The position numbers and the translations under genes were made by a program. A stretch of 64,000 nucleotides of DNA, taken from positions 62,001 to 126,000 of the forward strand of contig NZ_VUYS01000006.1 of assembly GCF_008389435.1 (NCBI RefSeq), given 5' to 3'. Positions 1-64,000 of this stretch are shown piece after piece. Numbering within the stretch: the first letter of the stretch is position 1; each line of letters begins with the position of its first letter. Under the pieces are notes generated by a model, which did not search any database, was not told where the DNA came from, and saw nothing but the letters and a program-made list of their open reading frames with translations. The DNA comes from Candidatus Nitrosocosmicus agrestis. Its GTDB lineage: Archaea > Thermoproteota > Nitrososphaeria > Nitrososphaerales > Nitrososphaeraceae.

Positions 1-585
1 AGGTTTACCTAGCAACATGTACTTTGAATATAGATACAGGTTTACAGAAAGAATATTTTAGACAATACGTGAATTTATTAATATAAAAATTAATTTCCAG
101 AAATAATTCAGCAATTAAAGTTTATGATACCTTACTTTGTTTTAAGACATTAATAACAGGCAAGGTCTCTGAACGCTCTGATCCTTCCATTATATGCAGT
201 TCCATCGTGCATAACACAGTTTCACAAAAAAAACTGAATTATAAAGTGCTAATATATTAAAGATCAGTTTAAAAAACTTAGTTTCATCAAATATATAATT
301 AAAAATAATATTAATAAAAATCAAGTAAAAATTACGAACAACCAAATTGATTTTCTATTGGTTGCCCGAGGCTACCAATTTCTACTTTTGATCTGTAAAC
401 AAGATATCGTGTAGTTTAGAGAATTGCAACTGATAAATGATTCCCAAAAAAAGCATTATGCTAAATAATCAAAATAAAATATCAAGATTTCGTTAAGCAT
501 CCATGTCATAATTTAACTCATTGGAAACATAAAAAAAATCGAAATCAATAACTTCACGATCAATTACTGTTTTCAAATTTTACAT
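1..585. other. Non-coding stretch at window start
   Basis: No convincing complete gene lies here. An open frame entering from the left edge on the plus strand ends at a TAG at 59-61 after 19 codons and could be the tail of a gene outside the window, but this cannot be decided. The rest is AT-rich. One GC-richer hairpin stands out at 357-379: 10-base arms with one mismatch around a 3-base loop. A shorter 6-bp hairpin (TATGCA/TGCATA) lies near 195-216. Either could be a 3' end structure of the minus-strand gene that stops at 586 or of the gene to the left. Confidence 0.4.
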
Positions 586-2070
586 TCATAAATTATTGTT
601 TAAATTACTTAAATTTTCCAGGTTTAAACCATACAATTTCCATTTATTGTCAACCAATTGTTTGGTAGATTCATCTACCTTTACTAACTCTTGTATATCT
701 CTTTGGTAACCTTCTTCTTTCCATTTAGTTGTAGCATCAATACCTAATTTCGATCCTAAATTCACAAGTGGAGATGAGGGATCTAGAGTATCAGTGGGCA
801 TATAATCTATGATCATAGTATCTCTCTTAGGATCCGCTCTAGTAGTAACTGCCCAAATTACTTCATCCATACTGTGAACATCAACATCATTATCAACTAC
901 TATAAACATCTTAGTTAGAGCCAGTTGACCTAATCCCCATAGCCCCATCATTACTTTCTTTGCTTGTCCGGGGTATCGTTTTTTGATGGAAATGATACCA
1001 AGTCCTTGAAACCAACCCGCCGCCGGCATGGAAAAATCCATTACTTCTGGTTGAAACATTTGAATCAATGGCAAAAAGGATCTTTCAATTACTTTACCAA
1101 AGTACGCATCTTCGAGTATGGGTTTACCGACGACAGTAGTTAGATATATTGGATTTTTCCTACGCATTATTCCTGTAAGAGTAAAAAGGGGAAAATAGTC
1201 TGGAGGAGTATAATAACCAGTATGATCACCGAATGGACCTTCGAGCACTAGCTTGTTAGGGTCGACTATGCCTTCGAAGACGATTTCAGCATTCGAAGGT
1301 ACTTCGATATCAACTGTCCTGCATTTGACTAACTTTATTCCTTTCTTCCTAGATATTCCTGAGAAAAGGAATTTGTCCATGCCTTCGGGTACAGGAGCAA
1401 TGCTGCTGAAAATAGTAGAAGGGTCTGACCCAATAACTATAGCGACTTCAGTCGGCTTGTCAGTATCCTTTGATATTTGGAAATGCTGAGCCCCTCTTTT
1501 ATGAATTTGCCAATGCATAATAGCCTGCTTATCATTAAGAATCTGGATTCTGTAGACTCCAATATTCCTAATACCGGTTTCAGGATGTTTGGTAATAGTC
1601 ATTCCAAAAGTGATAAATCTTCCAGCATCTTTTTCAAAAGATTTCAGAATTGGAAAATCACTTAATGAAGGATTATTAGTGTCTTGTACTTCAGTTACAG
1701 GACCACTATCTACAATTTTTGGCCCAAAATCCCCGATTTCCGAAAGTTTTGGAAGCATTTTCAACCTGTTGAGCATCCCTGATGGAATTTTCATCCTTGT
1801 AAGATCAACAATCCTGTTACCAATTTCAGAAAAATCATCCATTTCTAATCCAATTTGTAGCCGCTTCATAGATCCGAAAGCATTACCTAAAACAGGAATA
1901 GAATATCCTTTTACATTTTCAAAAAGTATAGCAGGACTATTGCGTGAATACATCATACGTCTCATAATTTCTGCAATTTCCAATTCGGCAGAGACTTCTA
2001 CTGAAACTCGCTTTAATTCACCAATTTTATCTAGTTTTTCAACAAATTCACTTAAACTTTCAAAGGGCAT
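586..2070 (-). CDS. UbiD-family decarboxylase, candidate anhydromevalonate phosphate decarboxylase
   Basis: The 494-residue protein has the length and body of the UbiD family, which uses prenylated FMN to remove a carboxyl group from unsaturated acids. The segment EGPFGDHTGYYTP around residues 286-298 matches the conserved UbiD signature. No UbiX-type flavin prenyltransferase is next to it. In many archaea without the classical mevalonate decarboxylase, a UbiD homolog decarboxylates trans-anhydromevalonate phosphate on the way to isopentenyl phosphate, and that is the most likely role in this lineage. The specific substrate is inferred from the organism, not from residues. Menaquinone or aromatic acid decarboxylation is the alternative. 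It starts at ATG 2070 and is followed by a long AT-rich region. Confidence 0.85.
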   Translation of the reverse strand: MPFESLSEFVEKLDKIGELKRVSVEVSAELEIAEIMRRMMYSRNSPAILFENVKGYSIPVLGNAFGSMKRLQIGLEMDDFSEIGNRIVDLTRMKIPSGMLNRLKMLPKLSEIGDFGPKIVDSGPVTEVQDTNNPSLSDFPILKSFEKDAGRFITFGMTITKHPETGIRNIGVYRIQILNDKQAIMHWQIHKRGAQHFQISKDTDKPTEVAIVIGSDPSTIFSSIAPVPEGMDKFLFSGISRKKGIKLVKCRTVDIEVPSNAEIVFEGIVDPNKLVLEGPFGDHTGYYTPPDYFPLFTLTGIMRRKNPIYLTTVVGKPILEDAYFGKVIERSFLPLIQMFQPEVMDFSMPAAGWFQGLGIISIKKRYPGQAKKVMMGLWGLGQLALTKMFIVVDNDVDVHSMDEVIWAVTTRADPKRDTMIIDYMPTDTLDPSSPLVNLGSKLGIDATTKWKEEGYQRDIQELVKVDESTKQLVDNKWKLYGLNLENLSNLNNNL

Positions 2071-2319
2071 ACTTCTAGTCTAATTGTATTTAACGATCAA
2101 TATTTAATTTTCAAATCATGTAATCAAGTTATTTTACCTTTTCTTATCGCATAAGCAAAATAAATTAAGTGGTAATAAAATTCCAAATAGGGAAATCTAT
2201 CATATATAAGTCTAAACTTTTCATTCTAATGGCTGCATTCAAATTGAAAATTAATAAAAGTTAGGTTAAATATTCTTGCAATATCTCAACAAAAAAATTA
2301 CTAAATCAGCTTGCTCCAC

Positions 2320-2769
2320 TCACCTATGAAGTAAAGATAACTTGGTCTTATTTTCATTAATAAACGGTATAATCTTTTGAGTTATTATCTGATGAAAGTT
2401 TGTAATTTCAGGATCAAAGGATAAAAGTAAAACATATGACAATGTACTATTTTCATCAGTAATCGGAATGGTTGCTCGAATAAGTCGTTCATATTTTGAA
2501 CTTGCGTATTGTATTTTTCCTAACATAAACTCCCAACGCAGTCGAGTGTACTGACGAGTGGCAGCCGTAATGGCATATTGGGCTCTCTCCTCAGGCGTGA
2601 GCAATGGGACCAAATCTTTTCTTTCAGCAATCGATTCCAGAGCTCCATCCTCATTTGCAATTCCGGCAAACCTAATTGAAGGATCTAAGTTAATTACTTT
2701 ATTACAAAATTCGTTAAATTCGATTTCATTTTTTGACCTCATATACTCAAACCACTTATATCCACCCAT
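2320..2769 (-). CDS. Small conserved thaumarchaeal protein, DUF6659-like
   Basis: This 149-residue soluble protein has the layout I associate with DUF6659 of ammonia-oxidising archaea: an N-terminal 'cNKVINLDPSIRFAGIAN' type stretch, a central region with ERAQYAITAATRQ, and a C-terminal part in which hydrophobic strands precede 'IIPFI'. The family is lineage-specific and often present in several paralogs; its function is unknown. The general pattern (a sensing-like alpha/beta fold that begins 'rFAGI.n..G') resembles small profilin/roadblock-like regulators, but this is only an impression. It has no signal peptide or membrane segment. It stands alone between the UbiD gene and the HtrA gene on the same strand. 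Confidence 0.75.
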   Translation of the reverse strand: MGGYKWFEYMRSKNEIEFNEFCNKVINLDPSIRFAGIANEDGALESIAERKDLVPLLTPEERAQYAITAATRQYTRLRWEFMLGKIQYASSKYERLIRATIPITDENSTLSYVLLLSFDPEITNFHQIITQKIIPFINENKTKLSLLHR

Positions 2770-2793
2770 TTATATATGATAAAATTTTTGGTT

Positions 2794-4575
2794 TCATCTG
2801 ATTATCACCATAGATTCACATACCTCTTTGGGTAAGATTTGTGAACAAGATTGTAAGAATTTTTCAATTAATTCCCTTGGTGATTGTATTTGGCCACTCT
2901 GTGGATTTCCAAATTCTTGTAATCTCATGGTGTCGTAATCAGTAGGTTTTAAAGTAACAGCAACAGTTTTATATGCTCCATCTCTTAAAACAGTAACAAT
3001 AATTGAATCCCCCACCTTCTTAGTTTTTAAATAATCCTTTATATCTTGCTGGGACTTGACATTAACGTTATCTAGTCTTATAATCACATCACCACCTAGT
3101 TCCAATAACGTACCATTAACATCACTAACTGTGTAGCCACCTTTCAATTTTGCATCGGCAGCAGAACTATTTTCTATTATACTTGTAATAAGAAATCCAT
3201 CCGCTCTTGAAAGATTAAGGAAACTAGCTATTTCAGGTGTCACGTCCAAACCCAATACACCCAAGGTAGGATAAACAACACTACTCTCTGGGGATGGACG
3301 GGATGTAAGTACCATCGAAATTTCCTTTTTTTCAAGGTCTTCGCCCCTAAGTATTGTCAAATTGACTTTATCTCCGATAGTCTTGTAATTTTCAAGATAT
3401 GAGAGAATGTCATCCACTTTTCTTACAGATTTGTCATCTATTCTTGTAATTATGTCGCCACCTATTCTGAGTGGCGTTCCATTAAGAAGAATAGTTTCAT
3501 TCCCTCCTAATATTCCAGATTTTTCCGCTGGGCTTCCTTCCGTTACATTGACTACTAAGAAACCCACTGCCTCTCTCAAATTCATCATCTTGGCAATTTC
3601 TGGAGTTACATCGAACCCATTCACTCCAATATAAGGATGCTCAAAATGACCAACTTTAATTAATTCGGGTACAATTTTTGCCAAAAAATTAGAAGGTATC
3701 GCAAAGCCAATTCCGGAGTATACACCAGTATTGGAAAATATAGCAGTATTAATTCCTATCAATTTACCTTTCATATCTATAAGTGGTCCACCAGAGTTTC
3801 CAGGATTAATTGCTGCATCAGTTTGAATAATATCTGGAATCGAAAATGATGGTTTCGGGGGTTGAGGAGATCCACTATCAAATGGATTTGTGGGTGCCTC
3901 CCCTGAATCTCCAGCGGGCATCAATCTACCCAATCCACTTATTATTCCTTCAGAAAGTGAACCAGATAAACCAAATGGATTTCCCACTGCAACAACCTTT
4001 TCACCAATTCTCAATTGAGATGAATTTCCCAGTTCTACAGGAACAAGTTTTGAACTTACATTTTGATCCACATCTATTAACTTAATTACCGCCAAATCAG
4101 AATAAGGATCAGTACCTATTATATCCCCCTCATACGAGACTCCGTCTAAGAATGTGATGTAAGCTTTGTTATTTTTTGCACCATCGACTACATGAAAATT
4201 CGTAACTATATGTCCTAACTTGTCATAAACAAATCCAGACCCAAGTCTAGAGGGATTTGGTTGTCCGTTTTGAGCTGTACCAGGTTCAGTAATTTGGACT
4301 ACTGATTTTTCCACTTTGGAAAATAAGTCAGGCAAGGAATTCGTGTAATCTGAGGACGAGTTTGATACAGAATCCGAGAGAGGATTTACTTTATCATTTA
4401 AATTTCCTATTACAGAACTATTGGTGACACTATACACCACACCAGAAACTGAATTAGAATCCATGCTCAATAATATAGGGAAAAATACAAAAATCACTCC
4501 CATAAATAAGGTAAAAGAGTGATTCCATTGAACTCTATTTTGAATATATTGATACATTTCAAGGAAAAGAGTCAT
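2794..4575 (-). CDS. Membrane-anchored HtrA/DegP-type serine protease with two PDZ domains
   Basis: The 593-residue protein begins with one hydrophobic anchor (about 20-37), followed by a Ser/Asn-rich linker and a trypsin-like domain. The catalytic triad can be read as His128 (TNFHVVDG), Asp160 (YSDLAVIKL) and Ser261 (NPGNSGGPLID). Two PDZ repeats follow at about 315-425 and 432-545; each contains the same 'YxGVxGxDVTPEIA.xxNL' opening, so they are internal duplicates. Proteins of this family degrade or refold damaged envelope proteins, and the PDZ domains bind exposed C-termini. The anchor places the protease on the outer face of the membrane. It is longer than typical DegQ (about 450) mainly through the linker and the PDZ insertions. 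A short C-terminal tail has two cysteines. Confidence 0.92.
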   Translation of the reverse strand: MTLFLEMYQYIQNRVQWNHSFTLFMGVIFVFFPILLSMDSNSVSGVVYSVTNSSVIGNLNDKVNPLSDSVSNSSSDYTNSLPDLFSKVEKSVVQITEPGTAQNGQPNPSRLGSGFVYDKLGHIVTNFHVVDGAKNNKAYITFLDGVSYEGDIIGTDPYSDLAVIKLIDVDQNVSSKLVPVELGNSSQLRIGEKVVAVGNPFGLSGSLSEGIISGLGRLMPAGDSGEAPTNPFDSGSPQPPKPSFSIPDIIQTDAAINPGNSGGPLIDMKGKLIGINTAIFSNTGVYSGIGFAIPSNFLAKIVPELIKVGHFEHPYIGVNGFDVTPEIAKMMNLREAVGFLVVNVTEGSPAEKSGILGGNETILLNGTPLRIGGDIITRIDDKSVRKVDDILSYLENYKTIGDKVNLTILRGEDLEKKEISMVLTSRPSPESSVVYPTLGVLGLDVTPEIASFLNLSRADGFLITSIIENSSAADAKLKGGYTVSDVNGTLLELGGDVIIRLDNVNVKSQQDIKDYLKTKKVGDSIIVTVLRDGAYKTVAVTLKPTDYDTMRLQEFGNPQSGQIQSPRELIEKFLQSCSQILPKEVCESMVIIR

Positions 4576-4628
4576 ACTGAATCAAACCCACTATGCCAAT
4601 TTAAGTATTGCATGATAAGGTTCAATAA

Positions 4629-5147
4629 TCAAGAACTCTTGAGGTTTTTGTAATAGTAATTTATTGCTAATTCTTGTCTTTCGGACTGAACTGATCCCGG
4701 TCTCATAAGCCTCAATTTCTTAACTGCTGCTTCAGGAGTCAACCTCTCTTTGTTAATTAAGTATGCAGCCAAAATTGTGCCAGTCCTACCTTTACCAGCC
4801 GCACAGTGAACGAGAACAGGTAAGTTGGATTTTATTTTTTTATCAATATAGTCTACTACTTTTGTAATTTCTTGTATTGTTGGAGCATCATAATCATCAG
4901 TTTTGAGAAAGTAATTCTCGAACATATCAAACTGTGAAGTTACTTTTTTAACCCAAATGTCAGGCAATGGAATTTCCCTAATGGTAATAACCGTTCTTAT
5001 ACCTTTAGCTGCTATCCAAGTTAGCTGATCAACAGATGATGGTAACCCACTTCCTGCTAATTTCTCAGGAATTACCCAGCTAAAATTAGTAGGTCTTTCA
5101 ATCAATTGACCATGAACTCTCCTATAAAATTCGCCTATCTTCGTCAT
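4629..5147 (-). CDS. Dual-specificity protein phosphatase (DUSP/PTP superfamily)
   Basis: A 172-residue single-domain phosphatase. The active-site loop HCAAGKGRT gives the HC-x5-R signature with nucleophile Cys115 and Arg121, and Asp residues in TDDYDAPT (83-90) are candidates for the general acid. The N-terminal part with SGLPSSVDQLTWIAAKGIRTVI resembles small DUSP23-like enzymes. It would remove phosphate from Tyr, Ser or Thr, or from a phosphorylated small molecule or RNA; the substrate cannot be told. It shares its strand with the HtrA gene, with a 53-bp gap, and the DHH gene lies upstream. Confidence 0.88.
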   Translation of the reverse strand: MTKIGEFYRRVHGQLIERPTNFSWVIPEKLAGSGLPSSVDQLTWIAAKGIRTVITIREIPLPDIWVKKVTSQFDMFENYFLKTDDYDAPTIQEITKVVDYIDKKIKSNLPVLVHCAAGKGRTGTILAAYLINKERLTPEAAVKKLRLMRPGSVQSERQELAINYYYKNLKSS

Positions 5148-5199
5148 TTGAATATAAATTATTTAGAATATTCTGCTTAATAGTTTTTTAAGGTTAAAC

Positions 5200-6198
5200 T
5201 CACTGTATTGATTCATTCAACTTACTAAGGAATTCGGTAAATCTGGTCTGAGGTATCAAAGCTCCACAAGCTTTATCATGTCCACCCCCACTACCATCGA
5301 ATTCAACAGATAGCTCGTTTACCAATTTACCTAAATGAGTGCTGCATTCTTTAGATCCTCTAATTGACAAAATATATGAATTCATATTGGATTTCAGTTT
5401 ATAAGCTATACCTACCTTCTTATTAGACAAACCTAAAACAAAGTTGACTATCATGCTGGAAGGTAGGTCTAAATCATGTTGATAGTATGAAATATTTTTC
5501 ATATGAATTGACTTTTGCTCAATCGCAGAAATTGCATTTGCAATTTTTGAAGAAAAATCCTTCACTAACTTGCAACTATTTTTTATATCATGTGGCATCA
5601 TGCCTGTTGAAATTTTTCGAGATATAAGCTTCAGAAATTCTATATTTCTTTGTGAAGAAGATATTACATATGAAAGATAACAAGACTCCAACATTAAGAA
5701 TGTTCTATCATACTTCTTTACAAGTTGTTTAGCTTTCATTTTCCCATCCATATAATCGGTTAGTGCTGCCGCAGCGGCAAAAAAAGAGAACGATCTCCGC
5801 AAACGTTTTCTTAATAAGTAATAAATCTGGACAGAAGTACATTCTTCAATATCATGAACTAACTTGATACCAAGTGATATAATCCTCTGTTTAATTTCTG
5901 GTTCTAAATAATGATGATCGATATAAATAATATCAATGTCTCTTGATTTTAGAACACTTAGTTTTTCCACAAACAAATTCTCATTTTTTTTATTCAAACC
6001 TAAATCGCAAATAAAGACCCTAGTAAAATCCCTATTTCTAGCACATATAGATATAACAAAGTCCAAGACATTAAGTAGATTCGGATAATCAACCAAGAAA
6101 ATGTTCTTAATCTTCAATCCATTTTGCAACAATGCAGCTGATACAATCCCATCAACATCTTCTTTATGGGATATACAAATACTCTTCAATATAACCAA
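5200..6198 (-). CDS. DHH-family phosphoesterase
   Basis: The 332-residue protein has the DHH domain motifs: HKEDVDGIVSA at 11-21, IDHHYLEPE with Asp94-His95-His96, and near the C-terminus the DHHA1 glycine-rich motif GSGGGHDKACGA. Archaeal relatives act on oligoribonucleotides, cyclic dinucleotide products or DNA ends (RecJ-like or NrnA-like); which applies cannot be settled from sequence. The metal-binding residues look complete. There is no ATG at the N-terminus: the start is TTG 6198, with another TTG three codons later. The promoter must lie in the 320-bp gap before the end of the 23S rRNA gene. Confidence 0.85.
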   Translation of the reverse strand: MVILKSICISHKEDVDGIVSAALLQNGLKIKNIFLVDYPNLLNVLDFVISICARNRDFTRVFICDLGLNKKNENLFVEKLSVLKSRDIDIIYIDHHYLEPEIKQRIISLGIKLVHDIEECTSVQIYYLLRKRLRRSFSFFAAAAALTDYMDGKMKAKQLVKKYDRTFLMLESCYLSYVISSSQRNIEFLKLISRKISTGMMPHDIKNSCKLVKDFSSKIANAISAIEQKSIHMKNISYYQHDLDLPSSMIVNFVLGLSNKKVGIAYKLKSNMNSYILSIRGSKECSTHLGKLVNELSVEFDGSGGGHDKACGALIPQTRFTEFLSKLNESIQ

Positions 6199-6519
6199 CT
6201 TTCTATTATGTAATGTTATTTAGATGTTTACGTTAGGATAATCTCATTGAAATAACAAGAGATTACACCAAATTATCAAAATTTCAAATTCTTAATTTCA
6301 GAAATACTATCAAAATAAAGGTAAAACCCCAATTAAATAGCAAAGGTTATAGATATTATCAAAATATTGTCCCAACATAAATCATCTTCTTTACGCACAA
6401 TATATCAATTGAAAAGTCATTTGAATATTTCTTAATAGGTTATGCTTGTTATACTTCCCGAGACTTATTAACAATAAGGTCTCTATATCTAGGTCATAGT
6501 GAAACCCAACCAAAACGTA
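6199..6519. other. Gap between DHH gene and 23S rRNA 3' end
   Basis: AT-rich, with no gene seen. It must contain the 23S 3' trailer and the promoter of the DHH gene. A hairpin at 6460-6483 (GAGAC-TTA, 7-base loop, TAA-G-GTCTC with one bulged G) lies just beyond the expected 3' end of 23S rRNA and may be part of its processing or termination. No strong oligo-T terminator on the minus strand is evident. Confidence 0.4.
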
Positions 6520-9505
<2,986 letters not shown>

Positions 9506-9847
9506 TTTTTTATTTTTTTAATCTAGTCTTTTTTTATCTTGTCTAATGATTTAGTTCCACTTGTGGTAGAAAAGTCAATCATATTAGGTATAGATAGTTA
9601 TTGATTAGTTCTATAATATACTCGCTGTGACATTTCTATTGCTGTTTACACTACAACCAGTCATATAACACAGCATATCTATTAAAATATTATCAAAAAA
9701 ACCATTCAACTGCATAATTGTTATTACGCGAATAGATTTGTTGGACAACATTAAATAAACATTCAATCATATATTCGGTTATTCTATTTAATTGGAGTTT
9801 TCCTATACACGATGATCATCGTAAACACAGTTTACTACATCAACTTC

Positions 9848-9899
9848 ATTCTTTGTCAGTCTTTTATACTCCTCACGTTTTCGACAGGAGACAAAGAAT
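9848..9899. other. ITS hairpin near 23S leader
   Basis: ATTCTTTGTC at 9848-9857 is matched by GACAAAGAAT at 9890-9899, and the inner CTCCT (9869-9873) pairs with AGGAG (9886-9890, sharing one G). The left side carries a bulge of about 12 bases. The two-stage stem lies in the spacer and is a candidate RNA-processing structure of the rRNA precursor. Confidence 0.5.
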
Positions 9900-10071
9900 T
9901 GCATCCGGTGATTTTATCGGGTTGTTCTTTTTTTTCTTTTTATCTGCTGATTATTTATTTGGATTTAGTTGACCAGATAGATGATATGTAATAATACATA
10001 ATATAGTATTTGCTATTACTTACTTTATAGCCAAGTTTGCGCTATTTGTATATAATTCTCAATATTTTTTT

Positions 10072-10097
10072 GGATTTTGGATTTTGGATTTTGGATT
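10072..10097. repeat. GGATTTT 7-bp tandem repeat
   Basis: Three full copies of GGATTTT plus a partial fourth copy are in the rRNA spacer. This is a simple-sequence expansion, probably neutral. Confidence 0.85.
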
Positions 10098-10459
10098 GGA
10101 ACCGCCATACATATGAATTTTGTGCACAGATGTCAATAGGTAAATTGGTAGTACGGTAGATAGATAGATGGATTATTGCCATTCATTTTGTTCTGAATAA
10201 TCCAACCAATCTGCGTTCTGTGGATATTTTGTTATTTTGTTATATGATATCATATAGTATTATTCTTACAATCTTGTTGTTTGTGTATTTGTATGTATAT
10301 ATTTACAATACATGTGTATATTATTATTATTCTTTGATTGAACTAATTTCAAATCTTCGAATCGTTATCGTTTGAATGAAACAATTATTGGAATTGGATT
10401 TTTTTATTGTTTTTTAAATGATCTTAAATTTAGTATAAAAAGAAATATTGTATAGTCTC

Positions 10460-10529
10460 GCAGGCAAGGTAAACAAAACAAAACAAAATTTCTTTTCTTT
10501 TCTCTTGCTTACCTTACCCACTAGCCTGC
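10460..10529. other. 16S 3' trailer hairpin
   Basis: GCAGGC (10460-10465) pairs with GCCTGC (10524-10529), and AAGGTAA (10466-10472) pairs with TTACCTT (10509-10515); an 8-base bulge separates the arms on one side. It starts about 20 bases past the 16S 3' end in transcript order and may be a processing signal. Confidence 0.5.
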
Positions 10530-10551
10530 TACAATATGTGTTTTATTTACT

Positions 10552-12022
<1,471 letters not shown>

Positions 12023-12286
12023 AAATTCAAAATATTAATTTGAATTGTATATGTCGGTTGAATTCCTCTCCATATTTTCCTAATAGCTATATAGTATGGT
12101 ATATGTATGTGTATGTATGCAATGTATATTTTATACAATACATGTAAACAAACACACCAGAACATCTAGTAGCTTTTAGTATCCCATGACCTTTCCTCTT
12201 TTGTTCCTTCTGTTCATTTATTTATTTTAATAAATAAAGAATCAGAAAAAATAAAAGAAAAAAAGTTGGAACATTTATTGAGTTTC

Positions 12287-12321
12287 TTTCTTTGTAGTTT
12301 TTATTTATTACTACAAAGAGA
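12287..12321. other. Perfect inverted repeat in 16S leader
   Basis: CTTTGTAGT at 12290-12298 and ACTACAAAG at 12310-12318 form a 9-bp perfect stem, extendable to 12 with one G-T, around an 11-base AT loop. It lies about 270 bases upstream of mature 16S and may be a leader or processing structure, or an operator close to the rRNA promoter. Confidence 0.55.
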
Positions 12322-12362
12322 AAAGAGTACGATCGAAAACTAGTCAATCAATATACTATAGT

Positions 12363-12380
12363 AATATACATATATATACA
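12363..12380 (-). promoter_or_regulatory. Possible rRNA operon TATA box
   Basis: An alternating AT tract reads TTGTATATATATG on the minus strand. It is the best TATA-like element close upstream of the 16S gene and would start transcription near 12345. Other TATA-like sequences exist in this AT-rich stretch, so the call is tentative. Confidence 0.3.
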
Positions 12381-12675
12381 AATACAACAAGTTTGCAAGA
12401 ATAACAAGATATTACATAACAAAGAACAAAGATAAAACACCAACACAGCAATGACTGACTACATAATGACAATAAAATAACAACCTGTTACTCTACTGAA
12501 CATCTTTAATGCAATCATATATGGCTCTGCATGTTCTTTTGATCCTTCACATATACATACATGTATATTTTTTAGAATATTGTTAGCATTTCTTGTTGTA
12601 ATATTACTTCTTGTAATAAGCAACGTTTTGTATTTTGTATTTTGTAGTATTATACTGCTTTTCTATTTTTTCGTT

Positions 12676-12895
12676 ATCATCTATCTGATCATTCCAATGT
12701 CAGATCCAATCTACCAGGTCAGCACTGGTGTGTTGATCGGATCTCCCTTTTTATTATCGTGATATTGTCAAGAGCGCATCTGGAGGTCTGTAAATCACAT
12801 TGTGGCACTTGCCAACTTCATTACCGACGCCGCCTTTTGTCTTGGATGCGTTCTATTTACAGTCTCTAAATTATTAATATAAATCTTGTTTTTTT
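12676..12895 (+). ncRNA. Candidate structured non-coding RNA (GC island with pseudoknot)
   Basis: This segment is much richer in GC than its flanks and is full of complementary arms. Hairpin 1: ATCTGA (12683-12688)/TCAGAT (12700-12705). Hairpin 2: AGATCC (12702-12707)/GGATCT (12739-12744) with inner pairs ATC/GAT and ACCAG/CTGGT; it overlaps hairpin 1, so the two exclude each other. Then a pseudoknot: 12771-12780 pairs with 12845-12854, and CTGTAAAT (12788-12795) pairs with ATTTACAG (12855-12862). The two right arms are directly adjacent, allowing coaxial stacking. The plus strand is favoured because several closing pairs are G-U there (A-C on the other strand), a TATTATA element lies at 12648-12654, and a T7 run at 12889-12895 could terminate it. 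I do not recognise it as RNase P, SRP or a C/D RNA. Confidence 0.5.
12889..12895 (+). terminator. Oligo-T run after structured RNA
   Basis: Seven consecutive T residues follow the structured segment on the plus strand, about 27 bases after the last paired arm. Archaeal RNA polymerase terminates at such T runs. Confidence 0.4.
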
Positions 12896-13020
12896 AGTAC
12901 ACCTTAAAAATCCGGAGATATATCAAACACTTGAATTAAAATTCGCTCTTTAGACAAGCGATATGATAATATATTAATCATAAACAAATAAAAGATTCTG
13001 TAAATTGACTCTTAGTTGAT

Positions 13021-14358
13021 ATGAAGTCTAACGATTACTTAGAGTTATACAAAGGTAAAACTTTTGAATCCATGAATTTATACTTTAGATCAAGGGAAAT
13101 CTTTCCAGGTGGAATCAACCACAATATCCGATATTATAAACCTTATCCATTTTTCACTCAAAAATCAAAGGGGAAATACTTGTATGACGTGGATGGAAAT
13201 AAATATTTAGATTTTTGGAACGGACATTGGGCCCTAATACTTGGTCACTCCCCGCGCAAAATAGTAAAAAAGATGACTAAACAATTGAAAAAAGGAACTC
13301 TTTATGGAACTGCTAATAAATTGAGTCTCAAATTGGGAGAGGAAATAAACAAAGCTATTCCTAAAGCTGAAAACATTAGATTCTGTAGTACAGGTTCTGA
13401 GGCAACAATGTATGCGATTAGACTGGCAAGATCAGCAACAGGTAAAAGAGTTATTGCTAAAATAGAGGGAGGATGGCATGGCTTTAACACAAACTTGTTA
13501 CAATCAGTTAATTATCCCTATGAAGCAGATGAAGGACTAGGATTAATTGAAGATGAAGGGCATTTCGTCGAATCACTCCAATTCAATGATTTAGAAAGGT
13601 CACTCAAAGTTTTAGACTCTATTAAGGATGATTTGGCAGCAATAATCGTCGAGCCAATACTTGGGGGAGCAGGTTGCATAGTACCTAAAGAAGGTTATTT
13701 AGAAGGATTGCAAGAGTTTGCACAAAAGAATGACAGTTTACTCATCCTAGACGAAATAGTAACAGGATTCAGATTCTCTTATGGAGGGGCGATGGACAGG
13801 TACAAATTAGATCCCGACTTATTTACATTAGGCAAAATAATAGGTGGTGGTATGCCCATTGGAGCAGTGTGCGGAAGGAAAGATATTATGAAACTAGCAG
13901 ATTCTACCGTCGACGGTAATAAGACAACCTACTGTTCGATAGGCGGTGGCACTTTTTCAGCAAATCCGATGACTATGAATGCCGGCTACAACACACTAAA
14001 AAAACTGAAGAAAAATCCCTCTGTATATACCAAAATAAACGAATTAGGAAAAATTACAAGAAATGAGCTAACCAAAGTGTTTGAAGAATGTAATATACAG
14101 GCAGAAGTTACTGGAATGGGATCACTTTTTATGGTGCACTTCTTAAATGACAAAGTTCAGAGTATTAATAGCGCTCTGGATGTTTCGTTGTCTGATAAGG
14201 AACAATTATTCGCATACAATTTTGCATTGATGTCAAAATATGAAATCTTTTTTCTTCCTGGTAAGATGGGTGCTTACTCAAATGCGAATGATACAGATGA
14301 TCCAAAGAAACTTATCGAAGCAACCAGAAATGTTTTTGAAAAAATACCCCGATCGTAA
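13021..14358 (+). CDS. Class III aminotransferase, glutamate-1-semialdehyde 2,1-aminomutase-like
   Basis: The 445-residue PLP enzyme follows the GSA aminomutase pattern: CSTGSEATMYAIRLAR (122-137), Asp244 in LILDEIVTGFR for the pyridine nitrogen, and the Schiff-base Lys272 in TLGKIIGGGMPIGA. GSA aminomutase makes 5-aminolevulinate from glutamate-1-semialdehyde in the C5 heme route. Neighbouring genes are not heme genes, and the sequence diverges from canonical HemL at the substrate side (for example GGWHGFNTNLLQ in place of GCYHGHAD), so it may be a paralog acting on another amino ketone. The start ATG 13021 has a TATA-like ATAATATATT about 50 bases before it. It is convergent with the ABC-2 permease. 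Confidence 0.8.
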   Translation: MKSNDYLELYKGKTFESMNLYFRSREIFPGGINHNIRYYKPYPFFTQKSKGKYLYDVDGNKYLDFWNGHWALILGHSPRKIVKKMTKQLKKGTLYGTANKLSLKLGEEINKAIPKAENIRFCSTGSEATMYAIRLARSATGKRVIAKIEGGWHGFNTNLLQSVNYPYEADEGLGLIEDEGHFVESLQFNDLERSLKVLDSIKDDLAAIIVEPILGGAGCIVPKEGYLEGLQEFAQKNDSLLILDEIVTGFRFSYGGAMDRYKLDPDLFTLGKIIGGGMPIGAVCGRKDIMKLADSTVDGNKTTYCSIGGGTFSANPMTMNAGYNTLKKLKKNPSVYTKINELGKITRNELTKVFEECNIQAEVTGMGSLFMVHFLNDKVQSINSALDVSLSDKEQLFAYNFALMSKYEIFFLPGKMGAYSNANDTDDPKKLIEATRNVFEKIPRS

Positions 14359-14379
14359 TACAAAATTTTTTCCTTATAA

Positions 14380-15129
14380 TCACTTCTCTCGCCAAAGTGC
14401 TTTTTTCTTCGCTATAATCAAGAAGAATATGAAATACAAACCTTGAACAGCGAGGCCTAGTGATATTGACCATCCCTGAGGGACTGGAAAACCCATGGAA
14501 TATTGAAGCAATAATGAGGCATGAGTTGTTGGAACCACATAGGACAATAGTTGTAGACTTTCTGGTAGCCTATCAATTGAATAAAAAACAGGTGGAACTA
14601 CCGCTATTACTACATTTACAAAAGATATCAATTGTGTTGCATTCCTCATGTGAATCATATGAGAAGACAAAAAAAATCCAATTGAGGACATAGTACCCCA
14701 AATTAGCACCACGTTGATAAGGAGTAATGGAAGAAATGCAAGTGAAGTAGAAAAATAAAGTGCAAGTACTATCAAGACCATTAATGCGGGTAAACCATAC
14801 AAAAGCTCCGATAAAGCTAATCCAAGCATATAAGTAACAGAGGATACGGGAGAGGCCACGAAAATGTCCTGCATTTTATATTCAATCTTGTACAAAGAAA
14901 TATCCTGGCCGAGTGCGAGGCCATATCCAACAAGAGCCATCACTAGGCTGCCCGCCACGGCGAATTGAACATATTGTCCATTACTTACCACGAAAAGTAT
15001 AAAGAGTATCGAAAAAGGCGAAATAGCAGTAAAAACAAGTGATAATGGATTCCGACGAAGCCACAAAAATCCTGTGAGATAAGCGATCAAAAGTATTTGA
15101 TATACATTATACATGAATCGCTGGTTCAA
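14380..15129 (-). CDS. ABC-2 type transporter permease
   Basis: A 249-residue, highly hydrophobic protein with about six membrane segments and the ABC-2 permease pattern, including FVASPVSSVTYMLGLALSELLYGLPALMVLI and a late PVFYSIDRLPESLQLLSYVVPTTHAS segment typical of DrrB/NodJ-like exporters. It would form the membrane channel of an exporter for a drug, lipid or polysaccharide. No ATPase partner is adjacent on either side, so it must pair with a subunit encoded elsewhere. Its stop lies 22 bp from the end of the aminotransferase gene, in a tail-to-tail arrangement, and its start diverges from the methylthiotransferase gene. Confidence 0.85.
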   Translation of the reverse strand: MNQRFMYNVYQILLIAYLTGFLWLRRNPLSLVFTAISPFSILFILFVVSNGQYVQFAVAGSLVMALVGYGLALGQDISLYKIEYKMQDIFVASPVSSVTYMLGLALSELLYGLPALMVLIVLALYFSTSLAFLPLLLINVVLIWGTMSSIGFFLSSHMIHMRNATQLISFVNVVIAVVPPVFYSIDRLPESLQLLSYVVPTTHASLLLQYSMGFPVPQGWSISLGLAVQGLYFIFFLIIAKKKALWREK

Positions 15130-15262
15130 TTTGAAGTCAAACCATTTTGAAGGTTGAGTAATATAACCTTAAATGGAATATTATAAATGAATCTAATTTC
15201 ATATCTGATCAAATAGTTAACTTAAATCTATATAATGAAATACTAAATACACAGATAGAGTA

Positions 15263-16825
15263 ATGCAACCGAATTCCCACCCATTTTCTTTAAAACCAGA
15301 TTTGATAGATAAAGTGAAGATAATTCAAAAGGATAGGAAGAATTGGGAAAATTCAACCATACAGAGGAATCCCAATGTTTTAAAAAGGTCTCTTGTAAAA
15401 CCATTCGACACAGTACAATCCAATTTCTGGATTGAGGGTTACGGATGTTCGGCCAGTTTTTCTGATATGGAAATGATCGCAGGAAAATTGCAAAATGACG
15501 GTTTTACTCTTGCAGATAGTCCCGAAACTGCTGATTTCAATCTTATTGTAACATGCTCTGTCAAAATGCCGACTGAACATAAGATGAGTGAAAGAATCAA
15601 GCATCTATCAAATTTAAATAAGCCTTTAATAATTGCAGGCTGCCTACCTGCTGCCGATGAAAGTATGGTTTCAACATTAAGTCCAAAAGCGTGTCTTATG
15701 GGACCAAATTCTTTAGAGTCAGTAACGGAAATTGCGAAGTCTGCCTTAAACGGTATCCGGTTAAAAAGACTGTCTGCGGAAGCGTACAACAAGATAAATT
15801 TGCCTAAACTCAAGATTAATCCAATAATTAGCATTATTCAAATATCAACTGGCTGTTTGAGTGATTGTACTTTCTGTCAAACTAAACTTGCTAAGGGCAC
15901 ATTGAAAAGTTTCAGGATTGGAGATATCGTCAATCAGGTAAAGTATGATATAGACAACGGAAGTAAGGAGATATGGCTCACTTCCACTGATAATGGTTGC
16001 TATGGATTTGATTTAGGAACCAACATTCTGAATTTACTAAAGAGTTGTGAAATGATTGACAAATATTTTAAGATAAGATTAGGGATGATGAATCCAATGT
16101 ATTTAGGGAATATGTACAAAGGGATCGAAGAAATATATGGATCTAGTCAAAAGTTATACAAGTTCATTCATATTCCTATTCAAAGTGGGAGTAAAAAAAT
16201 ATTAAAAAAAATGAAGCGAGGTCGATCGATAGAACCTCTATTAAACATGGTTGAAAGACTGAAAAGTGCAGTCCCGAATATTACAATAGCTACTGACATT
16301 ATAACAGGATTTCCTACTGAAACAGAAGAGGATTTTGAAGAAACTCTAGCTGCAATTCTACATATGAAACCAGATATAGTAAATTCATCAAAGTTTAGTC
16401 CTCGCCCAGGAACTTTGGCTGCAAATATGCCTAAGGTAAGCGACGAAATTATTTCCACTAGATCAGAGAAAATACATCAAATCATAAAGCAAATAGCCAA
16501 AGAAAACAATTCCAAATGGGTGGGTTGGAAAGGCGAGGTATTGATCAATGATTTAGAGAATGGAATAATGAAGGGCAGAAATGACTATTACAAGTCTATA
16601 TCTTTTAAGGATGATCCAAATTTCATTTTCATGAAACCTTTGCCCAGTTCCAAGAATCAAGAGGGAATTAGAATATCGTCAAATAGTCATATAAACAAAT
16701 CCAACGTTTACAGTAAAAATAAAGTATTATCCTCGAATCCTTATCTTGGATCTAGAGTAATTGTAAAGGTTGTTTCTCATTCAAACCACACATTGCAAGC
16801 AATTCCCTTGGAAATTGTAAAATGA
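15263..16825 (+). CDS. Archaeal MiaB-like tRNA methylthiotransferase (radical SAM)
   Basis: The 520-residue enzyme has the three methylthiotransferase parts. The N-terminal domain has cluster ligands Cys62, Cys98 and Cys127. The radical SAM domain has Cys198-x3-Cys202-x2-Cys205 (TGCLSDCTFCQTK). A TRAM-like C-terminus follows (SRVIVKVVSHSNHTLQAIPLE). Archaeal and eukaryotic members (CDKAL1/MtaB type) convert t6A at tRNA position 37 to ms2t6A. It is longer than usual (about 420) through a roughly 55-residue N-terminal extension and an insertion before TRAM. The FtsZ-like gene follows 53 bp downstream on the same strand. Confidence 0.9.
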   Translation: MQPNSHPFSLKPDLIDKVKIIQKDRKNWENSTIQRNPNVLKRSLVKPFDTVQSNFWIEGYGCSASFSDMEMIAGKLQNDGFTLADSPETADFNLIVTCSVKMPTEHKMSERIKHLSNLNKPLIIAGCLPAADESMVSTLSPKACLMGPNSLESVTEIAKSALNGIRLKRLSAEAYNKINLPKLKINPIISIIQISTGCLSDCTFCQTKLAKGTLKSFRIGDIVNQVKYDIDNGSKEIWLTSTDNGCYGFDLGTNILNLLKSCEMIDKYFKIRLGMMNPMYLGNMYKGIEEIYGSSQKLYKFIHIPIQSGSKKILKKMKRGRSIEPLLNMVERLKSAVPNITIATDIITGFPTETEEDFEETLAAILHMKPDIVNSSKFSPRPGTLAANMPKVSDEIISTRSEKIHQIIKQIAKENNSKWVGWKGEVLINDLENGIMKGRNDYYKSISFKDDPNFIFMKPLPSSKNQEGIRISSNSHINKSNVYSKNKVLSSNPYLGSRVIVKVVSHSNHTLQAIPLEIVK

Positions 16826-16878
16826 ACAAATACTGCTCACAACACTTTTATCTTTCAAATAGAATTTGTTAATGACCA

Positions 16879-17841
16879 TTGAATTTATCAAAAAAATCAA
16901 ATTCCATTATCATTGCAATAGGTGAGGCTGGGGAAAATATCGTAAAAATTCTTGATGGAAAAGTAAATTCAGACTATTTATTTATAAAAAGAAATGGATT
17001 GATAGATGAATATTCTGGTCATACTATTAAGGTAGATGTAGAAAATATCTTAAATCCAAGCCCTCATATGATTAGAAAGGTCTTTTTAGAGTTTGAGGAC
17101 AAACTTTTAGAATACATTCAAAACAAAAAATCTATAATCATTATTGGCAATTTAGCTTCAAGTTTTGGATCTGCAATACTTCCCATTTTAGGCAAATCAT
17201 TAAAAAACCATGGCATAAACCAAGTAGTTTGCTTTGTGATCTTGCCTTTCTCCTTTGAGAAACTCAGGTTGTTTAGAAGTGGAGTATCCCTTAAATTGCT
17301 AGCTAAATCTATTAAAAACCTAGTTGTAATAGATAATAGTGCCATTCAGCGGAATGAGATTGAAGTACAAATTAAGGAATATTATGAAACTATAAATCAG
17401 GCAGTATCAGACATCATTATCGAATCTATTAACAAGTGTTTCCCGAGTGACCTCAATATGATTAGTACCAACCTAAATACGAAATGCAATTTGGGTGAGG
17501 CATTTATTGATACCATAGCCTCAATGACCAACAGGATTGATATTTCCGATATTGAAAAATGCTCTCTTTATCTGTATGGAGAATCAACTGATATTACATC
17601 AGTACGAAATATAATGGAATCTACAAATTTTATTATGCCTCATTCTAACAATGATGTGAATATTATTGGAATAAAAAAACAACAAACAAGATGTCATATT
17701 ATTGTTAATACAGGCATGCAATTTATTTCATCTTATGATCCACTTGATAAGCTAATCTCAAAGAAAAACATCTTGGATTTTGAGCCAGAAATCGCAATTG
17801 CAGAGGAAGTAAATCTAAAGATAATTAAAAACTTGGAATAA
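16879..17841 (+). CDS. Divergent FtsZ/tubulin-like GTPase homolog
   Basis: The 320-residue protein can be lined up with FtsZ. A beta strand plus IAIGEAGENIVKIL (11-25) replaces the first nucleotide loop. IIIIGNLASSFGSAILPIL (86-104) stands where FtsZ has the GGGTGTG tubulin signature. VVCFVILPFSFEKLRLFRSGVSLKLL (116-141) matches the FtsZ 'VVTLPFxFEGxxR' helix, and LVVIDNSAI (148-156) matches 'LIVIPNDxL'. The glycine-rich T4 loop is clearly degraded and no NxDxxD T7 loop is seen where expected after AVSDIIIESI. Thaumarchaea divide with Cdv/ESCRT proteins and carry such altered FtsZ relatives of unknown role. The only possible start is TTG 16879, because an in-frame TGA lies two codons before; a TTTTAT element about 25 bases upstream suggests a leaderless mRNA. 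Confidence 0.72.
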   Translation: MNLSKKSNSIIIAIGEAGENIVKILDGKVNSDYLFIKRNGLIDEYSGHTIKVDVENILNPSPHMIRKVFLEFEDKLLEYIQNKKSIIIIGNLASSFGSAILPILGKSLKNHGINQVVCFVILPFSFEKLRLFRSGVSLKLLAKSIKNLVVIDNSAIQRNEIEVQIKEYYETINQAVSDIIIESINKCFPSDLNMISTNLNTKCNLGEAFIDTIASMTNRIDISDIEKCSLYLYGESTDITSVRNIMESTNFIMPHSNNDVNIIGIKKQQTRCHIIVNTGMQFISSYDPLDKLISKKNILDFEPEIAIAEEVNLKIIKNLE

Positions 17842-17951
17842 ACTTGAATATCGACAACAAATAATTTTCCCAGCCAATTACAAATTCAATAGCAGAAAAA
17901 AAAATTAATTAAATCGAAAAACTAACTAATAAAATTTAGGTTAAGATATTC

Positions 17952-18326
17952 TTAACTCTTGTCTTGGTTATCTGACATGTTTTTGTTTAACTCGGCATCC
18001 TCTTTCTCTTCTTTTTGGACTCCAGAAGATTTTGCTTTAGATTCAGACTCGATTTGAATATCCTCATAGAGTGACACAATAACCTGTTCATCTTCATCTT
18101 TCACTATACGCACCCTCACCTTTCGAGGAGGATTTGTTTTCCCTTTTTGCCATATGTACCTATTTAGTTCCTGATCGAGTTTTATTTGAGAACTTTTCAT
18201 ATGTTTAATAGCAAATTCCTTTATCATGTTTATCACACGATCTGTTCTCTTGTGTTTTGGTGTTAACCAAGCTTTACTAAAATTTATTGTATAAATTCTT
18301 GCTATGGATTCATCTACATTTGACAT
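17952..18326 (-). CDS. rpl31e: Ribosomal protein L31e
   Basis: The first 90 residues are a typical archaeal/eukaryotic L31e, with the segments ARIYTINFSKAWLTPKHKR, MIKEFAIKHMKS and NRYIWQKGKTNPPRKVRVRI. L31e sits at the peptide exit tunnel of the large subunit. The remaining roughly 30 residues form a charged, Lys/Glu/Asp-rich tail that is longer than usual. It follows L39e by a gap of about 20 bases on the same strand, the same pairing found in other archaea. Confidence 0.95.
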   Translation of the reverse strand: MSNVDESIARIYTINFSKAWLTPKHKRTDRVINMIKEFAIKHMKSSQIKLDQELNRYIWQKGKTNPPRKVRVRIVKDEDEQVIVSLYEDIQIESESKAKSSGVQKEEKEDAELNKNMSDNQDKS

Positions 18327-18346
18327 ACATTTTACCTCCTACATAC

Positions 18347-18505
18347 CTATCCTATATTAACATCCGACCTACGCCAAGACCTACGCTTTGGATTTGTTCT
18401 AACGTGTCTATGAGTTCGAATTATAATCCAGGCTGGCACCGGTCTATTTTGCTTAATTTTCTTCAACAATCTAATTTTCCTAGTAGTACTTTTGCGGGCA
18501 GCCAT
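18347..18505 (-). CDS. rpl39e: Ribosomal protein L39e
   Basis: A 52-residue, extremely basic protein beginning MAARKSTTRK and containing KKIKQNRPVPAWIIIRTHR and NPKRRSWRRS, the standard L39e features. It lines the exit tunnel of the large ribosomal subunit. The start is set at ATG 18505, since L39e proteins begin at this Met; upstream in-frame codons would add a non-conserved extension. It leads the L39e-L31e pair. Confidence 0.95.
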   Translation of the reverse strand: MAARKSTTRKIRLLKKIKQNRPVPAWIIIRTHRHVRTNPKRRSWRRSDVNIG

Positions 18506-18798
18506 GACAAATACTCTAAAATGACACCTATTTTTAAGTGTTAACTTATACATCAAGTGGACAATGGATAATCGGGTGCTTAAATTATTAACACCAACAA
18601 TTCCAAACCTATAAAAATAATTATCATAAATTTACTGTACTTTGTATGTTTGCGAAACTTGCTATAATTTCTTAAAGACAATCTATGACTCAAAACAAAT
18701 GAAAAAAATCCACAAGCTTGAAAATGACCAAGATTCAAAAATTCAATGTTTAAGCAATTATCATAACAAACTTGTAGATAGTTTCAAAACCTAAAAGG

Positions 18799-19287
18799 CT
18801 ATATATTTCTACTATCAAAAAGCACTTGATCTCCTATTCTAACTTCATGTTTGTTTGTGAAATTTGAAACTACTTCTAATACATATAACGAGTCAGTAGT
18901 AGGAGCATAAGAAGGACAAGGTAATAGAAACACACACGGCTCTAATCTATCTTCAATATGAACGATCTTCTTTTTGGAATCTAGCCAAATTATATCTATA
19001 GGAAATTTCATATCCTTCATCCAAAACGAATATTTTTTTGGTGTATCAAAAACAAATAACATCCCTTCATTTTCTTTCATTGTTTCTTTGATGGCCAGAC
19101 CAGTTGATTGTTCTTCTGGAGTCAAAGCAAGTATAGCTGTTATATTCATATCATCAATTCTCACTGTAGATGAGGTTCTGTTATCATTGGGATTAGCATC
19201 AGAGAATCCAATTTCTCCAGCATTTAATAACCATAGAACTACAACAAAAATCGATAGTTCAATGCATAAGGTTTTGATATAAATCAT
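18799..19287 (-). CDS. DUF192-family exported protein
   Basis: A 162-residue protein with an N-terminal hydrophobic segment (about 5-22) that would act as a signal or anchor, followed by a DUF192 domain: LTPEEQSTGLAIKETMKENEGMLFVF and SFWMKDMKFPIDIIWLD are its hallmark motifs. The family is common in archaea and bacteria and is exported; its biochemical role is not known. It diverges from the zinc-ribbon gene at 19359. Confidence 0.88.
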   Translation of the reverse strand: MIYIKTLCIELSIFVVVLWLLNAGEIGFSDANPNDNRTSSTVRIDDMNITAILALTPEEQSTGLAIKETMKENEGMLFVFDTPKKYSFWMKDMKFPIDIIWLDSKKKIVHIEDRLEPCVFLLPCPSYAPTTDSLYVLEVVSNFTNKHEVRIGDQVLFDSRNI

Positions 19288-19358
19288 TTTTTATGATTAA
19301 GGTAAAATTGAATATAATTTAAACATACAATTTTATAATTTGGGGAGTTAGGTTAAAG

Positions 19359-19553
19359 ATGGAATGTAATTGCAGATGCATCAAATGCAAAAGCACTGGT
19401 CTCATAAGTAACGATTTCACTGCAAATGATGGATATAATGACTCACATCATACATGTTTATCATGTGGTACTCATTTTGATCACCTGGATGGAGAACAAT
19501 TTGAGCACTGCAACCAATGCGGTTTCGACAAGGATGCAAATTTCAAATCATAA
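19359..19553 (+). CDS. Small zinc-ribbon protein
   Basis: A 64-residue protein with three Cys/His clusters: CNCRCIKC at the start, HTCLSCGTHFDH in the middle and EHCNQCGFD near the end, enough for one or two zinc sites. There are no membrane segments. A TTTATAAT box at 19332-19339 lies 24 bases before ATG 19359, a leaderless promoter arrangement that supports the call. No specific function is recognised; a role in nucleic acid binding or as an adaptor is a guess. Confidence 0.75.
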   Translation: MECNCRCIKCKSTGLISNDFTANDGYNDSHHTCLSCGTHFDHLDGEQFEHCNQCGFDKDANFKS

Positions 19554-19556
19554 TAT

Positions 19557-20951
19557 TTAAGAAATTATCTTCTCCTTAGAAAGCGCCTTATCGAACTGCT
19601 CTGAAGTCATAAGATTTTTCGCAAGCACAACTTCTTTAATACTCTTATTGGTTGATAGCGCTTCTTTATAAACTTCAGCAGCTTTTAAATACCCTATAAT
19701 GGGATTCAATAGCGTAACTAGAACAGGACTTTTCTGAACATAGTCTTGTAGCTTTTCTCTATTTACTTGAATTCCATCAATCAGGTTCTGAGTGAAGACA
19801 GGAAGAAAATTTATGAGCATATCTGTAGAATCTAAGAGCGATTTTGCTATGCCACCTAGCATTACATTGAGCTCAAATTGACCAGCTTGAGCAGCCAGAC
19901 TGACTGCAAGGTCATTACCTATAACGCTAAAACAAATCATATTCAAGCTTTCTGATAAAGAGGGGTTTACTTTTCCAGGCATTATGGAAGATCCTGCATG
20001 GACGGCCGGGATAGTAATTTCAGAAAATCCTGCCACTGGTCCTGAAGCCATTAGTCGAATATCATTTGCTATTTTGGTTAATTCTAATGCTAGATTTTTG
20101 ATGGTGGATGAGATATTTGCCACTTCTAGTTTACTCTGTAACGAAAAAAATAGATTTGTTGAAGGTTTTAATGGATATCCAGAAATTTTAGCTAAATTTG
20201 ACACAACTAATTCTTGATACCCTTTTGGTGTGTTAGCACCTGTCCCCACTGCGGTGCCCCCCAAAGCAACAAAATACAAGTCATCCATAGATTTTATTAT
20301 CAAATCTTTGCATTTTTGAATAGCAAAACAATATGCACCAAATTCTTTTCCCATTGTAACTGGAATAGCATCCATCAAATGGGTTCTCCCGATTTTGATC
20401 TCCTCTGCAAACTCAATTGATTTTTTAGAGAGAGAAACAATAAGATTATCAAGTATAGGTAAGAGTTCATAGCAATTCATTAGTACTGAAAGATGAATAG
20501 CTGTCGGTGTTGTATCATTACTAGATTGTGACATATTAACATGATCGTTTGGACTTATAGAATTATAATCCCCTTTTTTCTTACCCAAAATTTCAAGAGA
20601 TTTATTAGCTATTACTTCATTGCAGTTCATGTTAAAGGCAGTGCTGGCCCCAGAATTTAATGTCTCAATTACAAATTGATCTAGCAACTTTCCTGTCAAA
20701 ATTTCATCACAAGATTGTACAATTGCATCTGCAATATCGACTGGTAATGCCTTTAATTGCTTATTTGTAATTGCAGCAGCCTTCTTTATCATAACAAATG
20801 CCCTAATGAAGTTTCTATGTGGGGGAATGTTTGTAATTTTATACTGTTTCTTGGCGCGTGATGTGAATGGTCCATAGTATGCATCAATCGGAACTTCCAC
20901 TTCACCTAGTGAATCTTTATCAATTCTTTTATCGTTGATCATGCAATTCAA
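19557..20951 (-). CDS. Fumarase/aspartase superfamily enzyme, probably class II fumarate hydratase
   Basis: The 464-residue protein has the superfamily signature GSSIMPGKVNP, the SPNDHVNMSQSSNDTTPTAIH segment and GRTHLMDAIPVTMGKEF. The GRTH motif and the PGKVNP form match fumarase, whereas the N-terminal 'FIRAFVMIKKAAAITNKQL' and the 'GTGANTPKGY' stretch look like aspartate ammonia-lyase. Fumarase would hydrate fumarate to malate in the citric-acid reactions tied to the 3-hydroxypropionate/4-hydroxybutyrate cycle; aspartase would deaminate aspartate. I favour fumarase because of the active-site His. It is convergent with the zinc-ribbon gene, with a gap of only 3 bases. Confidence 0.82.
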   Translation of the reverse strand: MNCMINDKRIDKDSLGEVEVPIDAYYGPFTSRAKKQYKITNIPPHRNFIRAFVMIKKAAAITNKQLKALPVDIADAIVQSCDEILTGKLLDQFVIETLNSGASTAFNMNCNEVIANKSLEILGKKKGDYNSISPNDHVNMSQSSNDTTPTAIHLSVLMNCYELLPILDNLIVSLSKKSIEFAEEIKIGRTHLMDAIPVTMGKEFGAYCFAIQKCKDLIIKSMDDLYFVALGGTAVGTGANTPKGYQELVVSNLAKISGYPLKPSTNLFFSLQSKLEVANISSTIKNLALELTKIANDIRLMASGPVAGFSEITIPAVHAGSSIMPGKVNPSLSESLNMICFSVIGNDLAVSLAAQAGQFELNVMLGGIAKSLLDSTDMLINFLPVFTQNLIDGIQVNREKLQDYVQKSPVLVTLLNPIIGYLKAAEVYKEALSTNKSIKEVVLAKNLMTSEQFDKALSKEKIIS

Positions 20952-21484
20952 TCTTCTTTAGAGATATTAAAAATGTGCGTTGTATGAACAAACATTAATG
21001 TCTAAATATTGGAATTTATTATATTCAAACTTCAAAATATACAACTAACTGAGAATATTCAAATTCTGCCTACTGCTAACTCATTTGAGGATAAATTTAC
21101 TAATTTTAAGGAAAAACCAAGGAATCTATGTAAATTGTCAGTAAAAATAATCATGCACATGTTTTATCATAAATACCATATTAACATAATTAATAATAAT
21201 AAAATCTATTTTTAATCAAAATCAAGTATAAGCTCCTAAATATTTATATAATTTCTACTATTAAAAAAAAATCCGAAATTGTTTAATATTGAATTAATAG
21301 GTTTTGTCTTTATTGTATATTAATATTATAGTATTTTCTCATGAACTGACTCAAATTTCGAATGATTGCTACTACCGTCTAAAAATCATGAATCAGCAAT
21401 CTGTTATAGATATTGATCAAATTTGACAATATCACATAAAGGTATATTTATATCGAGTATTTATATACCCAAGGAAAAGAAAAT
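20952..21484. other. Intergenic region upstream of TBP
   Basis: About 530 AT-rich bases between the divergent fumarase-family and TBP genes. It holds both promoters. A 68-codon open frame at 21009-21215 (plus) has AT-driven composition (long runs of Ile, Asn and Lys) and no recognisable motif; I do not count it as a gene. Confidence 0.5.
21443..21466 (+). promoter_or_regulatory. Tandem TATA elements before TBP
   Basis: TATATTTATAT at 21443-21453 and TATTTATA at 21459-21466 lie about 37 and 22 bases before ATG 21485. Both fit the archaeal box A. The doubled site in front of the gene for the box-binding protein itself could allow self-regulation. Confidence 0.5.
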
Positions 21485-22048
21485 ATGCCCCAAACAAAAC
21501 CTATGGTAAGTATCGAAAACGTTGTGGCATCAGCAACGGTAAATCAAACTGTAAATTTAAATTTAATTACTCAGATATTTCCCGATGTTGAGTATCATCC
21601 TGATCAATTTCCAGGATTGGTTTTTAGACTAAAGGCTCCCAAAACTGCGACTTTAATTTTCAGCTCAGGTAAGATGGTCTGTACAGGGGCTAAATCAGAA
21701 GAGCAAGCAATTAAGGCAGTTAGAAATGTAGTACAAAAATTAAGGAAAGGTGGCATACCTATTGAAAACGACCCTATCATAGAAATACAAAATATTGTTG
21801 CATCAGCGAGTTTGGGTGGAAAGATCCATTTAGAATTGGCTGCAAGGATCTTACCTAGGAGCATGTATGAACCTGAACAATTCCCAGGTTTAATACATAG
21901 AATGCTGGATCCAAAAACTGTTATTTTACTATTTGCCAGTGGAAAGCTAGTTTGCACGGGCGCAAAGAAGGAAACTGAAGTTTACAGAGCAGTAACTAAC
22001 TTGCACACTTTGTTGGAAGAAAAAAATCTGATGATTTACGAAGGATAA
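21485..22048 (+). CDS. tbp: TATA-box-binding protein (TBP)
   Basis: A 187-residue protein made of two direct repeats (about 8-88 and 98-178). Each contains an 'EIxNIVASAxxxxxxxLxxxAxxxP' start, a 'PEQFPGLxxRxxxPKT' segment and 'xFxSGKxVCTGAKxEExxxxAV'. This is the saddle-shaped TBP core that recognises box A and recruits TFB and RNA polymerase. The second copy ends in a short charged tail. It is tail-to-tail with pyrE, 2 bp apart. Confidence 0.97.
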   Translation: MPQTKPMVSIENVVASATVNQTVNLNLITQIFPDVEYHPDQFPGLVFRLKAPKTATLIFSSGKMVCTGAKSEEQAIKAVRNVVQKLRKGGIPIENDPIIEIQNIVASASLGGKIHLELAARILPRSMYEPEQFPGLIHRMLDPKTVILLFASGKLVCTGAKKETEVYRAVTNLHTLLEEKNLMIYEG

Positions 22049-22050
22049 TT

Positions 22051-22668
22051 TTATCCAAGTTCATCAAAAAATGACTGAACTTCCTTATTTGAGATTTTTT
22101 TCTTCTTATGTAATATATTAAAGATTTCAGAAATAGTGACAGCGCTATAAAGTTTAATACCCATTTTTTTAAATTGCTTATCAGCACCTTGGCCTCGATT
22201 TACAACCACAAACACTCCACAAATTTTGGATTCAGTAATTGAATTAACCCCATTAATTATTGATTGGCCAGTTGTTACTACATCATCAACAAAAATCATA
22301 TTGGATTTAGAATCAATCACTCCCTCCAACTTTCTTTTTGTACCGTAGGACTTTGAATCTTTTCTCAAATAGGAATGGGGTTTAAAAAGTTCATAGGCTA
22401 AAGCAGATCCGAATATGGTCCCGGAAGTAGGAATAGAACATATAAAATCAAATCCATCGTAACCAATATGAGAAAGAACAAGCATTTTAAGTAAAGATAT
22501 CGACTTTCTAAAAAAAACCGGATAGCTTTGTAAGATCCTCAAATCTAAATAAAATGTACTGCGCAATCCGCTTGAAAGTGTGAAATCTCCAACCTTAATG
22601 GCACCTTTATCAAAAAGAAACATGACTAAATCTTCCTTCAATACTTCAATATTGCCGTTTATGCTCAA
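22051..22668 (-). CDS. pyrE: Orotate phosphoribosyltransferase
   Basis: A 205-residue enzyme that joins orotate and PRPP to form OMP in pyrimidine synthesis. The N-terminal GAIKVGDFTLSSGLRSTFYLDLR segment is typical of OPRT, and the PRPP-binding loop reads MIFVDDVVTTGQSI. The mobile catalytic segment has SYGTKRKLEG. The open frame starts with TTG 22668; ATG 22623 (residue 16) is a possible alternative and would leave a shorter but complete enzyme. Confidence 0.92.
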   Translation of the reverse strand: MSINGNIEVLKEDLVMFLFDKGAIKVGDFTLSSGLRSTFYLDLRILQSYPVFFRKSISLLKMLVLSHIGYDGFDFICSIPTSGTIFGSALAYELFKPHSYLRKDSKSYGTKRKLEGVIDSKSNMIFVDDVVTTGQSIINGVNSITESKICGVFVVVNRGQGADKQFKKMGIKLYSAVTISEIFNILHKKKKISNKEVQSFFDELG

Positions 22669-22724
22669 GTTAATTAAGGTAGTAGTTCTTCGATTTTATA
22701 AGTTACTTCCACGGCAATATAACT

Positions 22725-23849
22725 ATGCCAGAAATATGGTTGGGGTACGGAGAAACTGAAATAATTTTAGATATAAAATATGAAAATATTTTAAAAATCA
22801 CTAAACCAAATTTTGAATCGATGAGATACGAAGAAATCCAAACAGCTATCAAGGATAACACGATAATTGAACAATCTACATTGATACTGTTTATTACCCC
22901 TTTCCAATCTATGTTACCAATAATTAATATCTTCCATGATCAATTAATAGAAATGAATATCAATTCATGGGAAATATGCATAGTTTCTCCACCGTTTTCT
23001 CAAAGAATGAGACACATGATTCTAGACCAAAAGAGCAATATAACAAGAATTTCCTCGAATCAGATTAACGACAAAATTTCAACATTTCAGAACATTATAC
23101 TAGTTGACAAGTTAGAATATGATCCGATGTTTGGATTCGCAGGAACTCACTCGCGATTAATTCGAAAGTGTAATCCCGAAGTAATGAATGAAATTTATCC
23201 AACAATAATCGGTAATGCCCCCTGTCCAGGTCAGCAGACGGAATCACTAAAGATAGCGATGGAATATACAGCAAAAACAGGGTATCAAATGATTAATGTA
23301 ATATCAGATAAGCATGGTATAGATTCATTACATTTTGAGAATACTAGTCAGTCCTTCCTAAAGTCAACTTCTCAATTTAAGCAAAAATCCACTGTTGAGT
23401 GTAAAAATTCAAAATCAGGAATATTTTCTGGAGAAACTAATTATAATATTCAGAGGAGTCTAGGTGAAAGTATGAACCTACTTTGGAATAATATTCACGC
23501 AATATCACAAAATGGAACCATTATATTGTTATCTGAAAATAGGGAAGGAATTGGGACTGGGGCATTATCGAGATACATAGATGGAAGATTGGACTTGTCT
23601 GGTCTAAATAAATACAATTACATGCAAGATATAGAGCATCTCAATTATCTTCAATTAATCAAGGACAAATATGAAATCATTGTCATTTCTACAATTCCTC
23701 AAGTCTATTTGGGCAAGCTTGGAATCAGATCTCTACCTAAAATAAAAGATGGATTAGAATACCTTATAAAGAAGAACGGTAAATATCACAAAATCAATAT
23801 TATTCCATCTTCTGAGATCACCTCCACCTCAATTTCTGAACAACTTTAA
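22725..23849 (+). CDS. LarA-like (lactate racemase domain, DUF2088) protein
   Basis: A 374-residue protein beginning MPEIWLGYGETEIIL. Its layout resembles LarA/DUF2088: an N-terminal 'GYGxTExxL' strand, a middle region with GFAGTHSRLIRKCNPEVM, and a C-terminal 'GTIILLSENREGIGTGALSRYI' similar to the 'GGxIIxxAExxEGxG' of the family. LarA uses a nickel pincer cofactor to racemise lactate, but the catalytic His pair and the Lys that holds the cofactor are not plainly present here, so it may work on another hydroxy acid or lack the cofactor. It is head-to-head with pyrE. Confidence 0.6.
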   Translation: MPEIWLGYGETEIILDIKYENILKITKPNFESMRYEEIQTAIKDNTIIEQSTLILFITPFQSMLPIINIFHDQLIEMNINSWEICIVSPPFSQRMRHMILDQKSNITRISSNQINDKISTFQNIILVDKLEYDPMFGFAGTHSRLIRKCNPEVMNEIYPTIIGNAPCPGQQTESLKIAMEYTAKTGYQMINVISDKHGIDSLHFENTSQSFLKSTSQFKQKSTVECKNSKSGIFSGETNYNIQRSLGESMNLLWNNIHAISQNGTIILLSENREGIGTGALSRYIDGRLDLSGLNKYNYMQDIEHLNYLQLIKDKYEIIVISTIPQVYLGKLGIRSLPKIKDGLEYLIKKNGKYHKINIIPSSEITSTSISEQL

Positions 23850-23906
23850 GAAATGTATCAATTTAAAATTGAATAAATGAATGTGTAGTTATTATAGTAG
23901 TCTATT

Positions 23907-25100
23907 TCAAACCTTATCTAGTACACTTTTGATGTCAGTCATGCTTGCTTCTGTTTTAAAACCGTAATTTGAAAAGATGGTAGGGCTTGATCTATATCCT
24001 TGTTGTTGTAACAGATCGAAAATTTTACTGAGCGGTAGAGTTTGTCTCTTAAATAGTTTCCCATATTCATCATTCAGATAATGAAAGGGAATATTATCAA
24101 GTTCATTTTTGGCCACAAAAAAAAAGGTTTGAATAAGTTCAAGATTTTTCTTGCATGACCCATGAGGTTGCCCTTCTGCAAGTCGATTTCTTACATCTAA
24201 TATAGATCTATCCATTAGATCCTTATCAAATATCTCCCTTATCCACATCTGCCCTCCCAAATGCGTTTTCCCTTTACAATTGCTGCAGGTAGTAACGATA
24301 GGTATTTCCTTGAAAAAATTTCGATTGCCACAATTAAAACAGTGTTGAACATAACCAAGATTTTCAAATAATCGATTTGCCTTCTTTGCAGATTTTACAA
24401 TCTTACAATAAACACGTATATAATTCCTGTAGGCATGGGCAAAAATAGGAAAGGCGAAAAGATCAAATCGAGATGCAACCAGTGCAATATTTGATATAAG
24501 CAACCTTGTACCAACCTCTAAACTATATTTTGATCGGATGGGCAATCCATAATACTTTCTAAAACACACGTGTGGATAGACGCCTAATAACACGGCAGTA
24601 TCTGTTGCAGTGACTGAAATTATGCCTTCGTTTTCGACCGATCGTAACAGGCAGTCTATATAAGGAGAGGGTGAACCAAAAGGATCCAAATCGATTATGG
24701 AAGATCTGTTATCCCAAATGTTCGAATTACTTAAGAACGAACAAACTTCCTTATTTGAAAACTTACATTTGTGAAATACATCATTTATTACTGCACTTGC
24801 TTTAGATGCTTGGAGAGCAATTGAATTGTAATCATTTAAGATAACTGATTGAATTTGAGGGATTTCTTTGGCAACTCTTAGACCTCTAGAACCTACCCCC
24901 GAGAGGGAATCCACAAAGGATAAATTTTTCCTTGATTTATCAAATGAATTTCTGTAAAGGAAAATAGAGATATCACGATTAAACCTTGCTGCAGTGTTAA
25001 AAAATGCAGGATACTTAGAAGGTTCACTTTGATAAATTGATGCCGAAGGAACAAGGATCTGCGTCTTTCCTTCGATGATTGAAATCCATGAACTAGACAT
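23907..25100 (-). CDS. trm1: tRNA (guanine-26-N2)-dimethyltransferase Trm1
   Basis: The 397-residue enzyme carries the Trm1 layout: a SAM-binding domain with FVDSLSGVGSRGLRVAKEI (motif I), the catalytic 'DLDPFGSPSPYID' (motif IV), TATDTAVLLG and 'RSKYSLEVGTRLLISNIALVA'. The C-terminal domain has a four-cysteine zinc site (CFNC...CSNC). It dimethylates G26 of tRNA. The gene starts at ATG 25100. The reading has no frameshift. Confidence 0.93.
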   Translation of the reverse strand: MSSSWISIIEGKTQILVPSASIYQSEPSKYPAFFNTAARFNRDISIFLYRNSFDKSRKNLSFVDSLSGVGSRGLRVAKEIPQIQSVILNDYNSIALQASKASAVINDVFHKCKFSNKEVCSFLSNSNIWDNRSSIIDLDPFGSPSPYIDCLLRSVENEGIISVTATDTAVLLGVYPHVCFRKYYGLPIRSKYSLEVGTRLLISNIALVASRFDLFAFPIFAHAYRNYIRVYCKIVKSAKKANRLFENLGYVQHCFNCGNRNFFKEIPIVTTCSNCKGKTHLGGQMWIREIFDKDLMDRSILDVRNRLAEGQPHGSCKKNLELIQTFFFVAKNELDNIPFHYLNDEYGKLFKRQTLPLSKIFDLLQQQGYRSSPTIFSNYGFKTEASMTDIKSVLDKV

Positions 25101-25263
25101 GAAAACTTTTCAAAGTTCATTTCTTAAATCCCTAATTTATTTAAATTTAAACAAGAATTATTCAAATCAAATTTCATCTGTGAACTATATCATCAATATA
25201 TAACCTGAATGTCGCCTCATGTTTCAATACCTTGAAATAAGATATCGGCAGTTACTATCTTTA

Positions 25264-25293
25264 GTTATTGATAAAAGATCAATTATCAATAAC
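25264..25293. promoter_or_regulatory. Perfect inverted repeat, possible operator
   Basis: GTTATTGATAA and TTATCAATAAC are exact inverted copies separated by AAGATCAA. A TATA box follows immediately (25294-25303). This size and position fit a dimeric regulator binding next to box A. Confidence 0.45.
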
Positions 25294-25412
25294 TTATATA
25301 ATATATCTGTAAAAGTAGGGTATTTGTATTAGTAATCAACTTGATGGATTTTTCAAGTTGTTGCCGAGGGATTTTCCGACAAATAAAAGGAAATTTGATT
25401 TTGGATCCAGGG

Positions 25413-25420
25413 TATTTATA
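25413..25420 (+). promoter_or_regulatory. rnhB TATA box
   Basis: TATTTATA is centred 28 bases before the TTG start of rnhB, giving a leaderless transcript and supporting that start. Confidence 0.55.
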
Positions 25421-25443
25421 CTCTAGAACTTATTTAGACATAT

Positions 25444-26091
25444 TTGCTTTTAGGAGGAATCGATGAGGCTGGTAGAGGATCAGTAATTGGTCCACTAGTG
25501 ATTGCAGGAGTATCGCTTGATAAAGAGAATATCCAAATCTTGCAAGGAGAAGGAGTTCTTGATTCAAAAAGTCTTACACCAAGAACGAGAGAAAAACTAT
25601 ATCCAAAAATAATTTTGAGGGCAAAGTCCATATTCGTTTGCAAAATCAAACCAAAAATAATTGATTCATATGTTCAGCTCAAAAAACTAAATTCACTAGA
25701 GGTGCAATTTATGACTCTGGTTTCAGATAACCTTGTAGTGGACAAAATAATCTTTGATGCATGTGATGTGAATTTGGATAGATTTAAGAGATCCATTCTG
25801 GAGAATATGAAAAATAAAAGCGTAAAAATATACTGTTTTCATAAAGCAGATCAAGATAACACCGCGGTAGCTGCAGCATCAATTATAGCTAAAGTTACTA
25901 GAGACAGAGAAATATCTCTTTTAGAAACCAGATTTGGTATCAGAATAGGTTCTGGATATCCTTCGGATCCAATTACCAAGACTTTTCTAAAAGACAATGT
26001 TCAAAATAAGGCATTTAAAGAGCACATTAGATTCACATGGGCGCCTGTTAAATTATTAGCAAACAAAAAATACCAGACAAAATTACTTTAA
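25444..26091 (+). CDS. rnhB: Ribonuclease HII
   Basis: A 215-residue enzyme that cuts the RNA strand of RNA-DNA hybrids. It begins LLGGIDEAGRGSVIGPLVIAGV, with the catalytic Asp and Glu of the DEAGRG motif, and later has IIFDACDVN and a KADQDNTAVAAASIIAKVTRD segment typical of RNase HII. The frame is closed by TAG at 25435-25437, and the only start is TTG 25444. It is convergent with fibrillarin. Confidence 0.95.
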   Translation: MLLGGIDEAGRGSVIGPLVIAGVSLDKENIQILQGEGVLDSKSLTPRTREKLYPKIILRAKSIFVCKIKPKIIDSYVQLKKLNSLEVQFMTLVSDNLVVDKIIFDACDVNLDRFKRSILENMKNKSVKIYCFHKADQDNTAVAAASIIAKVTRDREISLLETRFGIRIGSGYPSDPITKTFLKDNVQNKAFKEHIRFTWAPVKLLANKKYQTKLL

Positions 26092-26108
26092 TATTAAGTG
26101 GACTCAGT

Positions 26109-26810
26109 TCATCCCATATATTTTGCATGTATTAAAGAATGATCCTTGTCAAATGGTTCCAAGTTAATCGTCTGCAAAATCTCAAAATTATTTTTTTCTA
26201 GCTTCCTGGCCTCATTTTTGGTTACCAATTTGGGATCCATTAGTACATCAATACTTCTGGTTTTGATTATGATAAGTAAAGATCCTCCTGGCTTCAGATA
26301 ACTCTTGCAATTATTTATAGCAATATCTGTTTGATCTGGTTGAGCTATATCAGAATAAACTGTATCAACAGTTCCAAAATATGAATAATATTGGAGGTAA
26401 TTTCTAGCATCCATAATGATTGGGATAACATTACTTCTTCTAACCGCCACATTTTCTAGTAATTCCCTAGCTACCCTAGATGAGGGCTCGACAGCAAAAA
26501 CAATTCCCTTTGGGCCTAAAATATCTGATACATGGCTTACTGTTGTACCAGTTGATGCGCCCAAGTACAGGACTGTAGAAGACTCCAATATAGGAGTATT
26601 TTCCAGGTTTTTTAACAAAGCAGCAGCTAATTTACTTCTATATGGTTCCCAAAGTCTATATTCAACATCATCCATTTTTACAATTTTCTCACCATAAACA
26701 CTTTTTCCAACATCAAAGTTTTGAGTCGCCAAGTAGCGTTGCTTTGAACTATCCTCTAGAATAGCATACGATCCATTATCAAATTTCATAACAAATGACA
26801 ATTGATTCAT
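26109..26810 (-). CDS. flpA: Fibrillarin-like rRNA/tRNA 2'-O-methyltransferase
   Basis: The 233-residue protein contains the fibrillarin sequence YRLWEPYRSKLAAALLKNL, the SAM motif VLYLGASTGTTVSHVSD, 'IVFAVEPSSRVARELL' and 'VYSDIAQPDQTDIAI'. With Nop5 and L7Ae it forms the C/D-box RNP that methylates ribose in rRNA and tRNA. It follows the Nop5 gene by 32 bases on the same strand, the usual archaeal pair. Confidence 0.96.
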   Translation of the reverse strand: MNQLSFVMKFDNGSYAILEDSSKQRYLATQNFDVGKSVYGEKIVKMDDVEYRLWEPYRSKLAAALLKNLENTPILESSTVLYLGASTGTTVSHVSDILGPKGIVFAVEPSSRVARELLENVAVRRSNVIPIIMDARNYLQYYSYFGTVDTVYSDIAQPDQTDIAINNCKSYLKPGGSLLIIIKTRSIDVLMDPKLVTKNEARKLEKNNFEILQTINLEPFDKDHSLIHAKYMG

Positions 26811-26842
26811 TTTCCCAAACCCTCTTTATTAAATACATTATC

Positions 26843-28198
26843 TCATTTTTTATTAGATTTATGGTGTCTTTTTTTATTCTTGTTTTTCTTAAAAGAAAAA
26901 TCCCTGTCTCGTGGTTGACTTGTTTTATTTTCTCCAGGAATATTCTTAGTGAATCGCTTGCCTTTTTTCCTATCAAAATGTTTGAAATCTCTACTCCTTT
27001 TGAACTGTTCTCCCTGTCTGGAATGATTATTCTGTGAAAGAGGGGGTTCTTTGTATTTCTCCTGAATTTCAACGATCCTATTGTTGAGTTTGGTAGTCAG
27101 TAAACTTGTAGTTTGGGGATTATGGTTAAAAAGATCCACTCTTGCTGCTATGGCAGCTTTTGCAGAAATGGCTCGCGCCAGTTTTCCGCGTTGCCATTTA
27201 GGTGCAGAATGGATAACAGGATGTTGAAACAGTAAACCATGTTTTGGTGGATTTGCACCTGTTTTCAAGGTTCTAAATAAAGCTTTTTCTGCACCCAAAA
27301 TCTGAATTGTGCTTGACGACAATGAGGCTAATCTCTTCAAACTTCCCGCTTTTGCTATTAATCTTGCTCCTACCGATGCAGTCAATAGTTCTCTCAAATT
27401 TGGTGCGACTTCCTCCATCGTAGATTCTACATGCTGTTCCAAAGTTTTCCTTATCTGATTTAGCGATATAACTTGTGTAGCAAGGCTTTGAAGAATAACT
27501 AAATTCTCGTCAGTAATTTTTCCACCCTTGCTCCTTAATGAAGTTTGAATAATTATATCAATTCTGTTATCGGGAATGTCCAAGGTTGTAAGAAATTCTT
27601 TTGTAATGTTTTCCCTCCTTCCTGCCTGTGAAACTATTTGCGCAAAAGTCACTATGTTCTGTAACAAGTTATCTAGTTCCGGAAAATGCAATCCGTACCA
27701 TTCCCTCATCCTAGTCCCTACGGTATTGAGAATCTTGTCAATTTCGTCGAGGCCATTAATTGATTGACTAATATGTAAATCAAGTTGTTGTGAAGCTTCC
27801 TGGATTTTCAAGGATGACCATTCCAATGCAAAATTTCTCAGTTCTGCAACTAAGCTTTTTTTTGCCTTATTTTGGTCCATTGAAACTTCAGGCAAAGACA
27901 GATATAGATTTAGCTTGTTTAATTGAAATGCTTTTTCATCTCGACTAGAGATTCTTTCTACATTCTCTGAAAAGTCTTTAAGAAAACTTGTAGTAGCAGG
28001 ATAATTCGTTGAAATAAGGTGAGGCTTCTCACTAAAGAATTCCAAACTTTCTCTGAGATCAGCATAATTATTATCTTTTAACTTTAGATGTGATTCGTAT
28101 GGATTTTCAAACTTCTTAAAGTAGACAACTGAATTCTCATTCTCAAGAATTGCAATACCCAATTCAAGTACGAGAAACTTATAATCATTTAGTGCCAT
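26843..28198 (-). CDS. nop5: Nop5/Nop56-family C/D RNP protein
   Basis: A 451-residue protein. The coiled-coil region (about 95-210) leads into the Nop domain: 'VAPNLRELLTASVGARLIAKAGSLKRLASLSSSTIQILGAEKALFRTLKTG' and 'PKHGLLFQHPVI' are its signature. The C-terminal tail, roughly the last 75 residues, is rich in Lys, Arg, His and Asn, as in eukaryotic Nop56/58 tails. It bridges fibrillarin and the guide RNA-L7Ae complex. It is transcribed ahead of flpA. Confidence 0.95.
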   Translation of the reverse strand: MALNDYKFLVLELGIAILENENSVVYFKKFENPYESHLKLKDNNYADLRESLEFFSEKPHLISTNYPATTSFLKDFSENVERISSRDEKAFQLNKLNLYLSLPEVSMDQNKAKKSLVAELRNFALEWSSLKIQEASQQLDLHISQSINGLDEIDKILNTVGTRMREWYGLHFPELDNLLQNIVTFAQIVSQAGRRENITKEFLTTLDIPDNRIDIIIQTSLRSKGGKITDENLVILQSLATQVISLNQIRKTLEQHVESTMEEVAPNLRELLTASVGARLIAKAGSLKRLASLSSSTIQILGAEKALFRTLKTGANPPKHGLLFQHPVIHSAPKWQRGKLARAISAKAAIAARVDLFNHNPQTTSLLTTKLNNRIVEIQEKYKEPPLSQNNHSRQGEQFKRSRDFKHFDRKKGKRFTKNIPGENKTSQPRDRDFSFKKNKNKKRHHKSNKK

Positions 28199-28333
28199 TA
28201 ATTTAATTTCAAAAATATTGGAATAATTGAGAATAATAACTTTGTTATTTATACACTAATAAAATTTTAACCTAAACTGGCCTACTGTTGCTGCTAAGTG
28301 AAAAAGGGTATTAACGCAGTTTTAAAATTTAAT

Positions 28334-29809
28334 TTAACCAAAGGGAAGGGGTATATTGATTCCTTGATCACTAAGCTGTTTTTGCACATCATCAAAAATT
28401 CGATCTGTTAAATCTTTTTCGTTATCTGATCTTTCAGTTGAGGGTTCTTCAGGCCTTTCGGCTGGGGTTTCGCTCGGGTTTATAGGAGTCCCCTCAAAAG
28501 ATGTACTAGTTTTTTTCAGTTTGTAACCATCTTTTGTAACTGTGACTGAAACGTTAATCGTGTCTCCAGACTCTAAAACATCTGATGAGATAGTTGTTGT
28601 AAACTTACCTTCTGTATTAGTCGAACCTGAAAACTTATTATCATTTATAGATCCAGTTATTAGAGTTTGGGTAAGGGGTTCATTAGTCTCTGCATCACTA
28701 GCTCCAATAATTATTCTTTGATTCAATCCTTCTCCGCTTTTGTCTATACTCACATCCATCGTCTTTAGTTCAGCAGGTATTGGAGAATTAGCAATGACAT
28801 TCACCTTTGCAAATTTCACTGATGATAATGGAGAATAACACTGGAGTTTTGCTGTAAGGGATTCTGAACCATTTTTGAGTGTTGTAGTACCAGGTTCTAA
28901 AACTGTGCCCCATTCTCTGTAATCTTCAGTTCCGTTATTCCCAAAAGGCAAAGTGGTTTTAAAATTAGAGTGGTTTGCACTTGCAGGGGCGATTACACCT
29001 GCAGAATTTCCGGCCGCTACCATGACCTCGCAATCATAATTTGATGGATATTCAGATGTACCGTTAACGGTTATTGGTTCATCCACGTTTATCGTAGCAC
29101 CATTTATTGGAGAATTAATTCGAATATTAGTAACAGGAATATCTATGTTCTCCAAATTACTTTTATGTAAAGTATCACCGGACAAATTGTTAGGTTTATT
29201 CTCCAATTTTGAATAATTTAGTGTTGGAGTAGTAGAGACATTCGGTTGACTTGCCAGATTAAGACTTGTTGTGGGTTTAGGAATTGTTCCATTGAATTTT
29301 ACCCCAGTTATGTTTACGCTGTAATATGCCTTAGCAGATCCGGATTCGCAAGTTAGTTTGGAAGTAATCTTATTTGATCCTTCATGTAAATTTGCGTATT
29401 TTGAACCGAATGTATAACTCCATTTTGAATAATCATCTTTACCCTGAGGTCCAGTACCGTTGGCCGGTTGATAAGGAAATTTGTTATTCGTTACTAAAGA
29501 AACGTCGCAATTAGTTAAATTTCCACTATTAGCAACAGAAAATCCCTTTACACTGAGTTTTTGACCATCATCATTATAATAATTTGTTCCATTGATGAAA
29601 AATTGTTTACCATTAGTTGGATCTGTGATTCTAATTCCGTAAGGATTTTTGACTGGTGATGAAGTTGAAATAGGTTCAGGAGTTGTGGCAGCAGGATTAT
29701 TATTTTGCGGAAGAATTTGAGCATGAGTAGATAAAACAACTCCTGAAAGTAGGACAAAAGTTGATAAGATAAGTATAATCATAATCCTGTAAATCAAACT
29801 AAGAGACAT
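28334..29809 (-). CDS. Secreted protein with Ig-like repeats
   Basis: The 491-residue protein has a clear N-terminal signal or anchor (about 8-30, ending STHAQ) and a Pro/Thr-rich linker. Two similar beta-rich modules follow, each with 'INxTxxYxxD..xxL.V.G.A.N' type text and conserved Cys pairs (NCDVSLV...LTCESG; DCEVMVA...LQCYSP). A third module resembles a carboxypeptidase regulatory-like fold (SGSINDNKFSGSTNTEGKFTTTI). The tail is acidic and ends with 'INIPLPFG'. It looks like a surface or extracellular protein specific to Nitrososphaerales. No enzyme motif is seen. Confidence 0.7.
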   Translation of the reverse strand: MSLSLIYRIMIILILSTFVLLSGVVLSTHAQILPQNNNPAATTPEPISTSSPVKNPYGIRITDPTNGKQFFINGTNYYNDDGQKLSVKGFSVANSGNLTNCDVSLVTNNKFPYQPANGTGPQGKDDYSKWSYTFGSKYANLHEGSNKITSKLTCESGSAKAYYSVNITGVKFNGTIPKPTTSLNLASQPNVSTTPTLNYSKLENKPNNLSGDTLHKSNLENIDIPVTNIRINSPINGATINVDEPITVNGTSEYPSNYDCEVMVAAGNSAGVIAPASANHSNFKTTLPFGNNGTEDYREWGTVLEPGTTTLKNGSESLTAKLQCYSPLSSVKFAKVNVIANSPIPAELKTMDVSIDKSGEGLNQRIIIGASDAETNEPLTQTLITGSINDNKFSGSTNTEGKFTTTISSDVLESGDTINVSVTVTKDGYKLKKTSTSFEGTPINPSETPAERPEEPSTERSDNEKDLTDRIFDDVQKQLSDQGINIPLPFG

Positions 29810-29958
29810 AGCTTTTCAAAAATATTAAAAGTTTGTTATTTTATTGCCTAGAGAAATATAAAATAAAATTGTTCGAGTAAATAGATATATTGAGAAGTGA
29901 TTGTATTTTAATGCTTATCAGGTTTTAGTTTTTTATTATAGTGTAACGGATATTACAT

Positions 29959-30393
29959 ATGCGTTTTGGTTTTTTCAAAAAGGGAAATGATAGAAATGAT
30001 GTGGAGCCTAAGAAAATAAAGAAAGTTGTTACAATTACTAGTAACGTAATTGATGGATTGATATCATATTCAAAAATGCATCACCCCTATGAAGGAATCC
30101 TGATCTTAGAGGGGGAAAGAAAAAGAACTGAAATTTTAATAAATAATTTAGTTATCCCACCTTTTTCAGTTCATGGGCCGTTTTATTCTGGTTTTCCCAT
30201 TAATGAACTTCCATTTGATTTAAAATACGTTGGTACGGCCCATTCACACCCTAGTGGATCTAGCCAACCTTCTTTGGAGGACTTGAATCACTTTTATGGT
30301 TTAATCTCCATAATTATATGTCATCCATATGACGAAAGCGATATCCACGCATATGACAGTAATGGGAGGGAAGTAGACCTAATAAGAAGATGA
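29959..30393 (+). CDS. JAB1/MPN (JAMM) metalloprotease
   Basis: A 144-residue protein with a full JAMM zinc motif: Glu45, then His95-x-His97-x7-Ser105-x2-Asp108 in HSHPSGSSQPSLEDL. Such enzymes remove ubiquitin-like modifiers or act on isopeptide bonds; in archaea, homologs cleave SAMP-like conjugates. It has no neighbour encoding a ubiquitin-like or E1 protein here. It is preceded by a 150-bp divergent promoter region. Confidence 0.88.
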   Translation: MRFGFFKKGNDRNDVEPKKIKKVVTITSNVIDGLISYSKMHHPYEGILILEGERKRTEILINNLVIPPFSVHGPFYSGFPINELPFDLKYVGTAHSHPSGSSQPSLEDLNHFYGLISIIICHPYDESDIHAYDSNGREVDLIRR

Positions 30394-30413
30394 AACACAC
30401 GTTCAAACTTACT

Positions 30414-31892
30414 TCATCTCCTTTTACTGACTTTAGCCCTATTTTCTAAAAATCTACCAATAAGGATGAAGGCGATACTTGTAATAGAAATCATTAACCC
30501 CGGCGGTATTATCCACCACCAGTATCCTAATATTTCAGCGGATGAAAAATGCGCGTCCTGTAGCATTTGTCCCCAAGTTGGAAATGAAGGATCACCAAAC
30601 CCCAAAAAGCTAAGTGCTGATTCTCCCAAAATTGCGGCCGGAACCGAGAGTGCAAAATTTGCTAAAGTAAAGGGAATTAGTTGTGGAACAATGTGTCTAA
30701 AGACAATACGAATATCTGACTCCCCCATTAGTTTGGATGCTTCAACATAGGGATAATTTTTAATCTGAATACTAAAAGTTCTATTGATTAAAGCTAATCC
30801 AGGCCAGCCAAACAACACAAATAAGCCAATCAAAAAAATCAAACTCTTACCAAAATTTAAGGATAATATGATAAAGATTACCATTGTAGGTATAGAAAGA
30901 AATATATCAATAATAATAACCATAGCAGTCCCTAATCTGCGACCTTTATATCCCGCTATTAATCCATAAAAGAGACCTATCATTGTTGAGGATACAGCAA
31001 CAGTTGTTCCAATCAATAACGCTACTGGAGTACCGATCATTACTCCAAATGAGATATCTCTTCGAAGATCATCTGTACCCAACATACCAAAAGTTTTTCC
31101 TTCTACTACTACCTTAATATCCTGCGCAGTAGTGTCACTATCAAATGAATAGATTGAAATAACAAATTTATATGTACCCTTAAGAGGAACGTTATTGTTC
31201 TGGCTTGAAAAAATTACCTTCTCTGCTGGCAAACCACTAATAGAGAAATTGAATAAATTGGAGTAATCTGAAAGTGATTGGATTATATCACTTGATGTAG
31301 AAAAGAGTCGTTGAGACACGATATTTGATGTCATTTCTCTTAAACCAGAGGGGGTAGAGTTGTCAATAATGGAATCTTCATTTGAGCTTTGTGATGATGA
31401 GGAATTCTGATTGGAAAAATTAGACCCACTGAGCGGAGCAGAGTCTAAAGAATTGTAATACAATACGAGTTCATTTCCGTCTGGTCTTTGCACTGAAACT
31501 TCAATGACGGGTGGAATTTGTCCAAGTTGGATGCTGTATGGTATGGAAAAAGCAGAAGGAAATTCATCATACTTCATATTATATTCAAAAGTATAATTTT
31601 GAATTTTGTAATCAGGTCCTTCTGCGTATCTAGATTCTATAGCACCTTCTTTAGGAAGGACAACATGTTCTGGTAATTGTTGGTTAAAGAATGTCAAAAA
31701 ATAATTTACCCATACGGGTTCTGCATTTTTTGGATAATCTATCCAAAAAGAGGGATTATTCCATTCAGATCGCTCAGATGCAGGAATAAAAATCAAGGTA
31801 TATAAAGTAATAGTTATCAAAAAAAACAAAAGTACTATGCCTAATAGCCCACCCTTGAATTCATTGATTTTCAACCGCCTTATTTTATTCAA
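30414..31892 (-). CDS. Peptide/nickel-type ABC permease (DppC-like) with large extracytoplasmic insertion
   Basis: The 492-residue protein has one N-terminal membrane segment (about 16-36), then about 235 residues with beta and Ser/Asn-rich character outside the membrane. The last 220 residues form a DppC/OppC-type permease with five membrane segments and the EAA-like loop 'VEASKLMGESDIRIVFRHIVPQLIPFTLANFAL'. Normal DppC proteins have about 300 residues, so the insertion between TM1 and TM2 is unusual. It is the third gene of the operon after the binding protein and DppB-like permease. Confidence 0.88.
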   Translation of the reverse strand: MNKIRRLKINEFKGGLLGIVLLFFLITITLYTLIFIPASERSEWNNPSFWIDYPKNAEPVWVNYFLTFFNQQLPEHVVLPKEGAIESRYAEGPDYKIQNYTFEYNMKYDEFPSAFSIPYSIQLGQIPPVIEVSVQRPDGNELVLYYNSLDSAPLSGSNFSNQNSSSSQSSNEDSIIDNSTPSGLREMTSNIVSQRLFSTSSDIIQSLSDYSNLFNFSISGLPAEKVIFSSQNNNVPLKGTYKFVISIYSFDSDTTAQDIKVVVEGKTFGMLGTDDLRRDISFGVMIGTPVALLIGTTVAVSSTMIGLFYGLIAGYKGRRLGTAMVIIIDIFLSIPTMVIFIILSLNFGKSLIFLIGLFVLFGWPGLALINRTFSIQIKNYPYVEASKLMGESDIRIVFRHIVPQLIPFTLANFALSVPAAILGESALSFLGFGDPSFPTWGQMLQDAHFSSAEILGYWWWIIPPGLMISITSIAFILIGRFLENRAKVSKRR

Positions 31893-31912
31893 AACTGATT
31901 CCCCAACTTTAT

Positions 31913-32977
31913 TTATTCCTCAGTTTTAATCCTAGGATCTATAAATGAAATTGTTAGATCGAGCACCAATCTTGTGACTAAATATAATAATGTAAAAAAA
32001 TAAACCAATCCTATTATCAATGGTGAATCGTTTTGTACTATTGCATTGTAAAACAAATTTCCCATTCCTGGCCAATCAAAAATTTCTTCGATAAGAATAG
32101 ACCCTCCCAGGGTGGCTGTTATCCCTATTCCCAACATTGTTGTTAATTGAGGACCAGCATTTTTTAAGGCATGTTTGAGCAAAATCTTTCGAGACGGTAT
32201 TCCAATCACGCCAAGAGATTTGATATAATCCTCATCAATTACACGCAATACTACATACTTTACATAATAGATTGAAGAAGAGAAGCCCATTAGTACAATG
32301 GTAATAAAAGGTAACGCCATGTGGTAGATCAAGTCATTAAGATAACCAGGGGAATCCGGAGCGATTACAGGAGTAGATCTAGCAGGGAATATTTGAAGGA
32401 AGAAAGAAAATATTACTATCATGATCATGGAGAACCACCATGGCGGCATACTCATACTCAAAGATGCCATCCCAGCGATAATCTTATCAGTAACCTTCCC
32501 AGATTTTTTAGTCAAATATGCCCCGGCTATGATACCCAAAACAACTATAGTTAATGAAGAAGTAGTAAAAAGGAGTATGGTATTGGGTAACTTCTCCATA
32601 ATTAGATTATTTACACTACTGGAACCATCATAGGTGGTAAAGAATCTAGAATTACCAAGATTTAAGGTTAAAATCTGATACAAACTATTCAGGATCTTTA
32701 TGGGTGAAAACCAAGGTTGATCCAACCCAAGACTTTTAACTTGAGCTTGAATCTGCTGATCTACAAAAGCTTGTCGCTGGGATAAATTTTCAAACTGATT
32801 TAATTTCTGATTCTCTGAAAGAGAATTTGACAATGAATTTAACACCTGAATCCTAATGTTATCCGCCATAATTTTGTCTATAGTAGATCCTAATAATACA
32901 ATTGTTAGTAGTAAGGTTATTATCAAAACCAGAAAGAGTATTAAAATTTTCTTAATAAAAAAAATAAATAAACTCAT
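31913..32977 (-). CDS. Peptide/nickel-type ABC permease (DppB-like)
   Basis: A 354-residue protein with an N-terminal segment (about 5-30), a region outside the membrane (about 31-125) with QFENLSQRQAFVDQQIQAQ, and five or six membrane segments. 'YVVLRVIDEDYIKSLGVIGIPSRKILLKHALKNAGPQL' is the cytoplasmic EAA loop that contacts the ATPase. 'GSILIEEIFDWPGMGNLFYNAI' is typical of the DppB C-terminal region. It is placed between the substrate-binding protein and the DppC-like subunit, with 20-bp spacing to the latter. Confidence 0.92.
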   Translation of the reverse strand: MSLFIFFIKKILILFLVLIITLLLTIVLLGSTIDKIMADNIRIQVLNSLSNSLSENQKLNQFENLSQRQAFVDQQIQAQVKSLGLDQPWFSPIKILNSLYQILTLNLGNSRFFTTYDGSSSVNNLIMEKLPNTILLFTTSSLTIVVLGIIAGAYLTKKSGKVTDKIIAGMASLSMSMPPWWFSMIMIVIFSFFLQIFPARSTPVIAPDSPGYLNDLIYHMALPFITIVLMGFSSSIYYVKYVVLRVIDEDYIKSLGVIGIPSRKILLKHALKNAGPQLTTMLGIGITATLGGSILIEEIFDWPGMGNLFYNAIVQNDSPLIIGLVYFFTLLYLVTRLVLDLTISFIDPRIKTEE

Positions 32978-33024
32978 TCATCTTTACCTGAAATAGGAGT
33001 TCAAATTTTTACAATATATCTTGA

Positions 33025-35469
33025 TCATGGTCTAACAAGTAGTGTTTCCTCGCGTATTACTGGTTTTGGTGATTCGAAAGTAGTAACTATAATCTTAAGC
33101 TTTGATGGTCCAGGGTCGAGGGATTGAGTCTGGTTAGAACTAAGATAGATATTTATTGGCCGATCAGATTGTGATTTATTGACATTTTCAGAATTTAACA
33201 CTGAGGTCATGTTTATTTTGACCTTATCTTGTGCTACAACCTTACCATTTCTATCTGTTAAGAAATAATCAACAAAGCCTTTAAAGGGTTGAAACTCGCC
33301 TGAAGTGTTTTTCGATTTTATATCTAATGCAAACGCAAAAGATTGCCCAATTCGAATAAATTTAGGAACATTTACATTCTCTATCGATAACTCGGGAGCG
33401 TTTTCATAAATTGAAAATTTTCCAACCTTAAAAGGATAAGAGCCATCTCTAAAAGCATTTAAGGTTACTACTCCGCCAGTTGGATTAAATTCTTCTAGGT
33501 AGTAAGGACCGTTACCGATTATGGCATTGTGATGATTTTGAATCCAACTTATTGATGCATCATATCTCTTCATTACATAATCTAATGAAACCAATCCTTT
33601 CAACGGATTAGGAACATATTTTTCACTTTTCATCTTAATAAGTTCATTTTTAATCATGTCCGCTTGAACAGGAAGGTTTAGGGAGAGTTGATCGATTCCT
33701 TTGATATTGGCATCCGTTTTTGAAAAAGATAATTTATTGTTTGATACTAAGCGCTCAGAGGCAGCCGTTATCTCCCATGGCTCAGAAGGCCACAAGGTAC
33801 CATAAGAAGGAATTTGTTTTTTGTCGTAATGCCACAAATCCAAATATGTGTCAAAAGTTCCGTTATTATAAAATTTCACCCCCTTTATCAAGGATAAAGT
33901 TGGAAAAACCAAGCTAGCATACTCAGAATCAAATGTATTATCGCCATTTTTAGTATCTGTAGACCATTCAAAAGGAAAATAGTACGAATATAATAAATCA
34001 TACTTATCCATCGATATTCCATTATGCCAATTTGAGAAAATAGGTTTTAGACTAACTTTGGTTAATGCGGTATCATTATCGGTAGAGTTTTGCCATTTTT
34101 GTTGGTAAGGATCCCAGGTGATAGAATCTCCAGGTACAGATATGGTGTCATTGTAGTCACCAGAGAAAACATTTGTCCATTCATTTCTTAAAGGTTCTGG
34201 ATCTCCAGAATAAGGGTTAGAAAAAGTTGGAGTATCAGTTATTAGGGAATATATAATGCGACAATAAAAATCGTTACAACCCTTGACGCTGTTCCAGGCT
34301 CCTTGATAGACCTGTATCATACCAATATTTAGGGTCGAATTGTTAGTCGAACTTTTTATTGCATTTATTAATGATAACGTATTCGCTATCCCTGCTGAAT
34401 AATCATTTATCAATCCATTTATCTTATTGGATGCTATATATGGATCAAATGATCTAGCAAAAAACAATCTTACAGCTTCATTAATCCCTACCTCTTCAGA
34501 TTCTTGTAATAAGTGATTTCGCTCAGGCTCTGATGTAAAATTATTAAAGATTAGTCTTTGAGTTAAATTATCTATTGTTGAATTTGCGTATTGCCAATAA
34601 TTCGGGTTTTGGGACCCTGGCATATTGCCAAACCAAGGTGCATACATTTGGGTTACAGAACCAGGGTTATAACGAGAGAATGAGTTAGAAATAAGAGATT
34701 CAGTATACAAATTCCACTCCATATCAGATGGGTCAGACCCATACACTATGCGATTTGCCTTGGTTAAGTCACCATATTCCTTTACCACAATGAAACCCGC
34801 CTTTTCAATCTCGGAGGCAACGTAATCACCAAATGACTTTCTCAACAAGTCATCATTTCTTATTAAAATCTTCACAGATACAGGTTGACCATTAAAAATA
34901 TACTTTCCTGAAGAGCTTAAGGTTGCACCTGCCTCAGTCATTGCTCTATTGATCTTGTCTTTCGCAAACTGTTGATCATACCTAATTTTAAGCGGGTCTA
35001 TGACTGGCAGAACATTATAATATTCAGGGGAGCGAGAACCATAAGGCTCGACTATCTGCTCACCAAATCCTTTAAGAATATTATTAACAATAAAATTCCT
35101 ATCGATTAGAAAGTTTAATGCGAATCTTATTTCCCTGATAGAAAATGGATTTAAAGATTTTGATGTATTTGAAGGATTTAAGAGTAATCCATAGGTTAAA
35201 CCTTCTTTTTCATAAACTTTTAGATTTGGATTTTTCTTAGCTGATTCAACTAACTGAAGAGGAATTTGAAAAAAATAAGAATCAAGTTGGCCATTACTAA
35301 CTTGTTGGTAAGCAACATTTTCATTAGAAAATCTGATAAACTTTATGAAATCTGCAAACCCTCCAGTTTTATTATCATTTTGTAAATACGCATGACTTTG
35401 AGGAATAATATTAATTAAAATACCGAATAAAAAGACAATTAATATAACAGGTAATAGTTTCAGCTTCAA
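33025..35469 (-). CDS. ABC-transporter substrate-binding protein, family 5
   Basis: The 814-residue protein begins with a signal peptide (MKLKLLPVILIVFLFGILIN, cleavage near SHA-YLQ) and has no lipobox cysteine. The body has peptide-binding family 5 features ('PFSIREIRFALNFLIDRNFI', 'AKDKINRAMTEAGA', 'IWNLYTESLISN...'), but it is about 200 residues longer than typical OppA/DppA. The C-terminal roughly 100 residues form an extra beta domain with 'RIGQSFAFALDIKSKNTSGEFQPFKGFVDYFL'. It captures peptides or oligo-compounds at the outer surface for the two permeases downstream. A minus-strand TATA-like element near 35493 lies about 25 bases before the start. Confidence 0.85.
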   Translation of the reverse strand: MKLKLLPVILIVFLFGILINIIPQSHAYLQNDNKTGGFADFIKFIRFSNENVAYQQVSNGQLDSYFFQIPLQLVESAKKNPNLKVYEKEGLTYGLLLNPSNTSKSLNPFSIREIRFALNFLIDRNFIVNNILKGFGEQIVEPYGSRSPEYYNVLPVIDPLKIRYDQQFAKDKINRAMTEAGATLSSSGKYIFNGQPVSVKILIRNDDLLRKSFGDYVASEIEKAGFIVVKEYGDLTKANRIVYGSDPSDMEWNLYTESLISNSFSRYNPGSVTQMYAPWFGNMPGSQNPNYWQYANSTIDNLTQRLIFNNFTSEPERNHLLQESEEVGINEAVRLFFARSFDPYIASNKINGLINDYSAGIANTLSLINAIKSSTNNSTLNIGMIQVYQGAWNSVKGCNDFYCRIIYSLITDTPTFSNPYSGDPEPLRNEWTNVFSGDYNDTISVPGDSITWDPYQQKWQNSTDNDTALTKVSLKPIFSNWHNGISMDKYDLLYSYYFPFEWSTDTKNGDNTFDSEYASLVFPTLSLIKGVKFYNNGTFDTYLDLWHYDKKQIPSYGTLWPSEPWEITAASERLVSNNKLSFSKTDANIKGIDQLSLNLPVQADMIKNELIKMKSEKYVPNPLKGLVSLDYVMKRYDASISWIQNHHNAIIGNGPYYLEEFNPTGGVVTLNAFRDGSYPFKVGKFSIYENAPELSIENVNVPKFIRIGQSFAFALDIKSKNTSGEFQPFKGFVDYFLTDRNGKVVAQDKVKINMTSVLNSENVNKSQSDRPINIYLSSNQTQSLDPGPSKLKIIVTTFESPKPVIREETLLVRP

Positions 35470-35562
35470 TGATAGCTTCTAGATTTAACGTGTTATAAAT
35501 TTATTATTTCTCATTTAATTTTAATCGTACCCTCACAATAATTCCCAAGGTAAAAACTATAG

Positions 35563-35570
35563 TATATAAA
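35563..35570 (+). promoter_or_regulatory. TATA box for small ORF at 35593
   Basis: TATATAAA is centred about 26 bases before ATG 35593, exactly the leaderless spacing used by other genes in the window. Confidence 0.6.
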
Positions 35571-35592
35571 TGATCATAGGTTTTCTTTGAAC

Positions 35593-35700
35593 ATGAGCAA
35601 TAAGATAGGTAAAAGAACTCACGTATATAGTTCACAACGAACGGAAAGTAAAAAGTATGCGAAAGCTGAAAGGAGAAAAAGGAATAAAGCAAAGTATTAA
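35593..35700 (+). CDS. 35-residue basic protein
   Basis: ATG 35593 to TAA 35698-35700 codes for a 35-residue, highly basic peptide starting MSNKIGKRTHVYSSQ and ending in a run of Lys, Arg and Ala. It contains about 40 percent Lys+Arg and two Tyr. It would fit an RNA-binding or ribosome-associated peptide. The strongest support is the TATA box 26 bases upstream. It precedes TFB on the same strand by 92 bases. I do not recognise the family. Confidence 0.5.
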   Translation: MSNKIGKRTHVYSSQRTESKKYAKAERRKRNKAKY

Positions 35701-35792
35701 TTTTCATTATTTAATAATTTCCGATATATTTATAAGTAAGGAAAGATATAAATATATGTGGAATTGGTTTATAAGTTTTGTGGTGATATAAG

Positions 35793-36707
35793 TTGGTAAA
35801 AGATATATCTATGTTTGGCGATCGATGCCCCCGATGCGGCAAAGGTCCTATGGTTACAGATAATTCAACGGGTGAAATGTTTTGTGGTAATTGCGGATTT
35901 GTAGTAACTGAAAGAATAGAAGAAACGGGCCCCGAATGGAGAGCTTTTTCAAAGGAAGAGCACGAAGATCGTAGTAGGGCAGGAGTCCCTACGTCGCTGG
36001 CGATGCATGATATGGGATTAGCTACTATCATAGGACCTGTTGATAAAGATGCATCTGGAAAACCATTATCAGCTTCAATGAAAAGCACTATTGAAAGATT
36101 AAGGACATGGGATAGTAGAAGCCAAGTTCACGAGCCTGTTGATAGAAACTTTAGACAGGCATTTAGTGAACTTGATAGATTAAAGGATAAATTGGCAGTT
36201 GGTGACGCAGTAATTGAAAAAGCGGCATACGTTTACCGTAAAGCCTTGGAGAAGGGGCTAGTGAGAGGCAGATCAATTTCAGCATTGGTGGCAGCTGCTT
36301 TGTATGCGGCTTGTAGAGATACGGAAACTCCAAGAACATTAAAAGATGTAGCAAATGCAAGCAACATAAAGAAAAAAGATGTAGCTCGTTGCTATAGGCT
36401 TTTGATAAGAGAATTAGATCTGAAAATGCCAGTAGTGGACCCAGTAAAGTGTGTTGCAAGAATTGCCAGTAAAGCAGGATTGACAGAAAAAACCAAAAGA
36501 AAGGCGTTAGAAATTCTTAAAAAAGCAGAAGAAGGTAAGATTTCAGCAGGTAAGGATCCTATGGGATTAGCGGCAGCCGCCCTATACGTAGCATGTGTTA
36601 TGAATGGAGAGAACAAAACCCAGAAAGATGTTGCAGAAGCCGCTGGTGTAACAGAGGTTACAATTAGGAACAGGTATAAAGGATTAAAAACACATCTTAA
36701 ATTATAG
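35793..36707 (+). CDS. tfb: Transcription initiation factor B (TFB)
   Basis: A 304-residue TFIIB homolog: zinc ribbon with Cys12, Cys15, Cys31 and Cys34; the B-reader 'GPEWRAFSKEEHEDRSRAGVPTSLAMHDMGLATIIG'; and two cyclin repeats that bind TBP-DNA and the BRE (RGRSISALVAAALYAACRD... and the parallel 'DPMGLAAAALYVACVM'). The listed start is TTG 35793. A TTTATAAG box at 35768-35775 fits a leaderless start at or near it; ATG 35811, with GATATAAG at 35784-35791, is a good alternative that begins MFGDRCPRCG. It is the standard TFB of the genome, in contrast to the altered one at 49668. Confidence 0.96.
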   Translation: MVKDISMFGDRCPRCGKGPMVTDNSTGEMFCGNCGFVVTERIEETGPEWRAFSKEEHEDRSRAGVPTSLAMHDMGLATIIGPVDKDASGKPLSASMKSTIERLRTWDSRSQVHEPVDRNFRQAFSELDRLKDKLAVGDAVIEKAAYVYRKALEKGLVRGRSISALVAAALYAACRDTETPRTLKDVANASNIKKKDVARCYRLLIRELDLKMPVVDPVKCVARIASKAGLTEKTKRKALEILKKAEEGKISAGKDPMGLAAAALYVACVMNGENKTQKDVAEAAGVTEVTIRNRYKGLKTHLKL

Positions 36708-36719
36708 TCAACAATTTTA

Positions 36720-37739
36720 TTAGTTTACAACATACTTTTTTAATATTTTTGTTGTAAGCTGATATAAAAACAGAATACCAATAATAATAAAACCAATTGA
36801 AATTGCACTCAGGAAGATACTATCAGTTTCGGTATTCCAAGGGGTCCCGAAAAGGTAAAAACCAAGAATACTATACGCAAAAAATACAAAGTTTGATATC
36901 CAGTGAAATACTATTGCAGTTGCAAGTCCATACCTATAATAAATCCATGCTAATACTAGTCCTCCCAAAGCTGCCTGAGTTATTTTTCCAACTTCGTATC
37001 CGCCTCCAAAAAAGACATGAGACATACCAAAAATTACAGAATTAATAACAATAACAATAGATATACACATAATAGTATACCTAGTTTTATTAGGTGCCAA
37101 GAATTTATAAGGATGATTTAAAAATAAAACAAAATTTCCTTTTTTGATAGGCGAAAATATCAATAGTAAAGGTACTCCTAAAAGTAATACTCTAAATAGG
37201 ATCTCTTCATTGAGAGGTGCTGCCGACAAATAAAAGAATGAAAGTAAAGCATTTTCAGTCAACGGATTTCCCAACGTTACTCCGAATAGTTGCTGTATTG
37301 TATCAATGATCACAGATAATAAAAAGTATCCCGAAAACCATGAGATTGCTATTATGAGTAAATTTGAATTTTGTTCAGGCCTAACTGATTTTTGCTCTTG
37401 TAACCGTTTTGTTCGTATCAAATTCCACTTTCTAAATATATTTTGCCTTAGAATCGAGTGTGGATAAATTAAACAATACAGATAACAAATCAGATAAACA
37501 GATAAAAAAAATAAAAAAGTAATGCCTAAGTTGAATTGAGGAGACTGGAAACCAAAAATATTAATCAATAAAAAGTCCAGTGAAACATTTTGAGACCAAG
37601 ATATATCACCACCAAGGTTTGTAAAAAAAACAAGAAAAATTCCAATTGCAAAGGAGGCTAATGTAACAGCAACCATAAATAGTATTAAGCTGTGTTTTAT
37701 TCCTTCGATAATCTTTTCAATGGTGTTTCTACTTGACAA
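36720..37739 (-). CDS. CPBP-family intramembrane metalloprotease
   Basis: A 339-residue membrane protein with about eight segments and the CPBP/Abi motifs: NEEILFR (Glu178, Glu179, Arg183), then 'GMSHVFFGGGYEVG' with the metal-binding His, and a late 'TAIVFHWISNFVFF' with another His. Family members cleave within membranes; in bacteria they act in prenyl-protein processing, bacteriocin immunity or signalling. The substrate is unknown. It lies convergent to TFB with 12 bp between them. Confidence 0.9.
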   Translation of the reverse strand: MSSRNTIEKIIEGIKHSLILFMVAVTLASFAIGIFLVFFTNLGGDISWSQNVSLDFLLINIFGFQSPQFNLGITFLFFLSVYLICYLYCLIYPHSILRQNIFRKWNLIRTKRLQEQKSVRPEQNSNLLIIAISWFSGYFLLSVIIDTIQQLFGVTLGNPLTENALLSFFYLSAAPLNEEILFRVLLLGVPLLLIFSPIKKGNFVLFLNHPYKFLAPNKTRYTIMCISIVIVINSVIFGMSHVFFGGGYEVGKITQAALGGLVLAWIYYRYGLATAIVFHWISNFVFFAYSILGFYLFGTPWNTETDSIFLSAISIGFIIIGILFLYQLTTKILKKYVVN

Positions 37740-37760
37740 TAGCTTTAACTTTTCTAAAAG

Positions 37761-38069
37761 TTACATGACTTCAATTGAAGCTTCGTTAAAACCCTTAACT
37801 ACCAAGTAATTCTTAACTATATCCCTATGATCACCTTGTAATAAAATAAAACCATCCTTGGCTGTTCCACCGCATGCTAACCTGCTCTTTAGCTCTTTAA
37901 CGATTGTGTGAATATCGTTGATCTTGGGATCCAATCCCTCAATCATGGTTGTTGTTTTAGAAAAACGACGAGTTTCCAACCGGACTACTATTCGAGTATC
38001 CTCTTTATCCAACTCTCCACAAGCACATAAATCATCAGGCAGGCCACATTTTTTGCATATCACAGCCAT
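37761..38069 (-). CDS. Translation initiation factor SUI1/eIF1 family
   Basis: A 102-residue protein with an N-terminal zinc-like Cys motif (CKKCGLPDDLCACGE) and a SUI1 domain. 'TTTMIEGLDPKINDIHTIVKELKSRLACGGTAKDGFILLQGDHRDIVKNYLVVKGF' has the typical order of the family. It helps choose the start codon on the small subunit. It is in the same direction as the CPBP gene, with a 21-bp gap. Confidence 0.93.
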   Translation of the reverse strand: MAVICKKCGLPDDLCACGELDKEDTRIVVRLETRRFSKTTTMIEGLDPKINDIHTIVKELKSRLACGGTAKDGFILLQGDHRDIVKNYLVVKGFNEASIEVM

Positions 38070-38379
38070 CTATTATTGCCTAATATACCTAAATCCTATT
38101 ATTAAGCCTTGCTTAGTATCAATCTCCATGGTCAAGACATAATATAAATAGAATACATCTTTTGGGATCAAATCCAAAATTCTAAAAAAATATTATTGTT
38201 ATGTACAGATTTGCAAATAAAATACATTCCAAGATAGCATATGGCAATTGTATGAAGTTCAAAGTGGAGGAAATTGTTAATTGTTAATCCATTCTCAATT
38301 GAGAGATTAAAATAGGATGTGAAGATGAACAAAAGCCTAAAATGCAAGAAATAAATAAAAAAAGACATATTTCAAAAAC
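38070..38379. other. Intergenic region between eIF1 and helicase
   Basis: About 310 bases of AT-rich DNA between divergent genes. A TATA-like AATATAAAT near 38141-38149 and a small hairpin (TTTGG-GATCAAAT-CCAAA, 38160-38177) are the only features. Open frames of 28 and 66 codons have no support. Confidence 0.4.
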
Positions 38380-39708
38380 GTGACCCCAGCAATTGCTTCA
38401 CTGAAATTTCCTTTTAACTTAAAACCAGATCAAAACGCTGCAGTAAATGCATGGATCAAGCATAATTACAAAGGATCCATAATTTATTCAACAGGTACTG
38501 GAAAGACCGAAATTGCCTTCGAATGTGCAAGAAGGGCCTGTTTTAACGATGCTGGAAATAATAAAAAACCAATATCTTCGGTTGAATCATATAACATTCT
38601 TTTTTTAGTTCCCAGAATCGTATTAATTGAGCAAAATATTATCCGATTGCACAAGTACAGCATTAGCCCAGATAAAGTTGGATGTTTTTATGGCGACAAA
38701 AAGGACCAAAAAGAGATTACGATTTCAACTTACCAAAGCGCAATAAAAAATCACCAATTAGTAAATGATAGCGAATTGGTTATACTTGATGAAGTTCATC
38801 TTCTAAGTAACACCGCATTTTCATTTAAGAGACTTTTCAATATAATAACTCAAAGTTCAAAAAGGAAGATCTTAGGTCTCACTGCTACCATAAATGAACT
38901 CGACCCAAAATATGAGGAAATAATCAAAGTCATACCACCTGTAAAAAGATATTTGATCAAGGAAGCAGTTGATGATGGTCGATTAGCCAAACCTGAAATT
39001 ATTTCTATAGCTGTAAATCTTACGAGCGATGAGAGGAACACCTATGTAAAAACTAGTGAGTCAATTAGAGAAATTTCCTACAAGCTAAATGCTTACGATC
39101 CAAGTGTCTTATCAAAGATTCTGTACCAAGGTGGGGCACGAGCAAAGTACGCCAAGGAGTGGTTTAACCAAGTAAGAATCAGGAAAGATTTGCTTAACTC
39201 GTCTAGACAGAAGTTAAATATGGCTGTTTCTATAATTGAGAAACATAAAACAGAAAAATTGATGGTTTTTAGTGAGACGATAGAATCAATTACCAAATTA
39301 AGTGAGATACTCGCTCAACGAGGGATAAAATCTGAAATGATCCATTCAAAAACAAAAAATAATGACAGGAAATTAATTTTAGAGAATTGGGGAGTAGAAT
39401 TCTTCCCTTTATTATCAGTTCATACTTTAGAAATTGGATTTGATATACCTAATGTCAAAATAGCAGTAATTTTATCTAACACATCAAATATCAATCAAAT
39501 AGCTCAGCGAATTGGTAGGGTTATAAGGAAAACGGAAGATAAAGTTGCAGCATCAATTTATTTGATTTATGTAAATGAAACTAAAGACAACAACATATTA
39601 AAAATTGTAGATAAAGCAGTGGGAAAGAAATCCAATAGAGCAGTCAGAAAGGGAACCAAACAAACCAAAATAACTGATACTTTTTTTTCTAAAAATAATT
39701 TAGAATGA
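38380..39708 (+). CDS. Superfamily 2 DNA/RNA helicase (XPB-like)
   Basis: The 442-residue protein has Walker A STGTGKTE (37-44), DEVH at 137-140, the 'LGLTATIN' motif III, and a C-terminal helicase part with 'VHTLEIGFDIPNVKIAVILSNTSNINQIAQRIGRVIRKTEDKVAAS' (motifs V and VI). It is like compact XPB/UvrB-type or ERCC3-like repair helicases. The start is GTG 38380. The C-terminal tail is Lys-rich and ends TKITDTFFSKNNLE, reminiscent of the PCNA-binding (PIP) consensus Qxx(I/L)xxFF. Confidence 0.85.
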   Translation: MTPAIASLKFPFNLKPDQNAAVNAWIKHNYKGSIIYSTGTGKTEIAFECARRACFNDAGNNKKPISSVESYNILFLVPRIVLIEQNIIRLHKYSISPDKVGCFYGDKKDQKEITISTYQSAIKNHQLVNDSELVILDEVHLLSNTAFSFKRLFNIITQSSKRKILGLTATINELDPKYEEIIKVIPPVKRYLIKEAVDDGRLAKPEIISIAVNLTSDERNTYVKTSESIREISYKLNAYDPSVLSKILYQGGARAKYAKEWFNQVRIRKDLLNSSRQKLNMAVSIIEKHKTEKLMVFSETIESITKLSEILAQRGIKSEMIHSKTKNNDRKLILENWGVEFFPLLSVHTLEIGFDIPNVKIAVILSNTSNINQIAQRIGRVIRKTEDKVAASIYLIYVNETKDNNILKIVDKAVGKKSNRAVRKGTKQTKITDTFFSKNNLE

Positions 39709-39748
39709 AATAAAAGACATTATAATAAATACTTTAATTATCAAAAAA

Positions 39749-40888
39749 ATGGCAATCAAAAATATTACTGTATTAGGATCTGGAATCATGGGCCATGGAA
39801 TTGCCCAAGTATCTGCAATGGCAGGTTACAAAGTTAATCTCAGGGATATTGATCAAAAATTTCTGAATAAGGCAATGCAAAAAATTAAATGGTCATTGGA
39901 AAAACTAACAGAAAAGTCCAAAATTACCAAGATGGATGCAGAAAAATACATTAACAATATTACTCCAACGGTCGATCTAAAGACTGCAACTAAAGAAGCG
40001 GATTTAATAATCGAAGCTGTCCCAGAAGACTTTAACCTTAAAAAAAAGGTTTATGGTGAGTTAGAGGGTTTATCCAGTGAGAATACCATCTTTGCATCCA
40101 ATACAAGTACGTTGCCTATCTCAGAACTAAGTTCATTGACTTCACGTCCTCAAAAATTCATTGGTATTCATTTTTTTAACCCCCCTCAACTCATGAAATT
40201 AGTCGAAGTCATACCAGGTATTGGAACGGATGAAATTGTTACAAAAGAGTTAACTGCATTTGTAAAAAGTCTAAATAAACAGCCAGTAATATGCAAAAAA
40301 GACGTCTCAGGCTTCATCGTCAATCGTATATTTATACCTCTTGTGCATGAGGCACTTTACTCATTGGATAGAGACCACGTTTCCATGGAAATAATTGATT
40401 CAGCTGTAAAATACAAGTTGGATTTTCCAATGGGAATTTTTGAATTGGCCGACTATACAGGACTAGATGTAATTTACAAAGCTTCATTTGAAATGAATTT
40501 AAGAGACAAGAATGTCTTAAGAATGCATCCCTCAGTAAAAGTGCTATTTGACAAAAATGAGCTAGGTCAAAAAACCGGGAAGGGATTTTACACATACCAA
40601 GGGGAAAATTATGAAAGAATTAACCTTACACCTGAAAAGGCTTCTCAGTATGACATTAGTTCTATTTTAGGTGTAGCAGCAAACAATGCATCTTGGCTTC
40701 TGGAAAATGAAGTCTGTACTAAGGCAGACCTAGATACTGCGCTTAAGTTGGGAATGGGGATGAAAACAGAAATTTTTGAATTAGTAAGTAAGAATGGTAC
40801 CGAAAAATTGGTTAGACATTTACTGGAGCTTGAAAAATGTGAGGGGGATTTTTACAAACCAAATGATTATTTAAGATCTATAGTATAA
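39749..40888 (+). CDS. 3-hydroxyacyl-CoA dehydrogenase, probable (S)-3-hydroxybutyryl-CoA dehydrogenase
   Basis: The 379-residue protein opens with the Rossmann motif LGSGIMGHGIAQVSAMAGY. It has the family signature with His and Glu in the catalytic pair ('FIGIHFFNPPQLMKLVEVIPG') and 'DVSGFIVNRI'; the C-terminal domain has 'GIFELADYTGLDVIYK'. In thaumarchaea such enzymes oxidise 3-hydroxybutyryl-CoA to acetoacetyl-CoA in the 3-hydroxypropionate/4-hydroxybutyrate cycle. It stands alone; enoyl-CoA hydratase is not next to it. Confidence 0.9.
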   Translation: MAIKNITVLGSGIMGHGIAQVSAMAGYKVNLRDIDQKFLNKAMQKIKWSLEKLTEKSKITKMDAEKYINNITPTVDLKTATKEADLIIEAVPEDFNLKKKVYGELEGLSSENTIFASNTSTLPISELSSLTSRPQKFIGIHFFNPPQLMKLVEVIPGIGTDEIVTKELTAFVKSLNKQPVICKKDVSGFIVNRIFIPLVHEALYSLDRDHVSMEIIDSAVKYKLDFPMGIFELADYTGLDVIYKASFEMNLRDKNVLRMHPSVKVLFDKNELGQKTGKGFYTYQGENYERINLTPEKASQYDISSILGVAANNASWLLENEVCTKADLDTALKLGMGMKTEIFELVSKNGTEKLVRHLLELEKCEGDFYKPNDYLRSIV

Positions 40889-40998
40889 ATTCTTTTTTCC
40901 TTTTAAAAGAAAGATTTCGACCAGCAGTGGTTGTAAATATTAAGATTCTAATGGCATGTCACTCCTTTTGTTTCTTTAAATAACTTTCAAAGATAGCG

Positions 40999-41529
40999 TT
41001 AGCAAGCCTTCTGTAATTTATTAATTAAATGATCAACAGCTATCACAGGATCATTGATATATTCTATTTCAATTCGTTTCCTCTCGTCTAAATATTTTCC
41101 ACCATAAATATCAGATACTCCACCACTCCCCCGAATTGCAACCATCGGTTTCCTTGTCATGTAGCCTACACAAAGTTCAATTAAAGTACCAACTCCTCCA
41201 CCTACCGAAATAATTCCGTCAGATGAATATGCAACTATGAAATCTCTTGAGAGTCCTATCCCGGTGCTAATAACTGCATCACAATATTCATTAGCCTCAT
41301 CTGGGCAATTCTGGGGAACAATCCCAATCGCAAAACCATTATGGTCTCTAACCCCCTTGCAAGATGCCTGCATCACCCCCCCTAGGCCACCGCTAATCAG
41401 GATGGCTTTTCTCTTAGCAATTTCGGAGCCTAAAGTATACGCAAGATTGAGGGTTTCATTGCTTATATTGATGGTACTACCACTATTGTATCCTATGACT
41501 CCGATTTGTAACTTTTTCAATAAGAGCAT
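40999..41529 (-). CDS. LOG-family / TIGR00725 Rossmann protein
   Basis: A 176-residue protein with 'ISGGLGGVMQASCKGVRDHNGFAIGIVP' and 'SVGGGVGTLIELCVGYMTRKPMVAIRGSGG', the LOG-like/molybdenum-cofactor-carrier motifs. LOG enzymes free cytokinin nucleobases from nucleotides; related short proteins bind molybdenum cofactor or have unknown jobs. Which of these applies is not visible. It starts at ATG 41529 and lies head-to-head with the Sec61-beta gene. Confidence 0.8.
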   Translation of the reverse strand: MLLLKKLQIGVIGYNSGSTINISNETLNLAYTLGSEIAKRKAILISGGLGGVMQASCKGVRDHNGFAIGIVPQNCPDEANEYCDAVISTGIGLSRDFIVAYSSDGIISVGGGVGTLIELCVGYMTRKPMVAIRGSGGVSDIYGGKYLDERKRIEIEYINDPVIAVDHLINKLQKAC

Positions 41530-41626
41530 CTTGTGAAATATTTTTATAAATTAGTTTGGCTTTAGTCATTTATGACACCAATTTCTATACAGTAATGTAT
41601 TTATTTCCAACATGATAATTTTAAAT

Positions 41627-41797
41627 ATGAGTAAGAAGGCGAAAAAGAATGCACCGTTACCGGCATCCAGTGCTGGATTATTAAGATTTTTTGAAGATGA
41701 AACTAAAGGGATTAAAGTAAAGCCAGAGATAATCTTAGGAATAGCAGGTGCGCTTATTGCAATATCCATAGTAATCAAGGTTTTGATTCCAGTTTAA
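41627..41797 (+). CDS. secG: Preprotein translocase subunit Sec61-beta (SecG)
   Basis: A 56-residue protein with the archaeal Sec61-beta pattern: a basic N-terminus MSKKAKKNAPLPASSAGLLRFF, a charged linker (EDETKGIKVKPE) and one C-terminal membrane helix (about 36-55). The start is set at ATG 41627, which matches family members; TATTTATT at 41600-41607 is placed for a leaderless transcript. An upstream ATG 41612 adds five non-conserved residues. DUF2070 follows 15 bp downstream. Confidence 0.93.
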   Translation: MSKKAKKNAPLPASSAGLLRFFEDETKGIKVKPEIILGIAGALIAISIVIKVLIPV

Positions 41798-41812
41798 TTT
41801 TTTTGACTGTTA

Positions 41813-43594
41813 ATGAGTGATTTTGAATCAGACAGCGTTTCTAGCCTCCACAAAAGATGGCTTTTTACAAACATAAATCCGTCTTCTGAAAAATTTTCAT
41901 TCTTAATTTCTATATTAAGCCTAGTTACTAATGTAGCCCTTATTAATTTTGTAATCACTCCTCATACAGTTACAGATTTCTTGATCAGTTTTCCTATAAT
42001 TGCCCTAATATTTTCCATAACCTTAGTATTTGACTATTTATCCCTCAGGGGTACACCCTTGAACAGATTTTCAAAGGTACTACATGTTTCAGCATTTGCC
42101 AACCTTTTATGGACATTAACTGTTATAGGCGGATTTATATCAGAATTCATAATTAATACCAATAGTCCAAATATTAATTTTGTACTTCAGGGAATGTTCA
42201 TGGCAATTGGTCTTAGAATAGGGATTTTTGTATCAGTGTTTGGAGCTACCTTAAAAAGAACTATTTTAATATCATTTATCCAACCCTTAATAATTTTTAT
42301 CCTGTTCTCCTTCTTTTACTTCAATCACATTTTTTATACAAATTTTACAGTTTATTTGTTTGGTTCAGTCATATTATTTATTGGAGTTTTGTGGACTATA
42401 GTGGTTGACAGAATAGGAAGACCAAATTTTAAAAGTGCATTCAAGATTCTTCAAGCATTTTTGATTGCATGGACTGAGAATAAATCAGATGAAATGGAAA
42501 AAATTGCAGAAGCAAAAGCTGATCCAAAGGTTGTTAATACACTACATGTAAAGTTCCACCCAGAGTCTCAAAAAGAAATTTCACTCATTCTACCAGAGCT
42601 TCATCCGGGACCATTTAACCCCATTGGGGGAAGTAATTTGCCCTATGACATATTTAGATTTTATTCAAAGTCAGCAATGGTTATGCACAGTATATCAGAT
42701 CATTCTCTAAACGTACCATCCAAAAAAGAAGTTGAAAAGTATCTCAACTCTTTGACACAGAATGCGCATTTAGAATCAGGGGACAAATGTACCGTTCCCA
42801 TAACGATTTCAGAAAAGGATTGTAATTGTAGTGGATTCGCACTTGGAAAGAATGTCATTATTTTATTCTCAAAGTCTCCAAGCGGAATGGAAGATATTCC
42901 ACTTGATGTTAAGATAGATTTGGAGAAATATGCAAAAGAAATTGGATTTGAACAGATTCTGATAATTGATGCCCATAATTCGATGGGCGCAAAGATAGAA
43001 CAAGAAGATATCAAAAGGTTAGTCAAGATTGGAAAAGAATGTTTGCAAAAATTGGTTGTATCGTCACAACATAAGTTTAAGATAGGATATACGAATAGTT
43101 ATCAAAATGAAGACCTTAAGTTCAAAGATTTAGAGAAATTTCCGGATCTTGGTAAAGGTCAATTTGGAGTTCTCGTGATTTCAATCAAAGATGTGGATCA
43201 TTTACTATGTTGGACAGATTCAAACAATATGAAAAATGGCATAAGAGAGAGAATAATCGAGTCTTTAAGAAGCAAAGGATTTAAAATAATAGAAATCTGC
43301 ACATCAGATACTCATGCTACCTCTGGCAAACGGAATACTAAAGGGTACTATACCCTTGGTGACGTAACACCAGTGGAAAGAATAATAGAAGTTCTTGATC
43401 ATTTGGCCATAAGCGCCAAAAATAGGACAAATCCATCCACATTTGAGATTTACAAGACTGAAAGTAGGGTCATGGTCATGGGAAACGATCAATTTGATGA
43501 CTATTCAAATGCTCTCGAAAAATCATTTTTAGTAACTAAAGTATTTCTTGCTGTAACATTCGTTGTATATGTCTCCATGTTGCTATTTACATAG
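41813..43594 (+). CDS. DUF2070-family membrane protein
   Basis: The 593-residue protein has a roughly 190-residue N-terminal membrane part with about six segments, a large soluble domain and a final membrane helix (about 570-592). The soluble part shows DUF2070 text such as 'LPELHPGPFNPIGGSNLPYDIF' and 'LIIDAHNSMGAKIEQEDI'. The family is found only in archaea; its role is unknown. His-rich, nuclease-like positions ('HPGPF', 'DAHNS', 'CTSDTHATSGKRNTKGY') suggest a metal-dependent enzyme, but that is inference. It is likely cotranscribed with Sec61-beta. Confidence 0.9.
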   Translation: MSDFESDSVSSLHKRWLFTNINPSSEKFSFLISILSLVTNVALINFVITPHTVTDFLISFPIIALIFSITLVFDYLSLRGTPLNRFSKVLHVSAFANLLWTLTVIGGFISEFIINTNSPNINFVLQGMFMAIGLRIGIFVSVFGATLKRTILISFIQPLIIFILFSFFYFNHIFYTNFTVYLFGSVILFIGVLWTIVVDRIGRPNFKSAFKILQAFLIAWTENKSDEMEKIAEAKADPKVVNTLHVKFHPESQKEISLILPELHPGPFNPIGGSNLPYDIFRFYSKSAMVMHSISDHSLNVPSKKEVEKYLNSLTQNAHLESGDKCTVPITISEKDCNCSGFALGKNVIILFSKSPSGMEDIPLDVKIDLEKYAKEIGFEQILIIDAHNSMGAKIEQEDIKRLVKIGKECLQKLVVSSQHKFKIGYTNSYQNEDLKFKDLEKFPDLGKGQFGVLVISIKDVDHLLCWTDSNNMKNGIRERIIESLRSKGFKIIEICTSDTHATSGKRNTKGYYTLGDVTPVERIIEVLDHLAISAKNRTNPSTFEIYKTESRVMVMGNDQFDDYSNALEKSFLVTKVFLAVTFVVYVSMLLFT

Positions 43595-43621
43595 GGTAAT
43601 TGTAAGAATTAATTACATGAG

Positions 43622-43696
43622 TGGATGAGGAGAGATTTGAACTCTCGACCACCTGTGTGTGAGACAGGTATCCTAACCAGCCTAGACTACCCATCC
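43622..43696 (-). tRNA. tRNA-Val(CAC)
   Basis: The 75-nt minus-strand sequence folds as a cloverleaf: acceptor GGATGGG pairs with CTCATCC (one G-U), the anticodon arm is CCTGT-CTCACAC-ACAGG with anticodon CAC, and the T-arm contains GTTCAAATC. No intron; CCA is not encoded. A box A (ATATTAAA on the plus strand at 43718-43725) lies 25 bases upstream, so transcription starts close to the mature 5' end. Confidence 0.95.
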
Positions 43697-43717
43697 TTTC
43701 ATAGAACTCAATAATTG

Positions 43718-43725
43718 ATATTAAA
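43718..43725 (-). promoter_or_regulatory. tRNA-Val TATA box
   Basis: TTTAATAT on the minus strand is centred 25 bases before the tRNA 5' end. Confidence 0.5.
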
Positions 43726-43801
43726 AAACATTAATTAATCTTTGTTTGTAATCGACCCATAAAAAAGGATTTGTTCAAATTGATTTTCCTATGTTTTTAT
43801 C

Positions 43802-45058
43802 TCAAGTTCCTTCACCATACTCATTTATGTAGGTATTTTGGCTCTCAGATAACTTGTCAATAGAAATACCCATCGATTCGAGTTTTAAACTGGCAATGAG
43901 CAAATCCTGCTCTTTGTCTATATTATAAATTCTATTTTCAAACTTGCCTTTATTCTTAACAAGATTGAGGACTGACAAGAATTGGTTAGCAAAACTCATA
44001 TCCATGACTTCAGAGGGATGACCTTCAGCAGCGACCAAATTGACCAATCGGCCCTCTCCAATAAGATTAACTTTCTTTTGATTGTTTAAAATGTATTGCT
44101 CGACGTTTTCGTTAATCGCCTTGCTGCTTTTGGAAATCGTAGTAAGGTCATCTATAGAAATTTCTACATTAAAATGCCCTGCATTAGCCAAAATTACACC
44201 ATCTTTCATCGTTTCAAAATGAGACCCAGTAATAACATCTTTACAACCTGTAGATGTGATAAATACATCACCGGCAGAAGCAGCATCCTGCATGGTCTTT
44301 ACCATAAACCCATCCATTCTAGCTTTTAATGCATTTATCGGATCAATCTCGGTAACAATAACTGAAGCTCCAAATCCTCTAGCCCTACTAGCAATCCCTT
44401 TTCCAACGTGTCCATACCCGGCGACAACTACAGTTTTCCCTGATAATAAGACATTTGTGGCACGTATGATTCCATCCAAAGCCGACTGGCCGGTTCCGTA
44501 AACATTATCAAAATCATGTTTTGTTTCCGCATCATTAACCGCTACTATCGGGTAGCCTAACTTTGAGTTTTTCTCCAAGGCCTTGAGTCGTTGTACGCCG
44601 GTGGTGGTCTCTTCGGTACCTCCCTTAATATTTTTTCCATATTTGTCCAAATTCTTATGAAATTCAATCGTCAAATCTGCTCCATCATCTATTGTAATGT
44701 CAGGATTAAATTTTAAAACTGAGTATATATCATCATAATACTCCTTATTGTTAACCCCTCGGCTTGCGAAAATAGATAATCCTTCATCCTTGACTAGCGA
44801 GGCAGCAATATCATCATTAGTGCTTAAAGGATTACATCCTGACCATGCTACAGTAGCACCTGCTGCAGCAAGAGTTTTAGTTAATACGGCGGTCTCCTTA
44901 GTTACGTGTAAGCAGCCCCCTACTACAACATCTTTTAAAGGTTTGGAATCCTCATATTTTTTCATCAAGGATAATAATACAGGCATATGGGACTCTGCCC
45001 ATTCAATTTTCTTCTTACCTTTATCAGCAAGAGAAATATCTTTAATTCTATATTCCAT
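43802..45058 (-). CDS. ahcY: S-adenosylhomocysteine hydrolase
   Basis: The 418-residue enzyme has 'CLHVTKETAVLTKTLAAAGA' near the start, the substrate-binding 'DDGADLTIEFHK', 'TGVQRLKAL', and the NAD site 'KTVVVAGYGHVGKGIASRARGFGASVIVTE'. It ends with the typical Lys/Tyr-containing segment. It splits SAH into adenosine and homocysteine, clearing the by-product of the many methyltransferases in this genome. It is 40 bp from the divergent glycosylase gene. Confidence 0.96.
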   Translation of the reverse strand: MEYRIKDISLADKGKKKIEWAESHMPVLLSLMKKYEDSKPLKDVVVGGCLHVTKETAVLTKTLAAAGATVAWSGCNPLSTNDDIAASLVKDEGLSIFASRGVNNKEYYDDIYSVLKFNPDITIDDGADLTIEFHKNLDKYGKNIKGGTEETTTGVQRLKALEKNSKLGYPIVAVNDAETKHDFDNVYGTGQSALDGIIRATNVLLSGKTVVVAGYGHVGKGIASRARGFGASVIVTEIDPINALKARMDGFMVKTMQDAASAGDVFITSTGCKDVITGSHFETMKDGVILANAGHFNVEISIDDLTTISKSSKAINENVEQYILNNQKKVNLIGEGRLVNLVAAEGHPSEVMDMSFANQFLSVLNLVKNKGKFENRIYNIDKEQDLLIASLKLESMGISIDKLSESQNTYINEYGEGT

Positions 45059-45101
45059 GAATAAAAAAATATAGACACCTTATATTACTTTAACACAAAG
45101 A

Positions 45102-45734
45102 ATGAGACTAAGCAGAGATTTTTTCGAACGGGAGACTCATAAGGTAGCACAATCATTGATTGGGAAATTATTAGTTAAACATGTCACATTCTTTGGACAA
45201 TATATTAGGCTTAGTGGAATAATAACTGAAACAGAGGCATACGGCTTTATTGATGATCAGGCCAGTCATGCATACAAAGGTATGACAACTAGAAATATGG
45301 CGATGTTTGGTAACGCTGGAACGGCATATATTTATTTTATATATGGTAATCATTATTGTATGAACATAGTTGCCAAAGAAAGAAACTCTTTGGCGGGCGC
45401 GGTCTTAATTAGATCATTAGAACCAATTGAAGGAATAGGTGTTATGAAAATACTACGAAGATCAATGCATCTTTTTAACTTAACATCAGGTCCGGGAAAA
45501 TTAACCCAGGCATTTAAAATAGGAAATAGACACAACCGTTTTGACCTCGTAGAGAATACGAATAAATATTTTTACGTAGAGGAAAATGGTATAGAAAAGG
45601 ACTTTATAATTGTTCAGTCCCGTCGAATTGGCATAACATCAGAGACTGAAAGAAAATGGAGGTTTACAATGCATGTGAAGGAACCAGGTGTTTCAAGATA
45701 TAGTCCAAGTAAATACTTGTCTAAATCAAGCTAA
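45102..45734 (+). CDS. 3-methyladenine DNA glycosylase (AAG/MPG family)
   Basis: A 210-residue protein with the MPG-family opening 'LSRDFFERETHKVAQSLIGKLLV', the catalytic 'ETEAYGFIDDQASHAYKGMTTRNMAMFG' with the conserved Glu, 'AYIYFIYGNHYCMNIVAKE' and 'GAVLIRSLEPIEG'. It removes alkylated purines from DNA. This monofunctional AAG type is mainly known from bacteria and eukaryotes, so it may have been acquired. It begins at ATG 45102. Confidence 0.93.
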   Translation: MRLSRDFFERETHKVAQSLIGKLLVKHVTFFGQYIRLSGIITETEAYGFIDDQASHAYKGMTTRNMAMFGNAGTAYIYFIYGNHYCMNIVAKERNSLAGAVLIRSLEPIEGIGVMKILRRSMHLFNLTSGPGKLTQAFKIGNRHNRFDLVENTNKYFYVEENGIEKDFIIVQSRRIGITSETERKWRFTMHVKEPGVSRYSPSKYLSKSS

Positions 45735-45806
45735 ATTTTAATTACCAAACGGATTAAATGAGTAAACTAGATTTGATATATATCACTATTGCAACAGAAC
45801 ACTAAG

Positions 45807-46133
45807 ATGCCTCTCAAGGACTTTCTTGTACCTGAAGAACATGTTAAATTCATCTGTAAAAGGGATATTGAATATGAGAATAAAAAATATGACCTTTTCA
45901 TAACAAATAAAAGAATTGTACTCTATAGAGAAAGTGGTTTGATCAACAAGTCTGAAGATGTTATTTGCGAAAAAATTGAAAGACTTCAAGGATTGGAATA
46001 CAAAGAAAAGAGAGGCTTGTTAAATTTAGCAAAAATTTCAATAAATGGCGGGATTAAAATTGATATTAAGGGTCCTTCGAAAGAGGTTAAGAATATGTTC
46101 CAAGTCCTAGAATGTCTAATAAATTCGAAGTAG
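45807..46133 (+). CDS. Small PH-domain-like protein
   Basis: A roughly 108-residue protein starting MPLKDFLVPEEHVKFICK. Its pattern of alternating beta strands, 'YDLFITNKRIVLYRESG' and a final amphipathic helix (KEVKNMFQVLECLINSK), resembles bacterial/archaeal PH domains. The start is set at ATG 45807, because a GATATATAT element at 45775-45783 then gives a leaderless transcript; TTG 45789 would add six residues. Function unknown, perhaps lipid or protein binding. Confidence 0.65.
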   Translation: MPLKDFLVPEEHVKFICKRDIEYENKKYDLFITNKRIVLYRESGLINKSEDVICEKIERLQGLEYKEKRGLLNLAKISINGGIKIDIKGPSKEVKNMFQVLECLINSK

Positions 46134-46148
46134 GAAAAGTAATTTCTC

Positions 46149-47123
46149 TTATGAAAAAACCTTTCCAAATATAACTTTAAGATCATCTAACCTTTTGTCA
46201 TTGCCGTTGTCATTGTCATTGCCGTTGTCATTGTCATTGCCGTTGTCATTGTCATTGCCGTTGTCATTGTCATTGCCGTTGTCATTGTCATTGCCGTTGT
46301 CATTGTCATTGCCGTTGTCATTGTCATTGCCGTTGTCATTGTCATTGCCGTTGTCATTGTCATTGCCGTTGTCATTGTCATTGCCGTTGTCATTGTCATT
46401 GCCGTTGTCATTGTCATTGCCGTTGTCATTGTCATTGCCGTTGTCATTGTCATTGTCATTGCCGTTAGAAGAACCTGGCTTACCAAGTAAATTTCCTAGT
46501 TGATTTTCATAGTCATCAGACAAGTTAGGATTTCCCAAATTTTCTGATTCTTCAAAATTAGTGTACTTGTGATTAGGCAGTATAGTAGACTTTGAGCTTT
46601 GCAAGTTGGTGTCAGTGTTTATTTTCTTTAATGGAATAGCATCAGATATTTTTGAAGTTGAAGATAGGCTTGGATCAGGGGCTATAGAAAAGTTGGTCAT
46701 ATTTTTGCAACAGGTATTGTTTGATGGGGTAATAACGTTTTTCTCATTTTCGGTGTTTATTTTCTTTAATGGAATAGCATCAGATATTTTTGAAGTTGAA
46801 GATAGGCTTGGATCAGGGGCTATAGAAAAGTTGGTCATATTTTTGCAACAGGTATTGTTTGATGGGGTAATAACGTTTTTCTCATTTTCGGTGTTTATTT
46901 TCTTTAATGGAATAGCATCAGATATTTTTGAAGTTGAAGATAGGCTTGGATCAGGGGCTATAGAAAAGTTGGTCATATTTTTGCAACAGGTATTGTTTGA
47001 GGGGGTAATAATTTCAATTGCTTGTACATGGAGACTGAAGAGTGAGATAGTCATCCCAAATAGAAGAAGAATAGGAATAATTAATAAAAATAAAATCAAA
47101 TATTTGATGGGATACATTAACAA
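46149..47123 (-). CDS. Secreted repeat protein with dicysteine repeats and Asn/Asp/Gly tail
   Basis: The 324-residue protein has a hydrophobic N-terminus (about 8-32) that acts as a signal or anchor. Next come three 46-residue repeats, each with 'PSNNTCCKNMTNFSIAPDPS' and 'SKISDAIPLKKINT' and a vicinal Cys pair. An acidic linker (about 170-225) follows, and then a C-terminal region of about 15 hexapeptide NDNDNG copies, ending in a basic KRLDDLKVIFGKVFS. Long Asn/Asp/Gly repeats can bind calcium or act as a flexible spacer. The repeats are almost identical in DNA, so they have expanded recently. The frame is also open on the other strand because both units are multiples of 3. Confidence 0.7.
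   Translation of the reverse strand: MLMYPIKYLILFLLIIPILLLFGMTISLFSLHVQAIEIITPSNNTCCKNMTNFSIAPDPSLSSTSKISDAIPLKKINTENEKNVITPSNNTCCKNMTNFSIAPDPSLSSTSKISDAIPLKKINTENEKNVITPSNNTCCKNMTNFSIAPDPSLSSTSKISDAIPLKKINTDTNLQSSKSTILPNHKYTNFEESENLGNPNLSDDYENQLGNLLGKPGSSNGNDNDNDNGNDNDNGNDNDNGNDNDNGNDNDNGNDNDNGNDNDNGNDNDNGNDNDNGNDNDNGNDNDNGNDNDNGNDNDNGNDNDNGNDKRLDDLKVIFGKVFS
46199..46464. repeat. 18-bp tandem repeat (about 14 copies)
   Basis: A unit of 18 bases (GCCGTTGTCATTGTCATT) recurs without change at steps of exactly 18 from 46203 to 46437. One last interval of 24 contains an extra TTGTCA. It encodes NDNDNG hexapeptides on the minus strand. Identity of the copies indicates ongoing slippage and length variation. 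Confidence 0.95.
46615..47010. repeat. 138-bp tandem repeat (about 2.9 copies)
   Basis: Copies begin at 46615, 46753 and 46891, exactly 138 bases apart, and are almost identical (one G/T change near 47000 is evident, GATGGGGT versus GAGGGGGT). Each unit encodes a 46-residue repeat with a CC pair in the protein at 46149-47123. Confidence 0.95.
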
Positions 47124-47493
47124 GTAGAATTATTAAATAAGATATAGGAGTTAATCATAATTGAACATGATAATCATTTTGTTATCATATGAAAGTAGAT
47201 TATATTGTGATCATGTAACAGTAAATGGTTGATAATAATAGATGCATTACCAATATTACTCATTAGTAACAATATCAAATCAAGGACATCGAAAATCATT
47301 AGAGCCTCATTCAGAATTTTTTTAAAAATGTCTAGTTATTTGGTCAATACTTTCTTGGGATAAAAACGGAACTTCTTTCTTAGATTTTTAATTTTATAAT
47401 CAAATTTTAATCAAAAATCAATTTTTTCAAATGAAAATTTGAAAATATAATCGTTATGGGCTAACTTTAGCAAAATAGCTAAAAGTCTAAAAG
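47124..47493. other. Intergenic region with several small palindromes
   Basis: About 370 AT-rich bases between two minus-strand genes. It contains TGATAA/TTATCA arms near 47170, TTACT-CATT-AGTAA near 47260, and a 9-bp hairpin TTTTCAAAT-GAAA-ATTTGAAAA at 47424-47445. Promoter of the repeat-protein gene must lie at its left side. No gene seen. Confidence 0.45.
47424..47445 (-). terminator. Possible terminator hairpin after OB-fold gene
   Basis: A 9-bp stem with a 4-base loop lies about 50 bases beyond the stop of the OB-fold gene, and T-rich sequence follows on the minus strand. Confidence 0.35.
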
Positions 47494-47793
47494 TTATTCG
47501 TCCAAAACCGATATCTTACCATATCGTCCAATGTTAAGACTATTCTCTCCCCTAAAGGCCTGTGTATAACCATTCTCTATCCCTATTTTATCACCTTCTT
47601 TAACCATTTTAATTTGGTCATCCCACAACGAGAGCTTGATACTACCGGTATCGTCAGAAATTATTGCATCAGCCACCAGTGCCGAACCACCTGCTCGCAA
47701 ATTAACAGTTCTAGGCTCACTAATCTTTTCAATTGTTCCTTGGACGGTTACATGCCTCATATCATTTGTTAGTTCATTTATCTTCATAGTCAT
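47494..47793 (-). CDS. OB-fold nucleic-acid-binding protein (RPA/SSB-like)
   Basis: A 99-residue single OB-fold: 'TVQGTIEKISEPRTVN', 'ALVADAIISDDTGSIKLSLWDDQIKMVKEGDKIGIENGYTQAFRGENSLNIGRYGKI' is the typical RPA/SSB series of strands with the conserved Trp. Related small proteins bind single-stranded DNA in thaumarchaea. Two Met codons (47793 and 47787) can serve as start. It is divergent from tRNA-Leu. Confidence 0.88.
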   Translation of the reverse strand: MTMKINELTNDMRHVTVQGTIEKISEPRTVNLRAGGSALVADAIISDDTGSIKLSLWDDQIKMVKEGDKIGIENGYTQAFRGENSLNIGRYGKISVLDE

Positions 47794-47886
47794 CGTTTAT
47801 CTCTTCAGATCTAATCAATATAAAATTTTGGCATTTAATTGTTTGTTAAAAGCTTACAAATGAAATAAACCAAAAAGATCAAAAGA

Positions 47887-47894
47887 TTATAAAT
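47887..47894 (+). promoter_or_regulatory. tRNA-Leu TATA box
   Basis: TTATAAAT is centred 29 bases before the mature tRNA 5' end. Confidence 0.5.
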
Positions 47895-47919
47895 CAGGGG
47901 ATTATTCATTATCAGAAAA

Positions 47920-48018
47920 GGAGGAGTCGCGTAGCCTGGTCAAACGCGCAGGACTCAAGATATAAAATAAGAAATCCCGTCCTTTAGGGGTTCGTGGGTT
48001 CGAATCCCACCTCCTCCA
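47920..48018 (+). tRNA. tRNA-Leu(CAA) with intron
   Basis: The acceptor stem GGAGGAG (47920-47926) pairs with CTCCTCC (48011-48017), A48018 is the discriminator, and the T-arm GTGGGTTCGAATCCCAC is perfect. The anticodon region reads CAGGA-CTCAAG, giving anticodon CAA. It is then interrupted by ATATAAAATAAGAA (47960-47973), a 14-base insertion at the canonical position 37/38, and resumes with A-TCCCG and the long class II variable arm. Without the insertion the tRNA is 85 nt, the normal size for Leu. One A-C mismatch (28/42) remains in the anticodon stem. Intron limits are inferred. Confidence 0.88.
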
Positions 48019-48108
48019 CTATTAATTTTAAGTAGATGTAACACAGCGATTAATCAAATCAACCAAATCATTGTTTAAATTAAATCAATGTTGCAACAAA
48101 AATGGGAT

Positions 48109-49497
48109 TTATTTCTTTACAACATAAAAATCGTATGACTTTAGCCTATTTTGCTTTATTAATTTATGAAAATAGAATTCTATGACAGAGTAAAAAGCTG
48201 GAAATGATTCTATCAGGCCAAGGAAAGGAGCCAATATCAAGGTCTGTATATGCAATAGTATTCTTTTTGGTATGCCGATACGTGTGTACTTAAGATTAAG
48301 GAATAATCCGACTTGGTATGAAAGCAGCCAAACCGTACTAGAAAATATCAGGATTAAACCTAGAGTACTATCAAATACTTGAATGTCAGTAAGAGGTCGC
48401 AAGATTTCATTATACGTACTGTTAATATGTATTAACCTATCAAACCAAACGGACAAATCAAAACTAAGGTTATTATTCCAGTCAAAACTGGCATAAGAAA
48501 GAACGCTAATTACCTTCGGGATGTTTATGTACATTGCTAATGCAAGAGATATAACGCCAGATACAAACCCCAAAAAGAATGAAGTGCACTTGTATATTAA
48601 GCGGAATTTGAAAAAATTCGAAAACTTTTCTATATTTTGTAGGTTTCCAATTACCCATCTACGCCTTTGCATAAAGTGATCCTTAATATTTAGCGGAGGC
48701 TGTTCAAGCAAGATACCACCATGCCAACCCATTGAGTTACGGCCATATTTTTTGAATAATTCATATCCAAATCTTTGATCTTCTGCCAAGATTGGACCGA
48801 ACTCCCATCCTATTTTATCCTCAACGTCAGACCTGACTAAGAGATTACTTCCATGCATATGGATGGGTGGAGGATTGTGCATGTGAGTGACGCATTCAAA
48901 ACATCCAAAGGCTCGCATTGATTCAGCTAAAGCAGTAATTCTATTTGCCTTTTCGAATTTTAAAGGATAAAATATAGGTCCTTCACTGGCGATACCCCTC
49001 TTTTCTCGAATAAATTTCAGGATTGACAAGACAGTTTGTTGGACAACATAACTTTCATCATCCATATGAAATATCCAATGATCGGAAGTTTGTTTTCGAA
49101 ACTTCCTACGATAAACAATAGCAAACTGCAATGCTCTTGCTTTTTTTATCGCGTTAGGAGAAAAATTCTTGTCAACGCATATTACCTTGCATGGCAGGTC
49201 ATTCAATGTCCTTTCGTCGAATGGATCTTCAGTAACTACTAGGATTTCATATTTCGTGTAATTAGTTTCCCTACAAGATTCAATAATTGATTGAATGCCC
49301 CTTCTCACAACACTGGTCCTTGTCGCAGACCTAGTGGTAATTTGGAAAATTATTTTAGGATCATTAGGAATTCTCCTAAGGTCTTTTTCGATGAATTGTT
49401 TATTATTTCTGACAAACCTATAGAACAACTTTACTGCATTAGGGATGAAAAAAATCCAAAGAATGGTAGCTATCATTAAAGCAGGATTATCAATCAA
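48109..49497 (-). CDS. Membrane glycosyltransferase family 2 (egghead-like)
   Basis: The 462-residue protein has an N-terminal membrane helix (about 5-25), a GT-A domain with 'FQITTRSATRTSVVRRGIQSIIES', the metal-binding 'FHMDDES' (Asp146-Asp147), 'EDQRFGYELFKKYG' and a 'QRRRWVIGNL' motif typical of processive GT2 enzymes, then four C-terminal membrane segments. It resembles the egghead/BRE-3 beta-mannosyltransferase-like group. It likely makes a surface glycan or glycolipid. No other glycan gene is adjacent. Confidence 0.82.
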   Translation of the reverse strand: MIDNPALMIATILWIFFIPNAVKLFYRFVRNNKQFIEKDLRRIPNDPKIIFQITTRSATRTSVVRRGIQSIIESCRETNYTKYEILVVTEDPFDERTLNDLPCKVICVDKNFSPNAIKKARALQFAIVYRRKFRKQTSDHWIFHMDDESYVVQQTVLSILKFIREKRGIASEGPIFYPLKFEKANRITALAESMRAFGCFECVTHMHNPPPIHMHGSNLLVRSDVEDKIGWEFGPILAEDQRFGYELFKKYGRNSMGWHGGILLEQPPLNIKDHFMQRRRWVIGNLQNIEKFSNFFKFRLIYKCTSFFLGFVSGVISLALAMYINIPKVISVLSYASFDWNNNLSFDLSVWFDRLIHINSTYNEILRPLTDIQVFDSTLGLILIFSSTVWLLSYQVGLFLNLKYTRIGIPKRILLHIQTLILAPFLGLIESFPAFYSVIEFYFHKLIKQNRLKSYDFYVVKK

Positions 49498-49667
49498 TTA
49501 AATAACTATGAATATTATTATTTAATAATTTAATTGTTTTTTCTATTATTATTTTCGCTTACCTAAATTTTTCTACTTATATTCATATAGTAAGATAGTT
49601 ATTCTTAACTTTTCAAAAAAGAATAAATAATAACTTATATAAGTAATAAAGGATTGAATATAATTTC

Positions 49668-50588
49668 ATGCATCCAGAAGGCAAGGTAGACAGATCAAAG
49701 CCACTGATTTGTGAGTTTTGCAAAAGTGATTCAGTTATATTTGACAATGTATCGTTTGAATATGTTTGCTCAGCCTGTGGGTGTGTTTCTAGTCAAGATC
49801 CCAATTCAGATTCTATGACAAATTTCAGGGCTAACTCGGGTTATAATGATAGGACTAGGACAGGCATGCCCGAATCATTGGCTATTCACAATAAGGGTTT
49901 ATCAACCTTGATTGGGATTGGCGATACCGATGCAAGGGGCAAAGCGCTTGAACCGTCTCAGAAAAACAGCATACAAAGGCTAAGAACATGGAACAATAGA
50001 GCACAACTAAATGACTCCGTTTCTAGAAATTTAGAAAAGGCGCTAAAACTTCTAAACAATTTTGGTGACAAGCTCTATTTGAGTCAAGCAGTTATCGAAG
50101 GGGCTGCATATATCTACAGGAAAGCAGCAATCAAGAAACTAGCTAAAGGTCGCTCAACGTTGGGATTAGTAGGAGCTGCACTGTATGCGGCGTGTAGGGA
50201 AACAGCAACTCCAAAGACGATAACAGATATTGCAACAGCATGTAATATTACTACCAAAGATATTATGTCTCATTATAAACTTATTTTAAAGGAGCTTTCA
50301 TTGCAAATGCCAGTTCTGCATGGTCCAGATTACGTAACATTGATCTGTAATCGTTTACAGTTGAGTGAGAAAACAAAGAGAGAAGCTTTGAGAATTTTTT
50401 CCATGGTACAGCAAAATAGGATATCAATTGGAAAGAATCCTAGAGCGCTTGCAGGATCTATTATATATCTCGCATCGCAAAATTGCAATGAGTTTTTGAG
50501 GCAAGTTGAAATTTGTCAAGTCGCCGAGATATCAACAGTCTCTTTAAGAAAAAGATGCAAGGAAATAAAATCCAAAGTTGAATTGTGA
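49668..50588 (+). CDS. Second TFB paralog with altered B-reader
   Basis: The 306-residue protein shares the TFB plan: zinc ribbon with Cys15, Cys18, Cys34 and Cys37, and two cyclin repeats ('RSTLGLVGAALYAACRETATPKTI' and 'NPRALAGSIIYLASQNC'). The B-reader section between them is different: where TFB1 has 'GPEWRAF', this protein has 'SSQDPNSDSMTNFRANSGYNDR'. The region contacts the template strand and influences start-site choice, so the paralog may serve a subset of promoters. It has its own promoter region and is convergent with the phosphatase gene. Confidence 0.92.
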   Translation: MHPEGKVDRSKPLICEFCKSDSVIFDNVSFEYVCSACGCVSSQDPNSDSMTNFRANSGYNDRTRTGMPESLAIHNKGLSTLIGIGDTDARGKALEPSQKNSIQRLRTWNNRAQLNDSVSRNLEKALKLLNNFGDKLYLSQAVIEGAAYIYRKAAIKKLAKGRSTLGLVGAALYAACRETATPKTITDIATACNITTKDIMSHYKLILKELSLQMPVLHGPDYVTLICNRLQLSEKTKREALRIFSMVQQNRISIGKNPRALAGSIIYLASQNCNEFLRQVEICQVAEISTVSLRKRCKEIKSKVEL

Positions 50589-50617
50589 AAAAATACTAAC
50601 TGTGGTTTCCACATTCT

Positions 50618-51541
50618 CTAGACTAGTTTCATGAAATTGCTCAAAAGTGATTTTTGTTCTCTACACTTTAGCATATTGTTATATGATATTCCCAAATAGC
50701 CGGACTCAAATTTAGGATATGGTTCTTTCGAAGAGAAAATTGTCATTACCTTTGAACTATGGTTGGTTTTGTAACCTTTACATGGTTCATGGCCCCTGAT
50801 AATAAAACTACAATTTAACTTGCTGAGCCATTCGTCAGTGATTCTTTCTCCGAAATATTTTCCCAATCCCCTTTTAGAAGGTTGCCACTTTACATCACTT
50901 AATTCTCTCGGATCATTCCAGAGTAACTCTCCTAATAACAAAGTATTCTTTGAAAGATCAGATAAATTAAACTTGTAATTGTCAAAAAATCTTGTGTCTT
51001 TTATTATCGGCAAGCCCCCATGGAGCAAGATTGCAAAAGACTCTATTTCACAAACTATCGGCATAGAATCAAACAACGGAACAACATAATCTGAATAAAA
51101 AACTTTACCTTTTTTACCAAATCTATCATTTAATTCAGAGTCGAAAGTAAAACTAGAAAAAGGAAAGGTATGATATGCCTCATGATTACCTCTCAATAAC
51201 ATAACATTCAAAGGGAATTCAGTTTTAAGCTTGCATAAAGTCAACAAGACTTCAAATGAAAATCTGCCTCTATCTATATAATCGCCAAGAAACAGCAAGA
51301 TATTTTCTTCATTACTAAGATATTTTCTGTAATCTATTTTATCAAGGATTTTAGTTAAACTGTATGAATCACCGTGGAGGTCTCCTACGACCACAAGATT
51401 CTGAGGTAGTTGCAAATTTACATAATCCCCTGAGGACATTCCTATAGATGAGAAAAAACCTTGTAATTTGTGTTCATCTTGTAGATTCTTGGTCTTAATC
51501 AAGGTTTGCTGAGCATCCTCAAAAGATGTAAAATTGTACAT
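50618..51541 (-). CDS. PPP-family Ser/Thr protein phosphatase
   Basis: The 307-residue enzyme has the metallophosphatase signatures GDLHGD (53-58), GDYIDRG (86-92) and RGNHE (117-121), then 'HGGLP' and 'RGHEP', the complete PP1/PP2A-type metal site. It removes phosphate from Ser/Thr proteins. It follows the GvpD-like ATPase gene by 53 bp on the same strand, so the two may be cotranscribed. Confidence 0.93.
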   Translation of the reverse strand: MYNFTSFEDAQQTLIKTKNLQDEHKLQGFFSSIGMSSGDYVNLQLPQNLVVVGDLHGDSYSLTKILDKIDYRKYLSNEENILLFLGDYIDRGRFSFEVLLTLCKLKTEFPLNVMLLRGNHEAYHTFPFSSFTFDSELNDRFGKKGKVFYSDYVVPLFDSMPIVCEIESFAILLHGGLPIIKDTRFFDNYKFNLSDLSKNTLLLGELLWNDPRELSDVKWQPSKRGLGKYFGERITDEWLSKLNCSFIIRGHEPCKGYKTNHSSKVMTIFSSKEPYPKFESGYLGISYNNMLKCREQKSLLSNFMKLV

Positions 51542-51594
51542 ACAATTTTTCAGTCCTGCATTCTATTACTATATATCAATACCAATTAGCAAAC

Positions 51595-53103
51595 CTATTG
51601 AATTGGATACCAATTAATTAAGAATCTCTCAGTGTCCATTATTGTCTGATAAGCGATGCTGTTACTACCCATCCTATTTAATAACAAATTTTTGCCCTCT
51701 ACTTTCATTTCCCACCATGTATTATCCTTTGCAAAAGTTTTATCCAAAGTGGAAGTAATCTGATGAACTATGACATTGACCGTAAAATTCTCTCGCAATA
51801 GTTTATCAAAATAGTCTTCCCTGAGTAATGATTGTATATTATCAGAATTCATTAAATTAAGAATTTTAATGTTATCTTTTTTTTCCAACAATTCATTTGG
51901 TTTAGTAGTAAATCCAGTCAGAAGTGGAGGAACATTGTTAATTTTTTCCTGACCGCTCAGATTATTTCCGTCATTGTATTTGATGAATGATGCCTCACTG
52001 TGATTATCCCTTCTAATACCAAATGGCTCAGCAAAGTTTAATTCCTGAACAATAACTTTATTATTTAAAAGTTCTGTTTGCATATGAATACCTAGGATCT
52101 GTTGGCACTTGTATCTAAAATTATTACTGAAGTTATTTATCATCAATAAATTCACAGGGATTTTGATCCAATCTAGGAGAGGTTTTATCATTGCAGATAG
52201 AAATAACTCTTGGCAGATTTTATTATCTACCACCAGATTAATAAAATTATCTTCTTTGAAGATATTTGTGACTTCTAAATTTGGTTTTGTTGTACTCTTT
52301 TTGAATAGGGTATCCTTTTGTTTTATGGTTACCCGTGTTGTATTTGCATTAGTTTTATTTATCTTGTCAAATAAGTTTATCTCAGAGATACTATCAGCCG
52401 ATCGGAATACCCCTCCATAAAGAGAATAGCAATATGTATTACATTGCACAGGAACACCTCTTAACTTATTTATAGTCAATTTTCGAGAATTAGTCGAATC
52501 AACTATATGATTTTCAAGGGTTATAACACCGTCTACTATGGAGTCAAGTATTCCTAAATCAAATGCTTCACTCAGAAAAATTAATTTTGCACCTGCTCTT
52601 TCTCGCCATATCTGCAATACTCTTTCGTTGTTCAGCCTAGATTCCCTATCCATAAAAGAGGCTATTGTGTCCCAGGTGTCAATGAGAATAACAGGAGATT
52701 TCACATCCATTAGTTGATTAGTAATTCGTTCGAAAAGTGATTCGGGCTCATCTAATCGAGCATCTTCAAATCGGTAGCCAGATTTGGTATCATCCTTAGA
52801 GAAAAATTTTTCAATCCAGGGAAAATAGAATGCTAATTGTTTTAATGACAATCTAGTGGATATATAAAAATAATTACTGTCATCTTTCAAGTTATCTAAC
52901 AAAGTTAACGCAAATGTTGTCTTGCCTGTACCTGGCTTTCCCTTTATTAATAACGAATATGATTCGTTCTTTACAAATTGCAGGAGTTCAGACGGCAAAT
53001 GACCTACATTTTTTCTTTTACTAAATCGCTTAACCCTTTCAGGTCGTGTGTGAGTATTTTGAGAATCACCTTCAGACGGAGATCCTGAACTGCTATCTGA
53101 CAT
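51595..53103 (-). CDS. GvpD/KaiC-like RecA-superfamily ATPase
   Basis: The 502-residue protein starts with a Ser/Arg-rich tail, followed by a P-loop domain with Walker A GKPGTGKTT (55-63) and Walker B 'PVILIDTWD' (about 135-143). The architecture resembles GvpD, a regulator of gas vesicle genes in haloarchaea, and the RadA/KaiC group. No gas vesicle genes are nearby. The C-terminal half (about 250-502) is less conserved and includes 'KLTINKLRGVPVQ' just before it. It is upstream of the PPP phosphatase. A signalling or regulatory role is inferred. Confidence 0.75.
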   Translation of the reverse strand: MSDSSSGSPSEGDSQNTHTRPERVKRFSKRKNVGHLPSELLQFVKNESYSLLIKGKPGTGKTTFALTLLDNLKDDSNYFYISTRLSLKQLAFYFPWIEKFFSKDDTKSGYRFEDARLDEPESLFERITNQLMDVKSPVILIDTWDTIASFMDRESRLNNERVLQIWRERAGAKLIFLSEAFDLGILDSIVDGVITLENHIVDSTNSRKLTINKLRGVPVQCNTYCYSLYGGVFRSADSISEINLFDKINKTNANTTRVTIKQKDTLFKKSTTKPNLEVTNIFKEDNFINLVVDNKICQELFLSAMIKPLLDWIKIPVNLLMINNFSNNFRYKCQQILGIHMQTELLNNKVIVQELNFAEPFGIRRDNHSEASFIKYNDGNNLSGQEKINNVPPLLTGFTTKPNELLEKKDNIKILNLMNSDNIQSLLREDYFDKLLRENFTVNVIVHQITSTLDKTFAKDNTWWEMKVEGKNLLLNRMGSNSIAYQTIMDTERFLINWYPIQ

Positions 53104-53177
53104 TCCTTTTTATAAAAAGTCGTAGATAAACTATTAACAATTCTAAACTTTCAACTATAAAAAACTATTACTAAATC

Positions 53178-54287
53178 TTACCATGGATTCATATTTTTCT
53201 GAAAGCGAAGTGAGTCTATTAGCCCTTCCGCGTAGCCTATGCTCAATATGGCTAGTTCAAGTTTGCCTTGATTATAAAAAGTCTGTGCATCGTTCAAATA
53301 GTTTTCTGCGTTTTCAATTACTGATTCATACTCTTTTGGTAACCCTTCTCCGGTTGAACTTAAAAGATTTATTAAATTTGCAAGTGCGATTTTGGCGTTT
53401 GGAATATATTTATCTAGCATTCTGTTTGCCAACTTTGAAATTCTTGAGGAATTTCCGTTAGGAGGATCAAGAAGTTTAGTCAAGTTTCTTACAGAATCTT
53501 CTTCAATAAAATGCAGACTTCCAGGGATTATTACCGAGTTCGGGCCACCTTCGTATTCGAGTCTAGATAAAGTGTCAATATTCCCAGATAGTATTTGTGA
53601 ATCATCACTTCCAATTTTGCTTGCAACTATGGCAAACGTTTTGGTTGAAAGATTAGCGAGTTTAATTTCCGCTTCCCTCTCAAGTAATAAATCAAACACT
53701 TTTTTTGGTGACAAGTAAAATGGATTGGAGCTTGAAGTGAAATTATCAATCCCGTCGTCATTATTGTATTCCGTTAAGATCAATGTATGGAGCCCTAAAC
53801 TCAAATTATCATAAATTGTATTATAAACAGTAATGGAAGACATAGGATCATTCATCAAAGTTACCATCTTACCAAATTTGTAAGGCTGCAGACCGGTTTC
53901 GCCAATGAGGGAAATAAGCCCAGAAGACGAATGAATGACCTTAACATCAATTGAAAGTTTCTTAGCCCTGACCATTAGTTCATTGTAAGTAGTGGCAACC
54001 AATGGATCTCCATAAGCAAGGATGCTTACATTATTTGAACTCGCTTTTTCCAAAATTTCCCTTCCATCCTCTATATACCACCGCTTTACAAATTTAATGT
54101 CTATTCCTGAATTTAACTGAGATTCTTTTGAATCATTGAGAATATTATGGATTTTCATCATAAAATCATCAGATATAAAACCAGTAAACCTTTCTAGAAA
54201 CACAAAGTCACTATTCTTTAAAACTTCAACAGAGCCAATTGGCAGCGAATCAAATTCACTTATTCCAATACCTATAATGTGTAGCAA
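53178..54287 (-). CDS. dph5: Diphthine synthase fused to DUF357 domain
   Basis: The first roughly 270 residues are diphthine synthase (SAM-dependent methylation of EF2): 'MLHIIGIGISEFDSLPIGSVEVLKNSDFVFLE', 'ILAYGDPLVATTYNEL' and 'KTFAIVASKIGSDD'. The last 90 residues add an alpha-helical DUF357-like part with 'YIPNAKIALANLINLLS' and 'ENAENYLNDAQTFYNQGKLELAILSIGYAEGLIDSLRF'. Typical Dph5 has about 265 residues, so this is a fusion. DUF357 has a TPR-like two-helix form and is of unknown function. It is adjacent to lysK with a 58-bp gap. Confidence 0.88.
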   Translation of the reverse strand: MLHIIGIGISEFDSLPIGSVEVLKNSDFVFLERFTGFISDDFMMKIHNILNDSKESQLNSGIDIKFVKRWYIEDGREILEKASSNNVSILAYGDPLVATTYNELMVRAKKLSIDVKVIHSSSGLISLIGETGLQPYKFGKMVTLMNDPMSSITVYNTIYDNLSLGLHTLILTEYNNDDGIDNFTSSSNPFYLSPKKVFDLLLEREAEIKLANLSTKTFAIVASKIGSDDSQILSGNIDTLSRLEYEGGPNSVIIPGSLHFIEEDSVRNLTKLLDPPNGNSSRISKLANRMLDKYIPNAKIALANLINLLSSTGEGLPKEYESVIENAENYLNDAQTFYNQGKLELAILSIGYAEGLIDSLRFQKNMNPW

Positions 54288-54345
54288 TTCAATGGTTAAT
54301 TTGACAAATAAATATTTGAGTGTATTTAGTTCCGAATGTTAGAAT

Positions 54346-55485
54346 TCAGGTCTTCTTTGGATAAAGATTCTTGTGAAGTCTAACCATGTGCAACAATGCG
54401 TTTTTGTATACTTCAATTCCAGTCAAGTAATCCGGAATGTATACCTTTTCATCTATTGTATGAGAAGAATGTGGATCTCCAGGACCATATGTTACCACTG
54501 GAATATTAAGCACATTACCAAGAATATTCATATCTCCTGTTCCAGTCTTGCGAAGTAACAATGGTCTCTTTTTTTTGGATTCCAAAATTGAAAGTACTAA
54601 GGCTCTTACAAGAGGAGAAGATATATTTGCCTGAAAAGGTTCCGTCTTATCTTCTACCCTATATTTTATTTTAAGACTTGGCGATTTTTCTTGAATTTGG
54701 ATCACATGTCTATCAAATACCTTCAAAACCGAGTCACAAGACAGTTTTGTCGGTATTCGAATATCAACAGTCATTCGACATTTCTGAGGAGTCACATTGT
54801 GACTAGTTCCTCCAGTTATCTCAGTGAGGCTAAAACTTACTTCATCTGCCCTGTTGTTAATATCCGAGGCTCCAATCTCTTTGCTGGTAAATGATTCTTT
54901 TAAGTAATTCCACACGTTGAATAGTTCTTCAACAGCATTTAGAGCAAGCCAAGGTGCACTTGCGTGGGCACTGTTCTCTACATCACACATCAAACGAATT
55001 TCTAGACGGCCTTTATAGGAAATTGTAATATTTTCTATACCACTCGGTTCTCCAAAAATGGCATAATGTGGTTTTAAAGCAGTATCTTTAACTAGATTTT
55101 TTATCCCGGTAGCATTACCTTCCTCATCAACAACTCCCGCAAACACTATGGTACAAGTTTGTTTCGGTATATCTGCTGCGGCCAATAGCATAGAGATAAG
55201 CGGAGCTTTTGCATCTGAAGCACCTCTTCCATAAAGATAATCACCTTCTAGTCTAACAGGAACTATACCTGGAACTGTGTCCATATGACCACAAAGCAAT
55301 ATGGTCGGATCACCACTTCCCCTTACAGCAATCATATTGCCGACGCTATCGATGTTAGCCTGTTCAAAACCAAGGTCCATACAAATATCTTTCAGAAAAT
55401 TGGCTAATTGAGATTCCGATCTCGATGGGGTATAAATATCCAATGCATTTTTCAAAAGCTCAATTGCAAATGTAGGAGATACCAT
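54346..55485 (-). CDS. lysK: LysW-carrier hydrolase LysK (M20 peptidase family)
   Basis: The 379-residue protein has M20-family metal motifs: 'LLCGHMDTVPG', 'GRGASDAKAPL', 'VDEEGNATG' with the catalytic Glu, and a final 'DPHSSHTIDEKVYIPDYL' with His. It releases lysine or ornithine from the carrier LysW in the last step of the carrier pathway. It follows lysX by a gap of 9 bp on the same strand. Identification as LysK, not another M20 enzyme, rests on the gene neighbourhood. Confidence 0.88.
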   Translation of the reverse strand: MVSPTFAIELLKNALDIYTPSRSESQLANFLKDICMDLGFEQANIDSVGNMIAVRGSGDPTILLCGHMDTVPGIVPVRLEGDYLYGRGASDAKAPLISMLLAAADIPKQTCTIVFAGVVDEEGNATGIKNLVKDTALKPHYAIFGEPSGIENITISYKGRLEIRLMCDVENSAHASAPWLALNAVEELFNVWNYLKESFTSKEIGASDINNRADEVSFSLTEITGGTSHNVTPQKCRMTVDIRIPTKLSCDSVLKVFDRHVIQIQEKSPSLKIKYRVEDKTEPFQANISSPLVRALVLSILESKKKRPLLLRKTGTGDMNILGNVLNIPVVTYGPGDPHSSHTIDEKVYIPDYLTGIEVYKNALLHMVRLHKNLYPKKT

Positions 55486-55494
55486 TTTCAGAAA

Positions 55495-56376
55495 TTATTT
55501 AACAAGCAAGTTCTGCATATATTTAATAATTAGTGACGGAATATCTACTCCTGTAACCCTCACGGTGTTCTTAAATTCAGTGGTGTTATTAACCTCATGA
55601 ACAATCAAACCATATTTTTCACTTTCCATAAGATCCACTCCCACTACGTCACCCTTAAATATCTTAGCAGACTTGATGCAAATGTCTTCCAACTCCTTGG
55701 TAATAGGACATGGTGAGGCGTGTCCTCCTAATGCCATATTTGTTTTCCATTCATTGGTACCCGAATATCTATAAATTGCTGCAACAACCTCTTCACCGAT
55801 AACAATAGCACGAATATCCCGTGGTGGACGTTTAATAAATTCTTCAAAATAGCTAATATGATAAATTGGAAACATATGTTCTCTATCTTCTAAAACTGCC
55901 TTTGCCGCTTCATCATCATTTAACAATCCAATAAGGCGACCCCAACTCCCTACAGTAGGTTTTATCACGGCAGGATAGCCAAATTTCTCCAGGCCATGCA
56001 GTGCTGACTCAGTGGTAAAAGCGCACATTGAATTTGGGGTGAGAACATTGTTTTTTTGAAGTTCCATATGTGAAATAAGTTTGTTTCCACACATAAGGGC
56101 TGTATAAAGTGAATTTATCATCCTAGCCCCTAATCCCTCCAAACCAGCAGTAGAATGTAAGTTTCTAAAATAACTAACACTACGCTGTAGTATTATCTTG
56201 TCTCGAAATAGGTTAGTGTCGTCGTTTAGGAAAAGTACTAAATCCTTGCAATCAATAGTTTTTAGATTTATTCCATCTTGCTTTGATTTTTCAATTATAG
56301 ACTTCTCCTCCCATCGGATATTATCAAAAAGAATATAGAGAGAAGTACTATCTTCCTCTATATTTATTGTCCCCAA
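55495..56376 (-). CDS. lysX: LysX: alpha-aminoadipate-LysW ligase (ATP-grasp)
   Basis: The 293-residue ATP-grasp enzyme has 'GYPAVIKPTVGSWGRLIGLL' and 'EEFIKRPPRDIRAIVIGEEVVAAIYRYS', then 'VHEVNNTTEFKNTVRVTGVDIPSLI', which is closest to the LysX of Thermus ('NHTMEFKNSVHTTGVDIPG'). It attaches alpha-aminoadipate to the C-terminal residue of LysW. The only possible start is TTG 56374-56376, which overlaps the last codons of lysW; the genes are probably translationally coupled. Confidence 0.9.
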   Translation of the reverse strand: MGTINIEEDSTSLYILFDNIRWEEKSIIEKSKQDGINLKTIDCKDLVLFLNDDTNLFRDKIILQRSVSYFRNLHSTAGLEGLGARMINSLYTALMCGNKLISHMELQKNNVLTPNSMCAFTTESALHGLEKFGYPAVIKPTVGSWGRLIGLLNDDEAAKAVLEDREHMFPIYHISYFEEFIKRPPRDIRAIVIGEEVVAAIYRYSGTNEWKTNMALGGHASPCPITKELEDICIKSAKIFKGDVVGVDLMESEKYGLIVHEVNNTTEFKNTVRVTGVDIPSLIIKYMQNLLVK

Positions 56377-56537
56377 TCCTCTCCAACTACTTGCGCTGGC
56401 TTGATACTAAATTCGTTTCCTGATTTTACCAGTTCAAAACTTTCTCCGCAATCTGGGCAAGTAACAATTTCTCCTTGCATTGAGTCGTCAGGTACTGGAA
56501 TTTCAGCATCACATTCTTTACAATTTACTTTTGCCAT
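56364..56537 (-). CDS. lysW: LysW carrier protein, ending in Gln
   Basis: The 57-residue protein has the LysW plan: zinc ribbon Cys6, Cys9, Cys27 and Cys30 (NCKECD and CPDCGES), an acidic body and the C-terminal EDWG motif. In LysW of other organisms the protein ends EDWGE, and the amino acid being made is bound to the gamma-carboxyl of that final Glu. Here the last codon before TAA is CAA, Gln, as read on the minus strand at 56367-56369. The start is ATG 56537. Its start overlaps the end of the homocitrate synthase gene by 20 bp, and its end overlaps lysX. Confidence 0.9.
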   Translation of the reverse strand: MAKVNCKECDAEIPVPDDSMQGEIVTCPDCGESFELVKSGNEFSIKPAQVVGEDWGQ

Positions 56538-57750
56538 CTTCTTGATCCTTACTATTTTTCATATATTCCTCATTAAGTATTTTTCTCTCTAATTTTTCAT
56601 CTAAGAATAATTCTAAAATATCTCCCATGCGCAACTCTTTTAACCCTTTTGCCAAAGATTCTGAATTCTCTTTGGTAGACTCCAATCCTAACAATGACAG
56701 TAGATAAGCGGATCCATTTTTGCCCGATAATTCTCCAAACACAATTTTACGTCTATTTCCAACCAGTTTCGGTTCTATTATCTCATATGCCGATGGATTA
56801 CGCAGAATTGCAGCCAAATGAGTTCCAGCCTTGTGTTTATAAGAACTATCGCCAACAAGAGGTTTAGATTCATGAATTGGTATTCCAGTATAATCTGAAA
56901 TGGTTCTAGACAAATCCTTCAACATATGAAGCCTAAAGTTGTTGTTTGATTTATAGATCAGATTTAACGCTACTGCAGTCTCAGCAAGAGCTGGAATTCC
57001 CGTTCTTTCCCCAAGTCCATCTATAGTAGTGTGAATTTGATCGGCGCCAGCTTCACATCCAGACAACGCATTAGATAATGCCAAGCCAACATCATTGTGG
57101 CAATGAACATCCAGCATAGTCTTGGATTTATCTATGTTATCGTAAACCATTTTTACTAGATTATACATACCACGGGGCCTCATAATTCCAACCGTATCAG
57201 GTATACTAATCCTCTCTATGCCCTTATTGTTCATCTCTTTACACATATCTATTAGAAATTCAGGATCTGTTCTGCTAGCATCTTCCATAGTAAATCGCGA
57301 TTTTAGTCCATGGGATTTTATATGATCCACCACTTCCAGAGCCCGAGATTTAGCGTCCTCGCGTGAGATTCTCAATTTCGCAACAAGATGGATATCAGAA
57401 ATCCCCATATAAGTCGCCACCCACTCAGTGTCACAATCAAGGGCTCTATCTACGTCGGATTTAATTGCCCTCACGTGTGCAACAATATCAGCGTTAAGCC
57501 CCTGCTTCATTATCACTTTGGTGGCCTCAAAATGATCTTCAGATACTATAGGGCTAATTTCAATCTGATCGACTCCAAACGAATCTAACATCCAAGCTAT
57601 TTGGATGCGTTGTTTGTTTGAAAATGAGATCCCGGGATGTTGTTCACCTTCTCTAAGTGTCGAATCTAATATCCTTATTTTTTTTTTATCTTTTTCTGAA
57701 TTATTATATTGATGCGCAAAATAGTTGGGATCGTCTGTTTTTAGTGACAT
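56518..57750 (-). CDS. Homocitrate synthase (LeuA/NifV family)
   Basis: The 410-residue enzyme contains 'LDSTLREGEQHPGISFSNKQRIQIAWML', 'DVHCHNDVGLALSNALSGCEAGADQIHTTIDGLGERTGI' and 'HKAGTHLAAIL', typical of 2-isopropylmalate/homocitrate synthases. Placed in the lysine cluster ahead of lysW, it most likely condenses acetyl-CoA with 2-oxoglutarate to start alpha-aminoadipate synthesis. Isopropylmalate synthase remains possible from sequence alone. It ends inside the lysW start (20-bp overlap). Confidence 0.88.
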   Translation of the reverse strand: MSLKTDDPNYFAHQYNNSEKDKKKIRILDSTLREGEQHPGISFSNKQRIQIAWMLDSFGVDQIEISPIVSEDHFEATKVIMKQGLNADIVAHVRAIKSDVDRALDCDTEWVATYMGISDIHLVAKLRISREDAKSRALEVVDHIKSHGLKSRFTMEDASRTDPEFLIDMCKEMNNKGIERISIPDTVGIMRPRGMYNLVKMVYDNIDKSKTMLDVHCHNDVGLALSNALSGCEAGADQIHTTIDGLGERTGIPALAETAVALNLIYKSNNNFRLHMLKDLSRTISDYTGIPIHESKPLVGDSSYKHKAGTHLAAILRNPSAYEIIEPKLVGNRRKIVFGELSGKNGSAYLLSLLGLESTKENSESLAKGLKELRMGDILELFLDEKLERKILNEEYMKNSKDQEDGKSKL

Positions 57751-57887
57751 CAGTTAATTAAATATACTATAATCGATTATTTAATGTATGTTTTCGGTAT
57801 AAAAAAATTATCATTACAAATTGGAATGATATTCTGACAATTCTTATTATATGGTGCTAATGTTTCAGTCAAATTATTTTAATGAGT

Positions 57888-58325
57888 TTAGATCGAATTA
57901 CCCAAGGTTCTAAGAATTATAACAGTATTTGTATCAGAAACACCTTCTATCTTGCGGATTTCATCAATATAAGAATTTATCTCCAAAATAGTTGGGGCAG
58001 CTATAATGGTAGCAATATCATATTGTCCAGTAATTTCATAAATTGTCTCAACTCCCTTTAAATTTTGGAGCTCAGCTGAGACTTTCGACGTATCTGCAAC
58101 GGAACTTACTGAAATCAATGTTATCGCGCTAGTCTTGTTTGATGGACCTAGCTCTACCGTAAACTTTTTAATTACCCCAGAATCTTGTAAATTCTTTACC
58201 CTTCTTCGAACTGCAGATTCTGACATCCCTATTGAATCAGCAATCTCAACAAAAGACTTTCTTGAATCATCCCTTAATATGGCCAAAATTTTTTCGTCAA
58301 TGTTATTTATTTGATTTTCAGCCAA
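57888..58325 (-). CDS. Lrp/AsnC-family regulator (LysM-like)
   Basis: A 145-residue protein with an N-terminal winged helix ('DEKILAILRDDSRKSFVEIADSIGMSESAVRRRVKNLQDSGVIKKF') and a C-terminal RAM domain ('VSSVADTSKVSAELQNLKGVETIYEITGQYDIATII'). It overlaps the end of lysJ by 8 bp and is 137 bp from the homocitrate synthase start. Its position within the lysine/arginine genes suggests local control, as with LysM of Sulfolobus. The effector is unknown, lysine being the usual one. Confidence 0.92.
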   Translation of the reverse strand: MAENQINNIDEKILAILRDDSRKSFVEIADSIGMSESAVRRRVKNLQDSGVIKKFTVELGPSNKTSAITLISVSSVADTSKVSAELQNLKGVETIYEITGQYDIATIIAAPTILEINSYIDEIRKIEGVSDTNTVIILRTLGNSI

Positions 58326-59532
58326 TTCTTCTTTTCACCTCATTTTCTAAAAGAATATCAATCAGTCCTAGTGATTTATTCACTTCAGTCTCGTCCATAA
58401 CTAAAGGTGGTAGCAATCTTAAAATGTTTCTGCCAGAATACAGCAATAATATTCCATGTTTGATACCATCAAGAAGGATATCTTTTACATCAAATCTCAT
58501 TTCAATGCCTAACATTAATCCTAGTCCCCTTACATCCCTGACAATCTTGTGTTTGGCCTTTAGTTCAAGTAAACCTTCTTTAAACAATTTCCCCACCTTG
58601 CTCGAATTTTCAACCAAGTTATCCTCTGTCAATGCATCAATCGCAGCAGAACCTGCTGCGCAAGCCAAAGGATTGCCTGCAAATGTTGACGAATGTTCAC
58701 CAATTTTAAGGCAATCGAGTATTTCAGACCTCATAGTAGTTACACCCATTGGCACACCTCCAGCTATTCCTTTAGCCAGACACATAACATCAGGCTCCAC
58801 ATCCCAATGTTCTCCAGCCCACATCTTGCCAGTCCGACCTAATCCAGACTGAATCTCATCAAATATAAGAACAATCCCCTTATCCGTACAAATATTCCTA
58901 ATATTTTTGAGAAAATTTTGTGGTGGCATTATTATTCCAGTCTCACCTTGTATAGGTTCAACAATCATGGTTCCTATCTTATTTTCAGGATTAGATACAA
59001 TGTTAATGATTGAATCCATTTCAGAGTATGAAACAAATTTAACATTTTCAAACAAAGGTAAAAAAGATTTCCTGTATTTCTCATTGTAGGTTACAGACAA
59101 TGACCCGAAAGTTTTACCATGATATCCTCCATTGAGAGCTAAAATACCATCTTTACCGGTGAACTTTCTTGAAAATTTTAAAGCAGCTTCAACAGCCTCT
59201 GTCCCACTATTAGTAAAAAAAGTTTTTCTTAGGTTTTTGGGTGCTATTAAAGCAAATTTCTCCAAGAATTTCAATCTCATTTCGTTGTAAACAGACATAT
59301 GACAGGTAATAAGATCTTGTACTTGATTTGTAATCGCGTTGACAACCCTATCATTACAATGTCCGACAAGGGCGACTCCATATCCGCCCATACAATCAAG
59401 ATATTCTTTACCATCTTTATCCCAAACTTTACATCCCTTTCCCTTTACAATATTGACCGGAAATCTTTGATACAGATTCCCCACATAGTATTCTTCTGAT
59501 TTAATACTTTGCATCATGTTATCACGGTACAA
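58318..59532 (-). CDS. lysJ: Acetylornithine / LysW-gamma-aminoadipate semialdehyde aminotransferase
   Basis: The 404-residue class III PLP enzyme has 'FTNSGTEAVEAALKFSRKF', 'GGYHGKTFGSLSVTYN', the Asp/Lys motifs 'LIFDEIQSGLGRTGK' and 'LAKGIAGGVPMGV', and 'HSSTFAGNPLACAAG'. It transaminates the semialdehyde bound to LysW in lysine (LysJ) and probably arginine (ArgD) synthesis. It overlaps argB/lysZ by 19 bp. Specificity is inferred from the cluster. Confidence 0.93.
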   Translation of the reverse strand: MYRDNMMQSIKSEEYYVGNLYQRFPVNIVKGKGCKVWDKDGKEYLDCMGGYGVALVGHCNDRVVNAITNQVQDLITCHMSVYNEMRLKFLEKFALIAPKNLRKTFFTNSGTEAVEAALKFSRKFTGKDGILALNGGYHGKTFGSLSVTYNEKYRKSFLPLFENVKFVSYSEMDSIINIVSNPENKIGTMIVEPIQGETGIIMPPQNFLKNIRNICTDKGIVLIFDEIQSGLGRTGKMWAGEHWDVEPDVMCLAKGIAGGVPMGVTTMRSEILDCLKIGEHSSTFAGNPLACAAGSAAIDALTEDNLVENSSKVGKLFKEGLLELKAKHKIVRDVRGLGLMLGIEMRFDVKDILLDGIKHGILLLYSGRNILRLLPPLVMDETEVNKSLGLIDILLENEVKRRIG

Positions 59533-60311
59533 TTCTTATTTTCTAATGCAGTCATTAATGGATTCTGTACTGATCCAGAGGCTATAATAGCTTTTTTAAC
59601 CCCCATATCAATAGCTTCAGTACATGCAAGGATCTTTTTTTCCATGCCCGGACCTATTTTAGGAAGCATTTGCTTTGCCTCATGCAATGACAAATTTGTC
59701 ACTAACTTATCATTCATCATTAATCCACTAACATTTGTAATGAATACAATCGTATCACACTTGATGGCCCCTGCAACATTTGCTGCTGCCCTATCTCCAT
59801 CAATATTCAAGAATTCATTCTCTTCACTAATTGCTATTGGTGAAATTACAGGAACATAACCGCTATCAAGTAAGCTATAAATAAGCTTTGGATTGACCTT
59901 TGATACTTTACCGGTATACCCTCCTTCAATTATCATCTTTCTGCCCCTTTCATTTAAAATGATAAGTTTCTTCTTTCTATCTGCCTTGATCATTTCCCCA
60001 TCAATACCTGTAATTCCTACTGAAAGAATACCACGGCTTCCAAGCAGAGCTGTGATTTGTTTACTTATCTTTCCAGACATAACCATAGTATAAATTAGTG
60101 ATGTTTCTTTGTCTGTGTATCTACTGCGTTTACCACCTGGAGAAACAATAAATTTTTGTTCTTTTCCCATCAAGTTAGCAGTATTAGTAACGTCCTTACC
60201 GCCACCATGTACAATTACAACTTTATCATCGTTCACTAGTTTAGAAAAGTCATCCAAAATAGAGGGATTAAGGCCTTCTACAATGCTTCCCCCAATTTTA
60301 ACTACTATCAT
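59514..60311 (-). CDS. lysZ: LysZ/ArgB: LysW-aminoadipate / glutamate kinase
   Basis: The 265-residue amino-acid kinase starts MIVVKIGGSIVEG, has 'VIVHGGGKDVTNTANLMGKEQKF' and 'ISEENEFLNIDGDRAAANVAGAIKCDTIVFITNVSGLMMND'. It phosphorylates the side-chain carboxyl of the LysW-bound substrate. Its start overlaps the end of lysY by 4 bp, the ATGA type, so they are translationally coupled. Confidence 0.93.
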   Translation of the reverse strand: MIVVKIGGSIVEGLNPSILDDFSKLVNDDKVVIVHGGGKDVTNTANLMGKEQKFIVSPGGKRSRYTDKETSLIYTMVMSGKISKQITALLGSRGILSVGITGIDGEMIKADRKKKLIILNERGRKMIIEGGYTGKVSKVNPKLIYSLLDSGYVPVISPIAISEENEFLNIDGDRAAANVAGAIKCDTIVFITNVSGLMMNDKLVTNLSLHEAKQMLPKIGPGMEKKILACTEAIDMGVKKAIIASGSVQNPLMTALENKNCTVIT

Positions 60312-61360
60312 ACTGGTGTTACAGGAGTGAATCTTAATCCCGTCATTTCGTCAAATCCTGCCATAACATTAAGATTTTGAATTGCAGACCCAGCTGCACC
60401 CTTCATCAAATTATCTGATGCGGACATTGCGACAATCCGCTTGTTGTCTTCATCAATATCAAACCCTACGTCACAAAAGTTCGAAGCGATTACAAATTTA
60501 GGATCTGGAAATTTATATATTCCGTTTTTGTCCCGAATCAATCTAATAAAAACCTCTTTTCCATACATATTTCGATATAATTTCCATAATTCTAATTCAC
60601 TAATTTCTTTTTTTAAGAATGCGTGATTAGTTGTCAATATACCGCGGACCATATTTACGGCATGAGGAGTCATACTGACGTGTATCTTTTTGTTATTTAA
60701 CAGGTTCAACTCTTGTTCAATCTCTCCTGTATGACGATGCTTAGCTGGTTTATAAGGTCGAATTACACCGTAACGCATGGCATGATGGGTCGCGGATCCT
60801 GCTTGGCCACCTGCACCAGAAGAACCGATTTTGCTATCTACCACTATATGCTCAGTATCAAGAACATCGTTTTGAATCAAAGGTTTTAATGCCAAAAGGG
60901 AAGTAACCGCCATACATCCTGGACAAGCAACTAGCTGAGCATTTTTAATCTCTTCTCTATGAAATTCTGGAACTCCATATACCGACTTTGCAAGCATATC
61001 TGGGTATGGATGTTCCCAACCGTACCATTTGACATAATCATCAGGGTTTTTTAATCTGAAGTCAGCAGAAAGATCTATAATCTTTATTCCACGTTTGAAC
61101 AAATCATTTACGATTTTATTTGATTTGCCATGAGGTACAGATACAAATATCAAATCACATTTGTCAGTCAATTTATCAATGTCAAAGTCTGAAAAAGTAA
61201 GATTAATGAAACTTTTTAAGCTTGGATGAATTCTATGAACATATTCTCCGACTTTTTGCCTTGACGTAACCATAGAAACTTCTACTTTAGGATGAGTAAC
61301 CAATAATCGAAGTAGTTCTCCCCCCACAAATCCTGATGCACCTATAACACCGACTTTCAT
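60308..61360 (-). CDS. lysY: LysY/ArgC: LysW-aminoadipyl / glutamyl phosphate reductase
   Basis: The 350-residue reductase has the NAD(P) motif 'VGVIGASGFVGGELLRLL', the catalytic Cys in 'VACPGCMAVTSLLALKPL' and 'GSSGAGGQAGSATHH'. It reduces the carrier-bound acyl phosphate to the semialdehyde. It is first in the lysY-lysZ-lysJ-lrp group, after a 126-bp gap in which TATA-like and T-rich sequences occur. Confidence 0.93.
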   Translation of the reverse strand: MKVGVIGASGFVGGELLRLLVTHPKVEVSMVTSRQKVGEYVHRIHPSLKSFINLTFSDFDIDKLTDKCDLIFVSVPHGKSNKIVNDLFKRGIKIIDLSADFRLKNPDDYVKWYGWEHPYPDMLAKSVYGVPEFHREEIKNAQLVACPGCMAVTSLLALKPLIQNDVLDTEHIVVDSKIGSSGAGGQAGSATHHAMRYGVIRPYKPAKHRHTGEIEQELNLLNNKKIHVSMTPHAVNMVRGILTTNHAFLKKEISELELWKLYRNMYGKEVFIRLIRDKNGIYKFPDPKFVIASNFCDVGFDIDEDNKRIVAMSASDNLMKGAAGSAIQNLNVMAGFDEMTGLRFTPVTPV

Positions 61361-61486
61361 TTGGAATTCCTCAACTTGTTTTTATTTATCGTTAATACAA
61401 ATAAAAAGTATTTATCAATAAATAATTCCATAAATAATAAAACGTTTAATAATCCTCATTTAAATTTTTTGTTTATTGAGATTTTT

Positions 61487-62359
61487 TTATTTTCTTGCAT
61501 GATTTATTGCATAATCAATAATCAAATCTGCAATATTGATCCCCGTGGCCATGCTAGCACCTCTAAATTCCACAGTGTTATTAATTTCATGGACTACCAA
61601 GCCTCTTGAATCATCTTCCATCATATCTATCCCAAGAATACCATCTCCTACCGCTCTAGCAGATCTCAAAGCTAACTCCTCTAATTCGGCCGTTATCTTG
61701 AATACCTCTGCTTTCCCTCCTTTTGCTACGTTGGTTCGCCATTCATCTTCGGAAGAGTATCGGTATACTGCCGCAACTACCTTATCACCAACCACAATAC
61801 ATCTAATATCCCTTGGAGGCCTATTAATCAACTCCTGAAAATAAAATATATTTGAAAATGGACTAGTACTTTCCTGTCGCATCTCTACTATAATCTTCCC
61901 AGTCTCTTTATTCCTGATAGGAAAAACGCCACGTCCCCACGACCCAATGACAGGCTTAAAAACCACAGGTTCATGCTCCAGGTTTGCAGAATTGACAAAT
62001 TCTAACGCAGAATCAGAATTAAAGGAAAAGTAAGATTTAGGTGTAGGTATAGCATTTTTCTTAAGCACAAGAGAAGTCTGAAGTTTGTTACCACAGATTT
62101 CTCCTATACTAGAGTTATTAATTACCGTATATCCACAAGTTTCTAGACAATATGTAACGAACTGACCTCTAAAATGGCTCACACTACGTTGTAAAAGTAC
62201 ATCTCCAAACTTTTTTGCCACCGTGTCAACGTCATCAGTAGAAAGTAAAAGATTTTTTGAATCAGTGAGGGTAACATCAATTTCCCTGTTTTTGGCTGTA
62301 TTGAATAAGGCTTTCTCCTCAAATCTCAATTTGTCAAACAAAATATCTAATTTGACCAT
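61487..62359 (-). CDS. argX: ArgX: glutamate-LysW ligase (ATP-grasp)
   Basis: A 290-residue paralog of LysX. It has the same ATP-grasp motifs ('PVVFKPVIGSWGRGVFP', 'FQELINRPPRDIRCIVVGDKVVAAVYRYS') but a different specificity region, 'INNTVEFRGASMATGINIADLI', where LysX has 'NNTTEFKNTVRVTGVDIP'. Together with its position 2 bp after argG, this points to ArgX, the enzyme that loads glutamate on LysW for ornithine and arginine synthesis. Confidence 0.9.
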   Translation of the reverse strand: MVKLDILFDKLRFEEKALFNTAKNREIDVTLTDSKNLLLSTDDVDTVAKKFGDVLLQRSVSHFRGQFVTYCLETCGYTVINNSSIGEICGNKLQTSLVLKKNAIPTPKSYFSFNSDSALEFVNSANLEHEPVVFKPVIGSWGRGVFPIRNKETGKIIVEMRQESTSPFSNIFYFQELINRPPRDIRCIVVGDKVVAAVYRYSSEDEWRTNVAKGGKAEVFKITAELEELALRSARAVGDGILGIDMMEDDSRGLVVHEINNTVEFRGASMATGINIADLIIDYAINHARK

Positions 62360-62361
62360 TT

Positions 62362-63549
62362 TTACTCCTTATTTTCCAATACCTTTGAATTGGCTGCAGA
62401 AGATTGCAATCCCCAAAGATTTACAAACCCGATGGCAAGTCTCTGATCGAATGATGAGCCTGAAGAATAAGTTATAGTATCATTATCATAAAGCGAATAC
62501 GTTGATTTTCTCCCCACCACACGATATGACCCGCTATGCATTTTAATCTTTATTTCACCATCTACTCGTTTCTGAGTCTCGTTGATGAAACTATTGAGGT
62601 CTCTCAGCAAAGGATCAACCCACAATCCCGAATAAGCTAACCAAGACCACTGGTCATCTACATGTAGTTTAAATCTCAATTCATTGTTTGTTAATACTAA
62701 TTTTTCTAGATCTTTATGCGCCTCTATTAAGATCAACCCTGCGGGAGATTCATACACTTCTCGTGATTTGATTCCAACTACACGGTCTTCAATGTGATCA
62801 ATGATTCCAACGCCATATGATCCAGCGATAGCATTTAATTCAGTTATTAAAGAATCCGTTTCCATTTGCTGTCCATTCAGGGAAATCGGGATTCCATTTT
62901 CAAATCCTATTGTAACATAACCAGTAGAATTGTTATTTTGTTTTACAAATTTGAAGCAATCTTCTGGAGGTTCATTATCCAAATTCTCTAACGTTCCACC
63001 CTCTATAGCTCTTCCCCAGATATTCTCATCTATACTATATTTTTTTGCAACTTCACTAATTCGTATCCCATTTTCTTTTGCAAATTTTAATTCCTTATCT
63101 CTGGTAAGGTTCATGTCTCTAATCGGCGCTACAATATCTAATGCGGGATCCAAAGATCGTATCGTAATATCGAATCTAACCTGATCGTTACCTTTTCCAG
63201 TGCAACCATGAGAAATTAATTTTGCGTTGTATTGTTTTGCAGTTTCGACGGCCTTTTTTGCGATTAAAGGCCTTGCTATCGCAGTCGCCAATGGATATTT
63301 TTGTTGGTATAACGCGTTGGCTTTTATTGTAGGAATCACATAATCATTAACAAATTCCTTCTTTGCGTCAATATAGATGTGTCTAATGGCTCCTAACTCT
63401 GATGAAACACTAGCAATTTCACTGAAATCATCTTCTTGTCCAACGTCCACTGTAAGAGTAATTACATCTAAATTGTGAAGTTTTTGTAAATATCTGACGC
63501 AGACTGAGGTATCCAGCCCACCAGAAAAAGCAAGGACTACTTTATTCAT
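62362..63549 (-). CDS. argG: Argininosuccinate synthase
   Basis: The 395-residue enzyme opens VVLAFSGGLDTSVCVRYLQ, the PP-loop of the argininosuccinate synthase family, and has 'SHGCTGKGNDQVRFD', 'GRAIEGGTLENL' and 'DPLLRDLNSFIN'. It joins citrulline and aspartate. It is followed by argX with a 2-bp gap, at the head of the cluster. Confidence 0.96.
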   Translation of the reverse strand: MNKVVLAFSGGLDTSVCVRYLQKLHNLDVITLTVDVGQEDDFSEIASVSSELGAIRHIYIDAKKEFVNDYVIPTIKANALYQQKYPLATAIARPLIAKKAVETAKQYNAKLISHGCTGKGNDQVRFDITIRSLDPALDIVAPIRDMNLTRDKELKFAKENGIRISEVAKKYSIDENIWGRAIEGGTLENLDNEPPEDCFKFVKQNNNSTGYVTIGFENGIPISLNGQQMETDSLITELNAIAGSYGVGIIDHIEDRVVGIKSREVYESPAGLILIEAHKDLEKLVLTNNELRFKLHVDDQWSWLAYSGLWVDPLLRDLNSFINETQKRVDGEIKIKMHSGSYRVVGRKSTYSLYDNDTITYSSGSSFDQRLAIGFVNLWGLQSSAANSKVLENKE

Positions 63550-63663
63550 TAACAGGCGTTCGTAACATTAATAATAATTTAATCCTTATGAATAAGAAAC
63601 TGTTGATCTTAATTTACTTATTTTGGCGGATTAAACCAAAATGACAAAAATTTGAATGAAAAA

Positions 63664-63921
63664 TTATACACCGATCTCTTTTGCCAGTTTAATAATCTTC
63701 TTGCCTTCCTTAGTTAATTTGTTATATGTTTTGTTCTTTACGTTACTTCTTTCAACCAATCCTTTGTCCTCTGCTTTGATGAGTAACTTATGACCATATC
63801 CATAAGCTCCGAGTTTTTTTAGCAAATCTCTAGTAGAATATTCCTTTTCTCCGATTGTTTTGATTAATTTTACCAAAGCTCTTTCTTCTATCATTATTTT
63901 TATTAGGTTTGCGTCACGCAT
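63664..63921 (-). CDS. Small winged-helix-like protein
   Basis: An 85-residue, Lys-rich protein. The order 'LVKLIKTIGEKEYSTRDLLKKLGAYGYGHKLLIKAEDKGLVERSNVKNKTYNKLTKEGKKIIKLAKEIG' fits helix-turn-helix-wing and a C-terminal helix, so DNA binding is likely. It is not a member of a named family that I can identify. Its distance from argG is 114 bp. Confidence 0.65.
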   Translation of the reverse strand: MRDANLIKIMIEERALVKLIKTIGEKEYSTRDLLKKLGAYGYGHKLLIKAEDKGLVERSNVKNKTYNKLTKEGKKIIKLAKEIGV

Positions 63922-63962
63922 AGTAGTAAAGCAGATCTAACTCTATTTATTAGTTACTTCGT

Positions 63963-64000
63963 ATGGCAACAAATATCGATATTTTTTTGTGGGACGAAGT
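63963..64000 (+). CDS. Possible start of a gene cut by the window edge
   Basis: ATG 63963 opens a frame (MATNIDIFLWDE...) that runs off the end of the window. A TATTTATT run is about 20 bases upstream. Too short to be certain. Confidence 0.25.
   Translation, partial: MATNIDIFLWDE

Follow-up and report, generated by a model that had tools for sequence, protein, structure and literature searches.

The window, a stretch of 64,000 nucleotides, carries the rRNA genes of one operon on its minus strand, the 23S gene at 6542-9496, located by an Rfam search of the window, and the 16S gene at 10553-12021. A short island (12648-12895) lies between the 16S gene and a divergent, hemL-like aminotransferase gene (13021-14358, plus strand). 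With 16S and 23S both on the minus strand, the island is therefore upstream of 16S. The aminotransferase scores 356 bits against the curated hemL cut-off of 527, and, judged by this score, may not be a genuine glutamate-1-semialdehyde aminomutase. On neither strand did any Rfam 15 family reach its gathering threshold in 12640-12900, and permissive thresholds brought up no credible match to either strand of the island; weak matches across 12020-13100 were mostly of microRNA type and fell by chance on AT-rich hairpins outside the island. The initial annotation had proposed a structured RNA here, and comparative covariation confirms a genuine conserved RNA at these coordinates, which, as stated, is matched by no known Rfam family. 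The features discussed below are as follows.

12887-12877, minus strand: BRE/TATA box of the rRNA promoter, AAGATTTATAT (conserved; spacing to GAACG)
12853, minus strand: predicted transcription start, the first G of GAACG, approximate (TATA spacing; limit of homology)
12767-12853, minus strand: leader domain 1, made of P1, a GGCGG/CCTCC core, P2 and a short apical stem (covariance model R1, 58.2 bits; covariation; fold)
12702-12744, minus strand: leader domain 2, a hairpin with arms 12744-12735 and 12711-12702 (covaries across the phylum; fold)
12675-12691, minus strand: 5' arm of the outer 16S processing stem (17 pairs with 9986-9970; compensatory changes within the genus)
12322-12335, minus strand: CGATCGTACTCTTT, candidate inner processing-stem segment (sequence comparison)
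12022-12674, minus strand: AT-rich expanded part of the leader, special to the genus (comparison of start-to-16S lengths)
10553-12021, minus strand: 16S rRNA gene served by the leader (Rfam RF01959, 1491.8 bits)
9970-9986, minus strand: 3' arm of the outer 16S processing stem, in the 16S-23S spacer (pairing with 12691-12675)

The rRNA promoter and the distribution of the leader

The TATA part of the promoter lies at 12883-12877 on the minus strand. In 38 of the 41 copies listed, some of which are one locus entered twice, TATA and GAACG are 29-31 nt apart, which is the usual spacing of archaeal transcription starts. When the window is compared with copies from second operons, homology stops at the very base predicted as the start (12853). 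By these computations, and with the start as predicted, the leader lies downstream of an rRNA promoter. A run of seven T on the plus strand, which had been read as a terminator accompanying a plus-strand promoter, proves to be the A7 run beside the minus-strand AAGATTTATAT, that is, the complement of the A-run of the rRNA promoter, so this pair of signals falls away. Aligned DNA upstream of 16S at 20 loci from other genera has a common layout, beginning with the BRE/TATA box (TTTATAT), about 23 nt, GAACGYA, GGCGGC and a variable stem, and continuing with GAyCTCC, TTGCGCT, a hairpin of the type GGATTCAAT...ATTGAATCTGA, processing-stem sequences and 16S.

Searching DNA with the island retrieved strong copies from nearly all genomes of its own genus, Nitrosocosmicus, and weak ones from other genera of the family. 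Wherever a 16S gene was within reach, the copy was located upstream of it on the same strand, and genomes with several operons also had copies at their second and third ones. Genomes of this genus (2.1-3.6 Mb) carry several rRNA operons each, and among cultured ammonia-oxidising archaea Nitrosocosmicus has been described as alone in having more than one rRNA copy (PMC11559005).

We built a covariance model, R1, from 18 leaders of other genera, leaving the own genus out. In the window, this model scored 58.2 bits at 12853-12752 on the minus strand and gave zero matches on the plus strand; it found only two sites in the whole of the own genome. It matched 117 of 151 genomes of the order, 123 of 150 of the class and 49 of 200 of the phylum, several of the last outside the class, with one match per genome and up to three in the own genus. 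All 40 of the distant matches that were fetched lie 24-109 nt upstream of a 16S gene, on the same strand.

Individual operons depart from this pattern in several ways. The second rRNA leader copy of the own genome (L033, G000:C39:1-285), situated at a contig edge, has an insertion between domains 1 and 2 and a different upstream region. The third rRNA operon of one genome (L044, G013:C1:841500-848000) has lost domain 1, whose position is taken by another short hairpin, but retains domain 2 together with a TATA-like box; its 16S gene has the same identity to that of the window as the sister operons. A further rRNA operon (L049, G010:C34) has a strongly diverged domain 1, the island DNA matching it through domain 2 only. 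With domain 1 missing from the one and diverged in the other, the domain is therefore dispensable in some operons. At another locus (L072, G067:C24), a short fragment of a 16S 5' end directly follows an apparent 16S 3' end, an arrangement that looks like a partial tandem rRNA duplication or an assembly artefact.

Covariation and strand of the leader fold

The conserved fold was examined in an alignment of 48 leaders (A4); this alignment is model-based and leans towards the R1 structure, so its pair counts are somewhat inflated, and in it 94.4% of cells are paired, both partners have changed in 27 of 35 pairs, and the number of doubly changed cells is 326, compared with 96 in shuffles and 10-44 in slid controls. 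The compensatory changes that the initial annotation had suggested looking for in homologous loci are thus strong. GGYGG followed by CTCC is present in 47 of the 48 leaders, and the four core pairs linking these two segments are invariant. Variable wobble cells, counted in the minus orientation with one invariant G-U column left out, comprise 140 G-U against 21 A-C, which fixes the minus strand as the RNA strand and overturns the earlier statement that G-U pairs favour the plus strand. The RNAalifold consensus energy is -42.3 kcal/mol for the minus strand versus -29.1 for the plus strand. Folded as a single sequence, the 248-nt island is mildly unusual relative to shuffles (z -2.1 plus, -1.5 minus), and the 87-nt domain 1 alone has an ordinary folding energy (z 0.0); with values this close to ordinary, the case therefore stands on the comparative evidence. 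Inspection of the internal loop by eye established no kink-turn.

All of the complementary arms originally named are present in the sequence at their given positions, and several belong to this fold, on the opposite strand. The pairing of 12771-12780 with 12845-12854 is a real, covarying helix, which on the minus strand is P1, the basal helix of the fold (12853-12845 with 12780-12772), and AGATCC/GGATCT (12702-12744), likewise real and strongly covarying, is the minus-strand hairpin of domain 2. The proposed H-type pseudoknot does not survive, because pairing of its second arm, 12855-12862, which sits inside the promoter between TATA and start, is not conserved: 12855-12862 and 12788-12795 form all eight pairs only in the window and two close copies, four to six of eight in two other own-genus copies, and zero to four in second-operon copies and all other genera.

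These data bear on three other readings of the island. That the leader gives rise to a C/D-box-like guide or an L7Ae-binding RNA is improbable. A ligated leader/trailer RNA has been proposed as such a guide in other archaea (Tang et al. 2002, as cited in PMC7038931), and RTGATGA followed by CTGA occurs within domain 1 in 9 of 35 family copies; however, just 1 of 13 own-genus copies and 4 of 48 across the phylum have both motifs, at positions that overlap the covarying helix P2, and a study from 2026 detected no circular 16S among the Nitrososphaeria that it examined (PMC12918454). A C/D box RNA proper was rejected on the same counts, box C (RUGAUGA) and box D (CUGA) being unconserved.

It is highly improbable that the island encodes a free non-coding RNA of about 220 nt on the plus strand or a leader of the aminotransferase, as first suggested. 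The aminotransferase does adjoin the island in the own genome and in several relatives, and the plus strand of the island folds slightly better than its shuffles, but wobble pairs and consensus energy both favour the minus strand, R1 never matches the plus strand, and the putative terminator is the A-run of the rRNA promoter. Moreover, an aminotransferase match adjoins only some island copies, while second-operon copies, as well as some other genera, keep the fold with no such match alongside. A reading as DNA conserved for its role as promoter or upstream control region of the rRNA operon, in place of an RNA structure, accords with the adjoining promoter and the conserved primary sequence, yet extensive compensatory base-pair change and a conserved part extending downstream from the predicted start, beyond the TATA box, make it just as hard to credit.

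The 16S processing stem and the expanded leader

The segment following domain 2 (12691-12675) pairs with 9986-9970 in the 16S-23S spacer. The score of this helix in the window alone was reached by 2 of 200 shuffles. Every own-genus copy tested has homologous leader and spacer arms except L049, where a different helix lies nearby; the two arms change in step, also when operons of a single genome are compared, as with GATCAGATAGACT/AGTCTATCTGATC in L042 versus GATCAGATAGATGAT/ATCATCTATCTGATC in L043. Leaders of other genera show such pairing too, between the stretch that follows domain 2 and the spacer. Showing both leader/spacer pairing and covariation, 12691-12675 and 9986-9970 are the outer 16S processing stem. 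This also accounts for ATCTGA/TCAGAT (12683-12705), previously taken as one half of a switch between mutually exclusive hairpins: the two sequences are indeed complementary, but the 12691-12675 side pairs with the spacer as part of the processing stem, which leaves no need for a regulatory switch.

Closer to 16S, CGATCGTACTCTTT (12335-12322) is kept in most own-genus leaders and resembles CCGGCCGTACTCTTT, which is found close to 16S in other genera; it is a possible inner segment of the processing stem by this resemblance. The distance from predicted start to 16S is 533-875 nt in the own genus compared with 176-236 nt in other genera of the family. Both flanks of 16S, the leader at 12022-12674 and the spacer at 9497-10552, contain large AT-rich expansions relative to those genera.

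The island as an rRNA leader

Position, strand, conservation, covariation, promoter spacing and leader/spacer pairing, all obtained by computation, indicate that the island is, with very high probability, the promoter and 5' leader (5' external transcribed spacer, ETS) of the minus-strand 16S-23S rRNA operon. On this model, the predicted start of transcription is near 12853, 30 nt past the TATA box, and the first ~150 nt would fold into two local domains as the polymerase leaves the promoter. These domains would keep the leader from misfolding with 16S and guide folding, and could possibly bind processing or assembly proteins. Pairing of 12691-12675 with 9986-9970 would then close the outer stem and bring the ends of pre-16S together for cutting, after which cleavage, at a putative site, would remove the leader to be discarded. 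Cleavage of the 5' ETS (PMC8339473) and ligation of leader and trailer (PMC7038931) are documented or proposed in other archaea; for Nitrososphaeria, the 2026 survey reports no circular 16S among those examined (PMC12918454).

Pre-rRNA leader structures are already known as a kind in archaea. Conserved secondary-structure elements were described on the flanks of archaeal rRNAs by Kjems and Garrett in 1990 (as cited in PMC7038931) and, like those found here, are structured, conserved and situated in leader and spacer next to 16S; the present fold may be one of them, and the near-invariant GGYGG/CTCC two-domain consensus and the genus-expanded leader are described from our data. Leader and spacer pair around 16S also in the archaeal processing stem with its bulge-helix-bulge (PMC8339473, PMC7714728), whereas the outer stem in the own genus lies hundreds of AT-rich nucleotides from 16S, and the bulge-helix-bulge cut by the splicing endonuclease is a feature of the known stem, with 12335-12322 as a candidate segment for it here. 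The crenarchaeal 5' ETS with site-0 cleavage (Durovic and Dennis 1994, as reviewed in PMC8339473) resembles the present leader in preceding the mature 5' end of 16S and in belonging to the TACK archaea; the analysis tied our fold to no CUU cleavage site. Bacterial rrn leaders with boxB/boxA antitermination (PMC10250234) are also structured and directly follow an rRNA promoter, but the present leader has no single-stranded conserved boxA-like segment, and the boxA candidate GCGCTC was rejected, being buried by pairing in the covarying helix P1.

The two-domain consensus with its GGYGG/CTCC core has no entry in Rfam 15 and may represent a new family. We consider it a tentative proposal, with the odds against it, that a single ancient leader RNA of an undescribed family, its nearly invariant core set within the covarying two-domain fold, extends across much of the phylum and serves in cis as a platform devoted to assembly of the small subunit or to control during transcription. 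If this platform reading were true, the eukaryotic U3/5' ETS system and bacterial boxA would be its functional counterparts.

A suspected new non-coding RNA thus becomes a defined piece of archaeal ribosome manufacture, and the covariance model of its consensus marks the start regions of rRNA across much of the phylum, a model missing from Rfam. The genus also offers a natural experiment, in which multi-operon genomes have lengthened the leader by hundreds of bases with the folded domains kept, and have re-matched the arms of the processing stem operon by operon.
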